From positions 1 to 64,000 of the forward strand of contig DATIGE010000049.1 in assembly GCA_035454885.1 (NCBI GenBank): a stretch of 64,000 nucleotides of DNA. Direction: 5' to 3'. The position numbers and the translations under genes were made by a program. Shown here piece by piece: positions 1 through 64,000 of this stretch; the first letter of the stretch is position 1, and each line of letters starts with the position of its first letter. The notes beneath the pieces are model-generated. The model made no database searches and was not told the DNA's origin. It saw nothing but the letters and a program-made list of their open reading frames with translations. The DNA comes from a bacterium. Lineage in GTDB: Bacteria; UBA10199; JACPAL01; GCA-016699445.

Positions 1-1
1 G

Positions 2-3000
2 TCGGAGACGTTCGACGCCTGGAAGGGCCGCGAAGCGCCGGAGGCGTGCGTGATTCACTTGGCGGACCTCCACGAATGGCCCGCCGCCCTCCTTCCGCTC
101 CTTCAGATCGAGGTCCATCGCGCCGCGCGCCGGGGCCGCCCCCTCTTCTTCCTGGCCGAATTCGACTCGGACCTCCTCCAAAATCCACTGAAGACCGTCG
201 CCTTCGATGAGATCCGCCTCGCGGACTTCTCGGCCGCGCAGACCCGCGACTTGATCCGCGCGGCCACGGCCGATTTGGACAGGCCCGTTCCCGAGGCCGT
301 CGCCCAAGACATCGCCTCAGGCTCCGGGGGCCGCCCCCTGCTGGCGTTGGAACAGCTCCGATCCTACCTCGTCGATCCCGGCCGGCCCTTTCACGCCTCC
401 AAGGACATGGCGCAAGCCGCCGCCGTCCGCGTCGAGGAGATCCCGCCCGCGTCGCGCGCCCTCTTCGCCCGTCTCGTCACGCACCCCGAGCCGGCGGAGA
501 CGGCGGATCTCGGCGTCACGTCGCCGGCGGGGCCGGAATGGGACCTGCAGGAAAGGGGCCTGGCGACGGCCAAGGCGGGGCGTCTCGCGCTGACGCACCC
601 GGCCCTGCGCGAGGCCTACGCCGCGGCCCTCGAAACCTCCGAAAGGACGGAGGCCCACCGCGCGTGGCTTCGGATCCTTCTCAAGCAATATGGAGACAAG
701 CCGGTCATCGCCGCGGAGGCGGCGCTCATCACCCATCATGCCCTGGGCTGCGGCGAGGACTCCGTCGCCTACGCCTGGGGCCTGGAGGCGATGGATTACC
801 ACGCGGGACGCGGCAACGCCGCACGCGCCCTCCGGCTCTCCGACGAACTCCTTCGCCGCGCCAAGGACGACGTCCAGACCTACACCCTGGAGGCCTACCG
901 GGCCCCGCTCTTCTACCGCCTGGGCAGGTTCCAAGACGCGCTCGCGTCCTACGACCGTTGGTACGCCTTGAAGCCGGACGACGGAACCGGTGTGGAGACC
1001 GTCAAACACCTCCTCTTTACGGGGCAGACGCTCTCGGCCTGGGGCCGTCCTGACGAGGCGCGCGCGCGGCTGAATTCCTGCCTCGAGGCGGGCGACGGCC
1101 TCAGGCACGTCCGGCACCGGCCGTATCATGCGCGCGCCCACATCGCCCTGGCCACGCTCGACGAGAAATCCCATCAAGAGGAGAGGGCGAAGGAGCACCT
1201 GCAGGCGGCCATCCCCCTCGCCGAAGGCCAGCCCCTCCTGCTCGCGGAGATCGAGCAGAAGCTCGGGCAGAGGGCCCATGCCGAGAATCGCCTCGACGAG
1301 GCCGTCCGGCACCTCGAGCGTTCCCGGACCGAATGCCGCGAGGCGGGAAACCCGCAGGTCGAGGCCATCACCGTGAACGTCATGGCCATGATCGACCGGG
1401 AGCGCGGCCGGCTGAAGATGGCGTTGGAAACGATCGGGGAGGCGATCGCCCTCGCGGAAAAGGGCGGCGAGATCCTCCAAATCGCCCGGTACCGGCAGAA
1501 CCGGGCCCTGATCCGGATGAATCTGGCCCTCTACGGACCCGCCCTCGAGGAGATGGAGGACGTCCAAGACGTCTTCGAGGCCTTGGGGGAGGATCAGGAC
1601 CGCCGGCAGGCCCGACTCCACCGCGAGGAACTGAGCCGCCTGCTGGGCGAGACGGAGCGCACGGAAAAGGACCCGCCGTTCTCATCGGAGGAAGGACGGA
1701 GGATTGCGCAGGCCCTTGCTGCCTGGAACGGCCGCGAGCCCTCCGAATCCGACCTGGCCGGACTCCTCGAGGCCGTGGAAGGCCTGGAGGCCCCCGAGGA
1801 GCGCATCGGCCTGCTGGAAGCCGCCTCGAACGACGTCTCTCGCCGGGGATGGGAAGGACTGGCGCAACTGTTCCGGCACGCGGCGGGCGCCGAACTGAAA
1901 AAGATTCACGACAACCTACCGGAGGAACTCCAAATGGACTTCGAAAACAAACGAGACGTCAAGACCCTCGATGCCGCCTTGAGCGGCCTCTTCAAGGCCA
2001 AGGCGGATCCGGGGCGGTCGATCCCCGATGCGCGCTTCCGCCAATTCTGCGAGATCAACCGGAAGATCGCCCTTCAGAACGATCTGAAACGGATCCTGGA
2101 CGAGGTCATCGACGCCGCAATCCAGATCAGCGGGGCGGAACGGGGCTTCGTCCTCTTGAAAAACCCCAAATCGAAGGCCGCCCCCCTGCCCGGCTTCGAG
2201 GTCAAGGCCGCCCGGAATTTGAACCAGAAGGCGATCGAGGCCGGCGATTTCGAGTTGTCCCTTTCCCTCGTCAAACAGGCCCTGGACCGGGGCACGCACG
2301 TCCTGACCGACGACGCCCTCGCCGACCCCCGGTTTCAGGAAAAGAAGAGCGTGATGGACTACCGGCTCCGGTCGGTCCTCGTGCTCCCTCTCGAGCAGGA
2401 GGGCTCGGTCTTCGGAGTGATCTATCTCGACCACCGCTATCAACCGGACCGGTTTTCGGAGGAGGACCTAAGCCTTCTGCTCGCCCTCGCCTCCCAGGCC
2501 TCCATCGCCGTCCAAAAGGCCCGGATGATCGAGGAGCTCACCGCCTCCCGCGACCGGCTCGCCGGCCAGGTGAAGGAGCAGGAGGTGAAGATCGAGCACC
2601 TCTCGGAGGCCCTCACCCAGAAGAGGGAAAACCTCCGCTACGGCTACGAAGAAATCATCGGCCGTTCGCCTCCGATGATGACGGTCTTCAAGCTCCTCGA
2701 CAACGTCACGGAAACGACGATCCCCGTCTGGATCCACGGGGAATCGGGCACGGGCAAGGAGCTCATCGCCCGTTCGCTTCACTTCAACAGCCCGCGCAAA
2801 AACGGCCCGTTCGTCGCGGAGAACGTGAGCGCCATTCCCGAAACGCTCCTGGAGAGCGAGCTCTTCGGCCACAAGAAGGGCTCCTTCACGCACGCCGACC
2901 GCGACCGGGTCGGACTCTTCGAACAGGCCAGCGGCGGGACTCTCTTTTTGGACGAAGTCGCCGACATGTCGCTCGCCATGCAGGCCAAGCTCCTGCGCGT

Positions 3001-3619
3001 CCTGCAAGAGGGGGAGGTCCGGCCCGTCGGATCTTCCAAGACGGTGAAGATCAACGTCCGTCTCGTCACGGCCTCCAACAAGGATCTCCGCCGGCTCGTG
3101 AGCGAGGGCAAATTCCGCCAGGACCTCTTTTTCCGGATCAACGGGCTGACCATCGACCTGCCGCCGCTCCGGACGCGAAAGGACGACATCCCCCTCCTCG
3201 CCCGCCACATCCTCAAAAAGGTGTCGAAGGAATTCAACCTCCCGGCGAGCGAGCTCTCGGACAAGGCGACCCAGATCCTCATGAAGCACGACTGGCCGGG
3301 CAACGTCCGGGAACTGGAGGCGGCGCTGCGCAACGCCCTCCTCTTCGCCAAGGGGCGTCCCATCGCGGCGGAACACTTGAATCTCCAGCCACGGCCGGTG
3401 GGGTCCTACGGGTCGTCATCCCCAGCTCCACGCGAAGCCCCGGCAACGGAGGAAGATATGGCTCACCGGCAACTGGTCGTGGAGACGTTGCGGCGCCACC
3501 AGTTGAACAAGGAAGAGGCGGCGAAGGACCTGAAAGTCAGTCTCAGGACCCTCTACACGTGGATGGAAAAACACGGCATCCCGAAGAAGAAGGCGATGCT
3601 GGCGAGGTATGTGGGTTAG
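2..3619 (+). CDS. Sigma-54-dependent activator with ATPase remnant, TPR, GAF, AAA+ and Fis-type HTH domains (5' partial)
   Basis: The frame is already open at the window edge (GTG at base 50 is internal), so the start lies upstream. Counting from base 50: a P-loop ATPase end with Walker-B-like IHLADLHEW (1-12), a long helical TPR-like region (about 200-560), a GAF domain (about 670-820), a coiled coil (about 825-865), and the sigma-54 AAA+ domain with Walker A GESGTGKE (about 896) and Walker B LFLDEV (about 965). A C-terminal helix-turn-helix (about 1153-1177) contains NKEEAAKDLKVS. The family activates sigma-54 RNA polymerase in response to a ligand or partner sensed by GAF/TPR. The loop that is normally GAFTGA reads GSFTHA (about 943), so sigma-54 contact may be altered. 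An upstream protein kinase domain is possible but not visible. Confidence 0.9.
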   Translation, partial: SETFDAWKGREAPEACVIHLADLHEWPAALLPLLQIEVHRAARRGRPLFFLAEFDSDLLQNPLKTVAFDEIRLADFSAAQTRDLIRAATADLDRPVPEAVAQDIASGSGGRPLLALEQLRSYLVDPGRPFHASKDMAQAAAVRVEEIPPASRALFARLVTHPEPAETADLGVTSPAGPEWDLQERGLATAKAGRLALTHPALREAYAAALETSERTEAHRAWLRILLKQYGDKPVIAAEAALITHHALGCGEDSVAYAWGLEAMDYHAGRGNAARALRLSDELLRRAKDDVQTYTLEAYRAPLFYRLGRFQDALASYDRWYALKPDDGTGVETVKHLLFTGQTLSAWGRPDEARARLNSCLEAGDGLRHVRHRPYHARAHIALATLDEKSHQEERAKEHLQAAIPLAEGQPLLLAEIEQKLGQRAHAENRLDEAVRHLERSRTECREAGNPQVEAITVNVMAMIDRERGRLKMALETIGEAIALAEKGGEILQIARYRQNRALIRMNLALYGPALEEMEDVQDVFEALGEDQDRRQARLHREELSRLLGETERTEKDPPFSSEEGRRIAQALAAWNGREPSESDLAGLLEAVEGLEAPEERIGLLEAASNDVSRRGWEGLAQLFRHAAGAELKKIHDNLPEELQMDFENKRDVKTLDAALSGLFKAKADPGRSIPDARFRQFCEINRKIALQNDLKRILDEVIDAAIQISGAERGFVLLKNPKSKAAPLPGFEVKAARNLNQKAIEAGDFELSLSLVKQALDRGTHVLTDDALADPRFQEKKSVMDYRLRSVLVLPLEQEGSVFGVIYLDHRYQPDRFSEEDLSLLLALASQASIAVQKARMIEELTASRDRLAGQVKEQEVKIEHLSEALTQKRENLRYGYEEIIGRSPPMMTVFKLLDNVTETTIPVWIHGESGTGKELIARSLHFNSPRKNGPFVAENVSAIPETLLESELFGHKKGSFTHADRDRVGLFEQASGGTLFLDEVADMSLAMQAKLLRVLQEGEVRPVGSSKTVKINVRLVTASNKDLRRLVSEGKFRQDLFFRINGLTIDLPPLRTRKDDIPLLARHILKKVSKEFNLPASELSDKATQILMKHDWPGNVRELEAALRNALLFAKGRPIAAEHLNLQPRPVGSYGSSSPAPREAPATEEDMAHRQLVVETLRRHQLNKEEAAKDLKVSLRTLYTWMEKHGIPKKKAMLARYVG

Positions 3620-3635
3620 AGAACGAGGGCCCGCC

Positions 3636-4427
3636 TCATTCCCTTGTCCTCGCGTCAATCGCCCCTCTCTCGGGTTTCACCGGCCCCATCATCATCCGGA
3701 CATCGAAACAGTCGGGCGGGACCGCGGGGCCGACATCGATCAAGCCGTCTTCGACCTCGGCCCCTCCCGAAGGCAACGGGACGACCTCCGACGGGAGCTC
3801 CTGACCCAGATTGGGGGCGACCGAGATCCCATCAAGATAATAATGAAGATCGGCCGGGTCCGAGGTCAGGAAGGTGAAATCGACATAATCAAAGAGGGGC
3901 TCTTGCGGCGTCTTCACGCCTTCTTGCTCCTGCGGCGACTGCTGGAAGCCGATCACCAGGATATGGTACCCCGTATCGGACGCGTCCTTCTTATAATAGA
4001 CGTGAAGTTCGTACATTCTTGCCTGAAAGGCGGCGTACCTTCTCTTTTTGATGTGCCCCCAGACATGGACACTCGTCTTGCCGCCCGGCATCCTGCAGTC
4101 CCGGGAGATCTCCCCCTCGAGAAACGGGAAGTAGGCGTTCGGCACTTCATGGATCGGCGCCGCCGTTCCGGCCGGCATGGGATTCGGGCCGGAAGAAGCG
4201 ACAACAGGTGAGGGATTGTTCGGCAAGGCGTCCGCCGAGCGGTCTTCCGCCGCGTCCGCCGAGCCGTCTCCCTGAGACGTATCTCCCGCCTTCGCATCGC
4301 CCGCCGCCCCCATGACGGCTGTACCGGGAACGATCCCTCCCCTTTGGGCGCCCTGCGGGAGGCAGGCGGTCCATAAGGAGCAGCAAAAGAGCAAGAAGAG
4401 CGACTTATTCCTGAAGTTCGTTTTCAT
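3636..4427 (-). CDS. Probable lipoprotein, paralogue of the upstream gene
   Basis: 263 residues starting at MKTNFRNKS, a basic N-terminus followed by a hydrophobic stretch and a cysteine in TACLPQ, which suggests a lipoprotein or secreted protein. The ATG overlaps the stop of the upstream gene as ATGA, which decides this start over an in-frame ATG 39 codons earlier. A low-complexity Ala/Asp/Gly linker (about 30-75) precedes a globular part ending in PPDCFDVRMMMG. The upstream protein has the same ACLPQ after its signal and ends LPSCFEPKMEMMG, so the two look like diverged duplicates. No domain is recognised and the function is unknown. Confidence 0.75.
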   Translation of the reverse strand: MKTNFRNKSLFLLFCCSLWTACLPQGAQRGGIVPGTAVMGAAGDAKAGDTSQGDGSADAAEDRSADALPNNPSPVVASSGPNPMPAGTAAPIHEVPNAYFPFLEGEISRDCRMPGGKTSVHVWGHIKKRRYAAFQARMYELHVYYKKDASDTGYHILVIGFQQSPQEQEGVKTPQEPLFDYVDFTFLTSDPADLHYYLDGISVAPNLGQELPSEVVPLPSGGAEVEDGLIDVGPAVPPDCFDVRMMMGPVKPERGAIDARTRE

Positions 4428-5299
4428 CGGCCCATCATTTCCATCTTCGGCTCGAAGCAAGACGGGAGCGGATCGGGGCCGGTGGTATCCGCCAGCCTGT
4501 TGAGGAGCTTGTGAGGCTGATGGAGGTCGAGGCCATCCGTGCATTCCAGGCTTTGACAGGATTGTGGGCTCGGGCTGGGTTGATATCCGTACCAGCCGAA
4601 CGCGACAAACCGCAGCGAATCGGCATCCGAGGTGGCCACGTCCGTATCGAAATAGACGACAGGCTCGGAGTTTTGCGGGTCGACCACGGGAGCCCGGGCC
4701 ACGAGGCCCGGTTTGCCCTCAGGTCTGGGCGGCGAGCTGAGAAAAGGAAGATCCTTGTAGTAAAGGGCGTCCGATCCCCGAGCGTAAATCAAGCGCAGGT
4801 GAGTCCCCATCGGAACTATGAGGGACTTGCTCGCTTGCTCGGCGTCGATGGTCGCGGGATCAATATTGAATCCAATGATCATGCCGGCGCGTCCGCGCAG
4901 GTGCACCACCTGGATGCCCGCAGGGGTCGCGCACGTGGCCGTCTTTTCGCCGGTCACGAGAGTCAATTGATTCCCCGTCGGATCATGGGTGGGCACCGCG
5001 TCCCCTGCCTGCATGGGCGACAGGACGCTTTCATAGGTAATCGATCCCCTAGGTCCTGACGACGCATCCGCGAATTTCCCCGAGGGGGACGGTCCTTCGA
5101 CGCCGGGTTCCTCAACATCCCCTCCCCCGGAATCCGGGGCCCCGCCATCGGCCGACCGGACGTCCGCATTCGCCGGCCCCAGGACCCCGCCCCCCGCAGG
5201 GGCACCCGTGGGCACCGCCTGAGGCAGGCAGGCCGCCCCGGACAGGACAAAAAAGGCTGTTAAAACAAGCCTTAAGACGGTTTCCATCCTTGCGTTCAT
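4424..5299 (-). CDS. Probable lipoprotein, first gene of a paralogous pair
   Basis: 291 residues. The N-terminus MNARMETVLRL is followed by a hydrophobic segment and GAACLPQ, a likely lipid-attachment cysteine. A Gly/Ala/Asp/Pro linker (about 28-75) leads to a domain with two cysteine pairs near CATP and SCQSLEC and the ending SCFEPKMEMMG, shared in outline with the next gene. The pair overlaps by four bases and is probably one transcript from the candidate promoter at 5328-5357. Location is inferred to be periplasmic or outer membrane. The function is not recognised. Confidence 0.75.
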   Translation of the reverse strand: MNARMETVLRLVLTAFFVLSGAACLPQAVPTGAPAGGGVLGPANADVRSADGGAPDSGGGDVEEPGVEGPSPSGKFADASSGPRGSITYESVLSPMQAGDAVPTHDPTGNQLTLVTGEKTATCATPAGIQVVHLRGRAGMIIGFNIDPATIDAEQASKSLIVPMGTHLRLIYARGSDALYYKDLPFLSSPPRPEGKPGLVARAPVVDPQNSEPVVYFDTDVATSDADSLRFVAFGWYGYQPSPSPQSCQSLECTDGLDLHQPHKLLNRLADTTGPDPLPSCFEPKMEMMGR

Positions 5300-5327
5300 T
5301 TTAGCCTACCCTGAGCGGAGTTCCTAT

Positions 5328-5357
5328 TTTCTATTTTCGGCGGATGACCCGTCGCAA
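5328..5357 (-). promoter_or_regulatory. Candidate sigma-70-type promoter for the lipoprotein pair
   Basis: On the minus strand a -35-like TTGCGA (5352-5357) and a -10-like TAGAAA (5328-5333) are 18 bases apart and about 30 bases upstream of the ATG at 5299. Each matches consensus at four of six positions. This is a sequence reading only. Confidence 0.35.
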
Positions 5358-5377
5358 GTTACCGATTTTCTTCTATT

Positions 5378-5393
5378 GTCCACGGTCGTGGAC
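5378..5393. other. Short hairpin between NHL gene and lipoprotein pair
   Basis: GTCCAC and GTGGAC form a perfect six-base stem around a four-base loop just after the NHL gene's stop. No T-run follows on either strand, so it is at best a weak 3'-end structure for the NHL transcript or an operator. Confidence 0.25.
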
Positions 5394-5400
5394 GGTCCCC

Positions 5401-6753
5401 TCAGTCGGTCCCTGGGGACAGGCTAGGCACCCTCGACCTCCGGTAGAGATTCTGAATCTCTTTCATCGGACCGGGCAAAGCCCGCCAAATGGTTTCGGCG
5501 GGCCGGAGGGGTTGTTTCAGAATACGCGACTCGGGACAGAGGGAGACCGAGCTGATCCTCTTGAGGGCGGCGGAATCTTCCGCATCGGTCAGGAAGAGAT
5601 TCCCGTCATCGTCCAAGGCGAGACCCATGGGCCTGGCAAGGATCGCATCCAGCGGCGGCAACCTCCCGTCTTCGACGGCCCGGGTGCCCCCTCCGGCGAT
5701 GGTGGAGATGCGTCCGTTCTTGTCGATCTTTCGAATGAGACCGTTCCCCGTGTCGGCGATAAAGACGTTGCCGTAACCGTCGGCGGCGACATCCGACGGA
5801 CCCGACAGGGCCGCGTCCACAGCCGGACCCCCGTCGCCTGAATATCCCGTGACGCCCGTGCCGGCCACCGTGGTCATCACGCCGTCCGTGTCCACCTTGC
5901 GGACCCGATCCCCGAAGAATTCGGCGATGTAGAGGTTTCCATCCGGGTCGAGGGCCAGCCCCCCGCCCAGGTCCAGCCCGATGGACCTGGCCACGATTCC
6001 GCCGGCGGCCGAGGTCGTCCCATCCGACACGATTGTCGACGTATTTCCCGATGAGTCGATTTTCAAGATGCGGCACGGGACGTGAAGGGGAAGAGATGAC
6101 GACTCATGAGAAGGCGCCTCATACCTCACGTCGCAGACGGAGACGAAAAGGTCCCCCGACTTGTCCGCCACCAAGTCGACGGCCGCCGGTATGTTGTGGA
6201 CCGAGGCGTCGGTCGTGTCGAATTCCTTGACGTCCCGTGCAAGGATCGGGACACCCTTGGCGACCACGGCGCCGACCGCAGAGGCGCCCCATTTCAGGAT
6301 TTCATAGCCGCCCTTGATGTGATAGCCGCCGCCCGGGAGGGGGGTTCTGTCGAAGATCAGGCCGGTCATGTAAAGATAACCCGCCGCACCGTTGGCGATG
6401 CCGATCGAAACGGGCGCCGTGTCAAAATTCCCGACGTAGAAGGGTGTGATCTTCTCGCCGCCGTTCGCCTTGCCGCCCGCGGCGTCCGGTCTCGCCGCGT
6501 AGACGGATTCGTTTTCATAATCGCTGAAGGACACCGTTCCCCCGGAATCCACGGCAATCCCCATCGGAAACGGGTTTTCGAGACCCAACTGTTCCACTCC
6601 CACGACCTCCGATACGGAGCATGTCTTGGCCGCGTTCATCTTGAGAGAGGCCGCGCCGAAGACGTTTCTTGGGACCACTTTCCTCGATTCGGCGCCGAGA
6701 GATGCAGACCCAAAAACGGCGATCGCGAGAGCAAAAACGGCCTTCTTCTTCAT
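5401..6753 (-). CDS. Secreted NHL-repeat beta-propeller protein
   Basis: 450 residues with a clear Sec signal peptide (MKKKAVFALAIAVFGSASLGA). The rest repeats the NHL pattern: a glycine-asparagine turn then hydrophobic strand then basic residue, as in GNLYIAEFFGDRVRKVD, GNVFIADTGNGLIRKID and GNLFLTDAEDSAALKRI, with TTVAGTG and STIAGGG between blades. Such propellers are usually ligand- or protein-binding scaffolds outside the cytoplasm; no catalytic residues are evident. It stands alone between the lipoprotein pair and ispG. A weak promoter (TTCAAG, 17 bases, TAGAAT at 6803-6808) lies upstream. Confidence 0.85.
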   Translation of the reverse strand: MKKKAVFALAIAVFGSASLGAESRKVVPRNVFGAASLKMNAAKTCSVSEVVGVEQLGLENPFPMGIAVDSGGTVSFSDYENESVYAARPDAAGGKANGGEKITPFYVGNFDTAPVSIGIANGAAGYLYMTGLIFDRTPLPGGGYHIKGGYEILKWGASAVGAVVAKGVPILARDVKEFDTTDASVHNIPAAVDLVADKSGDLFVSVCDVRYEAPSHESSSLPLHVPCRILKIDSSGNTSTIVSDGTTSAAGGIVARSIGLDLGGGLALDPDGNLYIAEFFGDRVRKVDTDGVMTTVAGTGVTGYSGDGGPAVDAALSGPSDVAADGYGNVFIADTGNGLIRKIDKNGRISTIAGGGTRAVEDGRLPPLDAILARPMGLALDDDGNLFLTDAEDSAALKRISSVSLCPESRILKQPLRPAETIWRALPGPMKEIQNLYRRSRVPSLSPGTD

Positions 6754-6885
6754 AGAGCCCCCATTCGAAATGATCTGAGCTGCAAAGCATATACCAGGGG
6801 AGATTCTAGGGTTGAGTGCAATAATCTTGAATTATTCCATCCGGTTCCAGATTTATCTATTCTTAAAAATCGCTTGGAAAGCCCT

Positions 6886-6913
6886 CTCAAAATGAGAATT
6901 TTATCATTTTGAG
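6886..6913. repeat. Perfect 10-bp inverted repeat downstream of ispG
   Basis: CTCAAAATGA (6886-6895) and TCATTTTGAG (6904-6913) are exact complements around an eight-base loop, 8 bases beyond the ispG stop. The stem is AT-rich with no T-run on the minus side, so it could be a 3'-end stabiliser or operator rather than a strong terminator. Confidence 0.4.
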
Positions 6914-6920
6914 TCTGCGA

Positions 6921-8057
6921 TCATGAACGGGACTTTTGTGTGATGAGGGCATCCAGCTCGGTCTTGAGGCGGGGGAGGATGTCTTCGTAGGAGTACTTGC
7001 CGAGTTCCTCTTCCTTCTTCTTCAGATTGACGAAGGTCGGGGCGCACCAAAGCCCCAGGTCGGCGTCGTCGGTCTCGCCGGGGCCGTTCACGCGGCAGCC
7101 CATGACGGCGATCGTCACCTGATATTCCTTCGCGTACTGGGCCATCTCCTTCACCTTCATCGCGAGCTCCACGAACTTTTCGTTCTCGACGCGCGAACAA
7201 GACGGACAGGAGATGATGTTCAGCTTCTTTTCTCCAAAGTCCGGCACGGAGCGGAAGCGGCCTTCCTCGATGTCCTTGAGGATCGCCCTTCCAACGGCGA
7301 TCTCCTCGCCCTTGTCGTCGAAGGGCACGGTGAGGGAGACGCGAAGCGTATCACCGATGCCGCGGGAGACCAGTTGTTCGAAGGCGATCCGCGTCTTGAT
7401 GATCCCCTCGGGCGGCAGCCCCGCTTCCGTGACCCCCAGATGGAGGGGGACGTCCGGCCGCATCTCGTGAAAGCGGCGGTTGATATCGATCACCTTCTTG
7501 GGATCGGAATCCTTCAGGGAAACGAGGTAGTTCTTAAAACCCAGGTCGTCCAAGATCTGGCAATGCTCGGCGGCCGAATGCAGGATGGCCTCCTCGTCGT
7601 TGTCCCCGAACTTCTCCTGCCATTCCGGATCGATCGACCCGCAGTTCACGCCCACGCGCAGGGCGCATCCGTGCTTGGACGCCTGCTCGGCGATCCAGGC
7701 CACCTTGTCGCGCTTGCTCTTCTGCCGTTCGTGATGATGCAGATGTCCGGGGTTGTAACGGATCTTTTGGACGATGGGCGCGAGCTTCTCGGCCAGGCGG
7801 TAGCTCTCCTGGAGGTCGACGACCAGCGGCTTGTCGGTCTCGCCCCGAAGTTTCCGGAGGGCGTCCACGTCCTTGTCGCTGTCGATCGCGATGCGGATCA
7901 AATCGGCGCCGGCCTTTTCCAGAATGCGGATCTGCCGGAGGGTCCCCTCCAGGTCCTGGGTGCGCGTGGCCGCCATGCTCTGGACGGCGATCGGGTTCCT
8001 TCCGCCGATCTTGACGCGGCCGACGGTGATTTCGCGGGTTTTTCGCTCGGGTAACAC
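6921..8057 (-). CDS. ispG: 4-hydroxy-3-methylbut-2-enyl diphosphate synthase (IspG/GcpE)
   Basis: 378 residues, the usual length of the short bacterial form. IspG converts methylerythritol cyclodiphosphate to HMBPP with a [4Fe-4S] cluster, the penultimate step of the MEP isoprenoid pathway. The N-terminal TIM barrel ([25 protein letters not shown]) and the C-terminal cluster-binding part with CPSC (about 283-286) and GCRVNGPGE (Cys about 318) are intact. The start is GTG at 8055-8057. It shows that the cell uses the MEP route and so needs DXP. Confidence 0.97.
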
Positions 8058-8094
8058 GGTTCAGAAGCTAGCGGCTATGCCGGGAAAAGGCAAG

Positions 8095-9297
8095 TCATCG
8101 CACCAACGAGCACCCGCCGGCCGACGACCCGACGCCCCCGCCGGACCCGGGCGCGCAGTCCTCGCCCGCCTGGCAATCCACGTTCACCTCGGCCCCGGCC
8201 GATTCCGTAAAGGTGTCCGTGGACGTGAACGAGGCGAACTGGGGCGGCGCGGGCTCGCCGGAACTGCCGCGGCAGGGCGTGTAGCCGGAGGCCCCGGTCG
8301 CCGACACGTCGATGGGTTCGAAGTCGATCGTGTACGTCGCGCCCGGCGTCAGGCCCAAGATGACGAATTCGCCGTTGGCGGTGCCCGGCGGGTCGAAGTC
8401 GCCGGAGAGGGCCGAAATCGCGTCGTTTTTGGGATCCGCGACGTTCCGGGCGACCAGGTTCGCGCACTGGAGCTCCGCGCTCCCGCTCGCGTTGAAGACC
8501 GTGCCCGTGATCGACCAGGTGGTCGAAGCGAAGTTCGAGGCGGGATAAAGCTGGGCGAGCCCCGCGCGGTCGTCCTTTTCGGGCGTCTTGAAATTGGCCC
8601 CGTTGCCGATGAGGAAGCGCGGATACATGGTCGTGATGAGGTTGTCGTTGGAGGAGTCGCTGTCGGTCGCTTCCTCAAGATTGACCTGCGAATGGTCCAG
8701 CCCCAGGAAGTGCCCCATCTCGTGCACGATAAACGAGGTAAAGTCGTCGTCCGTGAAACTCAAACCGGCCGACCCGCAGCCGGGCTGGATTTCCACTCCG
8801 TTCAGGCAGGCGGCGTTGAAGACCGCCTCGCCTTTGATCGCATTGCCGGAAGCGGGGTCCGATCCGATGATGGAGGCGAAACCCAAGGTGGTGAACTTCG
8901 CCGCGGCGCCGAAGAAGTCGGAGACGATCGCGCCGTCCTCGTCGATCACGAGCGGATTGGTTCCGTCGCCGAGCGGACCGCCGGGGCAGGCCGAAGCGTC
9001 GAAGACAAAGTCGCAGACGTTCGAGTCATCCACCGACCCGCCCAGGTCGCGCAAATCAAATGAGACGTTCGCCTCGGAAATGCCGTCCCACTGGGAGAGG
9101 GCCTCGTCGACCAGGGGCTCCACGTTCTTGCCGCGCACGTCCAGATCCGACTCGAGGTCCACGCGCACGGGCATGGCCGGCCACTTGACCGCGCGTCCCG
9201 AGTCGGTCACGTTCCGCGGGCCGATGGCCCAGGAAGAGATAGAGAGGGAAAGCAGAACAACCACCAAGAACGCCACCATCCGTCGTTGCGCCGTCAT
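8095..9297 (-). CDS. Secreted matrixin-type zinc metalloprotease with GGCSLVR tail
   Basis: 400 residues with a signal peptide (FLVVVLLSLSISSWA). The catalytic motif HEMGHFLGLDH (near residue 190) gives the three zinc histidines and the catalytic glutamate, and TMYPR downstream is a plausible Met-turn, so it is a metzincin of the matrixin type. After the catalytic domain come an Ig-like/carboxypeptidase-regulatory-like segment (about 255-375), a Gly/Ser linker and the extreme C-terminus GGCSLVR. The delta-60 repeat protein at 9968 has nearly the same tail. The substrate is unknown; action is outside the cell or at its surface. It lies 13 bases after its companion gene and probably shares its transcript. 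Confidence 0.85.
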   Translation of the reverse strand: MTAQRRMVAFLVVVLLSLSISSWAIGPRNVTDSGRAVKWPAMPVRVDLESDLDVRGKNVEPLVDEALSQWDGISEANVSFDLRDLGGSVDDSNVCDFVFDASACPGGPLGDGTNPLVIDEDGAIVSDFFGAAAKFTTLGFASIIGSDPASGNAIKGEAVFNAACLNGVEIQPGCGSAGLSFTDDDFTSFIVHEMGHFLGLDHSQVNLEEATDSDSSNDNLITTMYPRFLIGNGANFKTPEKDDRAGLAQLYPASNFASTTWSITGTVFNASGSAELQCANLVARNVADPKNDAISALSGDFDPPGTANGEFVILGLTPGATYTIDFEPIDVSATGASGYTPCRGSSGEPAPPQFASFTSTDTFTESAGAEVNVDCQAGEDCAPGSGGGVGSSAGGCSLVR

Positions 9298-9310
9298 ACA
9301 GAGATCCCCT

Positions 9311-9919
9311 TTATTGAGATGCCAGTTTCTTCACGAGAGAGATGAAATCGGAATAAGGAAGTTCGCCGCCGTTGACCGACATCATCTTGCGGTCCGCGGC
9401 CGTCAAGGACATCGTCTTCAGGCGGGGGCTTTTATCGGCTCCGATGAAGAGCCCTCGATTGCCCGCCCCATTGGCGACGGTCTTGAGGCCCGCCTTGTCC
9501 GTCACCGCGAATTTGCCCTGGGCGAGTCCCACGGGGGCGGTGATCCCGGAATCCCCCGCGGCGCTCAGAAAAACGATCGCCTCTTCGCCGACTTGGTATT
9601 GCGGAAGGTCGCGCTCCAGCCCCTGGATCTTAACGCCCTCCTTCATGCCGAAGTCCTCGCCCCCGTCGACCGTCCCCAATTGGCGGAACGTGACCGTCTT
9701 GGAGGGTTCGCCCTTGAGCGTGTCGATCACGTCGAAGGTGACCTTCTGAACCCTTTGTCCCTTGAAATCGGCGTCCGCGTCGATGCTGACGCAGCGGCCG
9801 ACGAAGACTTTTTCCGACAGGGCGGTCAATTGTTCGAGATTAAGCTGGAGCACGGTCAGGCCCGAGGCCGAGCCCGAGACGAAGAGCCCCGCCACGGCCA
9901 ACCAAAGGAATTTCTTCAT
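9311..9919 (-). CDS. Small secreted protein, companion of the matrixin
   Basis: 202 residues with a signal peptide (MKKFLWLAVAGLFVSGSASG). The mature part begins with EQLTALSEKVFVGRCVS, followed by a beta-rich segment with TFDVIDTLKGEPSKTVTFRQLG and a predicted strand GEEAIVFLSAAG. This layout (Leu-x-x-Leu helix, VxGxV strand, lKG turn) resembles small secreted proteins that I recall next to matrixin genes, possibly partners or inhibitors, but no named domain is claimed. It is 13 bases upstream of the protease on the same strand, consistent with co-expression. Confidence 0.7.
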   Translation of the reverse strand: MKKFLWLAVAGLFVSGSASGLTVLQLNLEQLTALSEKVFVGRCVSIDADADFKGQRVQKVTFDVIDTLKGEPSKTVTFRQLGTVDGGEDFGMKEGVKIQGLERDLPQYQVGEEAIVFLSAAGDSGITAPVGLAQGKFAVTDKAGLKTVANGAGNRGLFIGADKSPRLKTMSLTAADRKMMSVNGGELPYSDFISLVKKLASQ

Positions 9920-9967
9920 GAAGACCTCCGAATGACCGGGTCATGTTAAGGAAGGGCCGCCGCGAAG

Positions 9968-11332
9968 TCAATCAACCCATCGAACCAGCGCGCATCCCCC
10001 GCCGCTTCCGCCGTCAGCCCCGCCGGTCGACCCGCCCGTCGCCGTACCGCCTCCCGTCGTTCCGGCCGCCACGGACTCCGGATGGTAGCGCGCCAGGGCA
10101 AAGTCCTCCTGCCCTCCGACGTCCGCGTAGCCTCCGACGACGATGAATCCGTCCGTTTGGATCGCGACCGCCGTCGCCGCGTCCGAGCCGCCGTCGAAAT
10201 CCGTCGTCACAAGCCCGCCCTCTTGAAAGGAAACATCCAGAGCCCCGCCGGACGCGTAACGCGCCAGTCCGAAATCCGCTTGCGAGTAGCCGGCCGCCAG
10301 GATGCGGCCCCCGGCGTCGACGGCAACGGCGTGCGCTGAATCCCCATGGCTGGCGGCAAAACCCGTCAGAACGCGTCCTGCGGAACCGAAGCCGGCATCC
10401 AAACCCCCGTCCGCGTCGAACCGGGCCAGCGCGAACTCCTTGACCAAGTTCACGTCCGCGTCACCCGCCAGCAGGATCTTTCCATCGGGCTGCACCACCA
10501 TGGCGAAGGCGGATTCAATGAGGCCACCGAAGGTCAATGTCACCTTGCCGTCCAAGCCCAGAGGATCGAAGCTCGTGTCGAGGCCCCCGTTGGGCTGGTA
10601 GCGGGCCACGGCGAAATCGAAGTTGGAAAATCCGGCGACGACGATCTTCTGGTCGGCGGGTTGAATGGCGACGGAGGACGCACCGTCCTCGCTTCCTGCG
10701 GAAAAATTGGTGATGACCCGGCCGTCGAGGTCGAAATTCAGGTCCGGCTTGCCGTCCGGCTGGTACCGCGCCACGGCAAAGTCCGGGTCCGACATCGCCG
10801 CCTGGGTGAAGCCGACGACGACGATGTTCAGATCCGCCTGCAAGGCGATGCCGCTGGCAAAGTCGGCCCCTCCGAAATCCGTCGTCACCTTGCCGGTCAG
10901 GTTGAAGGACGTGTCGGGTGCGCCGTTGGAGAGGAACCGCGCCAGGGCGAAGTCGGAACTTGCGGCGCCCAAGCTTGAGCCCGCCGCCAGGATCTTTCCA
11001 TCGGGCTGGAGGACGACGGCATCCGCCTCGTCCCGGCCGCCGAAATCGAGGGACGTCTTGCCGCCGCTCCCGAAGGTCGCATCGAGCGATCCATCCGGGT
11101 TGTAGCGAGCCAGGGCAAAATCGGTATTGCCGCTGAGGCTCGCGAACCCGACCGCGACGATCTTTCCATCCGGTTGGAGGGCGATGGCATTGATATGATC
11201 GGCGCCGCCGCTGAGATCGGTCGTCGCCTTGCCGCCGCTCCCGAACGAGGCATCGAGGTCACCCGCAACGACCTGGGCGAAAGAAACCGCCGGGACAAGA
11301 AGGAGAATCGCGGCGAATAGCCCCGTTTTCAC
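9968..11332 (-). CDS. Secreted delta-60 repeat protein with GGCALVR tail
   Basis: 454 residues from a GTG start. The signal peptide MKTGLFAAILLLVPAVSFA is followed by seven copies of the delta-60 repeat, each with LDxxF, a glycine-rich turn, ALQPDGKIVVVG and FALARY, which build a beta-propeller-like fold. The protein then runs into a Gly/Thr/Ser linker and ends GGGCALVRWVD. The tail matches that of the matrixin at 8095, suggesting a common export or anchoring fate. No catalytic motif is seen. It diverges from ychF. Confidence 0.88.
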   Translation of the reverse strand: MKTGLFAAILLLVPAVSFAQVVAGDLDASFGSGGKATTDLSGGADHINAIALQPDGKIVAVGFASLSGNTDFALARYNPDGSLDATFGSGGKTSLDFGGRDEADAVVLQPDGKILAAGSSLGAASSDFALARFLSNGAPDTSFNLTGKVTTDFGGADFASGIALQADLNIVVVGFTQAAMSDPDFAVARYQPDGKPDLNFDLDGRVITNFSAGSEDGASSVAIQPADQKIVVAGFSNFDFAVARYQPNGGLDTSFDPLGLDGKVTLTFGGLIESAFAMVVQPDGKILLAGDADVNLVKEFALARFDADGGLDAGFGSAGRVLTGFAASHGDSAHAVAVDAGGRILAAGYSQADFGLARYASGGALDVSFQEGGLVTTDFDGGSDAATAVAIQTDGFIVVGGYADVGGQEDFALARYHPESVAAGTTGGGTATGGSTGGADGGSGGGCALVRWVD

Positions 11333-11372
11333 GTCGGCATCATGACTCTTTCACGCGCTTCGAGCAATGACC

Positions 11373-11400
11373 TTGTGTTCCTTCGAAAATATCCTGTAAT
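11373..11400 (+). promoter_or_regulatory. Candidate ychF promoter
   Basis: TTGTGT (11373-11378) and TGTAAT (11395-11400) are 16 bases apart, 22 bases before the ychF ATG. Both are partial matches to sigma-70 hexamers. Confidence 0.35.
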
Positions 11401-11422
11401 CATTTGAATACGGAGACTTGAA

Positions 11423-12517
11423 ATGGGCTTTCAATGCGGCATCGTCGGGCTTCCCAACGTCGGCAAGTCCACCATCTTCAACGCCTTGACCGCCGCGGGC
11501 GCGGCGGCGGCGAACTATCCGTTCTGCACGATCGAACCGAATATCGGCGTCGTCGCATTGCCCGATGAGCGCCTGGACAAGATCGCGGCGATCTTCAAGC
11601 CCGAAAAGGTCGTCCCGACCTCCGTCGAGTTCGTCGACATCGCAGGTCTCGTCAAAGGCGCGTCGAAGGGAGAGGGGCTCGGGAACCAGTTCCTCGGCCA
11701 CATCCGGAGCGTGGACGCCATCGCGCACGTCGTCCGTTGTTTTGACGACCCCGACGTCGTGCACGTCCACGGCGGCGTCGATCCGCTGCGCGACATCGAG
11801 GTCATCGACACGGAACTCGCTCTCGCCGACCTGGATTCCGTCACCAAGGCGATTGCCAAGGTCGAGAAAAGGGCCAAGGCCGGAGACGCGGACTCCGTCC
11901 GTCTCCTGGAGATCTACAAAAAGCTCGAAAAACACCTGAACGAGGGCAAGCCGGCCCGGTCACTCGGCCTGACTGAAGAGGACAAGGCCCTGGTGAAGGA
12001 CCTCTTCTTATTGACGAACAAGCCTGTCCTTTACGTCGCGAACGTGGCCGAATCCGAGATCAAGAAGTCCTCCCCCGCCATCGATGTCTTGAAGGCCCAC
12101 GCCGCCAAGGAGGGCGCCGAGTTGGTGGTCTTGAGCGGCAAGATCGAGGCGGAGATCGCCGAACTGTCGCTGGACGAGAGAAAGGCCTTTCTCCAGGATC
12201 TGGGCCTGAAGGAGTCCGGTCTCGATCAGATGGCGCGCGCCGGCTACAAACTCCTGGGCCTCGCCACCTACTTCACGGCGGGCCCCAAGGAGGTCCGAGC
12301 CTGGACGATCCCTCATGGCACCAAGGCCCCGCAGGCGGCCGGCGTCATCCATTCGGATTTCGAGAAGGGGTTCATCCGCGCCGAGTGCTACCACTACGAG
12401 GACCTGATCGCCCTGGGCTCCGAAGCGAAGGTGAAAGAGGCCGGCAAGATGCGGCTCGAGGGCAAGGATTACGTCGTGAAGGACGGGGACGTGCTGTTCT
12501 TCCGCTTCAACGTTTGA
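11423..12517 (+). CDS. ychF: Ribosome-binding ATPase YchF (Obg family)
   Basis: 364 residues, standard length. The N-terminal P-loop domain has GLPNVGKST (8-16), [14 protein letters not shown] (switch II) and NVAE in place of the GTPase NKxD motif, the hallmark of ATP-preferring YchF. A coiled-coil insertion and a C-terminal TGS domain (about 280-364) with FEKGFIRAE and [15 protein letters not shown] complete the protein. YchF binds ribosomes and acts in translation and stress response in the cytoplasm. It overlaps the converging methyltransferase-like gene by 11 bases. Confidence 0.97.
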
Positions 12518-13958
12518 CCAAGATCTCCTGCCAGAGGATCCATTCCCAAACGATCTCGACCGCCTCGCCCAAGGTGGTGAGCGACACGTTGTCCTTCGTG
12601 GCCTCCCACGACTTGTAGCGGCATTTTTTCAGGAGCCGTTCTTTGAACGCGGCGACATCCTCCGCGGAGGCTCGGGGGTCCAGGGCGTATCCCCTGAACC
12701 GCGCGGCCTCGAGGAAGGTCTCCCAGAGATCCTTCCCAAAATTCGCCTCGTCCGACAGCGGCCCCGCGGCCACCCCGGCCTCCCGGGAGTAAGAGAGGCC
12801 CTGGTAGCGCTTGGCGGCGCCCGCCGCCTCGTCCAGCATCGCCTTCGCCGGCGGACACGGGCGTTCCTTCCGGATGAAGATCATTTCGACGCAAATGCCG
12901 CTGACCAGCGCGGTCATGGGATCCGACATCGACCGGTGAAGGAGGGAATGGTTCTCCCGCAAATACCGGATCTCGTCGCCTCTCGGCGTCTCGGACACGA
13001 AACCCAGGAAGAGGTCCCGCGACTCGACGAAAAACGCCTCACCTCCGGGGACCAGGGAGTCGACGATCTGCTCCCAGACCCTCCTCTGGTCGACCGCGTG
13101 CGAGCTTCCGAAAAAGGAGAGAGCGAGGTCGTAGCCCTGGGGCAGCCGGTGGGTGTCGAGGTTCCCCAAGTAAACGGACGAGAAGGCCGGCCGGTTCTCC
13201 GGGGGAATCACGTCCGTCAATGAAAACGTGTCGATCGCGACCCTTTCGCCGAACAGGGCCTTGAGCTCCGCCTCCATCCGGCCGTATCCGGGTCCGATCG
13301 TCAGGATCCTCAACGGTTGCGAGCGATCGGGGGCCGCCGAGGAGAGACGCTCCCTCACCTTCTCTTCGATTCCGCCGAAAGGCGTGGCTCTTGAGAAACC
13401 GGAACACTCCTTCAAACCCCGGCCGAGGAGGTAAGGCGCGTCGATGGTCAGGCGCCCATGATCGAAATCGGAGATGCGCCTTTCCATCTTCCGGATCAGG
13501 CGGTCCGGCGTCAGTTCGAGAACGGCATTGCGAACGCCAGGACCTTGAGGCTCCGGCGGGCCTAGAAAGGCGAAGAAAGAGGCCCCGCGGAGGAGACCGA
13601 CGGTGGGGATCCTTTCCAGGAGGACACGCCGCATTTCGAGTGGCCTTCCGGGAAGGTTCCAGAAGAATTGGACGTCGTTCTCCTGATAGACCGCGAGGGC
13701 CGGGACGATTCCAGGCGTGTCGGTCAGGACACAGGCCCCGTGACGCTCGACGACCCGCAGCTGGTGAAAGATCCTGCCGTCCGCGCTCAAAAAAAGACTG
13801 CCCCCAAGGGGCGGGTCAAACCGCGCAAGATCGGCCAGCCACAGATTCTCCGCCCCGCTGGTGACATGAAAAAGACGGGCCCCCTCGAGAAGGCTGGCCG
13901 CGTCCAAAATCGCACCGGAGGCCGGGATTCGCTGGATCAGTGAGCAGAGACCAGTCAT
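12507..13958 (-). CDS. Unrecognised N-terminal domain fused to a SAM-methyltransferase-like domain
   Basis: 483 residues, taking the ATG at 13958 ([12 protein letters not shown]), where homology to the divergent neighbour begins. Residues 1-150 contain [15 protein letters not shown], nearly identical to LFLSGDGRNFHQLRV in the gene at 14078. The second part has a class I methyltransferase glycine motif, [10 protein letters not shown] (about 217), a following acidic strand end AIDTF, and [16 protein letters not shown] with [10 protein letters not shown], as in Rossmann methyltransferases. A helical C-terminus follows. Substrate and role are unknown; the shared domain could sense the same signal in both proteins. 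It converges on ychF. Confidence 0.7.
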
Positions 13959-14077
13959 CGACCCGTTACTTCGCACCGGGCATCGAAAGGTTGCCCCGAA
14001 CTTCGAGCGACGGTGGCGGACCTGAGACGATACAATTCGAGGCAACTTTTTTGCCCGGGTGGCGAAGCCAATGGACA

Positions 14078-15280
14078 ATGAATCCCCTCACTTCCCTCAT
14101 CGGCCGGCTTCCCACCTCCGTCCCCTGCGTCCTACCTTCCCATTACACGGCGGGCGCCGACGTCCAGATCTGGAATCTCGGGTCCGCGCAGGAGATCCAC
14201 CTGGCACGCATGCCGGAATCGCCGGTCGAGATCGCCTCCGCCCTCGGTCCTGACAAGCTGTTTTTGAGCGGGGACGGACGGAACTTTCACCAGCTCCGGG
14301 TGAGCTTGGCGGCACCGCAAGCCCTCTTGACGGCAACCCCCCGTTTCATCCCCATGGCCTTCACGGCCGAAAGTTCGGGGATGAGGCTTCTCTGCAATCT
14401 CCCCGACGACAGCGAGCGATTGGTGGACCTGGTCGCGTCGCATTGGCGGCCGGGGCATTTCCTTCAGGACGCCGCATTTTATCTCTTTTCGGAGGACGAG
14501 GAGACGCCGGCCCTCGAAGGGGCCCTCCGGCGCTGGTGGGCTGGGAACGTGGAGGAAACTTCTCCCGGCCGCGAAACGGTCGACGCGGCGGCCTTCACCG
14601 CGTTCGTCCGTGGACTGGGCCATATCGTCAACAACGCAAACGCGGTCATTGCCTCCCATGCCGAATACCTCATGGCCCGGGAAAATGCCGACGAGGGCTT
14701 GCTGGCCATCCGATCCGCATCCCACCGCATCACGAGGCTGATCCACAGGCTCCAACAAAGGTTCCACGGGGACGCGGTCGTGATTCCCGATCCCCTGACG
14801 GTCCTGAAGGAATACGAAGTCCTGGAGGAGATCCTGCGCGAGTGGGCCGTGGAGGCCGCGAAACCCGCCGCCCCCGTGCCGGCGATGTCGTCCCCGGCCG
14901 TGTCGACCTCCCTCCTCGTCATCGAGGACGATGAGGATTTGGGCGACATCCAGGTCCTCTCCTTGGAAACCCGCGGGTTCCCCGACGTCCGTCTCGCGCG
15001 GACGCCGACGGAGGCCATGAGAATTTTCGACGCGAACCCGGCCCTGACGGCCGTCCTAAGCGATTACAATCTTCAGGCGGACCGGACGGGTCTGGACCTG
15101 GCGCGGGAGATGCGCAGGAAACGCCCCGGAGTGAAGATCCTCATCGCCACGGGCGAGGCGGACAACGTGAAGGCCCTGATGTCGGAGGACGAATGCAACG
15201 AGATCGAGATCCTCCGCAAGCCGACCGATGAAGACGATCTGGAGGACCGCCTTCGCCGCCTTCTGGGCCTTAAAAGCTAA
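14078..15280 (+). CDS. Unrecognised N-terminal domain with DHp-like helix and C-terminal receiver domain
   Basis: 400 residues from ATG 14078; an earlier in-frame ATG would overlap the divergent gene. Residues 1-150 are homologous to the N-terminus of the gene at 12507. Residues about 175-240 (GLGHIVNNANAVIASHAEYL) look like the dimerisation helix of a histidine kinase with His about 182. There is no ATP-binding N/G box region before the receiver domain (about 285-400), which keeps IEDDED, phospho-acceptor SDYN (Asp about 328), IATGE and RKPTD. It therefore looks like a phosphorelay or scaffold protein that cannot phosphorylate itself. The 3' end overlaps the next, converging gene by three or four bases. 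Confidence 0.75.
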   Translation: MNPLTSLIGRLPTSVPCVLPSHYTAGADVQIWNLGSAQEIHLARMPESPVEIASALGPDKLFLSGDGRNFHQLRVSLAAPQALLTATPRFIPMAFTAESSGMRLLCNLPDDSERLVDLVASHWRPGHFLQDAAFYLFSEDEETPALEGALRRWWAGNVEETSPGRETVDAAAFTAFVRGLGHIVNNANAVIASHAEYLMARENADEGLLAIRSASHRITRLIHRLQQRFHGDAVVIPDPLTVLKEYEVLEEILREWAVEAAKPAAPVPAMSSPAVSTSLLVIEDDEDLGDIQVLSLETRGFPDVRLARTPTEAMRIFDANPALTAVLSDYNLQADRTGLDLAREMRRKRPGVKILIATGEADNVKALMSEDECNEIEILRKPTDEDDLEDRLRRLLGLKS

Positions 15281-15789
15281 TACTCCTTCTCGAGAATGAA
15301 CTCCTGCTGCCAGGCCGCATTGTAGTAGTGGATTTCGCGGAAGTACTCGAGGTTGGCCTTTTGGGGAATCAGCAGATCGAAGGTCACGCTGTAGTTGATC
15401 GGGACGATCTCCGGGTAATCGATCAAGGCCCTCATCTTGTCCGGGATCTCGCGCCACAGGACGGGGTCTTTGACCCTGAGCGTGTTGAACGCCGCGTAGC
15501 GCTGGCCCTTCTCTCCCACCACGACCCATTTGTCCCTCTTCGCGTCCATGATCACGTTCCTCAAGGACATGTTCTTCACGATGACGGGGAGGAGCTTGTA
15601 GCCGGCGATCAGGCCGTCGAGCCGTGGATCGTAGTTCGCGTCGATGGAAAGCGAAAACGAGGTCAGGACCCGCCCCGCCACTCCCTCCACCTTGGGGGGC
15701 TTTTTGGGTTTGGCCGACCGGATGGGAAAACAAGCGGCGCATGCGAGAAGTACCGAAACGGCGGCGATCAGGCGGATTGACTTGGCCAT
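15277..15789 (-). CDS. Probable lipoprotein, last gene of the opp-like operon
   Basis: 170 residues starting MAKSIRLIAAVSVLLACAAC, with VLLAC as a good lipobox. The mature part is a single beta-rich domain (VLTSFSLSIDANYDPRLDGL, LLPVIVKNMS, VPINYSVTFDLL) that I do not recognise; the pattern suggests a small Ig-like envelope domain. The gene follows the ATPase gene at 15806 by 16 bases on the same strand, so it may be co-transcribed with the oligopeptide transporter. It ends tail to tail with the receiver-domain gene. Confidence 0.65.
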   Translation of the reverse strand: MAKSIRLIAAVSVLLACAACFPIRSAKPKKPPKVEGVAGRVLTSFSLSIDANYDPRLDGLIAGYKLLPVIVKNMSLRNVIMDAKRDKWVVVGEKGQRYAAFNTLRVKDPVLWREIPDKMRALIDYPEIVPINYSVTFDLLIPQKANLEYFREIHYYNAAWQQEFILEKEY

Positions 15790-15805
15790 AGTTTGTCCTC
15801 GCTCC

Positions 15806-16789
15806 CTAGATTGTGTTGATCTTTTCCACAAGATGACACGCCGCCCAATGATTTTTTTTCCACTCTTTGAGTTCAGGCTCCTCGGTCTTGCACCGCGCCT
15901 CCGCGAACGGGCACCGGGTATGAAAAGAACACCCCGGCGGAGGGTTCATGGGCGACGGGATTTCTCCCGGTAAAACGATGTGTTTGGCCTTCCGGCGCCG
16001 TGGATCCGGCACGGGCACTGCGGCGATCAAGGCCTGCGAGTAGGGATGCAACGGACGGTCCATCGCCTCGCGCGGACCGGTTTCGACGATCTTGCCCAGA
16101 TACATCACGGCGACCCGGTGGCTTAAGTATTTCACCATCTTGAGGTCGTGCGAGATGAAGAGATAGCTCATGCCGTACTTCTGCTGGAGGTCTTGGAGCA
16201 GGTTCACGATCTGCGCGGACACGGAGACGTCCAGCGCCGAGACGGGCTCATCGGCGACGATGAGCCTCGGTTTCAAGGCGATCGCACGCGCGATGCCGAT
16301 CCTCTGCCGCTGGCCGCCCGAAAACTCGTGCGGGTAGCGGTCGTAGGCGTCCCGCGCTAGGCCCACTTGCTCGAAGAGGTCGCCGACGCGGGACCGTTTG
16401 TCCCGGCGCGAGACCTGCCGGTGGATCACCAAGGGCTCGGCGACGATCTCTCCCGCCTTCATGCGCGGATTCAGGGAGGAGTAAGGGTCCTGAAAGATCA
16501 TCTGGATCTTCCGCCTGTGGGGGCGCAGCCCCCTTCCTTTAAGCTTCGCGATGTCTATTTGCTCGAATACGATCCCTCCGGCATCCGGCTCGATGAGACG
16601 CGCCACCATCCGCGCGACGGTTGTTTTTCCGCAGCCGGATTCCCCCACGAGCCCCAGGGTCTCGCCCGCCCCGATGGAAAAACTCACCCCGGAAACCGCA
16701 TGAACAAAGGCCTTCGCGCGCGAAAAAACGCCGCCCCTCACGGGAAAGAGCTTGATCAGGCCGACCGTCTTCAAGAGTTCCTGGCTCAT
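15806..16789 (-). CDS. oppF: Oligopeptide/dipeptide ABC transporter ATPase (OppF/DppF type)
   Basis: 327 residues. The ATG at 16789 overlaps the upstream ATPase gene as ATGA. Walker A GESGCGKTT (about 53), signature FSGGQRQR, Walker B LIVADEPVSALD and the switch histidine in FISHD are intact. The C-terminal Opp/Dpp domain has the cysteine cluster PPGCSFHTRCPFAEARC. It pairs with the ATPase at 16786 to drive peptide import through the two permeases. The substrate (oligopeptide, dipeptide or nickel-like) cannot be fixed from the ATPase. Confidence 0.93.
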   Translation of the reverse strand: MSQELLKTVGLIKLFPVRGGVFSRAKAFVHAVSGVSFSIGAGETLGLVGESGCGKTTVARMVARLIEPDAGGIVFEQIDIAKLKGRGLRPHRRKIQMIFQDPYSSLNPRMKAGEIVAEPLVIHRQVSRRDKRSRVGDLFEQVGLARDAYDRYPHEFSGGQRQRIGIARAIALKPRLIVADEPVSALDVSVSAQIVNLLQDLQQKYGMSYLFISHDLKMVKYLSHRVAVMYLGKIVETGPREAMDRPLHPYSQALIAAVPVPDPRRRKAKHIVLPGEIPSPMNPPPGCSFHTRCPFAEARCKTEEPELKEWKKNHWAACHLVEKINTI

Positions 16790-17754
16790 GACCCCCCGTA
16801 GGGATAAAAGCAGCGCGCCCCGTTTTCCAAGGGCGGCTCCTCCGACCGGCACCGCGCCTGGACCCGTTCGCAACGGTCTTGATAGGCGCAGCCCCGCGGC
16901 AATCTCGAAAGGTCGGGGACCGAACCCGGGATCGTCTGCAGCCGCCCCTTCGTCTCCAGCGTGGGCAAGGCATGGAGCAGGGCCCTGGTATAAGGATGGC
17001 GTGGCTTGGCGAAGAGATCCGCGGTCGCCCCCTCCTCCACCACGCGGCCGGCGTACATGACGGCCACGCGATCCACCGTCTCGGCGATGATCCCCAGGTC
17101 GTGCGTGATCAGGATGACCGCCATCCCGAGCCGTTCCCGCAATTCCCGCAGGAGATCCAAGACCTGGGCCTGGATCGTCACGTCCAGGGCCGTCGTCGGC
17201 TCGTCCGCGATCAGCAGCGCGGGCCGGCACGAGAGCGCCATGGCGATCATCGCCCGCTGGCGCATGCCGCCCGAGAGCTCGTGCGGATAGGCCCGGGCCG
17301 CGCGCTCGGGGTCCGGCACGCGCACGAGCGAAAGGGACTCGAAGACCTTGTCCCGCCGCTCGGCCTTGGAAAGACCTTTTTGATGAAGCGCCACCGCCTC
17401 CTCGATCTGGTCGCCGATCGTAAAGACGGGGTTCAGGCTCGTCATGGGCTCTTGAAAGATCATCGCAATCACGCCGCCGCGGACGTCGCGCAAATTTTCG
17501 ACGGGCAGGGACAAGAGGTCGGCCGCCTCCCCCTTCTGCCGCAGAAGGACCTTTCCCCCCACGATCCGTCCCGGTTCGGAGACGAGCCGGAGCACGGACA
17601 TCGCCGTCACCGACTTGCCGCTCCCCGACTCGCCGACGATCCCGAGCGTCCCGCCTTCCGGAACCTCGAGGCTCACGCCGTCGACCGCCTTCACCACGCC
17701 GGCGGACGTGAAGAAGTGGGTCTTCAGGCCTTCGATTTTCAATAACGCATTCAT
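16786..17754 (-). CDS. oppD: Oligopeptide/dipeptide ABC transporter ATPase (OppD/DppD type)
   Basis: 322 residues from ATG 17754, which shares one base with the upstream permease stop (TGATG). Walker A GESGSGKS, signature LSGGMRQR, Walker B LLIADEPTTALD and ITHDLG are complete. The C-terminal cysteine motif CAYQDRCERVQARC is typical of OppD/DppD. It forms a heterodimer with the downstream ATPase. Position between permease and OppF gives the canonical A-B-C-D-F order. Confidence 0.93.
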   Translation of the reverse strand: MNALLKIEGLKTHFFTSAGVVKAVDGVSLEVPEGGTLGIVGESGSGKSVTAMSVLRLVSEPGRIVGGKVLLRQKGEAADLLSLPVENLRDVRGGVIAMIFQEPMTSLNPVFTIGDQIEEAVALHQKGLSKAERRDKVFESLSLVRVPDPERAARAYPHELSGGMRQRAMIAMALSCRPALLIADEPTTALDVTIQAQVLDLLRELRERLGMAVILITHDLGIIAETVDRVAVMYAGRVVEEGATADLFAKPRHPYTRALLHALPTLETKGRLQTIPGSVPDLSRLPRGCAYQDRCERVQARCRSEEPPLENGARCFYPYGGS

Positions 17755-18590
17755 CAAATCTTCATCCGCGGATCGATCGCGTCCCGCAAGCCTTCTCCTA
17801 CCAAATTGTAGGCGGTAATGCTTATGAAAATGGCGAGCCCGGGGAAAAACGCCAGCCACCAGGCGATGTCCATGAAGTCCCGCGACTGCGAGAGGATCTC
17901 GCCCCAGGACGGCGTCGGCGGCTGGACGCCGAACCCCAAAAACGACAGGCTCGATTCGATAAGAATCGACGACGCGACGCCGAAGGTGGCCGAGACGAAG
18001 ACGGGCGCCAGGCTGTTGGGCAGGATGTGGCGGAAGATGATCCGGGCGTTCCCCGCCCCGACGATCTTGCCCGCCATCACGAAGTCCTGCTTCCTCAGTT
18101 TGAGAAACTCGCCCCGCACGAGGCGGGCGATGCCCGGCCAGCTCGTGAGCCCGATCACGATCATGATGTTGACGAGCGACGGACCGATGAACGCGAGCAC
18201 GGCGAGGATGAGGAAAAAGGTCGGAAAGCAGATCATGACCTCGATGGCGCGCGAAACGACGACGTCCACCCAGCCTCCGAAGTAACCCGCCAAGGCCCCC
18301 AAGAGGACGCCGATGGCGACGTAGAGGGCGACGGAGATCAGCCCCACCGTCAGCGAGATGCGGGTGCCGAAAACCATCCGGGCCCAGATATCCCTCCCCT
18401 CCTCGTCCGTGCCCAGCCAGTGGGCCGCGGAGGGCGGCTTGAGAATCGAGCCCAGGTCGTAGGCGGTCGGGGAATGGGCGCTGAGGTGGGGCGCGAGGGC
18501 CGCGACGGCGAAGAGAACGAGGACGAACGCGAGGCCCGCGACGGCCATCCTGTTTTTGGAGAACTGCTGCCAGATGAATCTAAGGTTCAT
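17754..18590 (-). CDS. oppC: Peptide ABC transporter permease (OppC/DppC type)
   Basis: 278 residues from ATG 18590, which overlaps the oppB stop as ATGA. The N-terminal helix and short periplasmic segment with HWLGTDEEGRDIWARMVFGTRIS are typical of OppC. Five further membrane segments follow, and the EAA coupling loop is seen around GAGNARIIFRHILPN. It forms the membrane channel with OppB. Confidence 0.93.
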   Translation of the reverse strand: MNLRFIWQQFSKNRMAVAGLAFVLVLFAVAALAPHLSAHSPTAYDLGSILKPPSAAHWLGTDEEGRDIWARMVFGTRISLTVGLISVALYVAIGVLLGALAGYFGGWVDVVVSRAIEVMICFPTFFLILAVLAFIGPSLVNIMIVIGLTSWPGIARLVRGEFLKLRKQDFVMAGKIVGAGNARIIFRHILPNSLAPVFVSATFGVASSILIESSLSFLGFGVQPPTPSWGEILSQSRDFMDIAWWLAFFPGLAIFISITAYNLVGEGLRDAIDPRMKI

Positions 18591-19591
18591 ATTTTTTCGA
18601 AGCTGATCCTCGGATCCACGAACACATATAAAATATCGCTGATCAGGAGACTCACGAGCGTCAGGAGCGCCTCGATCGCCGCGATCGCCATCACGGTCGG
18701 ATAATCGCGGGACAAGACCGCCTCGAAGCCCAGATTGCCCATGCCCGGGATCGAAAAGATCTGCTCCACGATGACGCTCCCGCCGATCATCGCGGGGAGG
18801 AGCGTGCCCACCAGCGTGATGAACGGGATGAGGGCGTTCCGGAGGGCGTGCTTGAAGACGACCGTCCGCTCCGGAACCCCCTTGGCGCGCGCCGTCCGGA
18901 TGTAGTCCTGGCGGATCACCTCCAGGATCTGGGCCCGGGAGAACCGCGAGAGAAAGGCGAGCCCCCCATACGTCAAGACGGTCACCGGAAGGACGAGGTG
19001 CCAGACCACGTCCCCGATCCGGCCCCACCACGGGAGCTGTCCGTGCCCGATGGCGGTGAGCCCCACGATGGGGAAGAGATCCAGGTAATCGCCTCCGCCC
19101 AAATAAATGATGAGAAGCATGGCGACCCAGAAGGACGGGAGCGAGTACAGGAGAAAAAGACCGAGCGTCATCACGCGGTCCCAAAGGCTCGACGGATGCA
19201 AGGCGGAGTAGATCCCCAACGGGACCGAGATGAGATAGACGATGAGGATCGAGAGGACGTTCAGAAGGAGCGTCACGGGCAGGGCGTCCTTGATCTTGTC
19301 CAGGACCGGCCGGTGGTCCTTGTAGGAGTCCCCGAAGTCGAGCGTCACGATCCGCTTGAGCCAGCGCCCGTACTGGACGTGGAACGGCTGGTCGAGGCCG
19401 TAGAGTTTTTTCGTCGCCTCGATGACCTCCCGCGACACCGACTCCGCCTTGATCCCCTCCCCGCCCAGCTGCTGGATCTTGAGGGAGACGGGATTGCCGG
19501 GCGCGAGCTGGATGATGAGGAACGTGACGAGCGTGATCCCCAGGAAGGTCGGGATGATGAGCAAGAACCGTTTAAGAAGATAAGTCGTCAT
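18587..19591 (-). CDS. oppB: Peptide ABC transporter permease (OppB/DppB type)
   Basis: 334 residues starting MTTYLLKRFLLIIPTFLGI, the standard OppB N-terminal membrane segment. PGNPV, the sequence LYGLDQPFHVQYGRWL, and the coupling loop RTARAKGVPERTVVFKHALRNAL are family marks; the C-terminus ends YVFVDPRISFE. Its ATG overlaps the binding-protein stop as ATGA. It has about six membrane segments and pairs with OppC. Confidence 0.94.
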   Translation of the reverse strand: MTTYLLKRFLLIIPTFLGITLVTFLIIQLAPGNPVSLKIQQLGGEGIKAESVSREVIEATKKLYGLDQPFHVQYGRWLKRIVTLDFGDSYKDHRPVLDKIKDALPVTLLLNVLSILIVYLISVPLGIYSALHPSSLWDRVMTLGLFLLYSLPSFWVAMLLIIYLGGGDYLDLFPIVGLTAIGHGQLPWWGRIGDVVWHLVLPVTVLTYGGLAFLSRFSRAQILEVIRQDYIRTARAKGVPERTVVFKHALRNALIPFITLVGTLLPAMIGGSVIVEQIFSIPGMGNLGFEAVLSRDYPTVMAIAAIEALLTLVSLLISDILYVFVDPRISFEKI

Positions 19592-21198
19592 GGCTCGGCG
19601 ACAAACCCCTTATTCACCTTCCACTCCAGCGTGTCCATCCCCGCCGGGTAGACCTTCACGTTTTCGAAACGCTTGTGCAGGGCCACGAGGTTCGGGCTGC
19701 TGAAGAGAAAGGTGTAGGGCTGGGACTCCGCGATGATCGCGTGGAGGCGCCGGTACATCGCCTCCCGCTTGTCCCGGTCGAACTCGACCCGGCCCTCCTC
19801 GATCAGGCGGTCCGCTTCTTCGTTTTGGAACCCCACGAAGTTGGACCCCTTCTCCGTCTGGGTGGAATGCCAGACTTGATAAGGGTCCTGGTCGATGCCG
19901 AAGGTCCAGGAGAGGGTCACCGCGTCGAACTGACGATCGTCCAGGTTCTTGATGAACACGGCCCATTCGATCTTTCGGATCTCCATGTCGATCCCGACCT
20001 TCTTCAGGTCTTCCTTCAAGATGCTCGCGAGCCGCTCGGCGAACCGCCGCCCGGAGGGGATCAGGAACTCGAACCGGAACGCCCTGCCGTCCTTGTCCAG
20101 AAGTCCGTCCCCGTCGGTGTCTTTCCATCCGGCCCCGGCGAGGAGTTTTCTCGCGGCCTCCGGATCATAAGGAAGGGGCGAAATGGCCTGGTCGTAGGAT
20201 TTCGACTCAAAATAAAAAGGGCCGGAGACGACGCGGCCCAGCCCGAAATTGAGCTCCTCCAAAATGGCGTACCGGTTGACCAGCATCGTCATCGCCTTTC
20301 GGACGCGCGCGTCGGAAAAGAACGGGCGCCGCATGTTCCAGCCGATGAAGCTGTAGCTCGGCGTATAGAACTGGTACTTGTTGAAGAGCTTCTTGAAATG
20401 CGGCGTGTCCGTCTGCCTCACCCACTGGATGGGCCGGAGTCCCGCGAAGTCGAGCTCGCCCTTCTTCAAGATCTGCAGGGCCACCGTGTCTTCGGCGACG
20501 ATCTCGAAGCTGATCTTCTTGATGTCCGGCACTTTCGCGATTTCCGGGCCCACGGAACGGCCCCAATATTCCTCGTTCCGCTCGAGAACGATCTTCTTGC
20601 CGGTCTCCCAGGAGACGAATTTGTAAGGGCCGTTGCCCACCGGGGCGCGATTCAGATGATGTTTGTTAAAGTCCTCGCCGTTGTCGAAGAGATGCTTGGG
20701 AACGATCGGAATCCCGCCGGAGAATTCGAGGGCCAGAAAATACGGCTTCTTGTAGGTGAAGCGGACCGTGAGGTCGTCGATCTTCTCGACCTTTTCGAGG
20801 TCCTGGTAATAGACGCGCAGGTGCGGGGCGTCGACCTTCGGGTCCATGATGCGTTCGTAGGAGTAGACGACGTCGTCCGCTGTGACCGGATGACCGTCCT
20901 GCCAACGGATGCCGGGCCTGATGTAGAACGTAAACTTGAGCTTGTCGGGCGAGACCTCCCAGCGCTCGGCCATCTTGGGCTTCCACTCGAGCGTCTGGTT
21001 GTCGCGCTCGATCAGCGAGTCGTAGAGGAAGCCCTCGATCCGCGAGGCGTAGGCGTCGGTCGAGGTGATGGGGTTCAGCAGGTCCGGCTCGGCGCCCAGG
21101 TGCCAGACGAGGGTCTCGGGGTCCTTGGGCACCGTCACGGCACAGGCGCCGAAGCCGATCAGGATGACAAAAATGTTAATCCGAAACAGGTTCCGCAT
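19588..21198 (-). CDS. oppA: Peptide-binding lipoprotein of the ABC transporter (solute-binding family 5)
   Basis: 536 residues. The signal ends with FGAC, a plausible lipobox. Family 5 marks include the early GAEPDLLNP, WQDGHPVTADDVVYSYER, GNGPYKFVSWE and the C-terminal PYQVWHSTQ region. A DTDGDGLLDKDGR insertion (about 366-378) resembles a calcium-binding loop. The protein captures peptides in the periplasm for OppBCDF. Its 5' end overlaps the preceding LolB-like gene by 23 bases, so translation is probably coupled. Peptidoglycan peptides are a possible substrate given the envelope genes around it, but this is inference. Confidence 0.92.
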   Translation of the reverse strand: MRNLFRINIFVILIGFGACAVTVPKDPETLVWHLGAEPDLLNPITSTDAYASRIEGFLYDSLIERDNQTLEWKPKMAERWEVSPDKLKFTFYIRPGIRWQDGHPVTADDVVYSYERIMDPKVDAPHLRVYYQDLEKVEKIDDLTVRFTYKKPYFLALEFSGGIPIVPKHLFDNGEDFNKHHLNRAPVGNGPYKFVSWETGKKIVLERNEEYWGRSVGPEIAKVPDIKKISFEIVAEDTVALQILKKGELDFAGLRPIQWVRQTDTPHFKKLFNKYQFYTPSYSFIGWNMRRPFFSDARVRKAMTMLVNRYAILEELNFGLGRVVSGPFYFESKSYDQAISPLPYDPEAARKLLAGAGWKDTDGDGLLDKDGRAFRFEFLIPSGRRFAERLASILKEDLKKVGIDMEIRKIEWAVFIKNLDDRQFDAVTLSWTFGIDQDPYQVWHSTQTEKGSNFVGFQNEEADRLIEEGRVEFDRDKREAMYRRLHAIIAESQPYTFLFSSPNLVALHKRFENVKVYPAGMDTLEWKVNKGFVAEP

Positions 21199-21970
21199 CT
21201 TTGGGTATCTTCAATTCAAACAGTTTCGCGTCGATCTTCGGATTGATCTCGATCTCCTTGAAACCGACCTCGATCCGGGCCTTGGGAGCGCCCGCCGCCG
21301 TCTCCCAGAACCGCGCGGTCATCCGGTCGGCGAACCAGAACGGGCGGTCCTCATGCACATAGGCCGTAAACGCCACGCGGTAAACGGGCCGGTCCCGCCC
21401 GTCCGTCACCGTGTACTCGAGGGGGAGGCAACTGCCGTCCTGACACTCCACGATGGCCGTCAGGCCGCCGCCCGTGACGACGTAGCGCCCGCCCTTCCCC
21501 ATGCGGACGATCAACCCATCATCGCCGCCTCCGAGCGGCACTTCACCGAGGAGGATTCCGACGACCGTCTCCGGAGGAAGACCCACCAGAAGATAACGTC
21601 CGAAGGTCTCGGGTGTGGCCGCGCCCTCGAAGTAACGCCGGTCCACGGGCCAAACGATCCTCAGCGTCCGGCCGTCGGTGGCCATCTGCGACTGATACAG
21701 CCCGAAGTCGGCCAATCCGTCGATCCGCAACCGGTCCGGTCCCTGCACCGCAAAGGCCGTCTCGCCGCGCGTTCCAAAAAGCGCAGACCCGTAGCGAACC
21801 GTCGCCAAGCCCCTGAGCGAATGGAGCGACTCGTTCCGCTCGCGCAGGGAGGCCAGGACCCGGGTGCGAACGTCTTCGGACACGGGTCCGCCGCGCGGGA
21901 CGGCGCCGCGCGTGCCCGCGCATCCGCTCCAGCAGAGGACCAGCAGCGGCAGCCACGCCCAGCGCTTCAC
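21176..21970 (-). CDS. LolB-like / DUF4292-type outer-membrane lipoprotein
   Basis: 264 residues with a signal peptide ending WSGC. The domain starts with a helix (LASLRERNESLHSLRGLATVRYG) followed by strands typical of the LolB/LolA half-barrel: TRGETAFAVQGPDRLRIDGLADFG, QMATDGRTLRIVWP, and a late strand ARIEVGFKEIEINPKIDAKLFEL. Such lipoproteins bind lipids or lipoproteins at the outer membrane; the exact family assignment is tentative. The ATG overlaps the upstream TPR gene as ATGA and the 3' end overlaps the binding-protein gene by 23 bases. Confidence 0.7.
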   Translation of the reverse strand: MKRWAWLPLLVLCWSGCAGTRGAVPRGGPVSEDVRTRVLASLRERNESLHSLRGLATVRYGSALFGTRGETAFAVQGPDRLRIDGLADFGLYQSQMATDGRTLRIVWPVDRRYFEGAATPETFGRYLLVGLPPETVVGILLGEVPLGGGDDGLIVRMGKGGRYVVTGGGLTAIVECQDGSCLPLEYTVTDGRDRPVYRVAFTAYVHEDRPFWFADRMTARFWETAAGAPKARIEVGFKEIEINPKIDAKLFELKIPKDAEPVSD

Positions 21971-23625
21971 GCGCCCAGCCCCGAAATCTTTTGCCTCACC
22001 CTTTCCAGTTCCTTCGCCGCCTCCGCGTCGTCCTTTCCCTTCTTTTGAAGGAGGGCCGCAGCCTCCCGAAAATACTTGAGCGCCTTGCCGCGATCGCCCT
22101 TCTTCAACCAGACGTCTCCCAGGTGTTCGGTGATGGTCGGTTCATTCGGCACCATCCCGTAGGCCCGCTGGATGGCGGAAAGCGCCAGCTCCCACTCCCC
22201 GCGGCGGAAATGCACCCAGCCCAGACTGTCGGTGATGAATCCGTCGCCCGGTTTGAGCGCGACGGCCTTTTTCAAGAGCTCCAGGGCCTCGTCCAGGTTC
22301 TCGCCCCGGTCGGCGTAGGAGTAGCCCAGGTAGTTCAGGGCGCTGGCGTTCTGCGGGTTGAGCTTCAACACTTCGCGCATCGCGCTCACCATGTCGGGAA
22401 AGCGGCCGGCCTTGTCGTAAGCCATCCCCAGGTTGTACCAGAGGGACTCCTTCTCCGGGCTCTTCTTCAGGCCGCGGCGGAGGACGTCGATCGCGGGGCC
22501 GTATTCCCCCCGGTCGCGGTGGATCTCCGCCAGGTACTCGTAGAACGGCCCGACGGCGGGCTTCCGCCGGATGGCGTCCTCCATGATCTCCTGGGCGCCC
22601 GCGGCGTCGCCCTTGCGGAGCTTCAAGAAGGCCATGTGCAACCGGGCGTCCTTGTAGAAGGTCGAAGCCGGCAGGATTTTTTCGAACTCCGCCCTCGCCT
22701 CGTCGTCGTGCTTGAGGTTCTCCTCGATGACGCCCATGTAATAGATGATGCGCTCGTCGCCGGGATATTCGCGGAGCACGTCCCGGAATTTCTCGACGGC
22801 GCGATCGTACTGTTTCTGCTCGTAGTAAATGATGGCAGTCTTGAGCTTCAAGTTGGCGTCGCCGGGCGCGAGCGATTCGAGCCGGCCGAAGGTTTCCAGC
22901 GCCTTTTTCTCGTCCTTCCTCTCGACGTAAATCTCCGCCAGGGCGGAAAGGGCCTTGACGTTGGACGGGTCGATCTCGATCACACGCTCATAGGCGGCGA
23001 CGGCTTTCGCCGCGTTCTTGATGAAGTTCTGATAGAGCCATGCCTCGTAAAAGACGGGCAGGACGTTGTCCGCGTCCTGTCTCTGCCAGGACTGGGTGAG
23101 GCTCAGGGCCGCGCCCGGTTGTTTGTCGGCCACGTAGGTCTCGATCAGCAGCACGTTGGCCTCCTCCGAGGGAGGCAACACGGGATCCGGGCGGAGGGCC
23201 TTCTTGTAGGCGCTGATGGCCTCCGCGCGCCGGTCTTGGGATTGGCAAATCTTGCCGAGCAGGACGTTGGCGTCCCGGTCGTCCGGGTCGAACGCCAGCG
23301 ACTGCCGGACGTCCTCTTCGGCCTTCTTCAAGTCCCCCAGGGCGGCCTCGAGAAAGGCCTTCTTGTACCAAAGCCGGGGCGAGTCGGGGTCCTTTTCGAT
23401 GGACTCTTCGACGTAGGCGAGCGCCTTGGCGGGACGGTTCCGCCGGGTCTCCATCTCCGCGAGGAGGTAATAATAGGACGCGTCCCTGCCCTTGGGGGCG
23501 GCGGCCTCCTTGCGCGATCCCCTCGGGCCGGTCGACGCGCAGCCCGACACGGCGCCGGTCGCCAAGATCGCCAAGATCGCAAAGACCGCCGCGCGGCGTC
23601 GCGCTTTGAGAACGAAATCCCCCAC
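21967..23625 (-). CDS. TPR-repeat lipoprotein
   Basis: 552 residues from a GTG start. The signal peptide ends at a perfect lipobox (VSGC). The mature protein is a solenoid of roughly a dozen or more tetratricopeptide repeats, with typical A-x-x-x-x-P endings and the phrase NASALNYLGYSYADRG that marks envelope TPR proteins. It is probably a scaffold at the outer membrane. It heads the operon of LolB-like lipoprotein and opp genes. A possible promoter (TTGTCA at 23655-23660, 17 bases, TACTTT at 23632-23637) would place the transcript start almost at the GTG. Confidence 0.85.
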   Translation of the reverse strand: MGDFVLKARRRAAVFAILAILATGAVSGCASTGPRGSRKEAAAPKGRDASYYYLLAEMETRRNRPAKALAYVEESIEKDPDSPRLWYKKAFLEAALGDLKKAEEDVRQSLAFDPDDRDANVLLGKICQSQDRRAEAISAYKKALRPDPVLPPSEEANVLLIETYVADKQPGAALSLTQSWQRQDADNVLPVFYEAWLYQNFIKNAAKAVAAYERVIEIDPSNVKALSALAEIYVERKDEKKALETFGRLESLAPGDANLKLKTAIIYYEQKQYDRAVEKFRDVLREYPGDERIIYYMGVIEENLKHDDEARAEFEKILPASTFYKDARLHMAFLKLRKGDAAGAQEIMEDAIRRKPAVGPFYEYLAEIHRDRGEYGPAIDVLRRGLKKSPEKESLWYNLGMAYDKAGRFPDMVSAMREVLKLNPQNASALNYLGYSYADRGENLDEALELLKKAVALKPGDGFITDSLGWVHFRRGEWELALSAIQRAYGMVPNEPTITEHLGDVWLKKGDRGKALKYFREAAALLQKKGKDDAEAAKELERVRQKISGLGA

Positions 23626-23685
23626 CGCCGCAAAGTAACCATAAAAACGGATGATGACAACGACGGTTTGAGCTAGACAAACGGG

Positions 23686-24663
23686 GTGACGCTCAGGCGG
23701 CTCCGGAACGCGGCCCTCCTTTTCGCCGTCCTCGGCGCGGTGATCTTCCCGCTCTGGCTCTGGCTCGCGTCACCCGATCCGTCGGCCCTGGTCCACGCCG
23801 ATCCCGAAACGACGGGCTTCATCCGGCAACGATGCCCCCAGGGTGGCCCCGGTTGCTCGCCGCGCTGGACGCCCCTCAAGGACATGTCTCCATTCATCCC
23901 CCAGGCCGTCGTGCTGGCCGAGGACATCCGGTTCTTCCGCCACGGAGGGCTGGATCTCCAGAACCTCTGGACCGCCTTGACGATCAACTGGAGGAAAGGA
24001 ACCGTCGTCTGGGGCGGGAGCACCATCACGCAACAGTTGGCGAAGAACCTTTACCTGGGCCCCGAAAAAACGGCGGCGCGGAAGTTCCGGGAGATCGTCC
24101 TGACGCTCAAACTCGAAAGAAGCCTCTCGAAGGACCGGATTCTGGAGATCTACCTGAACGTCGCTCAATGGGGTCCCTCGCTCTTCGGGATCGCGAACGC
24201 CTCGGAACGTTATTTCGGCAAGACCCCGGCGGAACTGGGACCGCTGGAGGCGAGCTACCTGGCCTCCATCCTCCCCAACCCCGAACACGCCGAGGAGCCG
24301 GCCTGGAGGGATAAATTCAGGGAGGCGGGAGTCCGCCTTTTCGACACGCTCTTCAACGACCATCTCTCTTCGATCCGGGAACCACGCCGGCGGGAAACCT
24401 GCCGGGACCGTCTGGCGGCGGCAGACGCTCAGCAGCTGGATTACTTGATCGCCAAGGCTTTTGACCGATTCCCCCGGGCCTTAAGGAAGGACGGCGGGGA
24501 GGCGATCCCCTTCGAGACTTTTTCCAAGATTCTCTCGCCCGACGAATGGGCGTTGGCGCAGGGCCTTCTCCGCCCCGAAGACCGCGTGTCCGGCGACAGG
24601 GCCCTCCTGGCCCTGGTGGTCATCCGTCAGAACGGCCACTGTGCGGACGCCCCAGAAGAATGA
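23686..24663 (+). CDS. mtgA: Monofunctional biosynthetic peptidoglycan transglycosylase (GT51)
   Basis: 325 residues from a GTG start, with one N-terminal membrane anchor (LLFAVLGAVIFPLWLWLA). The GT51 motifs are complete: AEDIRFFRHGG with catalytic Glu about 79, GGSTITQQLAKNLYL, and KLERSLSKDRILEIYLN. It polymerises lipid II glycan strands on the periplasmic face. No transpeptidase domain follows, so it is MtgA rather than a class A PBP. It carries about 90 extra C-terminal residues compared with E. coli MtgA. The 3' end overlaps the converging tlyA by 44 bases. Confidence 0.93.
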   Translation: MTLRRLRNAALLFAVLGAVIFPLWLWLASPDPSALVHADPETTGFIRQRCPQGGPGCSPRWTPLKDMSPFIPQAVVLAEDIRFFRHGGLDLQNLWTALTINWRKGTVVWGGSTITQQLAKNLYLGPEKTAARKFREIVLTLKLERSLSKDRILEIYLNVAQWGPSLFGIANASERYFGKTPAELGPLEASYLASILPNPEHAEEPAWRDKFREAGVRLFDTLFNDHLSSIREPRRRETCRDRLAAADAQQLDYLIAKAFDRFPRALRKDGGEAIPFETFSKILSPDEWALAQGLLRPEDRVSGDRALLALVVIRQNGHCADAPEE

Positions 24664-25366
24664 GGCATTCGCGATTTCCCTTGGCCCCCTCGATGGGCGA
24701 CCAGACGCGGCCGGCGGGCGCGAGGCCCAGGGAGGATGCCTCCTTTTCCACCTTCGCCACGGCCTTTTCGCGCAGCTCCTCCGAGCGGACGACGCCCTTC
24801 CCCGCCTCTTGGGGCGAGAGCTCGAACTGGGGTTTGACCAGGGCAACGATCCGGCCGCCGACCTTCAGACTCGCCCTGGCCTTGGGCAAGATCTTGGAGA
24901 GCGAGATGAACGAGACGTCAATCACGGCCAGATCGACGGGCTCCGGAATGAGCGAAGGGTCGATGTGGCGGAAATTCGTCCTCTCGAAAAGGACGACGCG
25001 CGGATCGCGGCGGATCTTGTCGTGGATCTGCCCGTAACCGACGTCGACGGCGTAGACCCTTTTCGCCCCGCGCTGGAGGAGGCAGTCCGTAAACCCGCCG
25101 GTCGAGGCGCCGACGTCGAGGCAAACGAGCCCCGAGGCGTCGATCGCGAATTCCTTCAGGGCGTGATCGAGCTTCAAGCCCCCGCGGCCGACGAAGGGGA
25201 GTTTCTGCTTCACCTCGATCGCTTCGTCCTCGGAAAGAAGCTGGCCGGATTTTTCGATGCGTCCCCTGGGGGAAGAGACCTCGCCGGCAAGGATCAGGGC
25301 CTGGGCCTCATTGCGTGAACCCGCCAATCCCTTCTTCACCAGAAGCTGATCGGCGCGAATCTTCAT
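24620..25366 (-). CDS. tlyA: TlyA family rRNA (cytidine-2'-O)-methyltransferase
   Basis: 248 residues. An S4 RNA-binding domain (MKIRADQLLVKKGLAGSRNEAQALILAGEV, split here as positions 1-60) is followed by an FtsJ-like methyltransferase with LDVGASTGGFTDCLL and the K-D-K-E residues in FVGRGGLKLDHAL, VIDVSFISL, LVKPQFE and GNREC. TlyA methylates 16S and 23S rRNA cytidines. The ATG overlaps the RuBisCO-like gene's stop as ATGA. It is the last gene of the xseA-xseB-ispA-yjbQ-RLP-tlyA string. Confidence 0.95.
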   Translation of the reverse strand: MKIRADQLLVKKGLAGSRNEAQALILAGEVSSPRGRIEKSGQLLSEDEAIEVKQKLPFVGRGGLKLDHALKEFAIDASGLVCLDVGASTGGFTDCLLQRGAKRVYAVDVGYGQIHDKIRRDPRVVLFERTNFRHIDPSLIPEPVDLAVIDVSFISLSKILPKARASLKVGGRIVALVKPQFELSPQEAGKGVVRSEELREKAVAKVEKEASSLGLAPAGRVWSPIEGAKGNRECLILLGRPHSGRSDG

Positions 25367-26568
25367 TTTTTGATCTTGGACCAGGCCTCGCGGAGCGCCG
25401 CGGCCCCCGCCGCGGGTCCCTGCGGGTGGCCAAAGACGCCGCGGCCGCAGATGAAGCCGAAGTCAGCGTGGCCGATCTTGGAAAATACCTTCGGCAACGT
25501 CTCGGGGGTATCGCTCCCCCCCGGGATCGGGAGGGCCGGAAGGATCGGTCCCCAGGGCTTGAGGCAGGCCTCGATGTTGGCCAGGACCTCCCCGTCCGCG
25601 CATCCCATCCTCTCGCCGAAACCCGCGAGGCCGATGATGTCGGCCCCTGCGATCCTTTGAAGCTTGGCCGCAACGAGCGAGCTGACGCCGAAGTTCGGTA
25701 CCCGCGAAAAGACAGCGGTGCCGGTGAAATGGCTCATGACCGGGACCCTGGCGATCCGCCGTAGGGCCCGCAGGGCGCTGACGCCGGTCATGATCGCGTT
25801 GATCATCACCGCGTTGGCCCCGCTTTCGACCGCCTCGTCATGGAGGCGCCAGATGGAATCGACCTCGTCGGTGATGTTGGCGATGTAGATCTTCTTTTCC
25901 CCCGTCTCCTTCTCGGCCCGGACCCTCGCCTCGGAGGTCCGGCGCACCCGTTCGGACAGAGGCGACCAGTCCGCGTCCGCGAGCATCTCGTCGTCCTTGG
26001 CGATGTCGAGCCCGCCCTTCCAACCCTGATAGGCGATTTCGGCGAATCCGGAGGGCTTGAGCCCGATGTTGGGCTTGACCACGCCGACGAAAAAAGGCCG
26101 GCCGGACGCGCCGGACATCCGGCGGAGTCCCGGAAGACCGAACTGCGGGCCTTCAAATTGCTTCAGGAACGACTCCGGGAATTCGAAGTCCGTCCATTTG
26201 ATGAAGTGAATCCCGGGGCAGTAAAAAGGCCCCTCCCCCGCGGCCGCGGAGAGGAAATTGGGGATGCGGGGACCAAAATTGCGGTGGGGGTGGGCGATGG
26301 TGACCTCGTAGGATTTCGCCGTAGCGGCGTCAGGCCTGACGCCCCCACATTCGGTCAACGAGACCACCTTCGCCCCGTGCAACGCCCGAAAATCCTCGTC
26401 CCTCCCCGGCCTCGCCCATTGGGCCGTGCTTTGCTCGCAGCACAGGCTGGCGGCGGCGAGCCTGGGGTCGACGCCGGTTTCGAAGACGTATTTGAGAAGG
26501 ACGTAGTCCTCGAGTTTCAGATCGCGGCGCTCGGCGAAGAATCCGGGGATGTCGCTCTCGGAGATCAT
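25363..26568 (-). CDS. RuBisCO-like protein (form IV type)
   Basis: 401 residues from ATG 26568, which overlaps the yjbQ stop as ATGA. The RuBisCO large-subunit fold is clear. By hand alignment to spinach RbcL it keeps K175 (VKPNIGL), the carbamylation/metal triad K201-D203-E204 (GGLDIAKDDE), N123 (IPNFLSAAAG) and H294 (MSHFTG). It replaces K177 with N, R295 with F, H327 with G, K334 with R and S379 with P. It should therefore enolise a sugar phosphate but not fix CO2, as in form IV enzymes of methionine salvage or isoprenoid shunts. A 28-bp palindrome lies inside the gene (26321-26348). It sits in an isoprenoid gene string where dxs is often found. Confidence 0.88.
   Translation of the reverse strand: MISESDIPGFFAERRDLKLEDYVLLKYVFETGVDPRLAAASLCCEQSTAQWARPGRDEDFRALHGAKVVSLTECGGVRPDAATAKSYEVTIAHPHRNFGPRIPNFLSAAAGEGPFYCPGIHFIKWTDFEFPESFLKQFEGPQFGLPGLRRMSGASGRPFFVGVVKPNIGLKPSGFAEIAYQGWKGGLDIAKDDEMLADADWSPLSERVRRTSEARVRAEKETGEKKIYIANITDEVDSIWRLHDEAVESGANAVMINAIMTGVSALRALRRIARVPVMSHFTGTAVFSRVPNFGVSSLVAAKLQRIAGADIIGLAGFGERMGCADGEVLANIEACLKPWGPILPALPIPGGSDTPETLPKVFSKIGHADFGFICGRGVFGHPQGPAAGAAALREAWSKIKK
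26321..26348. repeat. Palindromic GTAGGGGCG-type element inside the RuBisCO-like gene
   Basis: A 28-bp imperfect palindrome whose core GGCGTCAGGCCTGACGCC is perfectly symmetrical, with outer ends GTAGC and CCCAC. Twelve of fourteen arm positions pair. Length and outer ends match the intergenic copies at 33045 and 40517. It is read in frame as residues around CGGVRPDAATAK in an N-terminal-domain loop. Confidence 0.6.
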
Positions 26569-26993
26569 GCGGAAAAGACCGTGAGGTGGATTTTGCGCGT
26601 GGGCCGGGGCCCGTCGAGCTCGACGGCGAAAACGGACTGCCACGTGCCGAGCTGGAGCTCGCCGCCGGCGATCACGAGCGTCAACTCGCTGGGAATCACG
26701 AGCGACAGCAAATGGCTGTGCGCGTTCGGCCGGCCGTCGACCGCGTGCCGGTTGTGCTCGTAGTCGGCCTGGGCGGGGACGAGTTTTTCCAGGAATCGGA
26801 TCATGTCCCTCTCCAAAAACTCGCACTTTTCGTTGATCACGACGCCCATCGTCGTGTGCCGGCTGGCCGCGATCAAGAGCCCGTCCCGGACGCCACTTTC
26901 GGCGGTGAATCGGCGGACCGCCTCCGTCAGATCATGGATCTGCAGGGGGCGTTCGCTTTTGAGGGTGATGGCGGTTTGCTTCAGGGGCATCAC
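26565..26993 (-). CDS. yjbQ: YjbQ family protein (secondary thiamine-phosphate synthase, UPF0047)
   Basis: 142 residues, full length. Family marks are IAASRHTTMGVVINE, NAHSHLLSLVIPSE with the conserved histidines, and LQLGTWQSVFAVELDGPR near the C-terminus. YjbQ proteins have weak thiamine-phosphate synthase activity; their main role is unclear. The ATG overlaps the ispA stop and its own stop overlaps the RuBisCO-like ATG, so the three are tightly coupled. Thiamine thiazole is made from DXP, which may link it to its neighbours. Confidence 0.9.
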   Translation of the reverse strand: MMPLKQTAITLKSERPLQIHDLTEAVRRFTAESGVRDGLLIAASRHTTMGVVINEKCEFLERDMIRFLEKLVPAQADYEHNRHAVDGRPNAHSHLLSLVIPSELTLVIAGGELQLGTWQSVFAVELDGPRPTRKIHLTVFSA

Positions 26994-27895
26994 GACTTCC
27001 GGTTGACGATGAAACGGGCCAACTCGCGCAAGGGGTCGGCCCGCTGATCGAATCCCTTCAAGGCATCGACGGCCTTCTGCATGGCCTCTTGGGCGAGACG
27101 CTTGGATTCGGGGAGTCCCAACATCGACGGATACGTCGACTTCTCCTTCCGGGCGTCGCCGCCGGTCGCCTTGCCCATCTCCTCGGCCCCGCCCTCGACG
27201 TCCAGGATGTCGTCCGCGATCTGAAAGGCGAGACCGACGTTTTCACCGTAGGCCCGCATGGCGGCCAGCTTCGCGGCGTCTGCTCCGGCCAGCTTGGCCC
27301 CGGACGTGACCGACACCAAAATCAGGCAACCGGTCTTGTGACGGTGCACCGTCTCAAGCTCCTGGCGGCTGATCTTCTTCTTCTCGGACTCAAGGTCCAG
27401 GACCTGGCCGCCCGCCATGCCCCGCGCCCCGGAGGCCTCGGCGATGTCCCCCGAGATCTCCAGGAGCACCGCGGGATCGGCACCCCCGGCGGACGCCCGG
27501 GCGATCATCAGAAAGGCTTCGGTCAGCAGCGAATCGCCGGCCAGGATCGCCATGGCCTCGCCGAAGACCTTGTGGTTGGTCGGCCTCCCGCGGCGCAGGT
27601 CGTCGTTGTCCATCGCCGGCAAGTCGTCGTGGATGAGCGAGTAGGTGTGAATGAGTTCCAACGCGGAGGCGACCGCAAGGGCCGCGGGATCGTCGGCCGG
27701 CCCTCCGCAGGCCTCGTGGGCGGCCAGGCAGAGAACGGGACGGACGCGTTTTCCTCCGGCGAGAAGGCTGTACCTCATGGCCTCGTAAACGTGCCCGAAC
27801 TTGGGCTGATCGTCCGCCGAGAGCCTAAAATGCGCGTCCATAAAGGCATCGGTCTTCTTCCGCTTCTCATCCATGTAGGCCTTCAAGGCGATCAC
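26990..27895 (-). CDS. ispA: Polyprenyl diphosphate synthase (farnesyl/geranylgeranyl type)
   Basis: 301 residues from a GTG that overlaps the xseB stop as GTGA, preferred over the ATG seven codons later. The first aspartate-rich motif is HDDLPAMDNDDLRRG, the second is FQIADDILD, and HKVFGEA, AGGQVLDLES and HRHKTG are also present. The enzyme condenses IPP with allylic diphosphates to C15 or C20 products. The residues before the first motif (SALELIHTYSLI) do not let me choose between FPP and GGPP. It sits after xseB as in many proteobacteria. Confidence 0.94.
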   Translation of the reverse strand: MIALKAYMDEKRKKTDAFMDAHFRLSADDQPKFGHVYEAMRYSLLAGGKRVRPVLCLAAHEACGGPADDPAALAVASALELIHTYSLIHDDLPAMDNDDLRRGRPTNHKVFGEAMAILAGDSLLTEAFLMIARASAGGADPAVLLEISGDIAEASGARGMAGGQVLDLESEKKKISRQELETVHRHKTGCLILVSVTSGAKLAGADAAKLAAMRAYGENVGLAFQIADDILDVEGGAEEMGKATGGDARKEKSTYPSMLGLPESKRLAQEAMQKAVDALKGFDQRADPLRELARFIVNRKS

Positions 27896-28116
27896 TCTTC
27901 CACCTCGAAATCCTTGGTCTTCCCGTCCTTCGTGAGGATTTCGACCTTCTTTTGGGCCTCGTTCAAACGCCTTTCGCACGACTTGACGAGCGCCATGCCC
28001 TCTTCAAAGACCTTGAGCGAATCCTCCAAGGGCAGATCGCCGTCCTCAAGCTTCTGGACCAGGTCCTCGAGCCTCTGGAGGGACGCCTCGAACTTTTCAG
28101 GTTTTGCCGTTGCCAC
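27892..28116 (-). CDS. xseB: Exodeoxyribonuclease VII small subunit
   Basis: 74 residues: two helices with the family pattern FEASLQRLEDLVQKLEDGDLPLEDSLKVFEEGM (positions about 10-42, quoted in part as LQRLEDLVQKLEDG). XseB binds the C-terminal coiled coil of XseA to form the nuclease. It overlaps xseA by 20 bases and ispA by four. Confidence 0.94.
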   Translation of the reverse strand: MATAKPEKFEASLQRLEDLVQKLEDGDLPLEDSLKVFEEGMALVKSCERRLNEAQKKVEILTKDGKTKDFEVEE

Positions 28117-29296
28117 GAGGCCGGGACGCTACTGCAGACAGATCGCCCTCGTAAAGGCGGATTTTGAGGCGGTCGCCGTCCCGGACCTCCCCGGCGCGGC
28201 GCAGCGGATGCGAGCCCCCCTCGGGTGTCACCACCGCGTACCCGCGCTCCAAGATCGCCAGGGGATTGAGCGAGGCCAGGTGCTTCTGAACGCCCTTGAG
28301 CCCCTCCCGCGCCATCTCAATCCGGTGCTCCACGAGGCCCGTCAGGCGCTCCCGCGAATGGTCGAGCCGCAGGAGAAGCTCGGCGAGCCGCCGGCCGGGG
28401 TCGCGGAAGAAGGCCTCCCATCTCTTGAGATGCAGCCTCAAGTTTTCGATCGTCTGGTCGATCGACTGCCTGAGGCGCCGGCCTTTCGCTTCCAGCCCCT
28501 CCAAGAGGTCTTCCTTGACGGGCACCGCGAGTTCCGCCGCCGCGGAGGGCGTCGGGGCGCGCATGTCCGCCGTGAAATCGGCGATGGTGAAGTCCGTCTC
28601 GTGGCCGACGGCGGAGATGACGGGAATGGGACACTCCGCGATCGCCCTCGCGACGGCCTCCTCATTAAACGCCCACAAATCCTCCATGGACCCGCCCCCG
28701 CGGGCGACGATCAGGACGTCCACGTCCCCTCGCGCCCCCATCCGGCGGACGGCCGCGGCGATTTCGGACGCCGCCCCGTCTCCTTGAACGGAAACCGGGT
28801 CGAGAAGGATCCGGACGTTGGGACACCGGCGCGTCAGGACGTGGATCATGTCGCGGATGACCGCTCCCGTGGGCGACGTGACGATGCCGATCCTCGAAGG
28901 CAGAAACGGGATCGGCCTCTTGCGGGCCTCGTCGAAGAGGCCTTCGTCTTCGAGCTTCTTCTTCAACTGTTCGAAGGCGAGCTGAAGGGCACCCGCGCCC
29001 TTCGGCTCCAGGTGGTCGAGAATGACTTGATACTCGCCGCGAGGCTCATAGACGCTGACCCGGCCGAAGGCGAGCACGTGCAGGCCGTTTTCGGGGCGGA
29101 ACTTGAGTTTCAGGTTCGACCCGCGGAACATCACGGCGCGGATCTGCGATTGCTCGTCTTTCAGGCTGAAATAGAAGTGCCCGGAGGAGGCGGGCTTGAA
29201 ATTGGAGATCTCCCCCTCGATCCAGACGTCGGAGAATTGATCCTCGAGGAGGGCCTTGATGCCCCGCGTGATCTCGGAAACGGAATAGACTTGCAT
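28097..29296 (-). CDS. xseA: Exodeoxyribonuclease VII large subunit
   Basis: 399 residues. The N-terminal OB-fold (YSVSEITRGIKALLEDQFSDVWIEGEIS region, 1-95) is followed by the catalytic domain with IGIVTSPTGAVIRDM, ARGGGSMEDLWAFN, PVISAVGHETDFTIADF and APTPSAAAEL, then a long coiled coil. The holoenzyme degrades single-stranded DNA. It is slightly shorter than E. coli XseA. It begins nine bases after the patatin gene and probably shares its transcript. Confidence 0.95.
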   Translation of the reverse strand: MQVYSVSEITRGIKALLEDQFSDVWIEGEISNFKPASSGHFYFSLKDEQSQIRAVMFRGSNLKLKFRPENGLHVLAFGRVSVYEPRGEYQVILDHLEPKGAGALQLAFEQLKKKLEDEGLFDEARKRPIPFLPSRIGIVTSPTGAVIRDMIHVLTRRCPNVRILLDPVSVQGDGAASEIAAAVRRMGARGDVDVLIVARGGGSMEDLWAFNEEAVARAIAECPIPVISAVGHETDFTIADFTADMRAPTPSAAAELAVPVKEDLLEGLEAKGRRLRQSIDQTIENLRLHLKRWEAFFRDPGRRLAELLLRLDHSRERLTGLVEHRIEMAREGLKGVQKHLASLNPLAILERGYAVVTPEGGSHPLRRAGEVRDGDRLKIRLYEGDLSAVASRPRGNGKT

Positions 29297-29305
29297 GACT
29301 CGACT

Positions 29306-30667
29306 TTAAGCGACGAGACGGAGACGGCGCTTGGGCGGCCGCTCCTTCTCCAGAACGCCCATGATCATGGCGTCGTCGGAGGTCGACTTCGTCATCTGGG
29401 AGAAGTCCTGGTCCACAACGTCCCTCGTCATCTGGATGCCGTAACTCGCCATGATCCTCGAGACCTCGTCAAAGCGCCCCTCGATCGTGTTCTTGACGGA
29501 GGCGAATCCGTGCCGCGCCGCGCGGGCGCGGTTCCAGAAGGAAAACGGGTTCATCTCGAAAAAGGTCGAGTCGTCTTCCTTGGGCTCGATCAGGATGATG
29601 TCGCCCTTGAAGCTGCGATCCAGGATCATTTGATCGATGAAATACCGGATGCGCGTGTGGAAGATCGTCCGGAAGACCTGGTTGAAGATCATGAGAAGCC
29701 CGCTGTCCGAGATCCGCCGGTTCTTGGTCACGTACTTGTCCTCCTCGCGAAGGTATTCGAAGACCAGCCGGTTCGAGTACGGGCGGAAAGGGTTGTAGCA
29801 GACGACGAGATCGGCGCCCTTGCGGATGGCCAAGTCCATATTGGTCGTCCGTTTGACCGCCCCGTCGATGTAGTCGACTCCCTTGATGCGCGCGGGCTTG
29901 TAAAGCATGGGCAGGGCCGAGGAGGCTTGAACCGCCTGTGAGATCGTCACGTCGTTCATCTCGTCCGGCCCCATGATGACGCGATCCGCGGTATCCAGAT
30001 CCGTCGTGATAATGTAGAGAGACTTGCCCCGCACGCGCTTCAAGACCTTGAAATTATTCGTCAGATGGTTCCGCTCGAAATTCTTGCGGACGTACTTCTC
30101 GAGGCTGTTGCCGTTGAAAAGGCCGGTCGGAAAGGCCTCCGTGATGGAAGGCATGGCGCGCTTGGAATAGATGATCTTGGCCATGGGGCTCACGAAGTGC
30201 TCGAAGTTGGAGTAGTTCGGCTCCGAGCAGAAACGCAGAAAACCTTCCTTGAGCGGCTGCCAGAGCCGCGGCAGGGCCGCGATCGAATCGTACAAGATGC
30301 CGGGGATGTAGGTCGCCCGACGGTAGAGGTACGAGAGGGGCCGCTCCAGGAATTCGAAAAAATTCGGCCAATACACGTGGAAGGGCGAGAGCTGTTCGAA
30401 GTGTTCGGACGTCCCGTCGAGGATCTTAAGGATCTCCTCGGGGCTGACGCCGGAGGCGAGATGGGCGTTGATGAAGGCGCCGGCCGAGACGCCGACGTAG
30501 GTGTCAAAGTCCGTCACCTTGCGGTTGACGAGGAAGTCGTTCAGGGCCTTGAGACCGCCGACCTTGAAGGTGCCGCCGGTGATGGCGCCGCCCGCGAGCA
30601 CGAGGGCGACCTTCGCGTGGGGCTTCTTGCGGGTCAGATCGCTCTTTTGGATGATCGTAATGCCCAA
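29306..30667 (-). CDS. Patatin-like phospholipase
   Basis: 453 residues. The start is a TTG at 30667, supported by a strong Shine-Dalgarno sequence GGGAGG (30674-30679) six bases upstream. The patatin dyad is seen as the nucleophile GVSAG (about 61) and YIDGA (about 268), with the oxyanion glycine-rich LAGGAITGG at about 26. No signal peptide is present, so it probably works in the cytoplasm or on the inner face. The C-terminal 130 residues are basic and unrecognised. The family hydrolyses acyl chains from lipids; the substrate here is unknown. Confidence 0.88.
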   Translation of the reverse strand: MGITIIQKSDLTRKKPHAKVALVLAGGAITGGTFKVGGLKALNDFLVNRKVTDFDTYVGVSAGAFINAHLASGVSPEEILKILDGTSEHFEQLSPFHVYWPNFFEFLERPLSYLYRRATYIPGILYDSIAALPRLWQPLKEGFLRFCSEPNYSNFEHFVSPMAKIIYSKRAMPSITEAFPTGLFNGNSLEKYVRKNFERNHLTNNFKVLKRVRGKSLYIITTDLDTADRVIMGPDEMNDVTISQAVQASSALPMLYKPARIKGVDYIDGAVKRTTNMDLAIRKGADLVVCYNPFRPYSNRLVFEYLREEDKYVTKNRRISDSGLLMIFNQVFRTIFHTRIRYFIDQMILDRSFKGDIILIEPKEDDSTFFEMNPFSFWNRARAARHGFASVKNTIEGRFDEVSRIMASYGIQMTRDVVDQDFSQMTKSTSDDAMIMGVLEKERPPKRRLRLVA

Positions 30668-30737
30668 GAAACACCTCCCGCGTTATGTCCCAAAGCGAAA
30701 CACACGATGACGCACCATGTAAAGGGGAAAAGCTCAG

Positions 30738-31421
30738 CTATTTTTTGAGAAGGTCCGGCCGTTTTTTCCGAGTGCGCTCAAGGGCCATCTCGCGTCTCCA
30801 TGCCTCGATCTTGGCGTGATCGCCGGACAGGAGGACCTCCGGGACCTTGTGACCCCGGAATTCAGGAGGACGCGTGTATTGGGGATATTCCAACAACGAC
30901 GCGGAAAACGATTCGTTCTTGAGGGATCCTTCCTCCCCCAGGACTCCGGGGATCAGCCGGGACACGGCATCCACGAAGACCATCGCCGCGAACTCGCCGC
31001 CGGTCAGAATGTAGTCCCCGATGGACACCTCCTCGTCGATGAAATGTTCGATGACACGCTCGTCAACGCCTTCGTAGCGTCCGCACAGGAGCACCAATTG
31101 GTCGTACTCGAGATAAGCGGCGAGGTGCTCCTGGTTGAGGGGGCGGCCTTGCGGCGAGAAATAAATACGGCGGACCTTTTTGCCGGGAACGGCCGCCGCC
31201 TCGATGGCCGCGACGGCAGGCCCCGGCTTCATCACCATGCCGGGTCCGCCGCCGTAGGGGATGTCATCGGTCCTTCGATGCTTGTCCTCCGTAAAGTCGC
31301 GGATGTCCCTCAGGCGAATCGAGATCAATCCGGCCTCCTGGGCGCGCTTCAGGATGGAATGGGAAAAGGGCGAATCGAAAAGCGACGGGAATAGCGTGAG
31401 GATGTCGAACTGTAGGGGCAC
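30738..31421 (-). CDS. trmD: tRNA (guanine-N1-)-methyltransferase TrmD
   Basis: 227 residues. TrmD makes m1G37 in tRNA. Marks are [22 protein letters not shown], the knot with [12 protein letters not shown] and [12 protein letters not shown], and the C-terminal [19 protein letters not shown]. The start is GTG at 31419-31421, which lies inside a palindromic GTAGGG element shared with the khpA stop. No clear Shine-Dalgarno sequence is present, so translation probably depends on khpA. rimM, which often lies between these genes, is missing here. Confidence 0.95.
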
Positions 31422-31434
31422 GGCGCGCCCTACT
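31413..31434. repeat. Palindromic GTAGGG...CCCTAC element at the khpA/trmD junction
   Basis: A 22-bp element with arms GTAGGGGC and GCGCCCTAC. On the minus strand it supplies the khpA stop codon TAG and the trmD GTG start. It is a shorter member of the family at 26321, 33045 and 40517. Confidence 0.5.
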
Positions 31435-31675
31435 CGAGGATTTCCAGAACGGAGCGTTTACGGAGTTTTGTGGAGACGGCCCCCAGGATCGTCCGCATCG
31501 ACTGGGCGGTGCGGCCCTGCTTGCCGATGACCTTGCCCAGGTCTTCCTTGGCCACTTTAAGCTCGATGACCGTGGTCTGTTCGCCGTCGATTTCGGCCAC
31601 CACCACTTGATCGGGAAAGTCCACCAAGGCCTTTGCCATGTACTCGACCAGGTCTTTCAGAGGCGTTGTCGACAT
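31430..31675 (-). CDS. khpA: KH-domain RNA-binding protein KhpA
   Basis: 81 residues forming one KH domain, with the GxxG loop as [16 protein letters not shown]. The family partners with KhpB or binds rRNA and small RNAs. It sits in the usual place between rpsP and the tRNA methyltransferase. A Shine-Dalgarno sequence GGAGG lies just upstream of the ATG. Confidence 0.93.
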
Positions 31676-31706
31676 GACGACCTCCTTACGAGCAGCAGCT
31701 CTTTGG

Positions 31707-31952
31707 TCAACCCTGCGCCGGTGCGTTCTTCAAAATCTGCCTGACCACATCCGAAGGCTTTGCGCCCTTCTTCATCCAAAGCTCGACCTTGGCCTTGTCG
31801 ATGGTCGCCTTCTCGACGCCCTTGGCGGGGTCGTAATGGCCGACGACCTCGAGGAACTTTCCGTCCCGCGAGGACGACAGGCTTGCGACGACAATCCTGT
31901 AAAAGGGTTTCTTCTTGGCCCCGAACCGGGCGAGTCTGATCTTGGTTTCCAT
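31707..31952 (-). CDS. rpsP: 30S ribosomal protein S16
   Basis: 81 residues starting [19 protein letters not shown] at ATG 31952, the standard S16 N-terminus; GHYDP is also conserved. It is the first gene of the rpsP-khpA-trmD string, served by the strong promoter at 32033-32062 with a leader of about 70 bases. Confidence 0.97.
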
Positions 31953-32032
31953 AGCCTCTCTTCTCTTCCGATGTCGCTTACGTCCAACACCCACATCCAC
32001 GGGGCAGCGGCGCTTAAGCGAAGGATATTGCC

Positions 32033-32062
32033 ATGTTATGAAGTCGCTCCCCAAACTGTCAA
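32033..32062 (-). promoter_or_regulatory. rpsP operon promoter (sigma-70 type)
   Basis: On the minus strand a perfect TTGACA (32057-32062) and TAACAT (32033-32038) are 18 bases apart. The leader to the rpsP ATG includes the palindrome CGCTTAAGCG (32011-32020). The purU gene diverges from the same 184-bp region, with only a weak TATGAT (32116-32121) of its own. Confidence 0.6.
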
Positions 32063-32136
32063 GAAGGAATCCGGCCAGGAGACCCCTCGTTTTTTATGAT
32101 GCAAATATCCGGAATTATGATACTTTTTGAATCCTG

Positions 32137-33048
32137 ATGGCCGCTTCCCACACCAAGAAACTTGCCAAGGTCCGCGTCGCGGGGCCCGACCACAAGGGCA
32201 TCATCGCGACCGTGACCATGCACCTCTTCAAGAACGGCTTGAACATCGAAGACATCGACCAGCGCATCCTGGAAGGCTATCTCGTCATGAACATGGTGGT
32301 GGACCTGAAGGACGCAAAGTCGTCGGTCGCCGTCCTGCGCGAGAGCCTCAAGGCCGTCGGCAGGAAGATCGGGATGGACATCACGCTCACGCCGGAGGCC
32401 GAGCGGAAGGTCAAACACGTGGCCCTGCTCGTCACCCGCGAGCCTCACTGCCTCCAAACGCTGCTCAAGGACATGAAGTCGGGCACGATCCGCGGCCGCC
32501 CCGTCGTCGTCCTTGCCAATCGTCCGGATTTGGAAGGGCTGGCGAAAAAATACGGCGCCCCGTTCTTTTGTTATCCGGCGGACAAGAAAAAAGACCACGA
32601 GCGCTTCGTTCTGGACAAGCTGGCGGAGTACGACGTCGATCTGATCGTTCTGGCCCGCTACATGCAGATTCTCTCGCCGGAATTCTGTTTCCGCTACGAA
32701 GGCAAGATCATCAACATCCATCCTTCTCTCTTGCCCTCTTTCCCCGGGGCGCGCCCCTATTCCCAGGCCTACGACAAGGGTGTCGAGGTCGTCGGCGTCA
32801 CCGCCCACTTCGTGACGACCGATCTGGATCAGGGCCCGATCATCTGCCAGGATGCCTTCAGGGTGGACAAGCACAAGCACACGCTCGAGGAGATCGTCGC
32901 GCGCGGCAAGGCGATCGAGGCGAAGACCCTGGCCCGCGCGGTCAAACTCTACTGCGACGGCCGTCTCGCCCTCCGCCGCGGCAAGGTCATCGACAGCCGG
33001 CGGCTGCACCAGTTCGAAGAAAAATTAAAAGAGTTCTATGGATCGTAG
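32137..33048 (+). CDS. purU: Formyltetrahydrofolate deformylase
   Basis: 303 residues. An N-terminal ACT domain (GPDHKGIIATVTMHLF) is followed by a formyltransferase fold with the catalytic N-H-D set in INIHPSLLPSFPGARPYSQA and VTTDLDQGPII. It releases formate from 10-formyl-THF, balancing one-carbon pools and supplying formate for PurT. The stop codon TAG is part of a palindromic repeat. Confidence 0.95.
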   Translation: MAASHTKKLAKVRVAGPDHKGIIATVTMHLFKNGLNIEDIDQRILEGYLVMNMVVDLKDAKSSVAVLRESLKAVGRKIGMDITLTPEAERKVKHVALLVTREPHCLQTLLKDMKSGTIRGRPVVVLANRPDLEGLAKKYGAPFFCYPADKKKDHERFVLDKLAEYDVDLIVLARYMQILSPEFCFRYEGKIINIHPSLLPSFPGARPYSQAYDKGVEVVGVTAHFVTTDLDQGPIICQDAFRVDKHKHTLEEIVARGKAIEAKTLARAVKLYCDGRLALRRGKVIDSRRLHQFEEKLKEFYGS

Positions 33049-33072
33049 GGGCGAACCTCGTGTTCGCCTTAC
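33045..33072. repeat. Palindromic GTAGGGGCG-type element between purU and a converging gene
   Basis: A 28-bp element: GTAGGGGCGAAC, loop CTCGT, then GTTCGCCTTAC. It supplies the TAG stop of purU on the plus strand and the TAA stop of the gene at 33069 on the minus strand. No T-run follows, so it is not a classical terminator. Copies: 40517 (inverted), 26321 and 31413. Confidence 0.75.
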
Positions 33073-33722
33073 GGCTGAGGCGGCGGCTGTTCGGCCGACC
33101 CGTAGGACAGGATCAGGTTCGTCTTGTCGCCTTCCCTGTTCGCCGAGACGGTCAACGCCGTGGTCCCCTTCTTGAAGATCCCCGAATAGCTCGTGTCGGA
33201 CGGGGGCACCGCGATGGCCGACTGCCAGCCGCCCGTGACGAGCTCCCTCTGATAGAAGTTCGAGACGTCGGTCACGGAGGACGAACTCTCGAGCGTCACC
33301 ATCGTCATCGCTCCCAGGATCATGCTGCCCGTCACTTGAGAGGGTGAAAAAACCGGGATGTCCGACGGAAAACCGTCCGGAAGTTTTTGATCGGTCTTGA
33401 TGGCGATCTGTTGGCCGGTTTTTTCGTCCTTGAGGACGAGCCCGTTGTCCGTGATGTTGACCTTTGTATCCCCCATTCCGGCCTGTTTCATCCCCGTCTC
33501 CATGATCTTCTCGATGCCGTGCTTTATGCCCTCTTCGGTGGCATATTCCCCCGCCTTGGAGGTTAGAAAACCGGCGAGGATCCTGAGGCCGATGCCGACG
33601 ACCGTGAGGCCGACAACGCCCAGGATCGCGATGACGATCAGAAACTTGGCCCAGCCGGGGATTTTTTTCTTTTGGACCGTTTGCGTCTGCGTTTCCGGTG
33701 TCTGAGGATTTTGATTTGCCAT
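33069..33722 (-). CDS. Membrane-anchored hypothetical protein
   Basis: 217 residues. A Gln/Thr-rich cytoplasmic tail (1-18) is followed by one membrane segment (WAKFLIVIAILGVVGLTVVGIGL) and an exported domain containing LPDGFPSDIPVFSPSQVTGSM, ending with a strand-rich part. The pattern resembles small anchored proteins of deltaproteobacteria, but no family is named with confidence. A good Shine-Dalgarno sequence AAGGAGG precedes the ATG. It lies 12 bases after rsmI on the same strand. Confidence 0.75.
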   Translation of the reverse strand: MANQNPQTPETQTQTVQKKKIPGWAKFLIVIAILGVVGLTVVGIGLRILAGFLTSKAGEYATEEGIKHGIEKIMETGMKQAGMGDTKVNITDNGLVLKDEKTGQQIAIKTDQKLPDGFPSDIPVFSPSQVTGSMILGAMTMVTLESSSSVTDVSNFYQRELVTGGWQSAIAVPPSDTSYSGIFKKGTTALTVSANREGDKTNLILSYGSAEQPPPQP

Positions 33723-33734
33723 CGGGCCTCCTTG

Positions 33735-34415
33735 TTACGGTTCGCGGCAACCCTCGACCAAGAGGATCCACTCCCCTTTGTCGATCAGCTCCGCCTCTCG
33801 GTCGAGCATCTCTCCGATCGTCCCCCGGAAGAATCCCTCGTGGACCTTGGTCAGTTCGTGGGCGAGGACGCAGCGGCGGTCTCCGAACGCTTCCCGGAGG
33901 ATCTTAAGCGTCTTCTTAACACGAAACGGGGATTCGTAAAAGATGAGGGTTGAGGGGTCTCGGGCGACGGATTCCAGGACCCTCCGCTTCTTGCCGTCCT
34001 TCTGCGGAAGAAAACCGATGAACAGAAACCGGTCCGTGGGGAGTCCCGAGGCGCAGAGGGCCGCGACGGCGGCGGAGGGGCCGGGAATCGGGACGACGGC
34101 GATCCCCTTTTCGAGCGCGCCGGCGACCAAGTTGTAGCCGGGGTCGGAGATGCCCGGCGTACCGGCGTCGGAGACCAGGGCGATGTTTTTTCCCTCCTCA
34201 AGTTGGCGGATCAAAAAATCGCCCTTCGCGAACTTGTTGTGCTCGAAGTAGCTCGTGGTGGGCGCCGTGACCCCGTAGTGGTTCAGGAGTTTTTTCGTGT
34301 GGCGCGTGTCCTCGCAGGCGATGAGATCCGCCTCCTTTAAAACCCGGATCGCGCGGATCGTGATGTCTTCTAGATTGCCGATGGGAGTGGCGACGATGTA
34401 GAGGGTTCCGGGCAC
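33735..34415 (-). CDS. rsmI: 16S rRNA (cytidine(1402)-2'-O)-methyltransferase RsmI
   Basis: 226 residues from a GTG that shares one base with the nadE stop (TAGTG). The tetrapyrrole-methylase fold is marked by LYIVATPIGNLEDIT, ACEDTRHTKKLL, VSDAGTPGISDPG and PIPGPSAAVAAL. E. coli RsmI has about 286 residues; this protein stops after the catalytic fold and lacks the C-terminal helical part. Confidence 0.94.
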   Translation of the reverse strand: MPGTLYIVATPIGNLEDITIRAIRVLKEADLIACEDTRHTKKLLNHYGVTAPTTSYFEHNKFAKGDFLIRQLEEGKNIALVSDAGTPGISDPGYNLVAGALEKGIAVVPIPGPSAAVAALCASGLPTDRFLFIGFLPQKDGKKRRVLESVARDPSTLIFYESPFRVKKTLKILREAFGDRRCVLAHELTKVHEGFFRGTIGEMLDREAELIDKGEWILLVEGCREP

Positions 34416-36031
34416 TAGATCTTCCTGGCAATCGGATACCTTCTACCGATCCCGAACGCCTTCGAGGTCACCTTGATTCCGGGCGCCGCCTGGCGGCGCT
34501 TGTATTCGTTCAGCTTGATCCAGCGGACGACCTTGGCCACGACGTCCGCGTCGAAGCCCAACGCGACGATCTCCTCATCGGACTTGTTCTCCTCGATCGC
34601 GGCCTTCAGAATGCCGTCCAGAATGTCATACGGCGGGAGCGTATCCTGGTCGGACTGATTCGGCTTGAGTTCCGCCGACGGCGGCTTGGTAAAGACCGCT
34701 TCCGGAATGACGGGCTTGAAGGAATTGGCGAAGCGGGCCACCTCATAGACCATCGTCTTGGGGACGTCCGCGATCGCCGCCAATCCGCCGCTCATGTCGC
34801 CGTAAAGGGTGCAGTAACCCACCGAGAGCTCGGACTTGTTCCCCGTCGAGAGCACGAGCCAACGATGACGGTTGGACAAGGCCATGAGGACGTTCCCGCG
34901 GATGCGCGCCTGGATATTTTCGTCCGCCAAGTCGGGCGGGTCCTGCGGACGGCGATGAAAGAGCCGGCGATAGGCGCCATACACGTCGGCGATTGGGTGC
35001 TCCTCGATCCTGATTCCCAGATTCTTCGCCAGGGCCCGGGAGTCGATCAGACTCCCCTCGCTGGAATACGGCGAAGGCATCAGCACACCGACGACGTTTT
35101 CCGGGCCCAGCGCGGCTGATGCGATCACCGCGGTGAGTGACGAATCGATCCCGCCGGACAATCCCAACACGACCTTTTCGAAGCCGCATTTCCTCACGTA
35201 GTCGCGGACGCCCAGGACGAGGGTTTGATAGACCGTCTCGACGTCGCGGATTTCGGGAACCGCCGGGGATGCGCGCAAGGCGTCCGTATCGACGACCAGC
35301 AGGTCCTCTTCATAGGCCTTGGCTTCGGCGACGATCTCCCCGCGGTCGTTGACCGCCAGGCTCCGGCCGTCGAAGACCAGCTCGTCGTTTCCGCCCACCA
35401 GGTTGACGTAAAAGATCGGCGTGCCGTGTTTGAGGGCGAGCGCTTGCAGCATGTCGCGCCGGAGTTGGGACTTGCCGAGCGTGTACGGCGACGCGGAGAG
35501 GTTCAAAAGGAGCTTGGCCCCCTTCCCCACCTGCTCCTCGATCGGGTCTCGCGGGTACAGCCTCTTTTCCCAAAAGAGCTTGTCGTTCCAAGCATCCTCG
35601 CAGATGGAAACGCCGACGTTTTTCCACAAACCGATCTCGGTCCCGGGCTGAAAGTACCGTCCTTCGTCGAAGACGTCGTAGGTCGGCAGCAGAGTCTTGA
35701 AATAGCGTGCGGCCACTTTCCCGTCCCTGCAATGCGCCGCCGCGTTGAAGAGGGGCTTGCCGCCGGGCTTGGAATTGCGTTCGACGTACCCGACCGCGAT
35801 CTCGATCCCCTTCGCCTCCCGGGCGACGGCCTCCAGTGCCCGCAGGTTTTTCTCGACGAAGTCCGGAATTTCCACGAGGTCGCGGGGCGGATAGCCGGTA
35901 AGCGTCATTTCGGGGAAGGCGATCAGCCCCGCCCCGGCCTTCTTCGCGCGGCCGACGAATTCCCCGACCTTGCGGACGGTTCCGTCGAAATCGCCGATCG
36001 TCGTGTTGATCTGGGCTAGGGCGATTTTCAT
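34415..36031 (-). CDS. nadE: Glutamine-dependent NAD+ synthetase
   Basis: 538 residues. The N-terminal nitrilase-type glutaminase (FPEMTLTGYPPRDL, lysine in TLLPTYDVFDE, cysteine in VSICEDAW) supplies ammonia to the C-terminal synthetase with LGLSGGIDSSLTAV (about 287). It makes NAD+ from deamido-NAD+. The arrangement is the two-domain bacterial form. It shares one base with rsmI. Confidence 0.96.
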   Translation of the reverse strand: MKIALAQINTTIGDFDGTVRKVGEFVGRAKKAGAGLIAFPEMTLTGYPPRDLVEIPDFVEKNLRALEAVAREAKGIEIAVGYVERNSKPGGKPLFNAAAHCRDGKVAARYFKTLLPTYDVFDEGRYFQPGTEIGLWKNVGVSICEDAWNDKLFWEKRLYPRDPIEEQVGKGAKLLLNLSASPYTLGKSQLRRDMLQALALKHGTPIFYVNLVGGNDELVFDGRSLAVNDRGEIVAEAKAYEEDLLVVDTDALRASPAVPEIRDVETVYQTLVLGVRDYVRKCGFEKVVLGLSGGIDSSLTAVIASAALGPENVVGVLMPSPYSSEGSLIDSRALAKNLGIRIEEHPIADVYGAYRRLFHRRPQDPPDLADENIQARIRGNVLMALSNRHRWLVLSTGNKSELSVGYCTLYGDMSGGLAAIADVPKTMVYEVARFANSFKPVIPEAVFTKPPSAELKPNQSDQDTLPPYDILDGILKAAIEENKSDEEIVALGFDADVVAKVVRWIKLNEYKRRQAAPGIKVTSKAFGIGRRYPIARKI

Positions 36032-36067
36032 GGTTTACGACTCTCGTCTCCAACCATTCCCGCTCCC

Positions 36068-36084
36068 ACCCGTCTTCGACGGGT
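36068..36084. other. Seven-base-pair hairpin between CoA-transferase gene and nadE
   Basis: ACCCGTC and GACGGGT pair around a TTC loop in the 65-bp gap after the gene at 36097. There is no T-run, so it may be a weak 3'-end structure. Confidence 0.3.
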
Positions 36085-36096
36085 ACCCGGGCTTGG

Positions 36097-37104
36097 TCAT
36101 GCGACTATCCCTAGCGCCTTCAGGGCGCGAATCTCTTTGGAGGTATAGCGCAGTTTGCGAAGGATGGACACCGTGTGCGTCCCCAGCGGTGGGAAAGGCT
36201 TTTCCGGCCGCGGCCGTTCCGGCTCCTCGCAAACGGGAAAGAGGCAGATGTCTTCGCGCTCACCCAGCGCCTTCCATTCGGCCGAGGGCCTCGCGCGGAA
36301 GACGGCTGCCAGCTCCTCGCGCGAGACGGACTCGTCCTTGCCGACCAGGGCGCAGAATTTCTTCCAGAATTTCGGCTCCAGGGCTCCCAGAGTCACCCAT
36401 CCGCCATCCGAGGTTTCATAGTGACCGTAGCAGGCCAGGCGGCCGTCGAGCGGCGTGGGTCCCGCATAGAGCCGGGCCATGGAGGACGCCGCGGCGTGCA
36501 TGGAGACGTCGAGATGGGCTCCCTTGCGGGGGCGCGAGGCCAGCGCCGCCGCAACGGCCATGGCCGCCTCATACCCCGTCGCCAGATCGACGACTTGGAA
36601 ATCCGGAATCACGAACCCGCCCGACGGCCGGCGGATTCGCGCGAGCAATCCCGACAAGCCCAGAAAATTCAGATCGTGGCCGGCCAACCGCGCCGAGCGG
36701 CCTTTCTGGCCAAAGCCGGTGATGGAGCACAGAATGACCTGGGGACGGATTTTTCTGAGGCGGGCGTAACCCAAACCCAATTTGTCCAAAACGCCGGGAC
36801 GGAAACTCTCGATCACGACGTCGGCCGAACGCACAAGTTTCTTAAGAATCCCGCGGCCTTCAGGGGCCTTGAGATCGAGTCCCAGGCTTTCTTTTCCGGC
36901 ATTGATGACGCCGACTTGATCCCCCAGCAGGGCCGGAGCTCCGGGGACAGCCCTGTAATAATCCCCCACGCCCGGCTGCTCGATCTTGACGACACGGGCA
37001 CCCCGCTCCGCAAGCAAAAGGGAGGCATACCCTCCCGGCAGGAGCCGGGAGAGGTCGAGAACCGTGACGCCCCTAAGAGGTTTCAAATTAGATGATGGTG
37101 GCAA
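36097..37104 (-). CDS. CoA-transferase family III protein, probably alpha-methylacyl-CoA racemase-like
   Basis: About 335 residues. The start is uncertain: TTG at 37104 overlaps the SCP2 gene by 17 bases, while TTG at 37086 gives the usual MKPLRGVTVLDLSRLLPG. Family III marks include GARVVKIEQPG, VVIESFRPG and ITGFGQ. GHDLNFLGLSGLL has the His-Asp of alpha-methylacyl-CoA racemases, and IPDFQVVDLATG supplies a further aspartate. It may interconvert 2-methyl-branched acyl-CoA epimers. It follows an SCP2 sterol-carrier gene, fitting lipid or isoprenoid chain turnover. Confidence 0.85.
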   Translation of the reverse strand: MPPSSNLKPLRGVTVLDLSRLLPGGYASLLLAERGARVVKIEQPGVGDYYRAVPGAPALLGDQVGVINAGKESLGLDLKAPEGRGILKKLVRSADVVIESFRPGVLDKLGLGYARLRKIRPQVILCSITGFGQKGRSARLAGHDLNFLGLSGLLARIRRPSGGFVIPDFQVVDLATGYEAAMAVAAALASRPRKGAHLDVSMHAAASSMARLYAGPTPLDGRLACYGHYETSDGGWVTLGALEPKFWKKFCALVGKDESVSREELAAVFRARPSAEWKALGEREDICLFPVCEEPERPRPEKPFPPLGTHTVSILRKLRYTSKEIRALKALGIVA

Positions 37105-37405
37105 GTTTGAGGGCGAGCCCCATGTTACCCGCGACCTTCAACTTGCCGGTCATGAAGGCCATTTGGGGATTCAACGCCCCGGTCACGAGCTTGACGAAGT
37201 TCTCGTCCTCCATCGTCACCGTGCAGTTGGGGCTGGCGGAGGCTCCTTCCGTCACTTTGCCGCCCGGGGCCGTGAGATCGACCGTCCAAGTGCCACCCGT
37301 AGGGCCCTTGATGTCAAATTGGTAGATCGCGTTGATGCTGGAAACCTTGTCGGCCTTTCCCTGAAGGCTCGCGGGAAGCTTTTCGAAATATTCCTTGGGG
37401 GTCAT
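37088..37405 (-). CDS. SCP2 sterol-binding domain protein
   Basis: 105 residues, one SCP2 domain: GGTWTVDLTAPGGKV, a Cys-containing turn CTVTMEDENFVKLVTG, and the C-terminal AFMTGKLKVAGNMGLALKL. Such proteins bind acyl chains or lipids and often occur with acyl-CoA enzymes. Its ATG overlaps the upstream DUF2752 gene as ATGA and its end overlaps the racemase-like gene. Confidence 0.92.
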   Translation of the reverse strand: MTPKEYFEKLPASLQGKADKVSSINAIYQFDIKGPTGGTWTVDLTAPGGKVTEGASASPNCTVTMEDENFVKLVTGALNPQMAFMTGKLKVAGNMGLALKLATII

Positions 37406-37674
37406 GGATGTCCTCCTGACGCGAAGATATTTCCCGCCACGCCACCGGCGTCAATCGAAAACATGATCCGGGCCGCCCATTGGACGGCGAGAAGGGCGAG
37501 AAAAATCTCGCCCGCGTAACGCCGCCGCCGGAAGGCAAGAAAGAGGATGAAGGCGGGCCAGACGGGGAAAAAGAAAAAGGCCCTCCCCACGTCGCCGTGG
37601 AGGAGGGCCCAGAGACAATGCAACAAACCGCACCCCGGACACGGGATGCCGAAAATCAGTTTGACGGCGCACAT
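37402..37674 (-). CDS. DUF2752 family membrane protein
   Basis: 90 residues with two membrane segments. The family mark is the cysteine motif GIPCPGCGL near the N-terminus, followed by a helix with LWALLHGD. Function is unknown. It is upstream of and overlapping SCP2. Confidence 0.85.
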   Translation of the reverse strand: MCAVKLIFGIPCPGCGLLHCLWALLHGDVGRAFFFFPVWPAFILFLAFRRRRYAGEIFLALLAVQWAARIMFSIDAGGVAGNIFASGGHP

Positions 37675-37688
37675 GAAACCTCTCCCTA

Positions 37689-37711
37689 CCCTCTCCTTGA
37701 TAAAGAGAGGG
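37689..37711. repeat. Hairpin of a CCCTCTC/GAGAGGG type
   Basis: Seven-base arms CCCTCTC (37689-37695) and GAGAGGG (37705-37711) with a nine-base loop, in the 57-bp gap between DUF2752 and DUF4870-like genes. It resembles a widespread short intergenic repeat; only this copy was noticed here. Confidence 0.4.
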
Positions 37712-37731
37712 CGGCCGCAGGCCGGGCGAGG

Positions 37732-38112
37732 TTACGCCAACCCGGCCTTCTTTTCCGCGAAATCGCCGATATACGGGATCTTCCAGCGCTCGCCCTGATA
37801 GGCCTTCACCAGGCAGATGATCCACAGGACGAAGACGGCGAGGCCCAAGACCGGCACCAGGATGCTCATGATCACGCCCAGAAAGCTCGCGATCGAGCCC
37901 AGGATCATCGTCAGGATGTTCAGGGCGACCACCACGACGATCCAGCCGACGCCGAAAGTGGTTCCCTGCCAGGCGTGGAACTGGACGTCCTTGTTTTCCT
38001 TCTCCATCAGCATGAAGACGATGCTCGTGATCGGCATGCAGATATAGCACAGCATGCTCGCGATGTTGGGCGCGAGTCCCGTTCCCTTCCCTCCGGCTCC
38101 TGCTTGGGTCAT
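37732..38112 (-). CDS. DUF4870-type small membrane protein
   Basis: 126 residues from ATG 38112, with Shine-Dalgarno sequence AGGAGG six bases upstream. Three hydrophobic segments, with VQFHAWQGTTFG between the first two, match the DUF4870/TIC20-like small membrane proteins. C-terminus ends GERWKIPYIGDFAEKK, also typical. Function unknown; it lies just downstream of the acyl-CoA synthetase gene on the same strand. Confidence 0.85.
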   Translation of the reverse strand: MTQAGAGGKGTGLAPNIASMLCYICMPITSIVFMLMEKENKDVQFHAWQGTTFGVGWIVVVVALNILTMILGSIASFLGVIMSILVPVLGLAVFVLWIICLVKAYQGERWKIPYIGDFAEKKAGLA

Positions 38113-38135
38113 AAACCCCTCCTTTGAGTGTTTGA

Positions 38136-39824
38136 TTACAAGTAGAGTCTGTCTAGCACGTCCCCGTATTTTTCGACCACTTTTTTTCTCTTGAGCTTCA
38201 AGGTCGGCGTGAGCTCGCCGCCTTCCTGTGAAAAATCCTGATCGAGGATCGCGAACTTCTTGATCGTCTCGTAGGACGCGAGTCGCTTGTTCGTTTCTTC
38301 GACGGCGCGGCGGATCAGCCGGTGAACCTCCGGATGCCTCCCGGGACTCCTGTGGCCGTTGAGACGCACTCCCCGCCGTTCCATCCACCGGCCAACGGCC
38401 TCCCGATTGAGGGTCACCAGGGCCGACAAAAACTTCCGGCGGTCGCCATGGACCATGGCCTGGCTGATGTAGGGCGTCGTCTTCAGCAGGTTCTCGATGT
38501 TCTGCGGCGCGATGTTCTTCCCCGCCGCGGTAATGATGAGGTCCTTCTTACGGTCGGTGATCTTGAGGAAACCATCGCGATCGAATTCGCCCACGTCCCC
38601 GGTCTTGAACCATCCGTCCTTCGTGAACACCTTCCGCGTCGCCGCCGGGTCCCCGTAATACCCCCGAAAGACCAGCGGGGATTTGACGAGGATCTCGCCG
38701 TCCCCCGCGATCTTGATCCGCGTGCCGGGGACGGGACGGCCGACCGTCCCGAAGCGGTAATCCCTTTGCGTGTTGATGCAGATCCCCGCCGTCGTCTCCG
38801 TCAATCCGTAGCCTTCGAAGATCCGGACGCCGTGCCGATCGAAGAAGAGGGCGAGATCCTGCGAAAGGGGCGCCCCGCCCGAAACCGCGTACCGCAACCG
38901 CCCGCCGAAAAGACCGCGGATCTTGCGCGACAGGAGGAACGGAGCCGTCCCGAGGAGGATCCGTTTGGCGCGCGAGGCGTCTTTCAACGTGGCTTGGATT
39001 TTTTCGCGAAATTTTTCAAAGACCCTGGGAACCGAGGCCGTAAAATGCGGACGGATGGTTTTGAGATCCTCGGGAACCGCATCCAGCCCGCGCGCGTACG
39101 CCTGCTCGAATCCCGAGGCCAGTTGCCAGAATTGAAGGGCACGGGCGAAAATATGCGCGAGGGGCAGAAAAAAGAGGGCCGTGTCCCCGCGGCCCAGGTC
39201 GAAGGCATATTGGAACGCCTCCACTTCCTTCAGGAAACTTCCGTGGGTGATGACGGCCCCCTTGGGATCTCCGGTGGTTCCCGAGGTGTAGACGATCGTC
39301 GCGGTCGTGCCGGACCCGATCCCCCGAAAACCCTCTTGCCAAGCCTCTTCGTGACCGTCGCGCCCGAAGAGAAGAACGCGGTCGAGGGTCAGGGCACTCC
39401 CGGCCGGCGATCCCTCCATCAGGACGAGGGTCTGGAGCCGCTGAAGGCGTTTTCGAAAGGGCGCGATCTTTCGAAACTGTCCCCGATCCTCCACGAAGAC
39501 CGCCTTTGCGCCCGAATTGTTTAGAATGAAGGCGACCTGTTCCGGGGTCGACGAGGGATAGATGGGGACGGAAACGGCCCCGAGCGAAAGGACGGCGAGA
39601 TCGGCGAGGCTCCATTCCGCCCGAGTCCCGGCGAGGATCGCCACACGGTCGCACTTTTCGACGCCGATGACTTTCAGCCCCAATGCCAGATCACGGACGC
39701 GCTCCCAAACCTCCAGCCACGACCACCGGACCCAACGCCCGCGATGGTAAAGTCTCCAGCACGTCCGATGACGAAGCCGGGCGACGCTCGCCTGAAAATC
39801 CAGAACGAGATTCTTGGATGCCAT
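38136..39824 (-). CDS. Long-chain acyl-CoA synthetase (AMP-forming)
   Basis: 562 residues. The ANL-superfamily motifs are present: IVYTSGTTGDPKGAVITH (phosphate loop, about 178), FEGYGLTETTAGIC, GWFKTGDVGEFDRDG and ITDRKKDLIITAAGKN, with the late lysine near PTLKLKRKKV. It activates fatty or other carboxylic acids to acyl-CoA. It is a paralogue of the gene at 52309. Its promoter ends almost at the ATG, so the message may be leaderless. Confidence 0.93.
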   Translation of the reverse strand: MASKNLVLDFQASVARLRHRTCWRLYHRGRWVRWSWLEVWERVRDLALGLKVIGVEKCDRVAILAGTRAEWSLADLAVLSLGAVSVPIYPSSTPEQVAFILNNSGAKAVFVEDRGQFRKIAPFRKRLQRLQTLVLMEGSPAGSALTLDRVLLFGRDGHEEAWQEGFRGIGSGTTATIVYTSGTTGDPKGAVITHGSFLKEVEAFQYAFDLGRGDTALFFLPLAHIFARALQFWQLASGFEQAYARGLDAVPEDLKTIRPHFTASVPRVFEKFREKIQATLKDASRAKRILLGTAPFLLSRKIRGLFGGRLRYAVSGGAPLSQDLALFFDRHGVRIFEGYGLTETTAGICINTQRDYRFGTVGRPVPGTRIKIAGDGEILVKSPLVFRGYYGDPAATRKVFTKDGWFKTGDVGEFDRDGFLKITDRKKDLIITAAGKNIAPQNIENLLKTTPYISQAMVHGDRRKFLSALVTLNREAVGRWMERRGVRLNGHRSPGRHPEVHRLIRRAVEETNKRLASYETIKKFAILDQDFSQEGGELTPTLKLKRKKVVEKYGDVLDRLYL

Positions 39825-39833
39825 GAAGGGCGG

Positions 39834-39862
39834 AATATAGAGTCTTTTCCAGTAGTTGTCAC
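39834..39862 (-). promoter_or_regulatory. Promoter of the acyl-CoA synthetase gene, possibly leaderless
   Basis: On the minus strand GTGACA (39857-39862) and TATATT (39834-39839) are exactly 17 bases apart, each one base from consensus. The expected start point is near 39827, three bases from the ATG at 39824, and no Shine-Dalgarno sequence is seen. Confidence 0.55.
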
Positions 39863-39883
39863 GAAAAAAGACAGTCAGTCATT

Positions 39884-40270
39884 CTAGTAGCCCCAGGCGA
39901 GTTCGAAGGCGTTGGGGATCCATTCGAACCGGGGCGAAGGACCGGAGAAATCAATCCCGAGAACGGCGAAGCCGGCGTTGACGTCGCGGTGCCTCCGGGT
40001 CGCCAGGTAATGTTGGGCCACCTTCGAGATGTGTCTCTGTTTGGGAAGGGTCACCAGTTCGCGCGGCGAAACGGCCTCCACGGAGCGGCGGGTCTTGACC
40101 TCCACAAAGGTGATCGTCCCGCCTCGGGCGACGATGAGGTCCACCTCGCCCAGGCGGCAGCGGAAATTCCTTTCGAGGATCCGGTAACCCAGGGTTCGAA
40201 GGTAAGAGGCCGCCAAGGACTCTCCGTCACGTCCCAAACCCTTATCATCGCGCTGGAAATCCCCTTGCAT
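39884..40270 (-). CDS. yraN: YraN/UPF0102 family endonuclease-like protein
   Basis: 128 residues. The AGGAGG at 40280-40285 selects the ATG at 40270 (nine bases away) over the one at 40279, which touches it. Family marks are GRDGESLAASYLRTLGYRILERNFRC and the restriction-like catalytic pattern GEVDLIV then FVEVKTR. YraN proteins are nuclease-fold proteins linked to division or recombination, without a settled role. Confidence 0.92.
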   Translation of the reverse strand: MQGDFQRDDKGLGRDGESLAASYLRTLGYRILERNFRCRLGEVDLIVARGGTITFVEVKTRRSVEAVSPRELVTLPKQRHISKVAQHYLATRRHRDVNAGFAVLGIDFSGPSPRFEWIPNAFELAWGY

Positions 40271-40324
40271 CGGGCACATCCTCCTGCTAGCAACGCCCCT
40301 TCATTAAGGATTTTCGGAGGTTTT

Positions 40325-40516
40325 ATGGCCCGCAGTTGCTTTTATTGCGAAAAGAAAAGGCTGGTCGGAAACAACGTCAGCCACGCGAACAACAAGACCA
40401 AGAAGAAGTCCTTTCCCAATATTCAGAGCGTCCGGGTCATCGTGAAGAACGCCGTCATGCGGGTCAACGCCTGCACACGGTGCATCCGGTCGGGTGTGGT
40501 TCAAAAGGCCGCGTAA
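40325..40516 (+). CDS. rpmB: 50S ribosomal protein L28, zinc-ribbon form
   Basis: 63 residues from ATG 40325 with GGAGG four bases upstream. MARSCFYC and CTRCIRSG give the two CxxC pairs of the zinc-binding L28 type; SHANNKTKKKSFPN is the conserved basic part. It stands alone and is followed one base after its stop by a palindromic repeat. Confidence 0.96.
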   Translation: MARSCFYCEKKRLVGNNVSHANNKTKKKSFPNIQSVRVIVKNAVMRVNACTRCIRSGVVQKAA

Positions 40517-40544
40517 TTAGGGCGAACACGAGGTTCGCCCCTAC
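40517..40544. repeat. Palindromic GTAGGGGCG-type element between rpmB and rel
   Basis: A 28-bp element with perfect eight-base arms GGGCGAAC and GTTCGCCC around ACGAG, ending CCTAC. It is the reverse complement, almost base for base, of the copy at 33045. It fills the gap between the converging rpmB and rel stops. Confidence 0.75.
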
Positions 40545-40549
40545 AATCG

Positions 40550-42718
40550 TCAGTCCCTCACCCGCTCCACCGAAATCACGCCCTTCACCTTCTCCAGCGA
40601 CTTCATCAGCTGGTGCAGGTGCTTCAGGTCCTTGATCCCCACCTCAAAGGTATTCATCGACTTTTGATCGCCGATCGCCCGGCAGGTGGCCTGGCTGATG
40701 TTGACCCCTTCCGACGAGATCGACTGGCTGATGTCGGCCAAGAGACCCGGCTTGTCGACGCAGACGACGCGGATTTTCGTGGCCGTCGGGAGCTTGGTCT
40801 TGAGGTTCCAACTCGCGTCGACCCGCCGCGCCTGGTCGGAGGCCAGGACCTTGCTGCAGTTCGTGGAATGGATTGTCACGCCGCGCCCGCGGGTGATGAA
40901 TCCGATGATGCTGTCGCCGGGAATCGGATTGCAGCACTTGGCCAACGTCACCAGCATGTCGTCATAGCCGCTCACGCGGACGACGCCGGAGCTCTTCTCG
41001 AACGCCTTGCGGAAGATGCGGCCGATCGCCGAGGACTTCTTGGCGGCCTCCGGACGGGTGTTTTCCAGCTCCTCCAGCTTTTCCTTGGACAACACCGCCG
41101 TGAGGAGCTGGCCGACGGAAATCCTTCCGTAGCCGATCAGCGCGAACAGATGCCCCACGCTCTTGATCCCGCGTTCGCGCGCGAAGGCGTCATAGGCCTC
41201 GCCCGCGATCACCTTGGATTCCTTCAGGCCCAGTTTCTCGATCTCTCCCTGCACGAGCTCCTTGCCCAGCGCGACCGCCTTTTCGCGCTGTTCCTCGCGG
41301 ATAAACTGGCGGATCTTGGCCTTGGCGCGGGAGGTTTGGACGGATTTGAGCCAGTCCTTGGAAGGGCTGTGATCGGATTGGGTCATGACTTCCACGGTGT
41401 CACCGCTCTTGAGCTGGTAGCGGAGAGGGACCATCTTGCCGTTCACCCGGGCCCCGACGCAGCGGTGACCCACCTCCGTGTGAATGGCGTAGGCAAAATC
41501 GATGGGCGTCGATCCCGTCGGCAACTCGCGGATGTCGCCCTTGGGCGTGAAGACGTAGACGTCCGTCGCAAAGAGGTCCAGCTTGACCGTGTCGAGATAC
41601 TCGGCCGGATCCGAGAGCTCCTTCTGCCACTCCAGGAACTGCCGGATCCAGCGGAACTTCATTTCGTCCTTCATGTCGATCTCGCCGCTCTCCTTGTAAC
41701 GCCAGTGGGAGGCGATGCCCCATTCCGCGATCTGGTGCATCTCTTTGGTGCGGATCTGGAACTCCACCCGCTGGCCGCGCGGGATGATCACCGTCGTGTG
41801 GAGCGATTGGTAATTATTCACCTTCGGCATGCCAATGTAGTCCTTGAACCGACCGGGCACCGGCTTCCAAAGGGAGTGGATGAGTCCCAGCGACTCGTAG
41901 CACTGGGGCAAGGTCTGCACGATGACCCGGAAAGCAATCAGGTCGTAGACCTGCTCGAACTCGATCTTCTGGTCCTCCATCTTCTTGTAGATGCTGTAAA
42001 GATGCTTGGTCCGGGCCTGGATGTCCGCCTTGAGGCCGTATTCGGCCATCTTGCCCGACAGGGCTTCCCGAACGTCCTCGATGAACCGCCCGCTCTTTTT
42101 TTCGACCTCTTCCACCTTTTCCTGGAGGGTCCTGTAAAAGTCGGGCTTGAGGAACTTGAGACAGAGGTTTTCCAGCTCGATCCTCACCTCCTGCATGCCG
42201 AGACGGCCCGCGATGGGGGCGTAGATGTCGATGGTCTCCTGCGCGATCTTGATCTGCTTTTCCTCCGGGAGAAATTGGAGGGTCCGCATGTTATGGAGCC
42301 GGTCGGCGAGCTTCACCAAGATGACGCGGATGTCCTCCGCCATCGCCATGAACATCTTGCGGAAGTTCTCGGCCTGGCGCTGCTCCTTGGACGCGAAACT
42401 GATCTTCGAAAGTTTCGTCACGCCGTCGACCAGGTGCGCGATCGTCTTTCCGAAGATGGATTCGATCTCATCGACGGTTGTCAGCGTATCCTCGACCGTG
42501 TCGTGGAGGAGGCCCGTGGCGATCGACGGAGGGTCCAAACGCATCTGGGCCAGGATGTGGGAGACCTCCAAGGGATGGATCAGGTAGGGCTCGCCCGAAC
42601 GGCGCGTCTGCCCCTGATGGACCTTGGCGGAAAAGACGTAGGCTTTCTTGATGAGGTCGAGATCCGAGTCGGGGTTGTACCGATGAACCTCTTCAAGGAT
42701 GTCTTCTAACCTTATCAA
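40550..42718 (-). CDS. rel: Bifunctional (p)ppGpp synthetase/hydrolase (Rel/SpoT)
   Basis: 722 residues. The N-terminal HD hydrolase has HDTVED (about 71), so hydrolysis should be active; the synthetase domain has DLIAFRVIVQT and GYQSLHT-like NYQSLHTTV. TGS (VFTPKGDIRELPTGSTPIDFAY, read in part), a helical region, the conserved-cysteine segment CCNPIPGD and a C-terminal ACT domain follow. It sets the alarmone level. It overlaps gmk by 26 bases; rpoZ, often found between them, is absent. Confidence 0.97.
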   Translation of the reverse strand: MIRLEDILEEVHRYNPDSDLDLIKKAYVFSAKVHQGQTRRSGEPYLIHPLEVSHILAQMRLDPPSIATGLLHDTVEDTLTTVDEIESIFGKTIAHLVDGVTKLSKISFASKEQRQAENFRKMFMAMAEDIRVILVKLADRLHNMRTLQFLPEEKQIKIAQETIDIYAPIAGRLGMQEVRIELENLCLKFLKPDFYRTLQEKVEEVEKKSGRFIEDVREALSGKMAEYGLKADIQARTKHLYSIYKKMEDQKIEFEQVYDLIAFRVIVQTLPQCYESLGLIHSLWKPVPGRFKDYIGMPKVNNYQSLHTTVIIPRGQRVEFQIRTKEMHQIAEWGIASHWRYKESGEIDMKDEMKFRWIRQFLEWQKELSDPAEYLDTVKLDLFATDVYVFTPKGDIRELPTGSTPIDFAYAIHTEVGHRCVGARVNGKMVPLRYQLKSGDTVEVMTQSDHSPSKDWLKSVQTSRAKAKIRQFIREEQREKAVALGKELVQGEIEKLGLKESKVIAGEAYDAFARERGIKSVGHLFALIGYGRISVGQLLTAVLSKEKLEELENTRPEAAKKSSAIGRIFRKAFEKSSGVVRVSGYDDMLVTLAKCCNPIPGDSIIGFITRGRGVTIHSTNCSKVLASDQARRVDASWNLKTKLPTATKIRVVCVDKPGLLADISQSISSEGVNISQATCRAIGDQKSMNTFEVGIKDLKHLHQLMKSLEKVKGVISVERVRD

Positions 42719-43265
42719 CGATGGCCCTCAATTCCTGGTAAGCACGATCGACGTTATCGTTGATAATAACATAATCGAACTTGTCCCGCTCGGCCATCTC
42801 GCGTTTTGCGTTGTCCAGTCGGCGCTTCAGGGCCTCGGGGGCCTCGGTCCGACGGGCCTTGAGACGGTCCTCCAACGCCTCCAGCGAGGGGGGCAGGAGG
42901 AAGATGAGGCAGGCGTCGGGATACGCCCTGCGGAGACTCATGGCGCCGCGGATGTCGATGTCCAGAACCGTGTCCAGACCCAGGGCGCGGCGCTCGACCA
43001 ACGGGCCCTTGGGCGTCCCGTAGAACGACGAATGGACTTCCTCCCATTCAAAGAAGAGATCCTTTTGAACCATTTCCCGGAAGGTCTCGTCGTCGAGGAA
43101 GACGTAATCGACCCCGTCACGTTCGCCGGACCGCGGGGGGCGCGTGGTGCAGGAGACGGAGCGGGCGATGTCGGGAAAATCCGCCAGGAGCCGGTTGAGC
43201 AAGGTCGTTTTGCCCGCCCCCGAGGGAGCGGAGACGACAAAAATGCGGCCCGGCTTACTCGACAT
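42693..43265 (-). CDS. gmk: Guanylate kinase
   Basis: 190 residues. P-loop SAPSGAGKTTLLNRL, the GMP-binding SCTTRPPRSGERDGVDYVF and the lid are intact. It phosphorylates GMP to GDP. It overlaps yicC by 11 bases and rel by 26, so nucleotide supply and alarmone synthesis are made from one message. Confidence 0.96.
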   Translation of the reverse strand: MSSKPGRIFVVSAPSGAGKTTLLNRLLADFPDIARSVSCTTRPPRSGERDGVDYVFLDDETFREMVQKDLFFEWEEVHSSFYGTPKGPLVERRALGLDTVLDIDIRGAMSLRRAYPDACLIFLLPPSLEALEDRLKARRTEAPEALKRRLDNAKREMAERDKFDYVIINDNVDRAYQELRAIVDKVRRHP

Positions 43266-44109
43266 TTTGGATTTGCTCTCGGATGCGTTCCAGCTCGCTC
43301 TTAAACTCGATCACCTGGTGGGCCAGTTTCACGCCCTGCGACTTGGAGCCGATCGTGTTGATCTCCCGGCCCATCTCCTGGGCGAGGAAGTCGAACTTCC
43401 GCCCGATGGGCTCGCTTAAGCGCGTAAACCGTTCGAACTCATGAAGATGGCTCCGAAGACGAACAATTTCCTCGGTCACGTCCGCGCGTTCCGCCATGAT
43501 CGCCGTCTCCTGCAACACGCGACCCTCCTCCATGGTCCCCGGCCCCTTGTATCGCTCTTCGAGTTTCCTGCGGTAGCTGTCGCCGCGCTTGAGGGCCTCC
43601 TTTTCGATGACCTGGAGGAGCTTGAACAAGTGCCTGGCCCGGCCCTCGAACCATTTCCGCAGACGCAAGCCCTCGCGGGACCTCATCGTCCGGAGACTGT
43701 CCAAGGCCCGGTCCACAAGAGCCATCAGGGGCTTACGGAGGGCCTCGATGTCCTCCGAGCCGGCGTGGGCGAACAGGATCCCGCGGCAGGTGAGGATGTC
43801 CGAGATCGAAACGGGACCCGAGATCCCCACCTCCTTTTGGAGGCGCTTCAAGACGCGGTAGGAGCGCTTGGCCAGTTCGATCTCGGCCTGCTCCCGGTCG
43901 ACGCTCTCCTCCCGGAGGAAGAGCTCAAACTTGCCGCGGGCAAAACGCTCGCGCACGCGCCGGGCCACCTCGGGGTCGAAGATGGCGAAACGGCCCGGCG
44001 AACGGAAGCTGACCTCGCAGAAACGGTGGTTGACGGAACGCGCCTCGACCACGAGGCGAAAGCGCCCGACTTTCCCTTGAGCGACGCCGAACCCGGTCAT
44101 TGAATACAT
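43255..44109 (-). CDS. yicC: YicC family endoribonuclease
   Basis: 284 residues starting MYSMTGFG, the family's signature start. The C-terminus has GRKFDFLAQEMGREINTIGSKS, the conserved region with the Glu/His-rich active site of YicC-type RNases. The central part is coiled coil. It lies six bases after the Trm112-FHA gene and overlaps gmk, as in many bacteria. Confidence 0.94.
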   Translation of the reverse strand: MYSMTGFGVAQGKVGRFRLVVEARSVNHRFCEVSFRSPGRFAIFDPEVARRVRERFARGKFELFLREESVDREQAEIELAKRSYRVLKRLQKEVGISGPVSISDILTCRGILFAHAGSEDIEALRKPLMALVDRALDSLRTMRSREGLRLRKWFEGRARHLFKLLQVIEKEALKRGDSYRRKLEERYKGPGTMEEGRVLQETAIMAERADVTEEIVRLRSHLHEFERFTRLSEPIGRKFDFLAQEMGREINTIGSKSQGVKLAHQVIEFKSELERIREQIQNVE

Positions 44110-44114
44110 GAAAA

Positions 44115-44801
44115 TTAAGCCTCGAATCGGATCTTGGTACCACCGACGGTGATCAGATCGCCCTTCTTGAGGATCTTCGATTCCACCTCGGCGCCGTTGA
44201 CGAACGTGCCGTTCTTGCTCACGAGGTCCAGGATGCCGACCAACCCCGATTCGTCGTAGAAGAGCATGGCATGGAGCCGGGAAATGGCCGTGTCCTTGAG
44301 TTGGACGTCGTTCTCCCGGACGAAACCGCCCAGGCTCTCCGTCCCCGCCGCCTTGGGCCGGGGACCGGACTTGGCGCCGTCGCTCTTGTGGAACTGCTTG
44401 CTCAGGTACTGCATGACGACCTTCTTCGAGGCGTCGTCCAGGCTCACCGCGGCGTCCACGGCGAAGATCTTGGTCCGCTCGGCGTCGTCCAAGGATCGCC
44501 CCAAGGCCCGGCAGGTGCCCTTCTCCAGGTCGATCCGGTCGCCCTTGTTCTTGCCCTCGACGATCAGGAACACGGCCTTTTCGCCCGATGGGACCCTGAC
44601 GGGGGCTTCGCCACCTTTTTCAGATCTCATAGGAAACGCCTCCTCGATGAGCATCACGGGAATGCCGTCCCGGATGGGATAGACGATGCGGCAGGATTCG
44701 CAGATCAGGCCCTTTTCATCGCCGGCGAGCGTCAGATCCGCCTTGCACTTGGGGCAAGCGAGTATCGACAAGATGTCATTGTCGAGCCGGCGAGCGGGCA
44801 T
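44115..44801 (-). CDS. Trm112-like zinc domain fused to an interrupted FHA domain
   Basis: 228 residues. The N-terminus (1-55) is a Trm112-type module: ILACPKCKADL, then CESCRIVYPIRDGIPVML, with four zinc cysteines. From about 68 an FHA domain begins (FLIVEGKNKGDRIDL, CRALGRS). About 75 low-conservation residues follow (including QFHKSDGAKSGPRPKAAG) before it resumes with TAISRLHAMLFY and LVSKNGTFVNG. The phosphothreonine-binding residues SRxH and NG are kept. It may recruit a phosphoprotein to an RNA or protein methyltransferase. It lies between skp and yicC. Confidence 0.8.
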   Translation of the reverse strand: MPARRLDNDILSILACPKCKADLTLAGDEKGLICESCRIVYPIRDGIPVMLIEEAFPMRSEKGGEAPVRVPSGEKAVFLIVEGKNKGDRIDLEKGTCRALGRSLDDAERTKIFAVDAAVSLDDASKKVVMQYLSKQFHKSDGAKSGPRPKAAGTESLGGFVRENDVQLKDTAISRLHAMLFYDESGLVGILDLVSKNGTFVNGAEVESKILKKGDLITVGGTKIRFEA

Positions 44802-44810
44802 CAGAAATTT

Positions 44811-45350
44811 TTACTCCATCTTGATGGGACCGGTAAAGCGCTGATTGTACATGCCGATCAGGCGCGACGTCAGATCGTCCTTGGTCTTGGCATAGAGGAC
44901 GGCGTCCTGGGAGGTTTCGACGATCATCGTGTAGCCTTCCTTCTGTCCGACCTCCGCTGTGATCGTCTTCAGGTTCTGCAGGATCTGGTTCGTCATCTTG
45001 GCTTCCTTCGAGACGAGTTCGCCGCGATAGGTCTCCATGTTTTTCTGAAGCTCCGTGAGCTTATCGTAGAATTCCTTTTGCTTGGCGGCCATCGCGTCCT
45101 TGGAAAGGACCGAGCCCTGCTTCTGGGCCTCTTCCTGCAGCTTCTTTAACGCATCCTGCTGGAGGGCCAATTTCTTCTGCTTGGCGTCGAACTCGGCCTT
45201 GAGGGACGCCTTGGCGCGCTTGCCCTGCTCGACCTCGTTCAAGGCCTGCTGGAAGTTCACGCCGCCGATCTTGACTTCCTGCGCTTGAACCGCGGACGCT
45301 GCGCCCAGTACGAGGGAGAACACGGTCACCATCGCGAAAATTTTCTTCAT
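44811..45350 (-). CDS. skp: OmpH/Skp-family periplasmic chaperone
   Basis: 179 residues. The start MKKIFAMVTVFSLV at 45350 is chosen because AAGGAGG lies 11 bases upstream. A signal peptide ending AVQAQ is followed by a strand and a long coiled coil (about 40-130, rich in K, Q and E), and a C-terminal strand YTMIVETSQDAVLYA, typical of Skp. It holds unfolded outer-membrane proteins for BamA, encoded just upstream. Confidence 0.92.
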   Translation of the reverse strand: MKKIFAMVTVFSLVLGAASAVQAQEVKIGGVNFQQALNEVEQGKRAKASLKAEFDAKQKKLALQQDALKKLQEEAQKQGSVLSKDAMAAKQKEFYDKLTELQKNMETYRGELVSKEAKMTNQILQNLKTITAEVGQKEGYTMIVETSQDAVLYAKTKDDLTSRLIGMYNQRFTGPIKME

Positions 45351-45372
45351 GGCTGAAATCCTCCTTAAATGA

Positions 45373-45398
45373 TTCCGCATCTTTTATACGGGCAAAAA
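45373..45398 (-). promoter_or_regulatory. Possible skp promoter
   Basis: In the 73-bp gap after bamA the minus strand has TTGCGT and TATAAA about 15 bases apart, the latter a good -10. The spacing is short, so the call is weak. Confidence 0.3.
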
Positions 45399-45423
45399 AG
45401 CGAACGCAAGAAGGTTTGCTTCG

Positions 45424-47697
45424 TCAGAAAAAGCTCCCAATGGTGAAATTAAACACGATGGGGTCCTCGCCGGGGTCGCGGCCGAAGGGGATGCCCCATT
45501 CGAAACGAAGGGGGCCGAGAGGAGAGTTCCAGCGGAGACCGAAGCCAAAGTCCGAACGGAGGCGGTTCAGGGCGAAATTCTGGTCCTCCGCGAAGGAGTT
45601 GCCCGCGTCGACGAAGGTGACCATCCGGAAACCGGCCGGCTCGTAGATGGGAAACTCGAGCTCGAAGTTGAATTGAACCATCTTGTTGCCGCCGTACACG
45701 AAACGGTTGTCGCCGCCGGCGACCGAGTTCGGAATCTGCACGGACGGGCCCACGGACCTGAGCGTATAGCCTCGCAGGGAGTTGACGCCGCCCATGAAGA
45801 AGCGCTCGAAGAGGGGCACGGGCAGGCTGTTCAAGCTCGATATTTGAGCGATCGTCATGTTGATCTTGCCCACGAGCCCTTTCCAGATGGGCTGGTAATA
45901 ACGGAAGTTCTCGGTCCAACGGAGGAACTCGTTGTCGCCGCCCAATCCCGCGTACTCGACCGACGAGCTCGCGTACATGCCCTTCGTGGGGAAGATCCGG
46001 TTGTTCCGCGTGTCGCGGGCCAACGTCACCGAGGCGCTGGACGTGAGACCGGAAAGGTTTTGGTTGAACACCGCGGGCACGGTGGTGCGGAAGTCGCCGA
46101 CGTCGACGTCCTCGATCTGGTAGCCCAGGCGGATGCTCGACCACTCGAAGAGCCGGTGCCCGAGGCTGAGCGATCCGCCGAATGAGCGGCGGTCGAAGTC
46201 CGTGAAGACGTTGACCGTGCGGAAGCCCGAGACGGAGAGAAGCCAGTCGGAGTCGAGGAAGTGCGCGTCCTCAAAAGAGAGGACGAAGAGCTGCCGCTTG
46301 GACGAGAGCTCGGTCGAAAATTGGCCGCTGATGCCGTAGCCCAAGAAGTTCTGTTTCGCGATGGACGCCGTAAAGATGAAATTCTCCGCCGAGGAGAAAC
46401 CGGCGCCGATGGAAAACGTGCCCGTGGGCTTCTCCTTCACGGTAATATTGATGTTGATCCGGTCGTCCGCCGACCCGCGGGGCGTCGCGAAGTTGACCTC
46501 CTCGAAATAGCCCAGGGCCTGCAGCCTCTGTTGCGACTGGCGGAGCCGCGTCTCGTTGTAGAGGGAGTTCTCCGTCAGGAGGACCTCGCGGCGGAGCACC
46601 TTGTCGCGCGTGATTGTGTTGCCGGAGATGTTGATACGTTCGACGTAGACCCTGGGCCCCTTCTGCACCAAGTAGGTGACGTCGGCGGTCAGGTCCTCGT
46701 CGTGCGGCTGGATCTGCGGGTTGATATTGGCGAAGGCGTAGCCCTGGTCGCCGTAGATCTGCGAAAGGGTCTGCAGGTCTTCCTCGACCGCCTTGCGCTC
46801 GTAGACCCGGCCGCCCTTCAGCTTGAACTTGCTCCGGAGCTCCTCCTTCGTCGTCAGGATATCGCCTTCGATATCGACGTTCCGGACCTTGTACTTTTCG
46901 CCTTCCTCGATATGGAAGGTCACGGTGAGCCACTTGCGGTCCCGCGAGAGGTAGACCTGCGGCGGACTCACCTTCACCTTCAGATAGCCGTTGTTCTGGT
47001 AGTGGTAGACCAAAAAGGCCGTGTCCCTCTTTATCTGCTCGTCCTGATACTTGCCGCTGGACGACAGCCACGAGAGGTAGCCCTTCTCCTTGCTGCGGAT
47101 CTTCTTGCGCAGCTCCTTGTCGGAGAAAACCTTGTTGCCGATGAAGTTGATGCGCTTGATCCGGACCGGTTCTCCCTCGCGGATGTTGAAGACGAGCTCG
47201 TCTCCGGCGGCGTTCCCGGGAATCTTTCTAAACTCGGGCGTCACCTCCGCCAGGTGGTAGCCTTCCGAGACGTAATGTTCCTGAATTTTGCGGATGGAGC
47301 TGTCCAGGCGGGCGGCGTCGGTCGATCCGAACGGTTTGACGTCGATCAGCTCGCGCAGCTTTTCCTCCTTCACCTTCTTGTTGCCGACAAAGCTGATCTT
47401 GGCGATCTGCGAGCGCTCCGAAACGATATAGACGAGCCTGACGCCCCCTCCGGCGGCGGCTTTTTCCACTCGGACGTCGTCGAAGACCCCGAGGCGGTAG
47501 AGCGCCTGAATGTCCTTGCGCACCCGGTCCGGAGAATAGGCCATGCCGACCTTGCTCTCGACCGTGGCGAGGATCGTGGCCTCCTCCACGCGCTGATTGC
47601 CCTGCGAGCGGATCTCGCGGATCGTCTGCGCTCCGGCCGGCGCCGAGGCCAAAAGGACCGTGGACGCGAGCATCGCCGCCGCGAAGATCCTCTTCAT
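45424..47697 (-). CDS. bamA: Outer membrane protein assembly factor BamA
   Basis: 757 residues with a signal peptide ending APAGAQ. Five POTRA domains (about 25-415; for example ISFVGNKKVKEEKL, INFIGNKVFSDKEL, INISGNTITRDKVLRREV) precede a 16-strand barrel (about 420-757) with the lid motif SLRGY and a C-terminal phenylalanine (IGSFF). It inserts beta-barrel proteins into the outer membrane. The ATG overlaps the lolD stop as ATGA. Confidence 0.97.
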   Translation of the reverse strand: MKRIFAAAMLASTVLLASAPAGAQTIREIRSQGNQRVEEATILATVESKVGMAYSPDRVRKDIQALYRLGVFDDVRVEKAAAGGGVRLVYIVSERSQIAKISFVGNKKVKEEKLRELIDVKPFGSTDAARLDSSIRKIQEHYVSEGYHLAEVTPEFRKIPGNAAGDELVFNIREGEPVRIKRINFIGNKVFSDKELRKKIRSKEKGYLSWLSSSGKYQDEQIKRDTAFLVYHYQNNGYLKVKVSPPQVYLSRDRKWLTVTFHIEEGEKYKVRNVDIEGDILTTKEELRSKFKLKGGRVYERKAVEEDLQTLSQIYGDQGYAFANINPQIQPHDEDLTADVTYLVQKGPRVYVERINISGNTITRDKVLRREVLLTENSLYNETRLRQSQQRLQALGYFEEVNFATPRGSADDRININITVKEKPTGTFSIGAGFSSAENFIFTASIAKQNFLGYGISGQFSTELSSKRQLFVLSFEDAHFLDSDWLLSVSGFRTVNVFTDFDRRSFGGSLSLGHRLFEWSSIRLGYQIEDVDVGDFRTTVPAVFNQNLSGLTSSASVTLARDTRNNRIFPTKGMYASSSVEYAGLGGDNEFLRWTENFRYYQPIWKGLVGKINMTIAQISSLNSLPVPLFERFFMGGVNSLRGYTLRSVGPSVQIPNSVAGGDNRFVYGGNKMVQFNFELEFPIYEPAGFRMVTFVDAGNSFAEDQNFALNRLRSDFGFGLRWNSPLGPLRFEWGIPFGRDPGEDPIVFNFTIGSFF

Positions 47698-48374
47698 GCC
47701 GCGCCCCCGACCCGACCGCCCTCGATGCGGATCTTTTCCGGAAACCGGCCCGCCACGGCGGCGTTGTGGGTGACCAGCACGAGGGCCGTCCCACGCTCCC
47801 GGTGCAGGTCCAGCAAGAGATCGACCAGCTTGCGTCCGTTCTCCTCATCGAGATTGCCCGTCGGCTCGTCGGCGAAGAGCACGCGCGGCTCCCCCACCAT
47901 CGCCCGCGCAACCGCGACGCGCTGCTGTTCGCCGCCCGAAAGCTCCGCGGGCCGGTGCTCCGCGCGTGCGCCGAGACCCAGCCGGTCGAGACACACGAGC
48001 GCCTTGCCCGAAGCCTCGGTCCGCGAAACGCCCCTCACGAGGAGGGGCATCATGACGTTCTCCAGGGCCGTGAATTCGGGCAGGAGGTGATGGAATTGAA
48101 AGACGAATCCGACGGTCTTGTTGCGGAATTCCGAGAGACGCTCGTCGTCGCGGGCGTAGAGATTTTCTCCCTCGAAGAGGACTTCCCCCGAATCCGGCCG
48201 GTCAAGCGCGCTGAGGACGTGCAGGAGCGTACTCTTGCCCGTGCCCGACGCGCCGACGATCGCCGTCAGGCTCGCGGGACCGATGGACAGATCGACCCCC
48301 TTCAGCACCGGGGTCTCGATCGCGTCGATCCAATAGGACTTTCGAAGGTTCTTGGCCTGAATCAAAGGCTGCAT
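47694..48374 (-). CDS. lolD: Lipoprotein-releasing ABC transporter ATPase LolD
   Basis: 226 residues from ATG 48374; a GTG two codons earlier (48380) would overlap the lolE stop as GTGA and is an alternative. Walker A GASGTGKST, LSGGEQQRVAVARA, Walker B VLFADEPTGNLD and VTHN are all present. It powers LolCE to release lipoproteins from the inner membrane, serving the many lipoproteins in this region. Confidence 0.95.
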   Translation of the reverse strand: MQPLIQAKNLRKSYWIDAIETPVLKGVDLSIGPASLTAIVGASGTGKSTLLHVLSALDRPDSGEVLFEGENLYARDDERLSEFRNKTVGFVFQFHHLLPEFTALENVMMPLLVRGVSRTEASGKALVCLDRLGLGARAEHRPAELSGGEQQRVAVARAMVGEPRVLFADEPTGNLDEENGRKLVDLLLDLHRERGTALVLVTHNAAVAGRFPEKIRIEGGRVGGAA

Positions 48375-48376
48375 CT

Positions 48377-49597
48377 TCACGCTTCCAGCAACGAACGCAC
48401 CACGTTCAACCGAGAAACCCGAGCGAGGGTGAGCGCGCTCGCGCCCAGGACGATCAGGAGCGACGACGCCGCCACTCCCGCGAGGACCGTACCCGACCAG
48501 ACGACCGGCACGCTCCTCACGAAGTAGACCTCCGGCGCGAGCGCAATGGGCTTCCACAGGTCCAGAAACAAAAGCACGCCCGAACCCAACGCAAGGCCCG
48601 CGGCGACGCCGGCGCACCCTATCAAAAGACCGTCGAAAAGAAACACTTTTCGTATCCGCCTCCAGGAGAGTCCCAGGGCGCGCAACAGGGCGACTTCCCC
48701 GCGCTTTTCCAAAAACAGCATCGCGAGCGTTCCGACGACATTCAGCGCCGAGACGGCGACCAAGACCCCCAAAATGACGCCGAAGACCAGCCGCTCCATC
48801 TCCAACGCCCGGAAGACGTTCTCGTTCAGCTCCCGCCAGGTCATGACGACGTACGGATAGTCGAAACGTTCGCGGAGCCTTTCCCCCCAAACGCCGGCGC
48901 GATCGGGGTCCTTGAGCCAGAGTTCGAGCCCGGACACCTTGCCGTCCGTCTGAAAAAACCCCTTCGCCGTCTCCAGATCCAGAAGCGCAAAGGTTGCATC
49001 GTACTCGTACAAGCCCGACTCGAAGGTTCCGGCCACGAAGAATTTCTTCACGTTTTTCACGCCCATCGCCTCGGGCTTGAGTCCTTGGGGGAAAAGGACC
49101 CTCAAGACGCCCCGCGTGAGTCCCAGATCCTGGGCGAGCGTCTTGCCCAGGACGATCTCTGGAAGTCTTTCGGGATTCTCCGCCGGCGCCGCGGGCGTCC
49201 GCCGGATGTCGACGCGCGAAAACCGGATGTACCGGTCGAAGTCGACGCCCTTGAGCACCAGCCCCTTGACCTGCGGGCCCGAGACCGCCAGCCCTTCCCG
49301 GTAGATGAACGGCACGACGCCGGCCACTTCCTCGCTGGATCCGGCCGACGCCGCCTCGCGCTCCACCTCCGCCTCGTCGCTGATCTCGTCCGCTTTTTGG
49401 AGGATGACGTGGGCGTTCATGCCCAAGATCGCGCGCCGGTATTCCGCCTGGAAACCGGTCAGGACGGAGAAGGCGACCCAAAGGGCACCGACGCCGAATC
49501 CCAGACCCAGGACGGCGATCCACGCCGCCGCCGAGAGAAAACGGCCGCGCCGCTTGGAAAAGAGAAACCGGCGGGCGAGAGAAAATTCCAAACTCAT
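48377..49597 (-). CDS. lolE: LolC/LolE-family lipoprotein-releasing permease (second copy)
   Basis: 406 residues. MSLEFSLARRFLFSKRRGRF is the family N-terminus, with one membrane helix, a large periplasmic domain (about 50-265) and three C-terminal helices including LRALGLSWRRIRKVFLFDGLLIG. It pairs with the gene at 49598 and LolD. The two permeases sit back to back with stop and start adjacent (TAAATG). Which is LolC and which LolE is assigned only by order. Confidence 0.92.
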   Translation of the reverse strand: MSLEFSLARRFLFSKRRGRFLSAAAWIAVLGLGFGVGALWVAFSVLTGFQAEYRRAILGMNAHVILQKADEISDEAEVEREAASAGSSEEVAGVVPFIYREGLAVSGPQVKGLVLKGVDFDRYIRFSRVDIRRTPAAPAENPERLPEIVLGKTLAQDLGLTRGVLRVLFPQGLKPEAMGVKNVKKFFVAGTFESGLYEYDATFALLDLETAKGFFQTDGKVSGLELWLKDPDRAGVWGERLRERFDYPYVVMTWRELNENVFRALEMERLVFGVILGVLVAVSALNVVGTLAMLFLEKRGEVALLRALGLSWRRIRKVFLFDGLLIGCAGVAAGLALGSGVLLFLDLWKPIALAPEVYFVRSVPVVWSGTVLAGVAASSLLIVLGASALTLARVSRLNVVRSLLEA

Positions 49598-50791
49598 TTA
49601 TTCATACCTCAGCGCCTCGACCGGCGAGACCCGGCCGGCCTGACGCGCGGGATAGAGCGCCGCCAGAAAGGTGACGAAGGGCACGAGCAAAAGGACCGTC
49701 ACGACGTCCGACGGCTCGACCGCGACCGGCAGATGCTCGATGTAGTAGCTCGCCGGAAGCGGGACGGGATACTTCGTGAGGAGCCACGCGGCCAACAGCC
49801 CCAGTGCGCCGCCCGACGCCGTCCCGATGAAACCGATCGCGGCGCTCTTCCATAAAAAAATGCGCCGCACTCGGGCCGCGGAGAGCCCGACGGCCCGGAG
49901 CACCGCCATGTCCTTGGTCTTGTCGAGCACGGTGAGCGAGACCAGGCCGTAGATATTGAAGGCGGCGATCAGGAGGAGCATGCCCAGAAGCAGAAACATC
50001 CCGATCTTTTCCAGTTTGGTCGCCGCGAAGAGCTTGGGATTCGCCTCCCGCCACGTTTCGACGCGGAGGTTCTTCAAGCCCTTGGCCTCCAGGACGGCGC
50101 GCACGGCGTCGGCGGCGTCGCGCGGCTCCACCCACACCTCGAGCCCCGTGCGCGCCTGCTCGCCGAAGAGGCGCAAGGCCTGCGCGTAGGGGGCGAGCGC
50201 GTACTTGCTGTCGTAGTCGTAGAATCCGGAGTGAAAGATCCCCGTGAGCTTCAAGAGTCGGACGCGGGGCATCACCTCTCCCGAAGGCCCCACGTCGCCC
50301 AGGGGAAAGATGATCCTCAGTTCCTCCGGAAAATCGGGATGCGCGTGCAGGGCCGCCGCCAACTCGTCTCCCAGGACGACGCTGTCCTCCCCGAACGCCT
50401 CCGAGGCGTAGTACCGCCCCAGACGGGCCTCGTCCGGGGCTTCCCCCAGCCCGCGAAGACGCAATCCCAGGACGCCGCCCTCCTCCGTCTGCGCCACGGC
50501 CTCGCCCTCCGCAAAGGGCACGAGCTTGCGGATGCGCGGGTCGGCCGCCCGGAAGTCCTCCATGCGCTCCGACAGGTCCTCGCCCGTCGTGCTCAAGACC
50601 GTCAGCGGGGCGCGGAAATTGAGGATGCGGCTGCGGAAGTCCCTCTCGAAACCGTTCATGACGGAGAGGACGAAAATGAGGGAGAAGACGCCGACGCCCA
50701 CGGACAGGAGCGAAATCGACAGGATCAGGGAGACAAACGGCGGCTTGTGCCGCGTGGAGAGGTAGCGGCGGGCGATGAAGGTTTCGAACAT
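49598..50791 (-). CDS. lolC: LolC/LolE-family lipoprotein-releasing permease (first copy)
   Basis: 397 residues starting [19 protein letters not shown], with the LolC/E layout: one N-terminal helix (LLSVGVGVFSLIFVLSVMNGFE), a periplasmic domain and three C-terminal helices with VLRAVGLSAARVRRIFLWKSA. Its ATG shares one base with the lysS stop (TAATG). It forms the lipoprotein-release complex with the next two genes. Confidence 0.93.
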   Translation of the reverse strand: MFETFIARRYLSTRHKPPFVSLILSISLLSVGVGVFSLIFVLSVMNGFERDFRSRILNFRAPLTVLSTTGEDLSERMEDFRAADPRIRKLVPFAEGEAVAQTEEGGVLGLRLRGLGEAPDEARLGRYYASEAFGEDSVVLGDELAAALHAHPDFPEELRIIFPLGDVGPSGEVMPRVRLLKLTGIFHSGFYDYDSKYALAPYAQALRLFGEQARTGLEVWVEPRDAADAVRAVLEAKGLKNLRVETWREANPKLFAATKLEKIGMFLLLGMLLLIAAFNIYGLVSLTVLDKTKDMAVLRAVGLSAARVRRIFLWKSAAIGFIGTASGGALGLLAAWLLTKYPVPLPASYYIEHLPVAVEPSDVVTVLLLVPFVTFLAALYPARQAGRVSPVEALRYE

Positions 50792-52143
50792 TAGGCGGTC
50801 GGCCTCATCAGCGGAAACAGGATGACATCCCGGATCGACGGCTGGTCGGTCAGGATCATCACGAGCCGGTCGATGCCGATCCCCTCGCCCGCCGTCGGCG
50901 GGAGGCCGTGCTCCAGGGCCCGGATGTAATCCTCGTCGTACGGCATCGCCTCCTCGTCGCCCTTCTTGCGGGCCTCCACCTGCTGGAGGAAGCGTTCCTT
51001 CTGGTCCAGGGGATCGTTCAACTCGGAGAAGGCGTTGGCGATCTCCATGCCCGCCACGTAGAGCTCGAACCGGTCGACCACCTCCGGATTCTGGTCGTTC
51101 TTCCGCGCCAGCGGCGACTCCGAGAGAGGGAACGGCAGCACGAACGTGGGCTGCACGAGGCTCGACTCGCCCTCGCGGATCATCTCGGGGTAGGTGATCC
51201 GTCGGAACGGGGCCTCGAAGGAGATCTCCCTGCCCTGGTAGGGAAACGCCTTCTTGCCGTGGATCAACAGCGCCAGTTCCCCGAACAACGCCTCCGTCTC
51301 CCGGATCAGGTCCTCGTGGGTCGCGTAGGATTGGTAGAACTCGAGCATGGTGAATTCCGGATTGTGCTGGGTGGAGACGCCTTCGTTCCTAAAGTTGCGG
51401 TTGATCTCGAAGACGCGCTCGAGGCCTCCCACCACCAGCCTCTTCAAATGGAGCTCCGGCGCGATGCGCAGGTAAAGGTCGCGGTCGAGGACGTTGTGAT
51501 GGGTCACGAACGGCCGAGCCGCCGCCCCGCCGGCGAGCGGATGCATCATCGGCGTCTCCACCTCGACGAAGTCCCGCCGGGTGAAATACTCGCGGATCGC
51601 CTGGATGATCTTCGAGCGCTTGAGGAAGACCTCCTTGACCCCGTCGTTCGAGATCAGGTCGAGATAGCGCTGGCGGTAGCGGGTCTCGACGTCCGTCAGC
51701 CCGTGCCATTTTTCCGGGAGCGGCCGGAGCGACTTGCCGGCGAGACGGATTTTTTCGGCGCGCAGGGTCAATTCGTTCGTCTTGGTGCGGAAGAGTTTTC
51801 CCTCGGCGTAGAGAAAGTCGCCCAGGTCGATCTTCTTGAAGAGGTCGAAGTCTTTGGGACTCAGCGTCTTTTCCTCGATGAAGACCTGAAAGAGGCCGCC
51901 CCGGTCCTTGAGCTTGGCGAAGGCCGCCTTGCCGAAGGAGCGCAGCAACATCACGCGCCCGGCGACCGAAAACTTCTTGTCGATCTTCTCGACCTCTTCC
52001 TTGGGAAGTGCGTCGTAGTCCGCGAGGAGCTCCCGGGAGGTGTGGCTCACCCGGAGCCCGTTCGGATACGGGGCGATGCCCTGCTTTTTCAATTCCTGGA
52101 GCTTGGAGAGCCTGAGCTCGTATTCCCCTTCGGGCTGAGACAT
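50791..52143 (-). CDS. lysS: Lysyl-tRNA synthetase, class II, shortened
   Basis: 450 residues against about 505 in E. coli. The N-terminal OB-fold, motif 1 and motif 2 ([20 protein letters not shown]) and motif 3 (GIGIDRLVM) are intact, as is FSELND. Between IREG and SSLVQPTFV (about residue 318) roughly 45-50 residues of the usual helical insertion are missing without a frameshift. It charges tRNA-Lys. It heads the lol-bam string, preceded by a GAGGA Shine-Dalgarno sequence. Confidence 0.95.
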
Positions 52144-52308
52144 TTCAAATCCTCAAAAAGACGATGGTTTTTGACACAGCACGCTCGCCGAAGTCAACGA
52201 ATCTCCCCATTTTTCCCCTTGCCTTTCCCTCCGTGCGTTCGCATAACCATCGTTCACCACACCCTTCGGGTGCGATTCAGGGTATCTATTTTTTTAAGGA
52301 TCTAAAAC

Positions 52309-54273
52309 GTGCTCTCGGCGGCCCTCATGAAAAACAGAGACCACTGGAAGGAATCCCTGCTCAACTATTTCCTCTCGGACCTCGGGATGGACTTGAATCA
52401 GACCATCTCGCTCCCCCGGGTCTTCCTCCGCTGCGCGTCGCATTACCATTCGAAACCGGCCGTAATGGAAAAGAGGAACGGGCGTTACGCGCCGGTGGCG
52501 TACTCCGAGATCCTCGACCAGGCGAGCGACTTCGCCCAGGCCCTGATCGACCTGGGATTCAAGGCGCACGACCGCTTCGCCCTCTTTCTCAAGAACTCGC
52601 CCGCGTGGCCGGTCGCCGATTTCGGCACGATGTTCGCGGGCGGCGCGACGGTGCCCATCTACGAGACCCTGATCGCTCACGCCGTCCGGCACATCTTGAA
52701 GGACTCGGGGGCCGTGGGCGTGGTCCTCGAGGACAAGAACCAGTTCGAAAAGGTGAAGTCGGTCTGGGCCGAGGTGCCCTCGCTCGAATTCGTGGTGGTG
52801 CGCAGGCCCGAGGGCGTCGCCCTCAAGAAGGATAAGGTCCTCTCGCTGGAGGATTTTCTCAAGCGGGGCGCCGAGGCGCGGAGGAAGAAACCCGACGCCA
52901 TCGAGAAGCGGCTGGATCTCGTCAGGCGCGACGACGTCGCGAGCATCGTCTACACGAGCGGAACCACCGGCGACCCCAAGGGCGTCATGCTCACGCACCG
53001 GAACTTCCTCTCCAACGTCTACGGCGTGGCCTCGGTCACCGACGTGAACGCGAGGGACATCATGCTTTCGATCCTCCCCCTCTCGCACGTCTTCGAGCGC
53101 ACGATCGGCTATTACGTCCCCCTCCTCTTCGGCGCGACGGTCGCCTACGCCGAATCGATCGACACGGTTTCGCAAAACCTGACGGAAGTGAAGCCCACCA
53201 TCATGTGCGCCGTGCCCCGGCTCTTCGAAAAGATCTACACGCGCATGTTGAAGAAGATCGACGAATCGAACCCGGTCAAGAAAAGGCTCTTTCAATGGGC
53301 CGTCGAGGTGGGCCGCCAGGTTTGGGCCTCCCAGGACCGGATGCACCGCAAGCAGGCCGCCGACCGGCGCCAGCGCCACCGGCCCGAGGAACGTTTCCGG
53401 GACAACGGCCTCAAGATCTTCAACCCCGCCCTCAAGGTCTCCTACGCCCTGGCCGAAAAGCTCGTGTACAGCAAGCTGCGCGCCTCCATGGGCGGGCGGC
53501 TCCGCTTCTTCGTCTCCGGCGGGGCGGCCCTGAACCCGGAGGTCATCACCTTCTTCCGGAACCTGAACATCGCCATCTACGAGGGGTACGGCATGACCGA
53601 GTCCAGCCCGGTCATCAGCTTCAATTACGCCAACAAGTTCAAGCCGGGGACGGTGGGCAAGCTCCTCCCGCACGTGCAGGTGAAGCTCTCGCCCGAGGGC
53701 GAGATCCTGGCGAAGGGGCCGAACGTGATGAAGGGCTACTTCAACAATCCGAAGGCGACCGCGGAGGCGATCGACGCCGACGGCTGGCTGCACACGGGCG
53801 ACGTGGGCGTCTTCGACGAGGACAACTATCTGAAGATCACGGACCGCATCAAAGAGATCATCGTGATGAGCAACGGCAAGAACGTCGCGCCCCTGCCGAT
53901 CGAGAACATGCTGACCCAGTCCCCGATCGTCGCCAACGCGATGGCGATCGGAAACAACCGCAAATACATCACGGCCCTGATCTTTCCCGCCGAGGCCGAG
54001 CTGCAGGTCCTGGCCAAGAGCCTGGGCGTCACGGCCAAGAATTTCGAGGAGCTGTGCCGGAACAAGAAGATCGTCGAGAGGTTCGTGAAGATCGTCGAGG
54101 ACGTCAACCGCGACCTCTCGCGCTACGAGCAGGTGAAGAAATTCGAGATCGTCCCCCACGAGCTGACCGTCGACGGCGGCGAGATCACGCCGACCTTGAA
54201 ACTCAAGCGCCGGATTTTGGACAAGAAGTTCGGCGAACTCATCGAGAAGATGTATCCGGCGGGTGAGGGCTGA
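52309..54273 (+). CDS. Long-chain acyl-CoA synthetase (AMP-forming)
   Basis: 654 residues. The start is GTG 52309, with AAGGA (52296-52300) eight bases upstream; the ATG at 52327 has no such site. Motifs: IVYTSGTTGDPKGVMLTH (about 214), EGYGMTESSPVISF, GWLHTGDVGVFDE and ITDRIKEIIVMSNGKN. It is longer than its paralogue at 38136, with the family's usual insertion around 330-370. It activates fatty acids and stands alone, converging on the peroxidase gene. The 165-bp upstream gap also serves lysS on the other strand and has an inverted TTGAC/GTCAA pair (52171-52197). Confidence 0.93.
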   Translation: MLSAALMKNRDHWKESLLNYFLSDLGMDLNQTISLPRVFLRCASHYHSKPAVMEKRNGRYAPVAYSEILDQASDFAQALIDLGFKAHDRFALFLKNSPAWPVADFGTMFAGGATVPIYETLIAHAVRHILKDSGAVGVVLEDKNQFEKVKSVWAEVPSLEFVVVRRPEGVALKKDKVLSLEDFLKRGAEARRKKPDAIEKRLDLVRRDDVASIVYTSGTTGDPKGVMLTHRNFLSNVYGVASVTDVNARDIMLSILPLSHVFERTIGYYVPLLFGATVAYAESIDTVSQNLTEVKPTIMCAVPRLFEKIYTRMLKKIDESNPVKKRLFQWAVEVGRQVWASQDRMHRKQAADRRQRHRPEERFRDNGLKIFNPALKVSYALAEKLVYSKLRASMGGRLRFFVSGGAALNPEVITFFRNLNIAIYEGYGMTESSPVISFNYANKFKPGTVGKLLPHVQVKLSPEGEILAKGPNVMKGYFNNPKATAEAIDADGWLHTGDVGVFDEDNYLKITDRIKEIIVMSNGKNVAPLPIENMLTQSPIVANAMAIGNNRKYITALIFPAEAELQVLAKSLGVTAKNFEELCRNKKIVERFVKIVEDVNRDLSRYEQVKKFEIVPHELTVDGGEITPTLKLKRRILDKKFGELIEKMYPAGEG

Positions 54274-54290
54274 ATGAATCGAAGTGGGGC

Positions 54291-55409
54291 TTAACGAAAA
54301 GGATTCGAATAATTTTTATTTTGGAGCAGGGCCTTGTCCGTCATGAGATTCAGATAAATCAGGATTTTCTTCTTTGCTTCCGGGCTCAGATTCAGCTTCT
54401 TCGGCTGTTCGTTCGCTTCGCGCAACGCGGGACTCAACCCGCCGAAATCCTTAACGCCGTGATCATAGTGATCGAGAACTTCCTCCAAGGTATCAAATCT
54501 CCCATCGTGCATGTAGGGAGGCGTTAGAGCGATGTTTCGCAAGGTCGGCGCCTTAAATTGCCCCTGTTCCAAACCATTATTGGCCATGCGGTAACCTCCG
54601 TAGAGGCCCGTGGCGTTTCCATGCCGATCGACGCCTCTGTGGCACTTGGCGCACAGATTCAAGGTGTCTTTGGTAATCTTATCGGCCTTGGTCAACCGGA
54701 ATTCGAGGAATTCCGGGGAAATTTCATCCTCTCTTTTTAACCCGACATCGACTCTCTCGATTTCATCCAGCGGCGCCTCGAAAGAGACGATGCTGGCGAC
54801 GAACTGTCCGATCGCCCTCCCGATTCTCTCCTCGGTGATCTCCGTATTCCCGAAGGCCAGGCCGAACATAGCCGGATAAACCGGATGCCGCTTCAGTTCC
54901 TCGATCAGGCCGGTCATCGGCTGGTCAAGCTCCTTCGGCTCTTGTATGGGAATGACCGCCTGGGCCTCCAGACTGGGCGCGCGGCCGTCCCAGAAAAAGT
55001 TCCGGCTCCAGGCCAAATTCGCCAAAGCCATCGTGTTTCGCCCCATATTCTGCCCGTGAATGCCGGGGCTGAATCGCTTGCGATCGGCGAATCCCAGGGA
55101 CTGCACGTGGCAGGAACTGCACGACATCGTATTGTCCCCGGAAATGATCGGGTCGTAAAAGAGCCAGCGCCCCAGCTGGACCCCGGCCTTGGTCAGCGGA
55201 TTTTTTGGATTTTGCGGAAACTCCGGCGAGCCGGGTGGCAATTCGACGAGGTGAGGCGCTTGGGGGTCTCTGTTCCGCAATGTCTCATAGAGCTCCTGCT
55301 GCTTTGCCAATGGGACGGGCGGGGATATTTCTCCCCGTTCTGGAGAGGCACATCCAAAAAATAGGGCCGCCAGCGATGTCATCGCGACCGTCAGGGCGAA
55401 AATGCGCAT
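54291..55409 (-). CDS. Di-haem cytochrome c peroxidase (MauG/CcpA family) lipoprotein
   Basis: 372 residues with a lipobox-like FFGC. Two c-type haem sites are visible: CSSCH (about 95) and CAKCH (about 252). KAPTLRNIALTPPYMHDGRF is the conserved loop near the second haem. The family reduces H2O2 with electrons from cytochrome c, or oxidises a partner substrate like MauG. It diverges from the UbiA/FAD fusion across a palindrome (55423-55440); a flavin oxidase next door could be a source of its peroxide. Confidence 0.92.
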   Translation of the reverse strand: MRIFALTVAMTSLAALFFGCASPERGEISPPVPLAKQQELYETLRNRDPQAPHLVELPPGSPEFPQNPKNPLTKAGVQLGRWLFYDPIISGDNTMSCSSCHVQSLGFADRKRFSPGIHGQNMGRNTMALANLAWSRNFFWDGRAPSLEAQAVIPIQEPKELDQPMTGLIEELKRHPVYPAMFGLAFGNTEITEERIGRAIGQFVASIVSFEAPLDEIERVDVGLKREDEISPEFLEFRLTKADKITKDTLNLCAKCHRGVDRHGNATGLYGGYRMANNGLEQGQFKAPTLRNIALTPPYMHDGRFDTLEEVLDHYDHGVKDFGGLSPALREANEQPKKLNLSPEAKKKILIYLNLMTDKALLQNKNYSNPFR

Positions 55410-55422
55410 TCTTTTGACTCAA

Positions 55423-55440
55423 TGTAACCCAAGGGTTACA
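55423..55440. promoter_or_regulatory. Candidate operator palindrome between divergent genes
   Basis: TGTAACCC and GGGTTACA are exact complements separated by AA, in the 54-bp gap between the peroxidase and UbiA/FAD genes. On the plus strand it overlaps the spacer between TTGACT (55414-55419) and a weak -10, so a bound regulator could control one or both genes. Confidence 0.5.
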
Positions 55441-55463
55441 CGTTCACCAGACTCAAGATTCAA

Positions 55464-57983
55464 ATGACGCGTCACTTTAACAAGGCACTGGACCGCCTCG
55501 AGGGCCGACCCTATCATCCCGCTCCCTTGTTTTTCATCGTCCTCGCCGTCGGCGTAGGACGCACGGTGGAGGAGATCTATCTCGCCCGCCTGGGCTTGGG
55601 CTTGAGCATCCTCTCGCATTACACGGCGTTTTACCTTGCCACTTTCCTGGGATTCACCCTGATCGCGTCGACTCTCCTGGGGGAAAGCTGGAAAAAGGTC
55701 TCCCGGTCCGTCGTCTTTGGAATCCTTGTCGGGCTATTGCCCCCGCTCATCGACGTCTTTTGGCTTGGCCCCGGTAATTTCCGGTATTTCTATCTGGACC
55801 GCTTTTACCCCACGCTCCACGGCGCCGGAAATTCGTACAGCGAAGCTATCGCCGCCTGGTCCGCCCTCGTCGCCTTTGCCGTCTATCTATTCCTGCGTTC
55901 CCGGTCGCCGTGGCGCACCTTGCTCGGGGCGGCCCTGGGCTATCTCTTCTTGATCGCGACCGTCACCCTGTATCCGAAGTTTGGGAACGCGGTCTTCGGC
56001 TCCCTCAAGGAAGGGTCAGCCCGGGGCTTCGGGTACCTCTTCCTGTCCTTCGTCCTCTACGTGGCCCTGAACTTCCGGAACTTCCTTCCTTCGCTGAAAC
56101 GCGTCAATCACAGCCTACCCTGGGTCGCACTGGTCTTTCTGGGGGCGGCGCTTGCGGGGGACATCGGAAACATCCGCCCCATGACCTGGCTGCAGGCGTT
56201 GATCGTCCTCCTGATCCATCAGGGTGTCGTGGCCGCGAACGACTATTACGACCGGGATTCGGACGCCCTCAATCAACGCGTCACCCGCATCGATCGGGAC
56301 GACCTGATCGCCGTCCATGGCTTGATCGTCTGGCTCGCGTTGACCGTCTGCTTTGCGGCGCCGAAACTGGGCTATCTCTATCTCCTCTACCTCCTTTTCA
56401 CAGCCGCCTATCACCACCCTTTGACCCGGCTGAAACGGATCTTTCCGATCAATTACGCGATCGAAGGCCTGGTCGCATCGCTGGCGCTTCTGATCGGCAT
56501 GGCAAGCACCGGACGTTATGAATTGACCGGAATGGAGTTGGCCTATGCCGGAGCCGCGTTCATCGGTTTCGCCGCCTCCTCTCCCTTCAAGGACTACAAA
56601 GATGTCCCCGGCGACGAGGCAACGGGGACCCGCACTTTGTACGTTGTTTTATCCGGCCGAGGATGGTCGTTAGCCGCGACCCATCGGCTCGTCTCCTGCA
56701 TCGTGCTCAGCTTTCTGATGGGGCCGTTGTTCGTGCTCTACGGGAAAGGCGTCCCGATCCTGCACATCGCGCTTATTCTTGGGGCCTTTGTCCTCCCCAC
56801 TTTTTTCAGCCTGCGGGGCAAGGAAAAGAAGTCGACGGTCGAACGCACGGCCTGGCTGATCACCGGCTACCTGATCGTCTCCGTCATCGCACTGCACCTC
56901 GCCACCCCTGCGTCACCGCCGTCCACAGTCTCGGGACCGCTCAAGGACTTCGGCCAACTCAGGCTGAGCGCCGATACGTACGAATCCTCCCATCCGTCCT
57001 CTCTCGAGGAGGTCGTGGCACTCGTCCGCAAAGCCAACCAGTCAAGAACCCCCATCCGGGTCCGCGGAAAGGCCCACTCGATGAACGGCGCGAGCCTGCC
57101 CCGCAGCCGGGAATTGCTGATTCTCACCGACCGTCTGAGGGGCTATCGATTCGGCGAACCGGGAAGCATCACGGTCGGCGCCGGCATGGGCATCTATGAA
57201 TTGCGCGCCTTCCTGAAGGACCAAAAATTTCGCTTACCCGTAACCAACGACGGGCAGGGCGGCCCCACCGTCGGCGGTTTTATCGCTGCAGGCGGCATCG
57301 GCGGGCGATCCGACGTCCACGGCGGATTTTGGGAAAACGTCCTTGAAATGACGCTCGTAACCGGAGCGGGTGACGTCCTGCAGATCCGCCCTGGGGACGA
57401 CCTCTTCCCTTGGATGTTCGGTTCGATGGGGCAGCTGGGGATCGTCGTCTCCGCCAAGCTCAAGATCTTGGGGCCAGATCCGCTCTATCCCCTGAACGAA
57501 GAGGGAACGGTTCCCCCGATCAACGCGGGCGATGCGGAACCGCTTTACTGGTTCACCCTTTTCGTCCCCACGGCCGAGTTGGACGCGGCGAAAGAGGCGA
57601 TCCAGCGGATCCGGGAGACCCATGCAAAGACGTTCCTCTACCGCCAGGACTACGTTTACCCGATCAAGTTCGTCTCCTTCAATCCGCCGCTCATTTTTCC
57701 CGCGAACATGGATTTTGTCGGAGTGGGAATTTGGGGCTCGCCCGTTCGGCCGGACCCCTCGCTCGTGCTGGCCGTCGAGCGGGACGTCATGAGTCTTGTG
57801 GCCGCGCGTCACGCAACGCCCTACCGGCGGTACATCCAGTCGGAGGTGGTTTCGCCGGGCACAGATTACAGGGCCTATTTCGGAGATGTCATCTACCAGA
57901 AATTCCTGGGTCTCAAGAAAAAGCTCGACCCCGGCTTTCTTCTGAATTGCGGCGTGGTTTTTGCCTGTTCGAACTCCGACTGA
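55464..57983 (+). CDS. Fusion of a membrane region, UbiA prenyltransferase and FAD-linked oxidase
   Basis: 839 residues in one unbroken frame. Residues 1-210 hold about six hydrophobic segments of no recognised family. Residues about 215-480 are a UbiA-type prenyltransferase with first motif NDYYDRDSD (259-267) and second motif KDYKDVPGDE (about 377). Residues about 495-680 form a VAO/PCMH FAD domain: RVRGKAHSMNG, with His538 where covalent-flavin enzymes carry their attachment histidine, and GGPTVGGFIAAGGIGG. A substrate domain (680-839) follows. It could prenylate a phenol, quinone or sugar phosphate and oxidise the product; this is inference. No terminator separates the parts. Confidence 0.88.
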   Translation: MTRHFNKALDRLEGRPYHPAPLFFIVLAVGVGRTVEEIYLARLGLGLSILSHYTAFYLATFLGFTLIASTLLGESWKKVSRSVVFGILVGLLPPLIDVFWLGPGNFRYFYLDRFYPTLHGAGNSYSEAIAAWSALVAFAVYLFLRSRSPWRTLLGAALGYLFLIATVTLYPKFGNAVFGSLKEGSARGFGYLFLSFVLYVALNFRNFLPSLKRVNHSLPWVALVFLGAALAGDIGNIRPMTWLQALIVLLIHQGVVAANDYYDRDSDALNQRVTRIDRDDLIAVHGLIVWLALTVCFAAPKLGYLYLLYLLFTAAYHHPLTRLKRIFPINYAIEGLVASLALLIGMASTGRYELTGMELAYAGAAFIGFAASSPFKDYKDVPGDEATGTRTLYVVLSGRGWSLAATHRLVSCIVLSFLMGPLFVLYGKGVPILHIALILGAFVLPTFFSLRGKEKKSTVERTAWLITGYLIVSVIALHLATPASPPSTVSGPLKDFGQLRLSADTYESSHPSSLEEVVALVRKANQSRTPIRVRGKAHSMNGASLPRSRELLILTDRLRGYRFGEPGSITVGAGMGIYELRAFLKDQKFRLPVTNDGQGGPTVGGFIAAGGIGGRSDVHGGFWENVLEMTLVTGAGDVLQIRPGDDLFPWMFGSMGQLGIVVSAKLKILGPDPLYPLNEEGTVPPINAGDAEPLYWFTLFVPTAELDAAKEAIQRIRETHAKTFLYRQDYVYPIKFVSFNPPLIFPANMDFVGVGIWGSPVRPDPSLVLAVERDVMSLVAARHATPYRRYIQSEVVSPGTDYRAYFGDVIYQKFLGLKKKLDPGFLLNCGVVFACSNSD

Positions 57984-57992
57984 GAATCACGA

Positions 57993-60179
57993 TTACCACG
58001 CCACGTCATGGCAACTGCCGTTCCAGGTCGACGTGTCCTCAAGCGTTGTTCCGTTATAGCCCGTCGCCGTGAACTTGCAGGTTTTGGCCGGAAAGGAATT
58101 GCCCATATTAAATTGGCCCGAAAGGGAGCCGCCCTGAGACCCGTATTCCTTCGCGGGCGGATTGATGGTCAGATTGCCGCAATCCGACGTGATTGTTTTG
58201 ATATTTTTCCCTGACCATGTGGCACCGACCGTCATATGGGTACCTTCCGTCTCGGCGCAAGGACCGCATTCGTCGTCGCAGTCCCATCCTCCGCAGCAAT
58301 CGTCGAAGGAATCCACCCACTGACTGGTGATGGCCTCACCTGTGACGCTAAACTCCGGTACATAAGGCCAATCCTTCCACGCGTACCCGAACGTGTTGCC
58401 GCTTAAATCGACGCCGATTGCCGCCCAATAATACTGCCCGTGGTCTCGATTCATGGTCACGGTCCCTTGCGACTCGCCCGGGGTCACCGGCTGCTCTTTC
58501 CTCAAAGGGGAATTCTGCTCCGAGACGCCGCCGTAAAACCGGATGAACTTCACACCCCAAGGGATATTGCCGGAATCCAAGGTCGCGCCCCCGTCTTCCT
58601 TGACGGTGTAGTCCTGCTTGATCCTCCAGATGAATCTCACGGTTCCTGAGTCGTCTGCGGTGCCAACCCCACCCCCTGCAAGCCAAACTTCGGGCTCGGT
58701 GTCGGGGTCGTTGTCCCATCTCAACTCGAGGGACGGGCTCCCCAGCGTTGCGACGACTTTCTTCGTCTCCTTGTTGTTCTCTCCGATGCCGTGTGCCGTC
58801 GCCGTGATGTTCGCCGTCAAACCGGAAAGATCGCACAACGCATTCAAGGTGCCGGTCGCCCCCGCCAGGGCGGGCCAACTCGTACCCGTCTCCGGCGAGC
58901 AACCGGCCGCGGCCGCGACAGAAGGAAGCGCGATGACGTTGGTGTAGGAGAGAGACACTTTCACCTTGGGCCGGTCATCCCCCGCCTTGGTGGTCATTTG
59001 AGCACCCGTCACGGAAAGCCCTGCCTTAGGCGCCTCATAGCTCTTGCACTGCACAATCAACGATTCATCCGAGCCTTTCAAGGCGAGGCAGAACTGGGCG
59101 TGTTGGACGAGCGGCCGGGTGTAAATGGTTGCCGTCGTGATCAGTGAGGCATCATCCTTGGCGAGATCGATCCGGCAATTGGGATTCGTCTCCTCGACAA
59201 AAACAGGAATGATCGGGCCGATCTCCATCACCTTGTCCTTCTGGAGAGTGATGTCCTTCAACATCTGCTCCTTGAGTTCGAGCTGGATAGCATAGACATC
59301 CCTCTCCTCAAGGGGACGGCTGAATTGGAAGGCGGTCGAGCTCACGGACTTGCAGTCGTCGTCTGTCGACGCATTCGCGTTGTCGCAGAGCACACCCTCC
59401 AGGAAAGGCAGATTGCTGTTGTACAGATCGGACCCCGTATTGAGCTTCTTGCCATCGGGTCCGGTCACCAGGTGGCGCGTCCCCACGAGCTTGCACTGTT
59501 CCGGGACGGCGAGTCCGGCGTCCGTGGCCTCGCGGTTGAAGTCGCCCCAAATGTAGGCCGCCTTGGCGCCCGAAAAGCTCCAGTCGATCTTGACGGTGTT
59601 CATCTCGGCGCCCGCGGTCACCTTGGTCACGTTGAAGGAATTGATCGTCGCGGCCGTCGGCGCCGGGGGCTCCGCCGGGGACGTTTCACCCCCCGTGGTT
59701 CCGCCCGTCGTGCCGCCGGTGGTTCCGGTGCCCGTCGTCTCGCCGCCGGAGGGCGTGATCGTCTCGCCCTCGGCCGTGGAAGGCGGCGGCGTTTCCGGTG
59801 GCGTCACACCTTCGGGACCCGCCCCGACGCCCGGAACGTTGAAATTCTTCTCGATCAGCTTCACGCCGCTGTCCCCGCACTGGGCGTGTATGGTCTTGTC
59901 TCCGGGCAGGCTCGGCGGCACCGTGAACTCCACAGTTTCGTTCTCGGGGTGGTAGACGAACTCGACGGGCTTGCCGCCGAAAAAGACCGTGCAGTCCTCG
60001 CTGATCCCCTTGACCTCACAGACGACCGTGGCCCCGGCCGAGGCCGAGGGCGGCGTGCAGGCGCTCAATCCCGATGGCTCCCCCTCGATTTTCGTTCCTC
60101 CGCCACCGCCGCAACCGGCCATCGCCACACTTAAGACCGCCAGGACGTAGAGGGACTCGAAGATTGAAAGGCGTTTCAT
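57993..60179 (-). CDS. Large secreted lipoprotein, paralogue 1 of a tandem family
   Basis: 728 residues with lipobox MAGC then GGGGG. An N-terminal IPT-like domain (ACTPPSASAGATVVCEVKG, EDCTVFFGGKP) is followed by a Pro/Thr/Gly linker (about 125-175), a central domain with CDNANAS, and a C-terminal domain containing WSGKNIK and ending with WNGSCHDVAW. The same N-terminal, central and C-terminal outline occurs in the next two genes. A Cys-rich motif GGWDCDDECGPC (about 655) is unique to this copy. Location is probably the cell surface; function unknown. It lies 30 bases after paralogue 2. Confidence 0.8.
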   Translation of the reverse strand: MKRLSIFESLYVLAVLSVAMAGCGGGGGTKIEGEPSGLSACTPPSASAGATVVCEVKGISEDCTVFFGGKPVEFVYHPENETVEFTVPPSLPGDKTIHAQCGDSGVKLIEKNFNVPGVGAGPEGVTPPETPPPSTAEGETITPSGGETTGTGTTGGTTGGTTGGETSPAEPPAPTAATINSFNVTKVTAGAEMNTVKIDWSFSGAKAAYIWGDFNREATDAGLAVPEQCKLVGTRHLVTGPDGKKLNTGSDLYNSNLPFLEGVLCDNANASTDDDCKSVSSTAFQFSRPLEERDVYAIQLELKEQMLKDITLQKDKVMEIGPIIPVFVEETNPNCRIDLAKDDASLITTATIYTRPLVQHAQFCLALKGSDESLIVQCKSYEAPKAGLSVTGAQMTTKAGDDRPKVKVSLSYTNVIALPSVAAAAGCSPETGTSWPALAGATGTLNALCDLSGLTANITATAHGIGENNKETKKVVATLGSPSLELRWDNDPDTEPEVWLAGGGVGTADDSGTVRFIWRIKQDYTVKEDGGATLDSGNIPWGVKFIRFYGGVSEQNSPLRKEQPVTPGESQGTVTMNRDHGQYYWAAIGVDLSGNTFGYAWKDWPYVPEFSVTGEAITSQWVDSFDDCCGGWDCDDECGPCAETEGTHMTVGATWSGKNIKTITSDCGNLTINPPAKEYGSQGGSLSGQFNMGNSFPAKTCKFTATGYNGTTLEDTSTWNGSCHDVAW

Positions 60180-60209
60180 AGGCTTCTCCTCACTCTTTAT
60201 TCTTTCGGA

Positions 60210-62357
60210 TCAATTGCAGCTCCAGCCGGTTATGTTCCAGTGGCGCGTCGTCGTGGAGTCGTCCAGGAAGGTCGCCGTCACCGTGAAGTTCATTCCTGCG
60301 GTCCAGGTATCGCTCTTGGAGCCCAGATCACGGTAGATCTTGACGGTGCCGAAGTGCTCTCCCGCCGCGCCCGTGGGCAGTTGGGAATGGCCGGTGTCTA
60401 TGCCGACCGTTTGTGCGTCGTCTCCGGCAACACTCAGACTCTTGATGTTCTTACCGCTCCAGTTGAACAGGTGGTAGATTTTGACGCCTCCGGTATTGCA
60501 AGCGCTGCCGCTTAGATCCATGCCGCCTCCGCCGCTGGTCTGACTGAGGTTGAACGTCTTCGGGTATCCGGGCGACGTGTACTTCTTGAACTCCTCTTTT
60601 CCGTCAAAGTCCTTGATGCCGAACCACCATTCGTTGTGGCTCATGTCCTGAGTGACGGGCCTGTCGCCCGAGAATTCGGAGGGCGCCGATGCATTCTTAT
60701 AACCATTATCCGACTTGAAGCCTTCAAAATAGGTCTGCTGGAACCAAGATGCTTCGCCGCTCTGCAGGACCGAGTCCTCTTCCTTGATCGTGAAGTTGCG
60801 GACGGCCTTGTACTGAACCTTGAAGTCCCCGGTCTCGTTCTCCAGAGGCACGGTGCCCATGGGCTTGAGCGTCACGGTCGGGGACCCAAGCTCGATCGTG
60901 TACGATTTCTTCTGCTTGTTGTTCTCGCCGACGCCGTAGACGGTCACGTCGATCGCCTTGGTCAGGGCGTTGATCGCGCACTCGCCTTCATAGTGGCCGA
61001 GCCCGTTGGGTTGCACCATCGTATTTGGCTTCTGGGAGCACCCCGTCGCCTGCGCGGACGTGCCCGGGGAGTAATCGAGTTTGAGAGTGACCGCCATCTT
61101 GTCCGATGGCACGCTCACCGAGCTTGCGGTGATCGCGACGTTGGACGCCTTGAGCTTGTCGCCGGTCACGCACTGCACCTTCCAGGCGTTGTCGTCCCCC
61201 AGCAACACGAGGCAGAGATTGCCGTACTGGGCGTGGCTCCGGAAATAGAACTCGCCGGCCGTCACGAGATTGCCGTCCTTCTTCAGGTCCAGGCGACAGG
61301 AGGGGTTCTTCTCGGCGATCTCAAAAACGATGCCCGGGGACACGGCGACCATCTTGTTGTCCATTTCGACCTGCTTCAACACCTCGATGTTCTGGTAGGC
61401 GTAAAGGTCCTTCTTCAAGAGAACGTCGTTGAAACGGCTCCCATCCTTGGGACTGAAGTCCAACTGGGCCGAGGAGGAGGAGCTCCTGCAGTTCGTGTTG
61501 TCGCAGAGGATCCCTTCCACCGGCAGCTTCGTGTACGGATCGGTGCCCGGGTTCAGTTTCTTTCCGATCTCGTTCGTCCTGAGGGAGCGATCCCCCTGGA
61601 TCTTGCACTGTTCGGCCGCCGCCAGGCTTCCGTCCGAAGGCGTCCGGTTGAGGACATTGCCCCAAACGTAGGCCTCCTTGGCCCTGACGAATTCGAAATC
61701 CACGTGGAAGGTCATGAGCTCGGCTCCCGGGGCCGCCGACTTTTCGACGACGAACTTGACGATCTCCGCCCCGGTCGGTGTTGGAGGAGACAGAGGGCAT
61801 CCTTTCCCGTCCACGGCCGTGCCGGAGACCGTGCCGGGGCAGGCGTCCGACGCATCGGCGACGCCGTCGCCGTCCGTATCCGGGAGTGGAACCTCGCCGC
61901 CCGTCGCGGGGCCCGTCGTCGGCCCGCCGGGTTCCATCGGGTTGATCACATCCCCCGCCTCTCCGCCCGCGGGCGCCGTCGTGTCCGCCGGAACCGCCGG
62001 TTCACCGGAGGTTACCGCCGTCAGATCGAACACCCCGATCGGGTGGACGCCGCTCTCGGCCTGCCAAAAAATCTGCCTCTCGCCGGGGAGCCCCGCCACG
62101 ACCGTGAACGCAACCGTCTCCTCCTCCGCGTTCACCGTGTAGTCGATGGGATTTCCCTTTCCAAAAAAGAGGGTGCTGTCCTCCTCGATGCCCTTGGCGG
62201 CGCAAACGACCTTGGTGCCGATCGGCCCCGAGGCGGGTTCGCAGGCGCTCAAGGCGGAGGTCTTGGACCCGTCGGTGAGGTCCCCGCCCCCTCCTCCACC
62301 ACAAGAGGCAAGAAGGACGGCGCACACCCAGACGGTGAGTAGAAGTCTCTTTTTCAT
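60210..62357 (-). CDS. Large secreted lipoprotein, paralogue 2 of a tandem family
   Basis: 715 residues with lipobox LASC then GGGGGG. The N-terminal IPT-like domain (ACEPASGPIGTKVVCAAKG, EDSTLFFGKG) leads to a linker with a thrombospondin type-3-like calcium motif DTDGDGVADASDACP (about 160-175). A central domain with CDNTN and a C-terminal domain with FNWSGKNIKSL, KIYRDLG and the ending WNITGWSCN follow. This copy is closest to paralogue 3. It has its own promoter (62406-62435) and a palindrome over the Shine-Dalgarno site. Confidence 0.82.
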   Translation of the reverse strand: MKKRLLLTVWVCAVLLASCGGGGGGDLTDGSKTSALSACEPASGPIGTKVVCAAKGIEEDSTLFFGKGNPIDYTVNAEEETVAFTVVAGLPGERQIFWQAESGVHPIGVFDLTAVTSGEPAVPADTTAPAGGEAGDVINPMEPGGPTTGPATGGEVPLPDTDGDGVADASDACPGTVSGTAVDGKGCPLSPPTPTGAEIVKFVVEKSAAPGAELMTFHVDFEFVRAKEAYVWGNVLNRTPSDGSLAAAEQCKIQGDRSLRTNEIGKKLNPGTDPYTKLPVEGILCDNTNCRSSSSSAQLDFSPKDGSRFNDVLLKKDLYAYQNIEVLKQVEMDNKMVAVSPGIVFEIAEKNPSCRLDLKKDGNLVTAGEFYFRSHAQYGNLCLVLLGDDNAWKVQCVTGDKLKASNVAITASSVSVPSDKMAVTLKLDYSPGTSAQATGCSQKPNTMVQPNGLGHYEGECAINALTKAIDVTVYGVGENNKQKKSYTIELGSPTVTLKPMGTVPLENETGDFKVQYKAVRNFTIKEEDSVLQSGEASWFQQTYFEGFKSDNGYKNASAPSEFSGDRPVTQDMSHNEWWFGIKDFDGKEEFKKYTSPGYPKTFNLSQTSGGGGMDLSGSACNTGGVKIYHLFNWSGKNIKSLSVAGDDAQTVGIDTGHSQLPTGAAGEHFGTVKIYRDLGSKSDTWTAGMNFTVTATFLDDSTTTRHWNITGWSCN

Positions 62358-62362
62358 GATTT

Positions 62363-62374
62363 CCCCGTACGGGG
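62363..62374. promoter_or_regulatory. Perfect palindrome CCCCGTACGGGG over the ribosome-binding site
   Basis: This 12-bp palindrome lies five bases before the ATG of the gene at 60210. Its GGGG end is also that gene's Shine-Dalgarno sequence, so an RNA hairpin here could hide it. An imperfect palindrome (about 62386-62405) lies at the expected transcript start. Confidence 0.4.
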
Positions 62375-62405
62375 GATTATCGGCGGAAACCCCATATGGA
62401 GTTTC

Positions 62406-62435
62406 ATTCTAACCTAGAAACACGCAAGTGGTCAA
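62406..62435 (-). promoter_or_regulatory. Promoter of the paralogue 2 lipoprotein gene
   Basis: On the minus strand TTGACC (62430-62435) and TAGAAT (62406-62411) are 18 bases apart, each one base from consensus, about 45 bases before the ATG at 62357. It probably drives paralogues 2 and 1. Confidence 0.6.
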
Positions 62436-62497
62436 AATACGTGGATTTTAGCCACTCTTTCCGCGGGACAGCGCTCGCTATGGCTCGTATAAGGAAG

Positions 62498-64000
62498 CTA
62501 GTGACAACTCCAGCCGTCGATGTGCCAGGTCTTCGATTCCTGGGTGCCGTCGCGGAAGGTCACGCGGATCGTAAACTGCAATTCGGCGTCCCATGTGCCG
62601 TCCTGGTCGCCCAGGTCCTCGTAGATCTTGAGGTAGCCGGCGTCGAAACCGTCCTTGCCCTCGGGCATCTGAGAATGATCCAGGTCGATCCCGGCCCCGT
62701 CGACCGTCACCGTCTCGACGTTCTCTCCTTCCCAGTTGAAGAAATGGAAGATACGGACCTCCGTCTTGTTGCAGGTCCCGTTCGCGACCTCGGATCCGTC
62801 CGGGTGCTCCATCCCGCCCCCTTCCGAGGTCAGCTCCAGGTGGAACCTTTTGGGCATGCCCGGCTTGGGGCCCAGGAGGTCACCCGAGGCCTGTAACCCC
62901 TTGCCCACGACCTTGAAGTCCTTGATCACCGAGCTCCGCACTCCGTAAACGGTCGCCCGGATCGTGTTCTCTCCCGCGCCGATTCGGCACTCCGCGACAT
63001 AAGTCCCCGAGCCGTCCTTTTGGTAAGAATCCTGCGTGACGTCTTCCTCCGAGCAGCCCTTGAGCCGGGGAGAATTCACGGCGTCGTCATACTCGATCCG
63101 GATGGTGGCCTTCCGGCCGTCCTCGGACACCTGGGCCTCCGACTCCGTGATGGCCGGGCTCGGCGCCTTCCAGGTCCTCTCGTCGCGGATGACGGTCCCG
63201 TTTTGGGTCTTGGCGATAAGGACGATGCGCATCTCCTTCTGGTGGGAGAGCGTAAAGAACTCGCCCTCGGAGACTCCCTTGTCGATGAACGGGGCCTTCA
63301 GATCGATCCGACAGACCGGGGCGTCCGGGGCCGGCATGCGCTGGGGCTTGCCGGGCGTGACGTCGGCCTTGAGGCCCACGTCGGCCGCGGGCGTCTTACC
63401 CGTCGAGAGGCCGGCGCAATCGCCGTTGTCGTGACAGAGCGTACCCGTCAGGTAGGGGGCGGCCGCCTCGGCATCCGCGCTGCCCTCGTTGAAATGATTT
63501 CCGTCGTCATTGACCGCGAGGTAACGCCCTCCGATCTTGCCGCAGGGGTCGCTCTCGGCGCCATCATTCGAGAATCGATTGAAGGCCGCGTGGATATAGG
63601 CCTCCTGGACATCCCCGGAAACCTTCCAGTGGACGCGGATCATCTTGAGATGCGTCTCGTGGACGTCGGCCGTCCCCTCGAGGGACGCAAACGCCCCGGA
63701 ACCGGTTCCGGCGGAGATCTCGCCGCCGACGACCAAATCCTGGCCCGGCGTGGAAGGATCCTCGCCCGCCGGTCCCTCGCCCGCCGGATTCTCCGGCAGG
63801 ATCTCCTCTCCGGCCCCCTTCTCCGCTCCGGGTGCGGCGTCGAAGGAGGGCAGAACTTTGAAGTTCTTCTGGAGCGTCTCGGGCGCTTCGGCACCGCAGG
63901 CGTAGAGGATGTCCCGGAATCCGGCCGGCATCGCCGGAACCTCGAAGGTGACGGCGCCCCTTTCGGTGTCGTAAGCCGCCGCGACCGGCGTGCTGCCCAG
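62498..64000 (-). CDS. Large secreted protein, paralogue 3 of a tandem family (5' partial)
   Basis: At least 500 residues; the frame stays open to the window end, so the start and signal peptide lie beyond it. Visible are the end of an IPT-like domain, an acidic Pro/Gly linker, a central domain with CHDNGDC, and the C-terminal domain FNWEGENVETV, KIYEDLG, ending WHIDGWSCH. It matches paralogue 2 almost motif for motif in the last 110 residues. Function unknown. Confidence 0.82.
   Translation of the reverse strand: MGSTPVAAAYDTERGAVTFEVPAMPAGFRDILYACGAEAPETLQKNFKVLPSFDAAPGAEKGAGEEILPENPAGEGPAGEDPSTPGQDLVVGGEISAGTGSGAFASLEGTADVHETHLKMIRVHWKVSGDVQEAYIHAAFNRFSNDGAESDPCGKIGGRYLAVNDDGNHFNEGSADAEAAAPYLTGTLCHDNGDCAGLSTGKTPAADVGLKADVTPGKPQRMPAPDAPVCRIDLKAPFIDKGVSEGEFFTLSHQKEMRIVLIAKTQNGTVIRDERTWKAPSPAITESEAQVSEDGRKATIRIEYDDAVNSPRLKGCSEEDVTQDSYQKDGSGTYVAECRIGAGENTIRATVYGVRSSVIKDFKVVGKGLQASGDLLGPKPGMPKRFHLELTSEGGGMEHPDGSEVANGTCNKTEVRIFHFFNWEGENVETVTVDGAGIDLDHSQMPEGKDGFDAGYLKIYEDLGDQDGTWDAELQFTIRVTFRDGTQESKTWHIDGWSCH

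Follow-up and report, generated by a model that had tools for sequence, protein, structure and literature searches.

UbiA proteins have nine membrane helices with their active-site loops on the cytoplasmic face (PMC10994848), and enzymes of the UbiA fold and of the VAO fold work in one pathway in the case of Rv3806c and DprE1/DprE2 (PMC11127046, PMC10994848). UbiA domains are also found in fusions with another enzyme from a related pathway, as IspH-UbiA and HAD-UbiA (PMC4746011, PMC11127046). The gene compared with these systems here lies in a 64,000-nucleotide stretch of DNA, referred to as the window, and joins a UbiA domain to an FAD domain, a combination for which no description was found in the open-access literature. 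Its features are as follows.

55464..57983, plus strand: UbiA-FAD fusion gene, an open frame of 839 aa plus stop, in which both Pfam domains, UbiA and FAD_binding_4, score above cut-off in the same protein
55464..56078, plus strand: N-terminal domain (residues 1-205) with about six membrane helices as judged from hydropathy and the model, model confidence being low here
56079..56918, plus strand: UbiA domain, residues 206-485, nine membrane helices, from Pfam (residues 223-458) and model fold matches
56238..56264, plus strand: first Asp-rich motif, NDYYDRDSD (residues 259-267), aligned with NDxxDxxxD of other UbiA proteins
56589..56615, plus strand: second Asp-rich motif, KDYKDVPGD (residues 376-384), of the prenyl-diphosphate type and absent from phosphoribosyltransferase-type UbiA proteins
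56919..57980, plus strand: FAD domain, residues 486-839, made up of an FAD-binding part (490-668) and a short cap (672-839), from Pfam, a PDB sequence match and the model
57075..57077, plus strand: codon of His538, the residue proposed for FAD attachment, which aligns with the His in the GHS motif of cytokinin oxidases

The frame runs from ATG to TGA and is free of internal stops. A sequence-only reading of this DNA had proposed a single protein joining UbiA and a VAO/PCMH flavoprotein, and this was confirmed, as one intact frame contained both the UbiA match (PF01040, E 7e-17, 61.9 bits against a curated cut-off of 34.2) and the FAD_binding_4 match (residues 511-641, E 1.7e-22, 80.1 bits against a cut-off of 26.4). 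A chimera or frame error is unlikely, given this intact frame, a composition (GC 0.54-0.64, GC3 0.68-0.85) without a step at the junction near residue 485, the lack of any ATG, GTG or TTG codon between residues 455 and 517 that might serve as the start of a separate FAD protein, the internal position of the gene on a 78.4-kb contig and the rating of the host genome (completeness 100 %, contamination 0.21 %). Downstream, on the minus strand (57993-63931), lie three large genes in tandem for predicted secreted proteins or lipoproteins, mutually similar by eye, the first of which had no Pfam match.

The two domains were modelled apart; a joint alignment had put UbiA rows on the FAD domain. The earlier figure of roughly six membrane segments fell short, since the protein has about 15 helices, six in the N-terminal domain and nine in UbiA. 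The N-terminal domain had no Pfam or PDB match, nor did it convincingly resemble the N-terminus of the nearest UbiA relative. The model of the UbiA domain, of middling confidence (pLDDT about 57-85 over residues 210-420 and about 52-63 beyond), matched the folds of DGGGP synthase (7bpu) and AfUbiA (4tq3) with a TM-score by target length of about 0.65, compared with 0.51 for the phosphoribosyltransferase Rv3806c (8j8j). Both Asp-rich motifs were present where the sequence-only reading had placed them (259 and 376), and the second has the same form in the nearest relative (KDLKDVEGD). The RP-x-x-G loop that follows the first motif is replaced by TRIDRDD, with the Arg kept; this loop is common rather than strictly defining, and varies in several of the aligned UbiA rows. 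Because it has been lost here, the UbiA activity may be altered or gone.

Both Asp-rich motifs lie in loops predicted to be cytoplasmic. With the N-terminus taken as inside, the loops assigned to the cytoplasm hold 27 Lys and Arg residues and those assigned to the outside hold six (summed by hand, residues 20-50 being counted as one helix). By the positive-inside rule, the FAD domain and the C-terminus are therefore predicted to lie outside, across the membrane from the UbiA active site, an arrangement that had not been foreseen from the sequence. Direct channelling between active sites so placed would be hard, and a FAD domain on the outer face, which has no export signal of its own, would need to be threaded through the membrane unfolded and to pick up its FAD outside. 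The predicted placement favours the main rival to the reading developed below, namely that the two domains act on different molecules, with UbiA making a prenyl product and the last helix merely anchoring a quinone- or oxygen-linked dehydrogenase outside. We regard this as possible, although its chances are well short of even.

The sequence-only reading had drawn an analogy with prenyl-phosphoryl-arabinose synthesis, in which Rv3806c is followed by DprE1. The analogy did not hold, since in this genome those functions are assigned to separate, adjacent genes (locus L071), encoding a UbiA protein of the decaprenyl-phosphate phosphoribosyltransferase type (E 2e-46) and a DprE1-like protein (E 1.8e-99), and since the second motif of the fused domain is of the prenyl-diphosphate type (KDYKDVPGD, compared with KRYSEL in the phosphoribosyltransferase type). 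Decaprenyl-phosphate phosphoribosyltransferase models gave no significant match to the fused UbiA domain, BLASTP found no meaningful similarity between it and the separate UbiA protein, and the FAD domain scored 41.5 bits against the NCBIfam model DcplphribOxDprE1, below its cut-off of 500. That the fusion nevertheless unites a phosphoribosyltransferase and a DprE1-like oxidase of this pathway in one chain would suit the shared pair of superfamilies and the presence of DprE1 among the fold and profile matches; it is very improbable in view of the separate genes, the same pair in relatives standing in an operon with a DprE2-type reductase, the motif and model results and the weaker fold match to Rv3806c.

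In the FAD domain, the FAD-binding part was modelled well (pLDDT mostly 80-98) and had PCMH/VAO fold matches, which, together with the Pfam match above cut-off, bore out the earlier assignment to the VAO type. The best PDB sequence match was cytokinin oxidase (residues 489-668, E 5.6e-12). In cytokinin dehydrogenase the His of the GHS motif carries the FAD. His538, which lies in RGKAHSMNG, was aligned with that His by phmmer, so that its earlier nomination as the covalent-flavin residue is plausible. The cap, of about 170 residues, was poorly predicted (pLDDT below 50), matched nothing in Pfam or the PDB over residues 672-839 and is too short to be the cytokinin-binding C-terminal domain. Several unrelated PCMH subfamilies (D-lactate dehydrogenase, DprE1 and lactone oxidase) scored nearly as high as cytokinin oxidase, so similarity does not reveal the substrate; nothing in these scores ties a prenylated substrate to the FAD domain, which again suits separate substrates for the two domains.

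Cytokinin oxidase oxidises its substrate next to a prenyl side chain. The FAD domain might accordingly attack the prenyl group itself by hydride abstraction, as a cyclase or oxidative-release enzyme comparable to the plant prenyl-phenol FAD cyclases and cytokinin dehydrogenase, and the best PDB match and the presence of His538 both agree with this. The bicovalent enzymes of the berberine-bridge type, however, depend on a larger cap and on an additional Cys, of which neither is evident in the fusion, and the Asp of cytokinin dehydrogenase is aligned (with Asp596) in some alignments only. An enzyme of this kind is consequently considered unlikely.

Independent lineages with the same fusion had been proposed as a check on the earlier reading. 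A search with the full protein at thresholds from 1e-3 to 1e-11 revealed no second UbiA-FAD fusion in 472 genomes (G000-G471), 46 of them of its class, the best three candidates per genome being scored in the largest set. All 46 class genomes carry UbiA-family genes, yet only one has the FAD fusion, and no copies were found in GTDB contigs (searched with peptide patterns), viral contigs, plasmids or phages. The nearest UbiA relative found (29 % identical, MAG Dive96_bin4.233) has no FAD domain; it is the second of two adjoining UbiA-like genes (L032 3055-5207, genome G059) and carries an N-terminal membrane extension.

Several candidates were rejected as UbiA-FAD fusions: a 764 aa frame in G238 (L094), which is a DprE1-like protein with upstream read-through; a 769 aa frame in G022, which by eye is a CstA-like carbon-starvation transporter; and the match at L087, a D-lactate-dehydrogenase-like protein beside a chance pattern match. 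Among the UbiA frames of 588-618 aa in the class, the one that was read, L044:526-2289 (G001), is by eye a UbiA-family fusion of another kind, with CtaA-like and CtaB-like parts (haem A and haem O synthase) in one open frame. Two class relatives (L072 and L073) carry, by eye, the HAD-UbiA form. The host genome itself has a second FAD_binding_4-like protein (G000:C64:22816-23328, L002), which looks DHCR24-like by eye and has similar counterparts in several genomes of the class.

Occurrence in a single genome of the 472 allows no selection test of the joining of the domains. It would fit a recent gene fusion that arose in one lineage without selection and in which one domain is inactive, as would the loss of the RP-x-x-G loop and the shortness of the cap. 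The fusion has, however, kept its two Asp-rich motifs, its FAD-binding core and His538 intact, the frame is undamaged and even in composition, and the promoter appears to be regulated, which together make such an accident distinctly improbable, slightly more so than the attack on the prenyl group considered above. The lack of a conserved pairing in any other genome of the same search also counts in favour of domains that act on different molecules.

Evidence on regulation came from the region upstream of the fusion gene and from a second locus of the genome, L118, with the following features.

54291..55409, minus strand: divergent di-haem cytochrome c peroxidase/MauG-MbnH-type lipoprotein, 372 aa, from CCP_MauG (E 6e-51) and PDB matches to a di-haem enzyme and a peroxidase
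55423..55440, no strand: palindrome TGTAACCC-AA-GGGTTACA with core GTAACC-N4-GGTTAC, proposed TetR operator, from its copies in the genome and the promoters of relatives
L118 (G000:C75) 3687-5919: genes for TetR (5278-5919), an Scs7-like hydroxylase and an AurF/ferritin-like protein

The peroxidase has two CXXCH motifs and a lipobox-like N-terminus (LFFGC), and did not reach the cut-offs of the models specific for MbnH and MauG. On the strength of the lipobox-like N-terminus and the haem motifs, it is expected in the same extracytoplasmic compartment as the FAD domain. The link that the sequence-only reading had suggested between fusion and peroxidase gained support from this predicted co-location and from the 54-bp promoter region that the two genes share, in which the operator-like palindrome is situated. 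The perfect core occurs three times in the 2.76 Mb genome, compared with 0.11 expected from composition, and no copy with one mismatch was found in the genome. A control pattern gave two matches at one mismatch, so weak motif matches by themselves carry little weight.

The TetR gene at L118 has the other two copies of the core around its start, 53 bp from each other, and is divergent from a fatty-acid hydroxylase gene (PF04116; PDB match to yeast Scs7, E 3e-22, hence Scs7/FA2H-like). The product of the gene after the hydroxylase matches AurF and ferritin-like proteins weakly and has no confident family. In the class, the core was also found between TetR and hydroxylase orthologues (52-56 % and 47-48 % identical, respectively) in five genomes of another family, f13 (G015, G019, G024, G029 and G042), and in a sixth genome, G038, before two hydroxylase genes. 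As read from the promoters at L128, L129 and L132, it follows a TTGACA-type box and an AT-rich -10 region, as for a repressor site. Operator-like matches in the relatives' genomes at G019:C16 and G009:C26 lie away from any TetR or hydroxylase gene and are probably due to chance. Because the core is shared with the TetR/hydroxylase locus and kept there in five genomes, the fusion is probably a member, along with the peroxidase and the fatty-acid hydroxylase, of a TetR-controlled lipid-oxidation regulon, and the same TetR may act on the fusion promoter. The proposed link between fusion and hydroxylase runs through this DNA motif only, which counts against the explanation that follows.

Under that explanation, the fusion would be one polytopic enzyme with about 15 membrane helices. 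On the cytoplasmic face, its UbiA domain, with Mg2+ held by the two Asp-rich loops, would prenylate a membrane-bound acceptor, with a prenyl diphosphate as donor; on the outer face, its cytokinin-dehydrogenase-like FAD domain, probably flavinylated on His538, would oxidise a lipid, the likeliest being the prenylated product once this had crossed or flipped in the membrane. We infer in this way that both domains act in sequence on one lipid. Electrons from the FAD would pass to O2, forming H2O2, or to a quinone, and any H2O2 would be used or removed by the co-regulated periplasmic di-haem peroxidase. The TetR repressor would govern the fusion, the Scs7/FA2H-like hydroxylase and the AurF/ferritin-like diiron protein; with such control, the pathway would be one for the oxidative modification of membrane lipids. 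Taken as a whole, internal prenylation, external lipid oxidation by the FAD domain and TetR control form the explanation that we tentatively prefer, at a little under an even chance. Against separate substrates for the two domains, it has in its favour that fused enzymes usually share a pathway and that the promoter region and the putative regulon are common to other lipid-oxidising enzymes. The more specific proposal, in which a two-sided enzyme prenylates a lipid inside and oxidises it outside, in a TetR-controlled pathway with the hydroxylase, the diiron protein and the periplasmic peroxidase, so as to yield an undescribed membrane lipid, is more doubtful, falling somewhat below even the chance given to separate substrates.

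The conserved, proposed TetR operator outlines a concrete candidate regulon and directs the search for the product to membrane lipids. Among described enzymes, DGGGP synthase and AfUbiA (7bpu, 4tq3) share with the fusion the nine helices, NDxxDxxxD and KDxxDxxGD and give the best fold match, but lack its extra six-helix N-terminal domain and its C-terminal FAD domain and have not lost the RP-x-x-G loop. With cytokinin dehydrogenase and other PCMH/VAO flavoproteins it shares the FAD-binding fold (489-668) and a His at the covalent position, but it is membrane-tethered, its cap has only some 170 residues, and its substrate-binding part is unrelated in sequence. Rv3806c with DprE1/DprE2 likewise combines UbiA-fold and VAO-fold enzymes, although these are encoded by separate genes and PRPP is the donor. 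In IspH-UbiA and HAD-UbiA the partner is N-terminal and hence cytoplasmic, whereas here it is C-terminal and predicted outside, which, if true, would represent a new coupling of prenylation with oxidation across the membrane.
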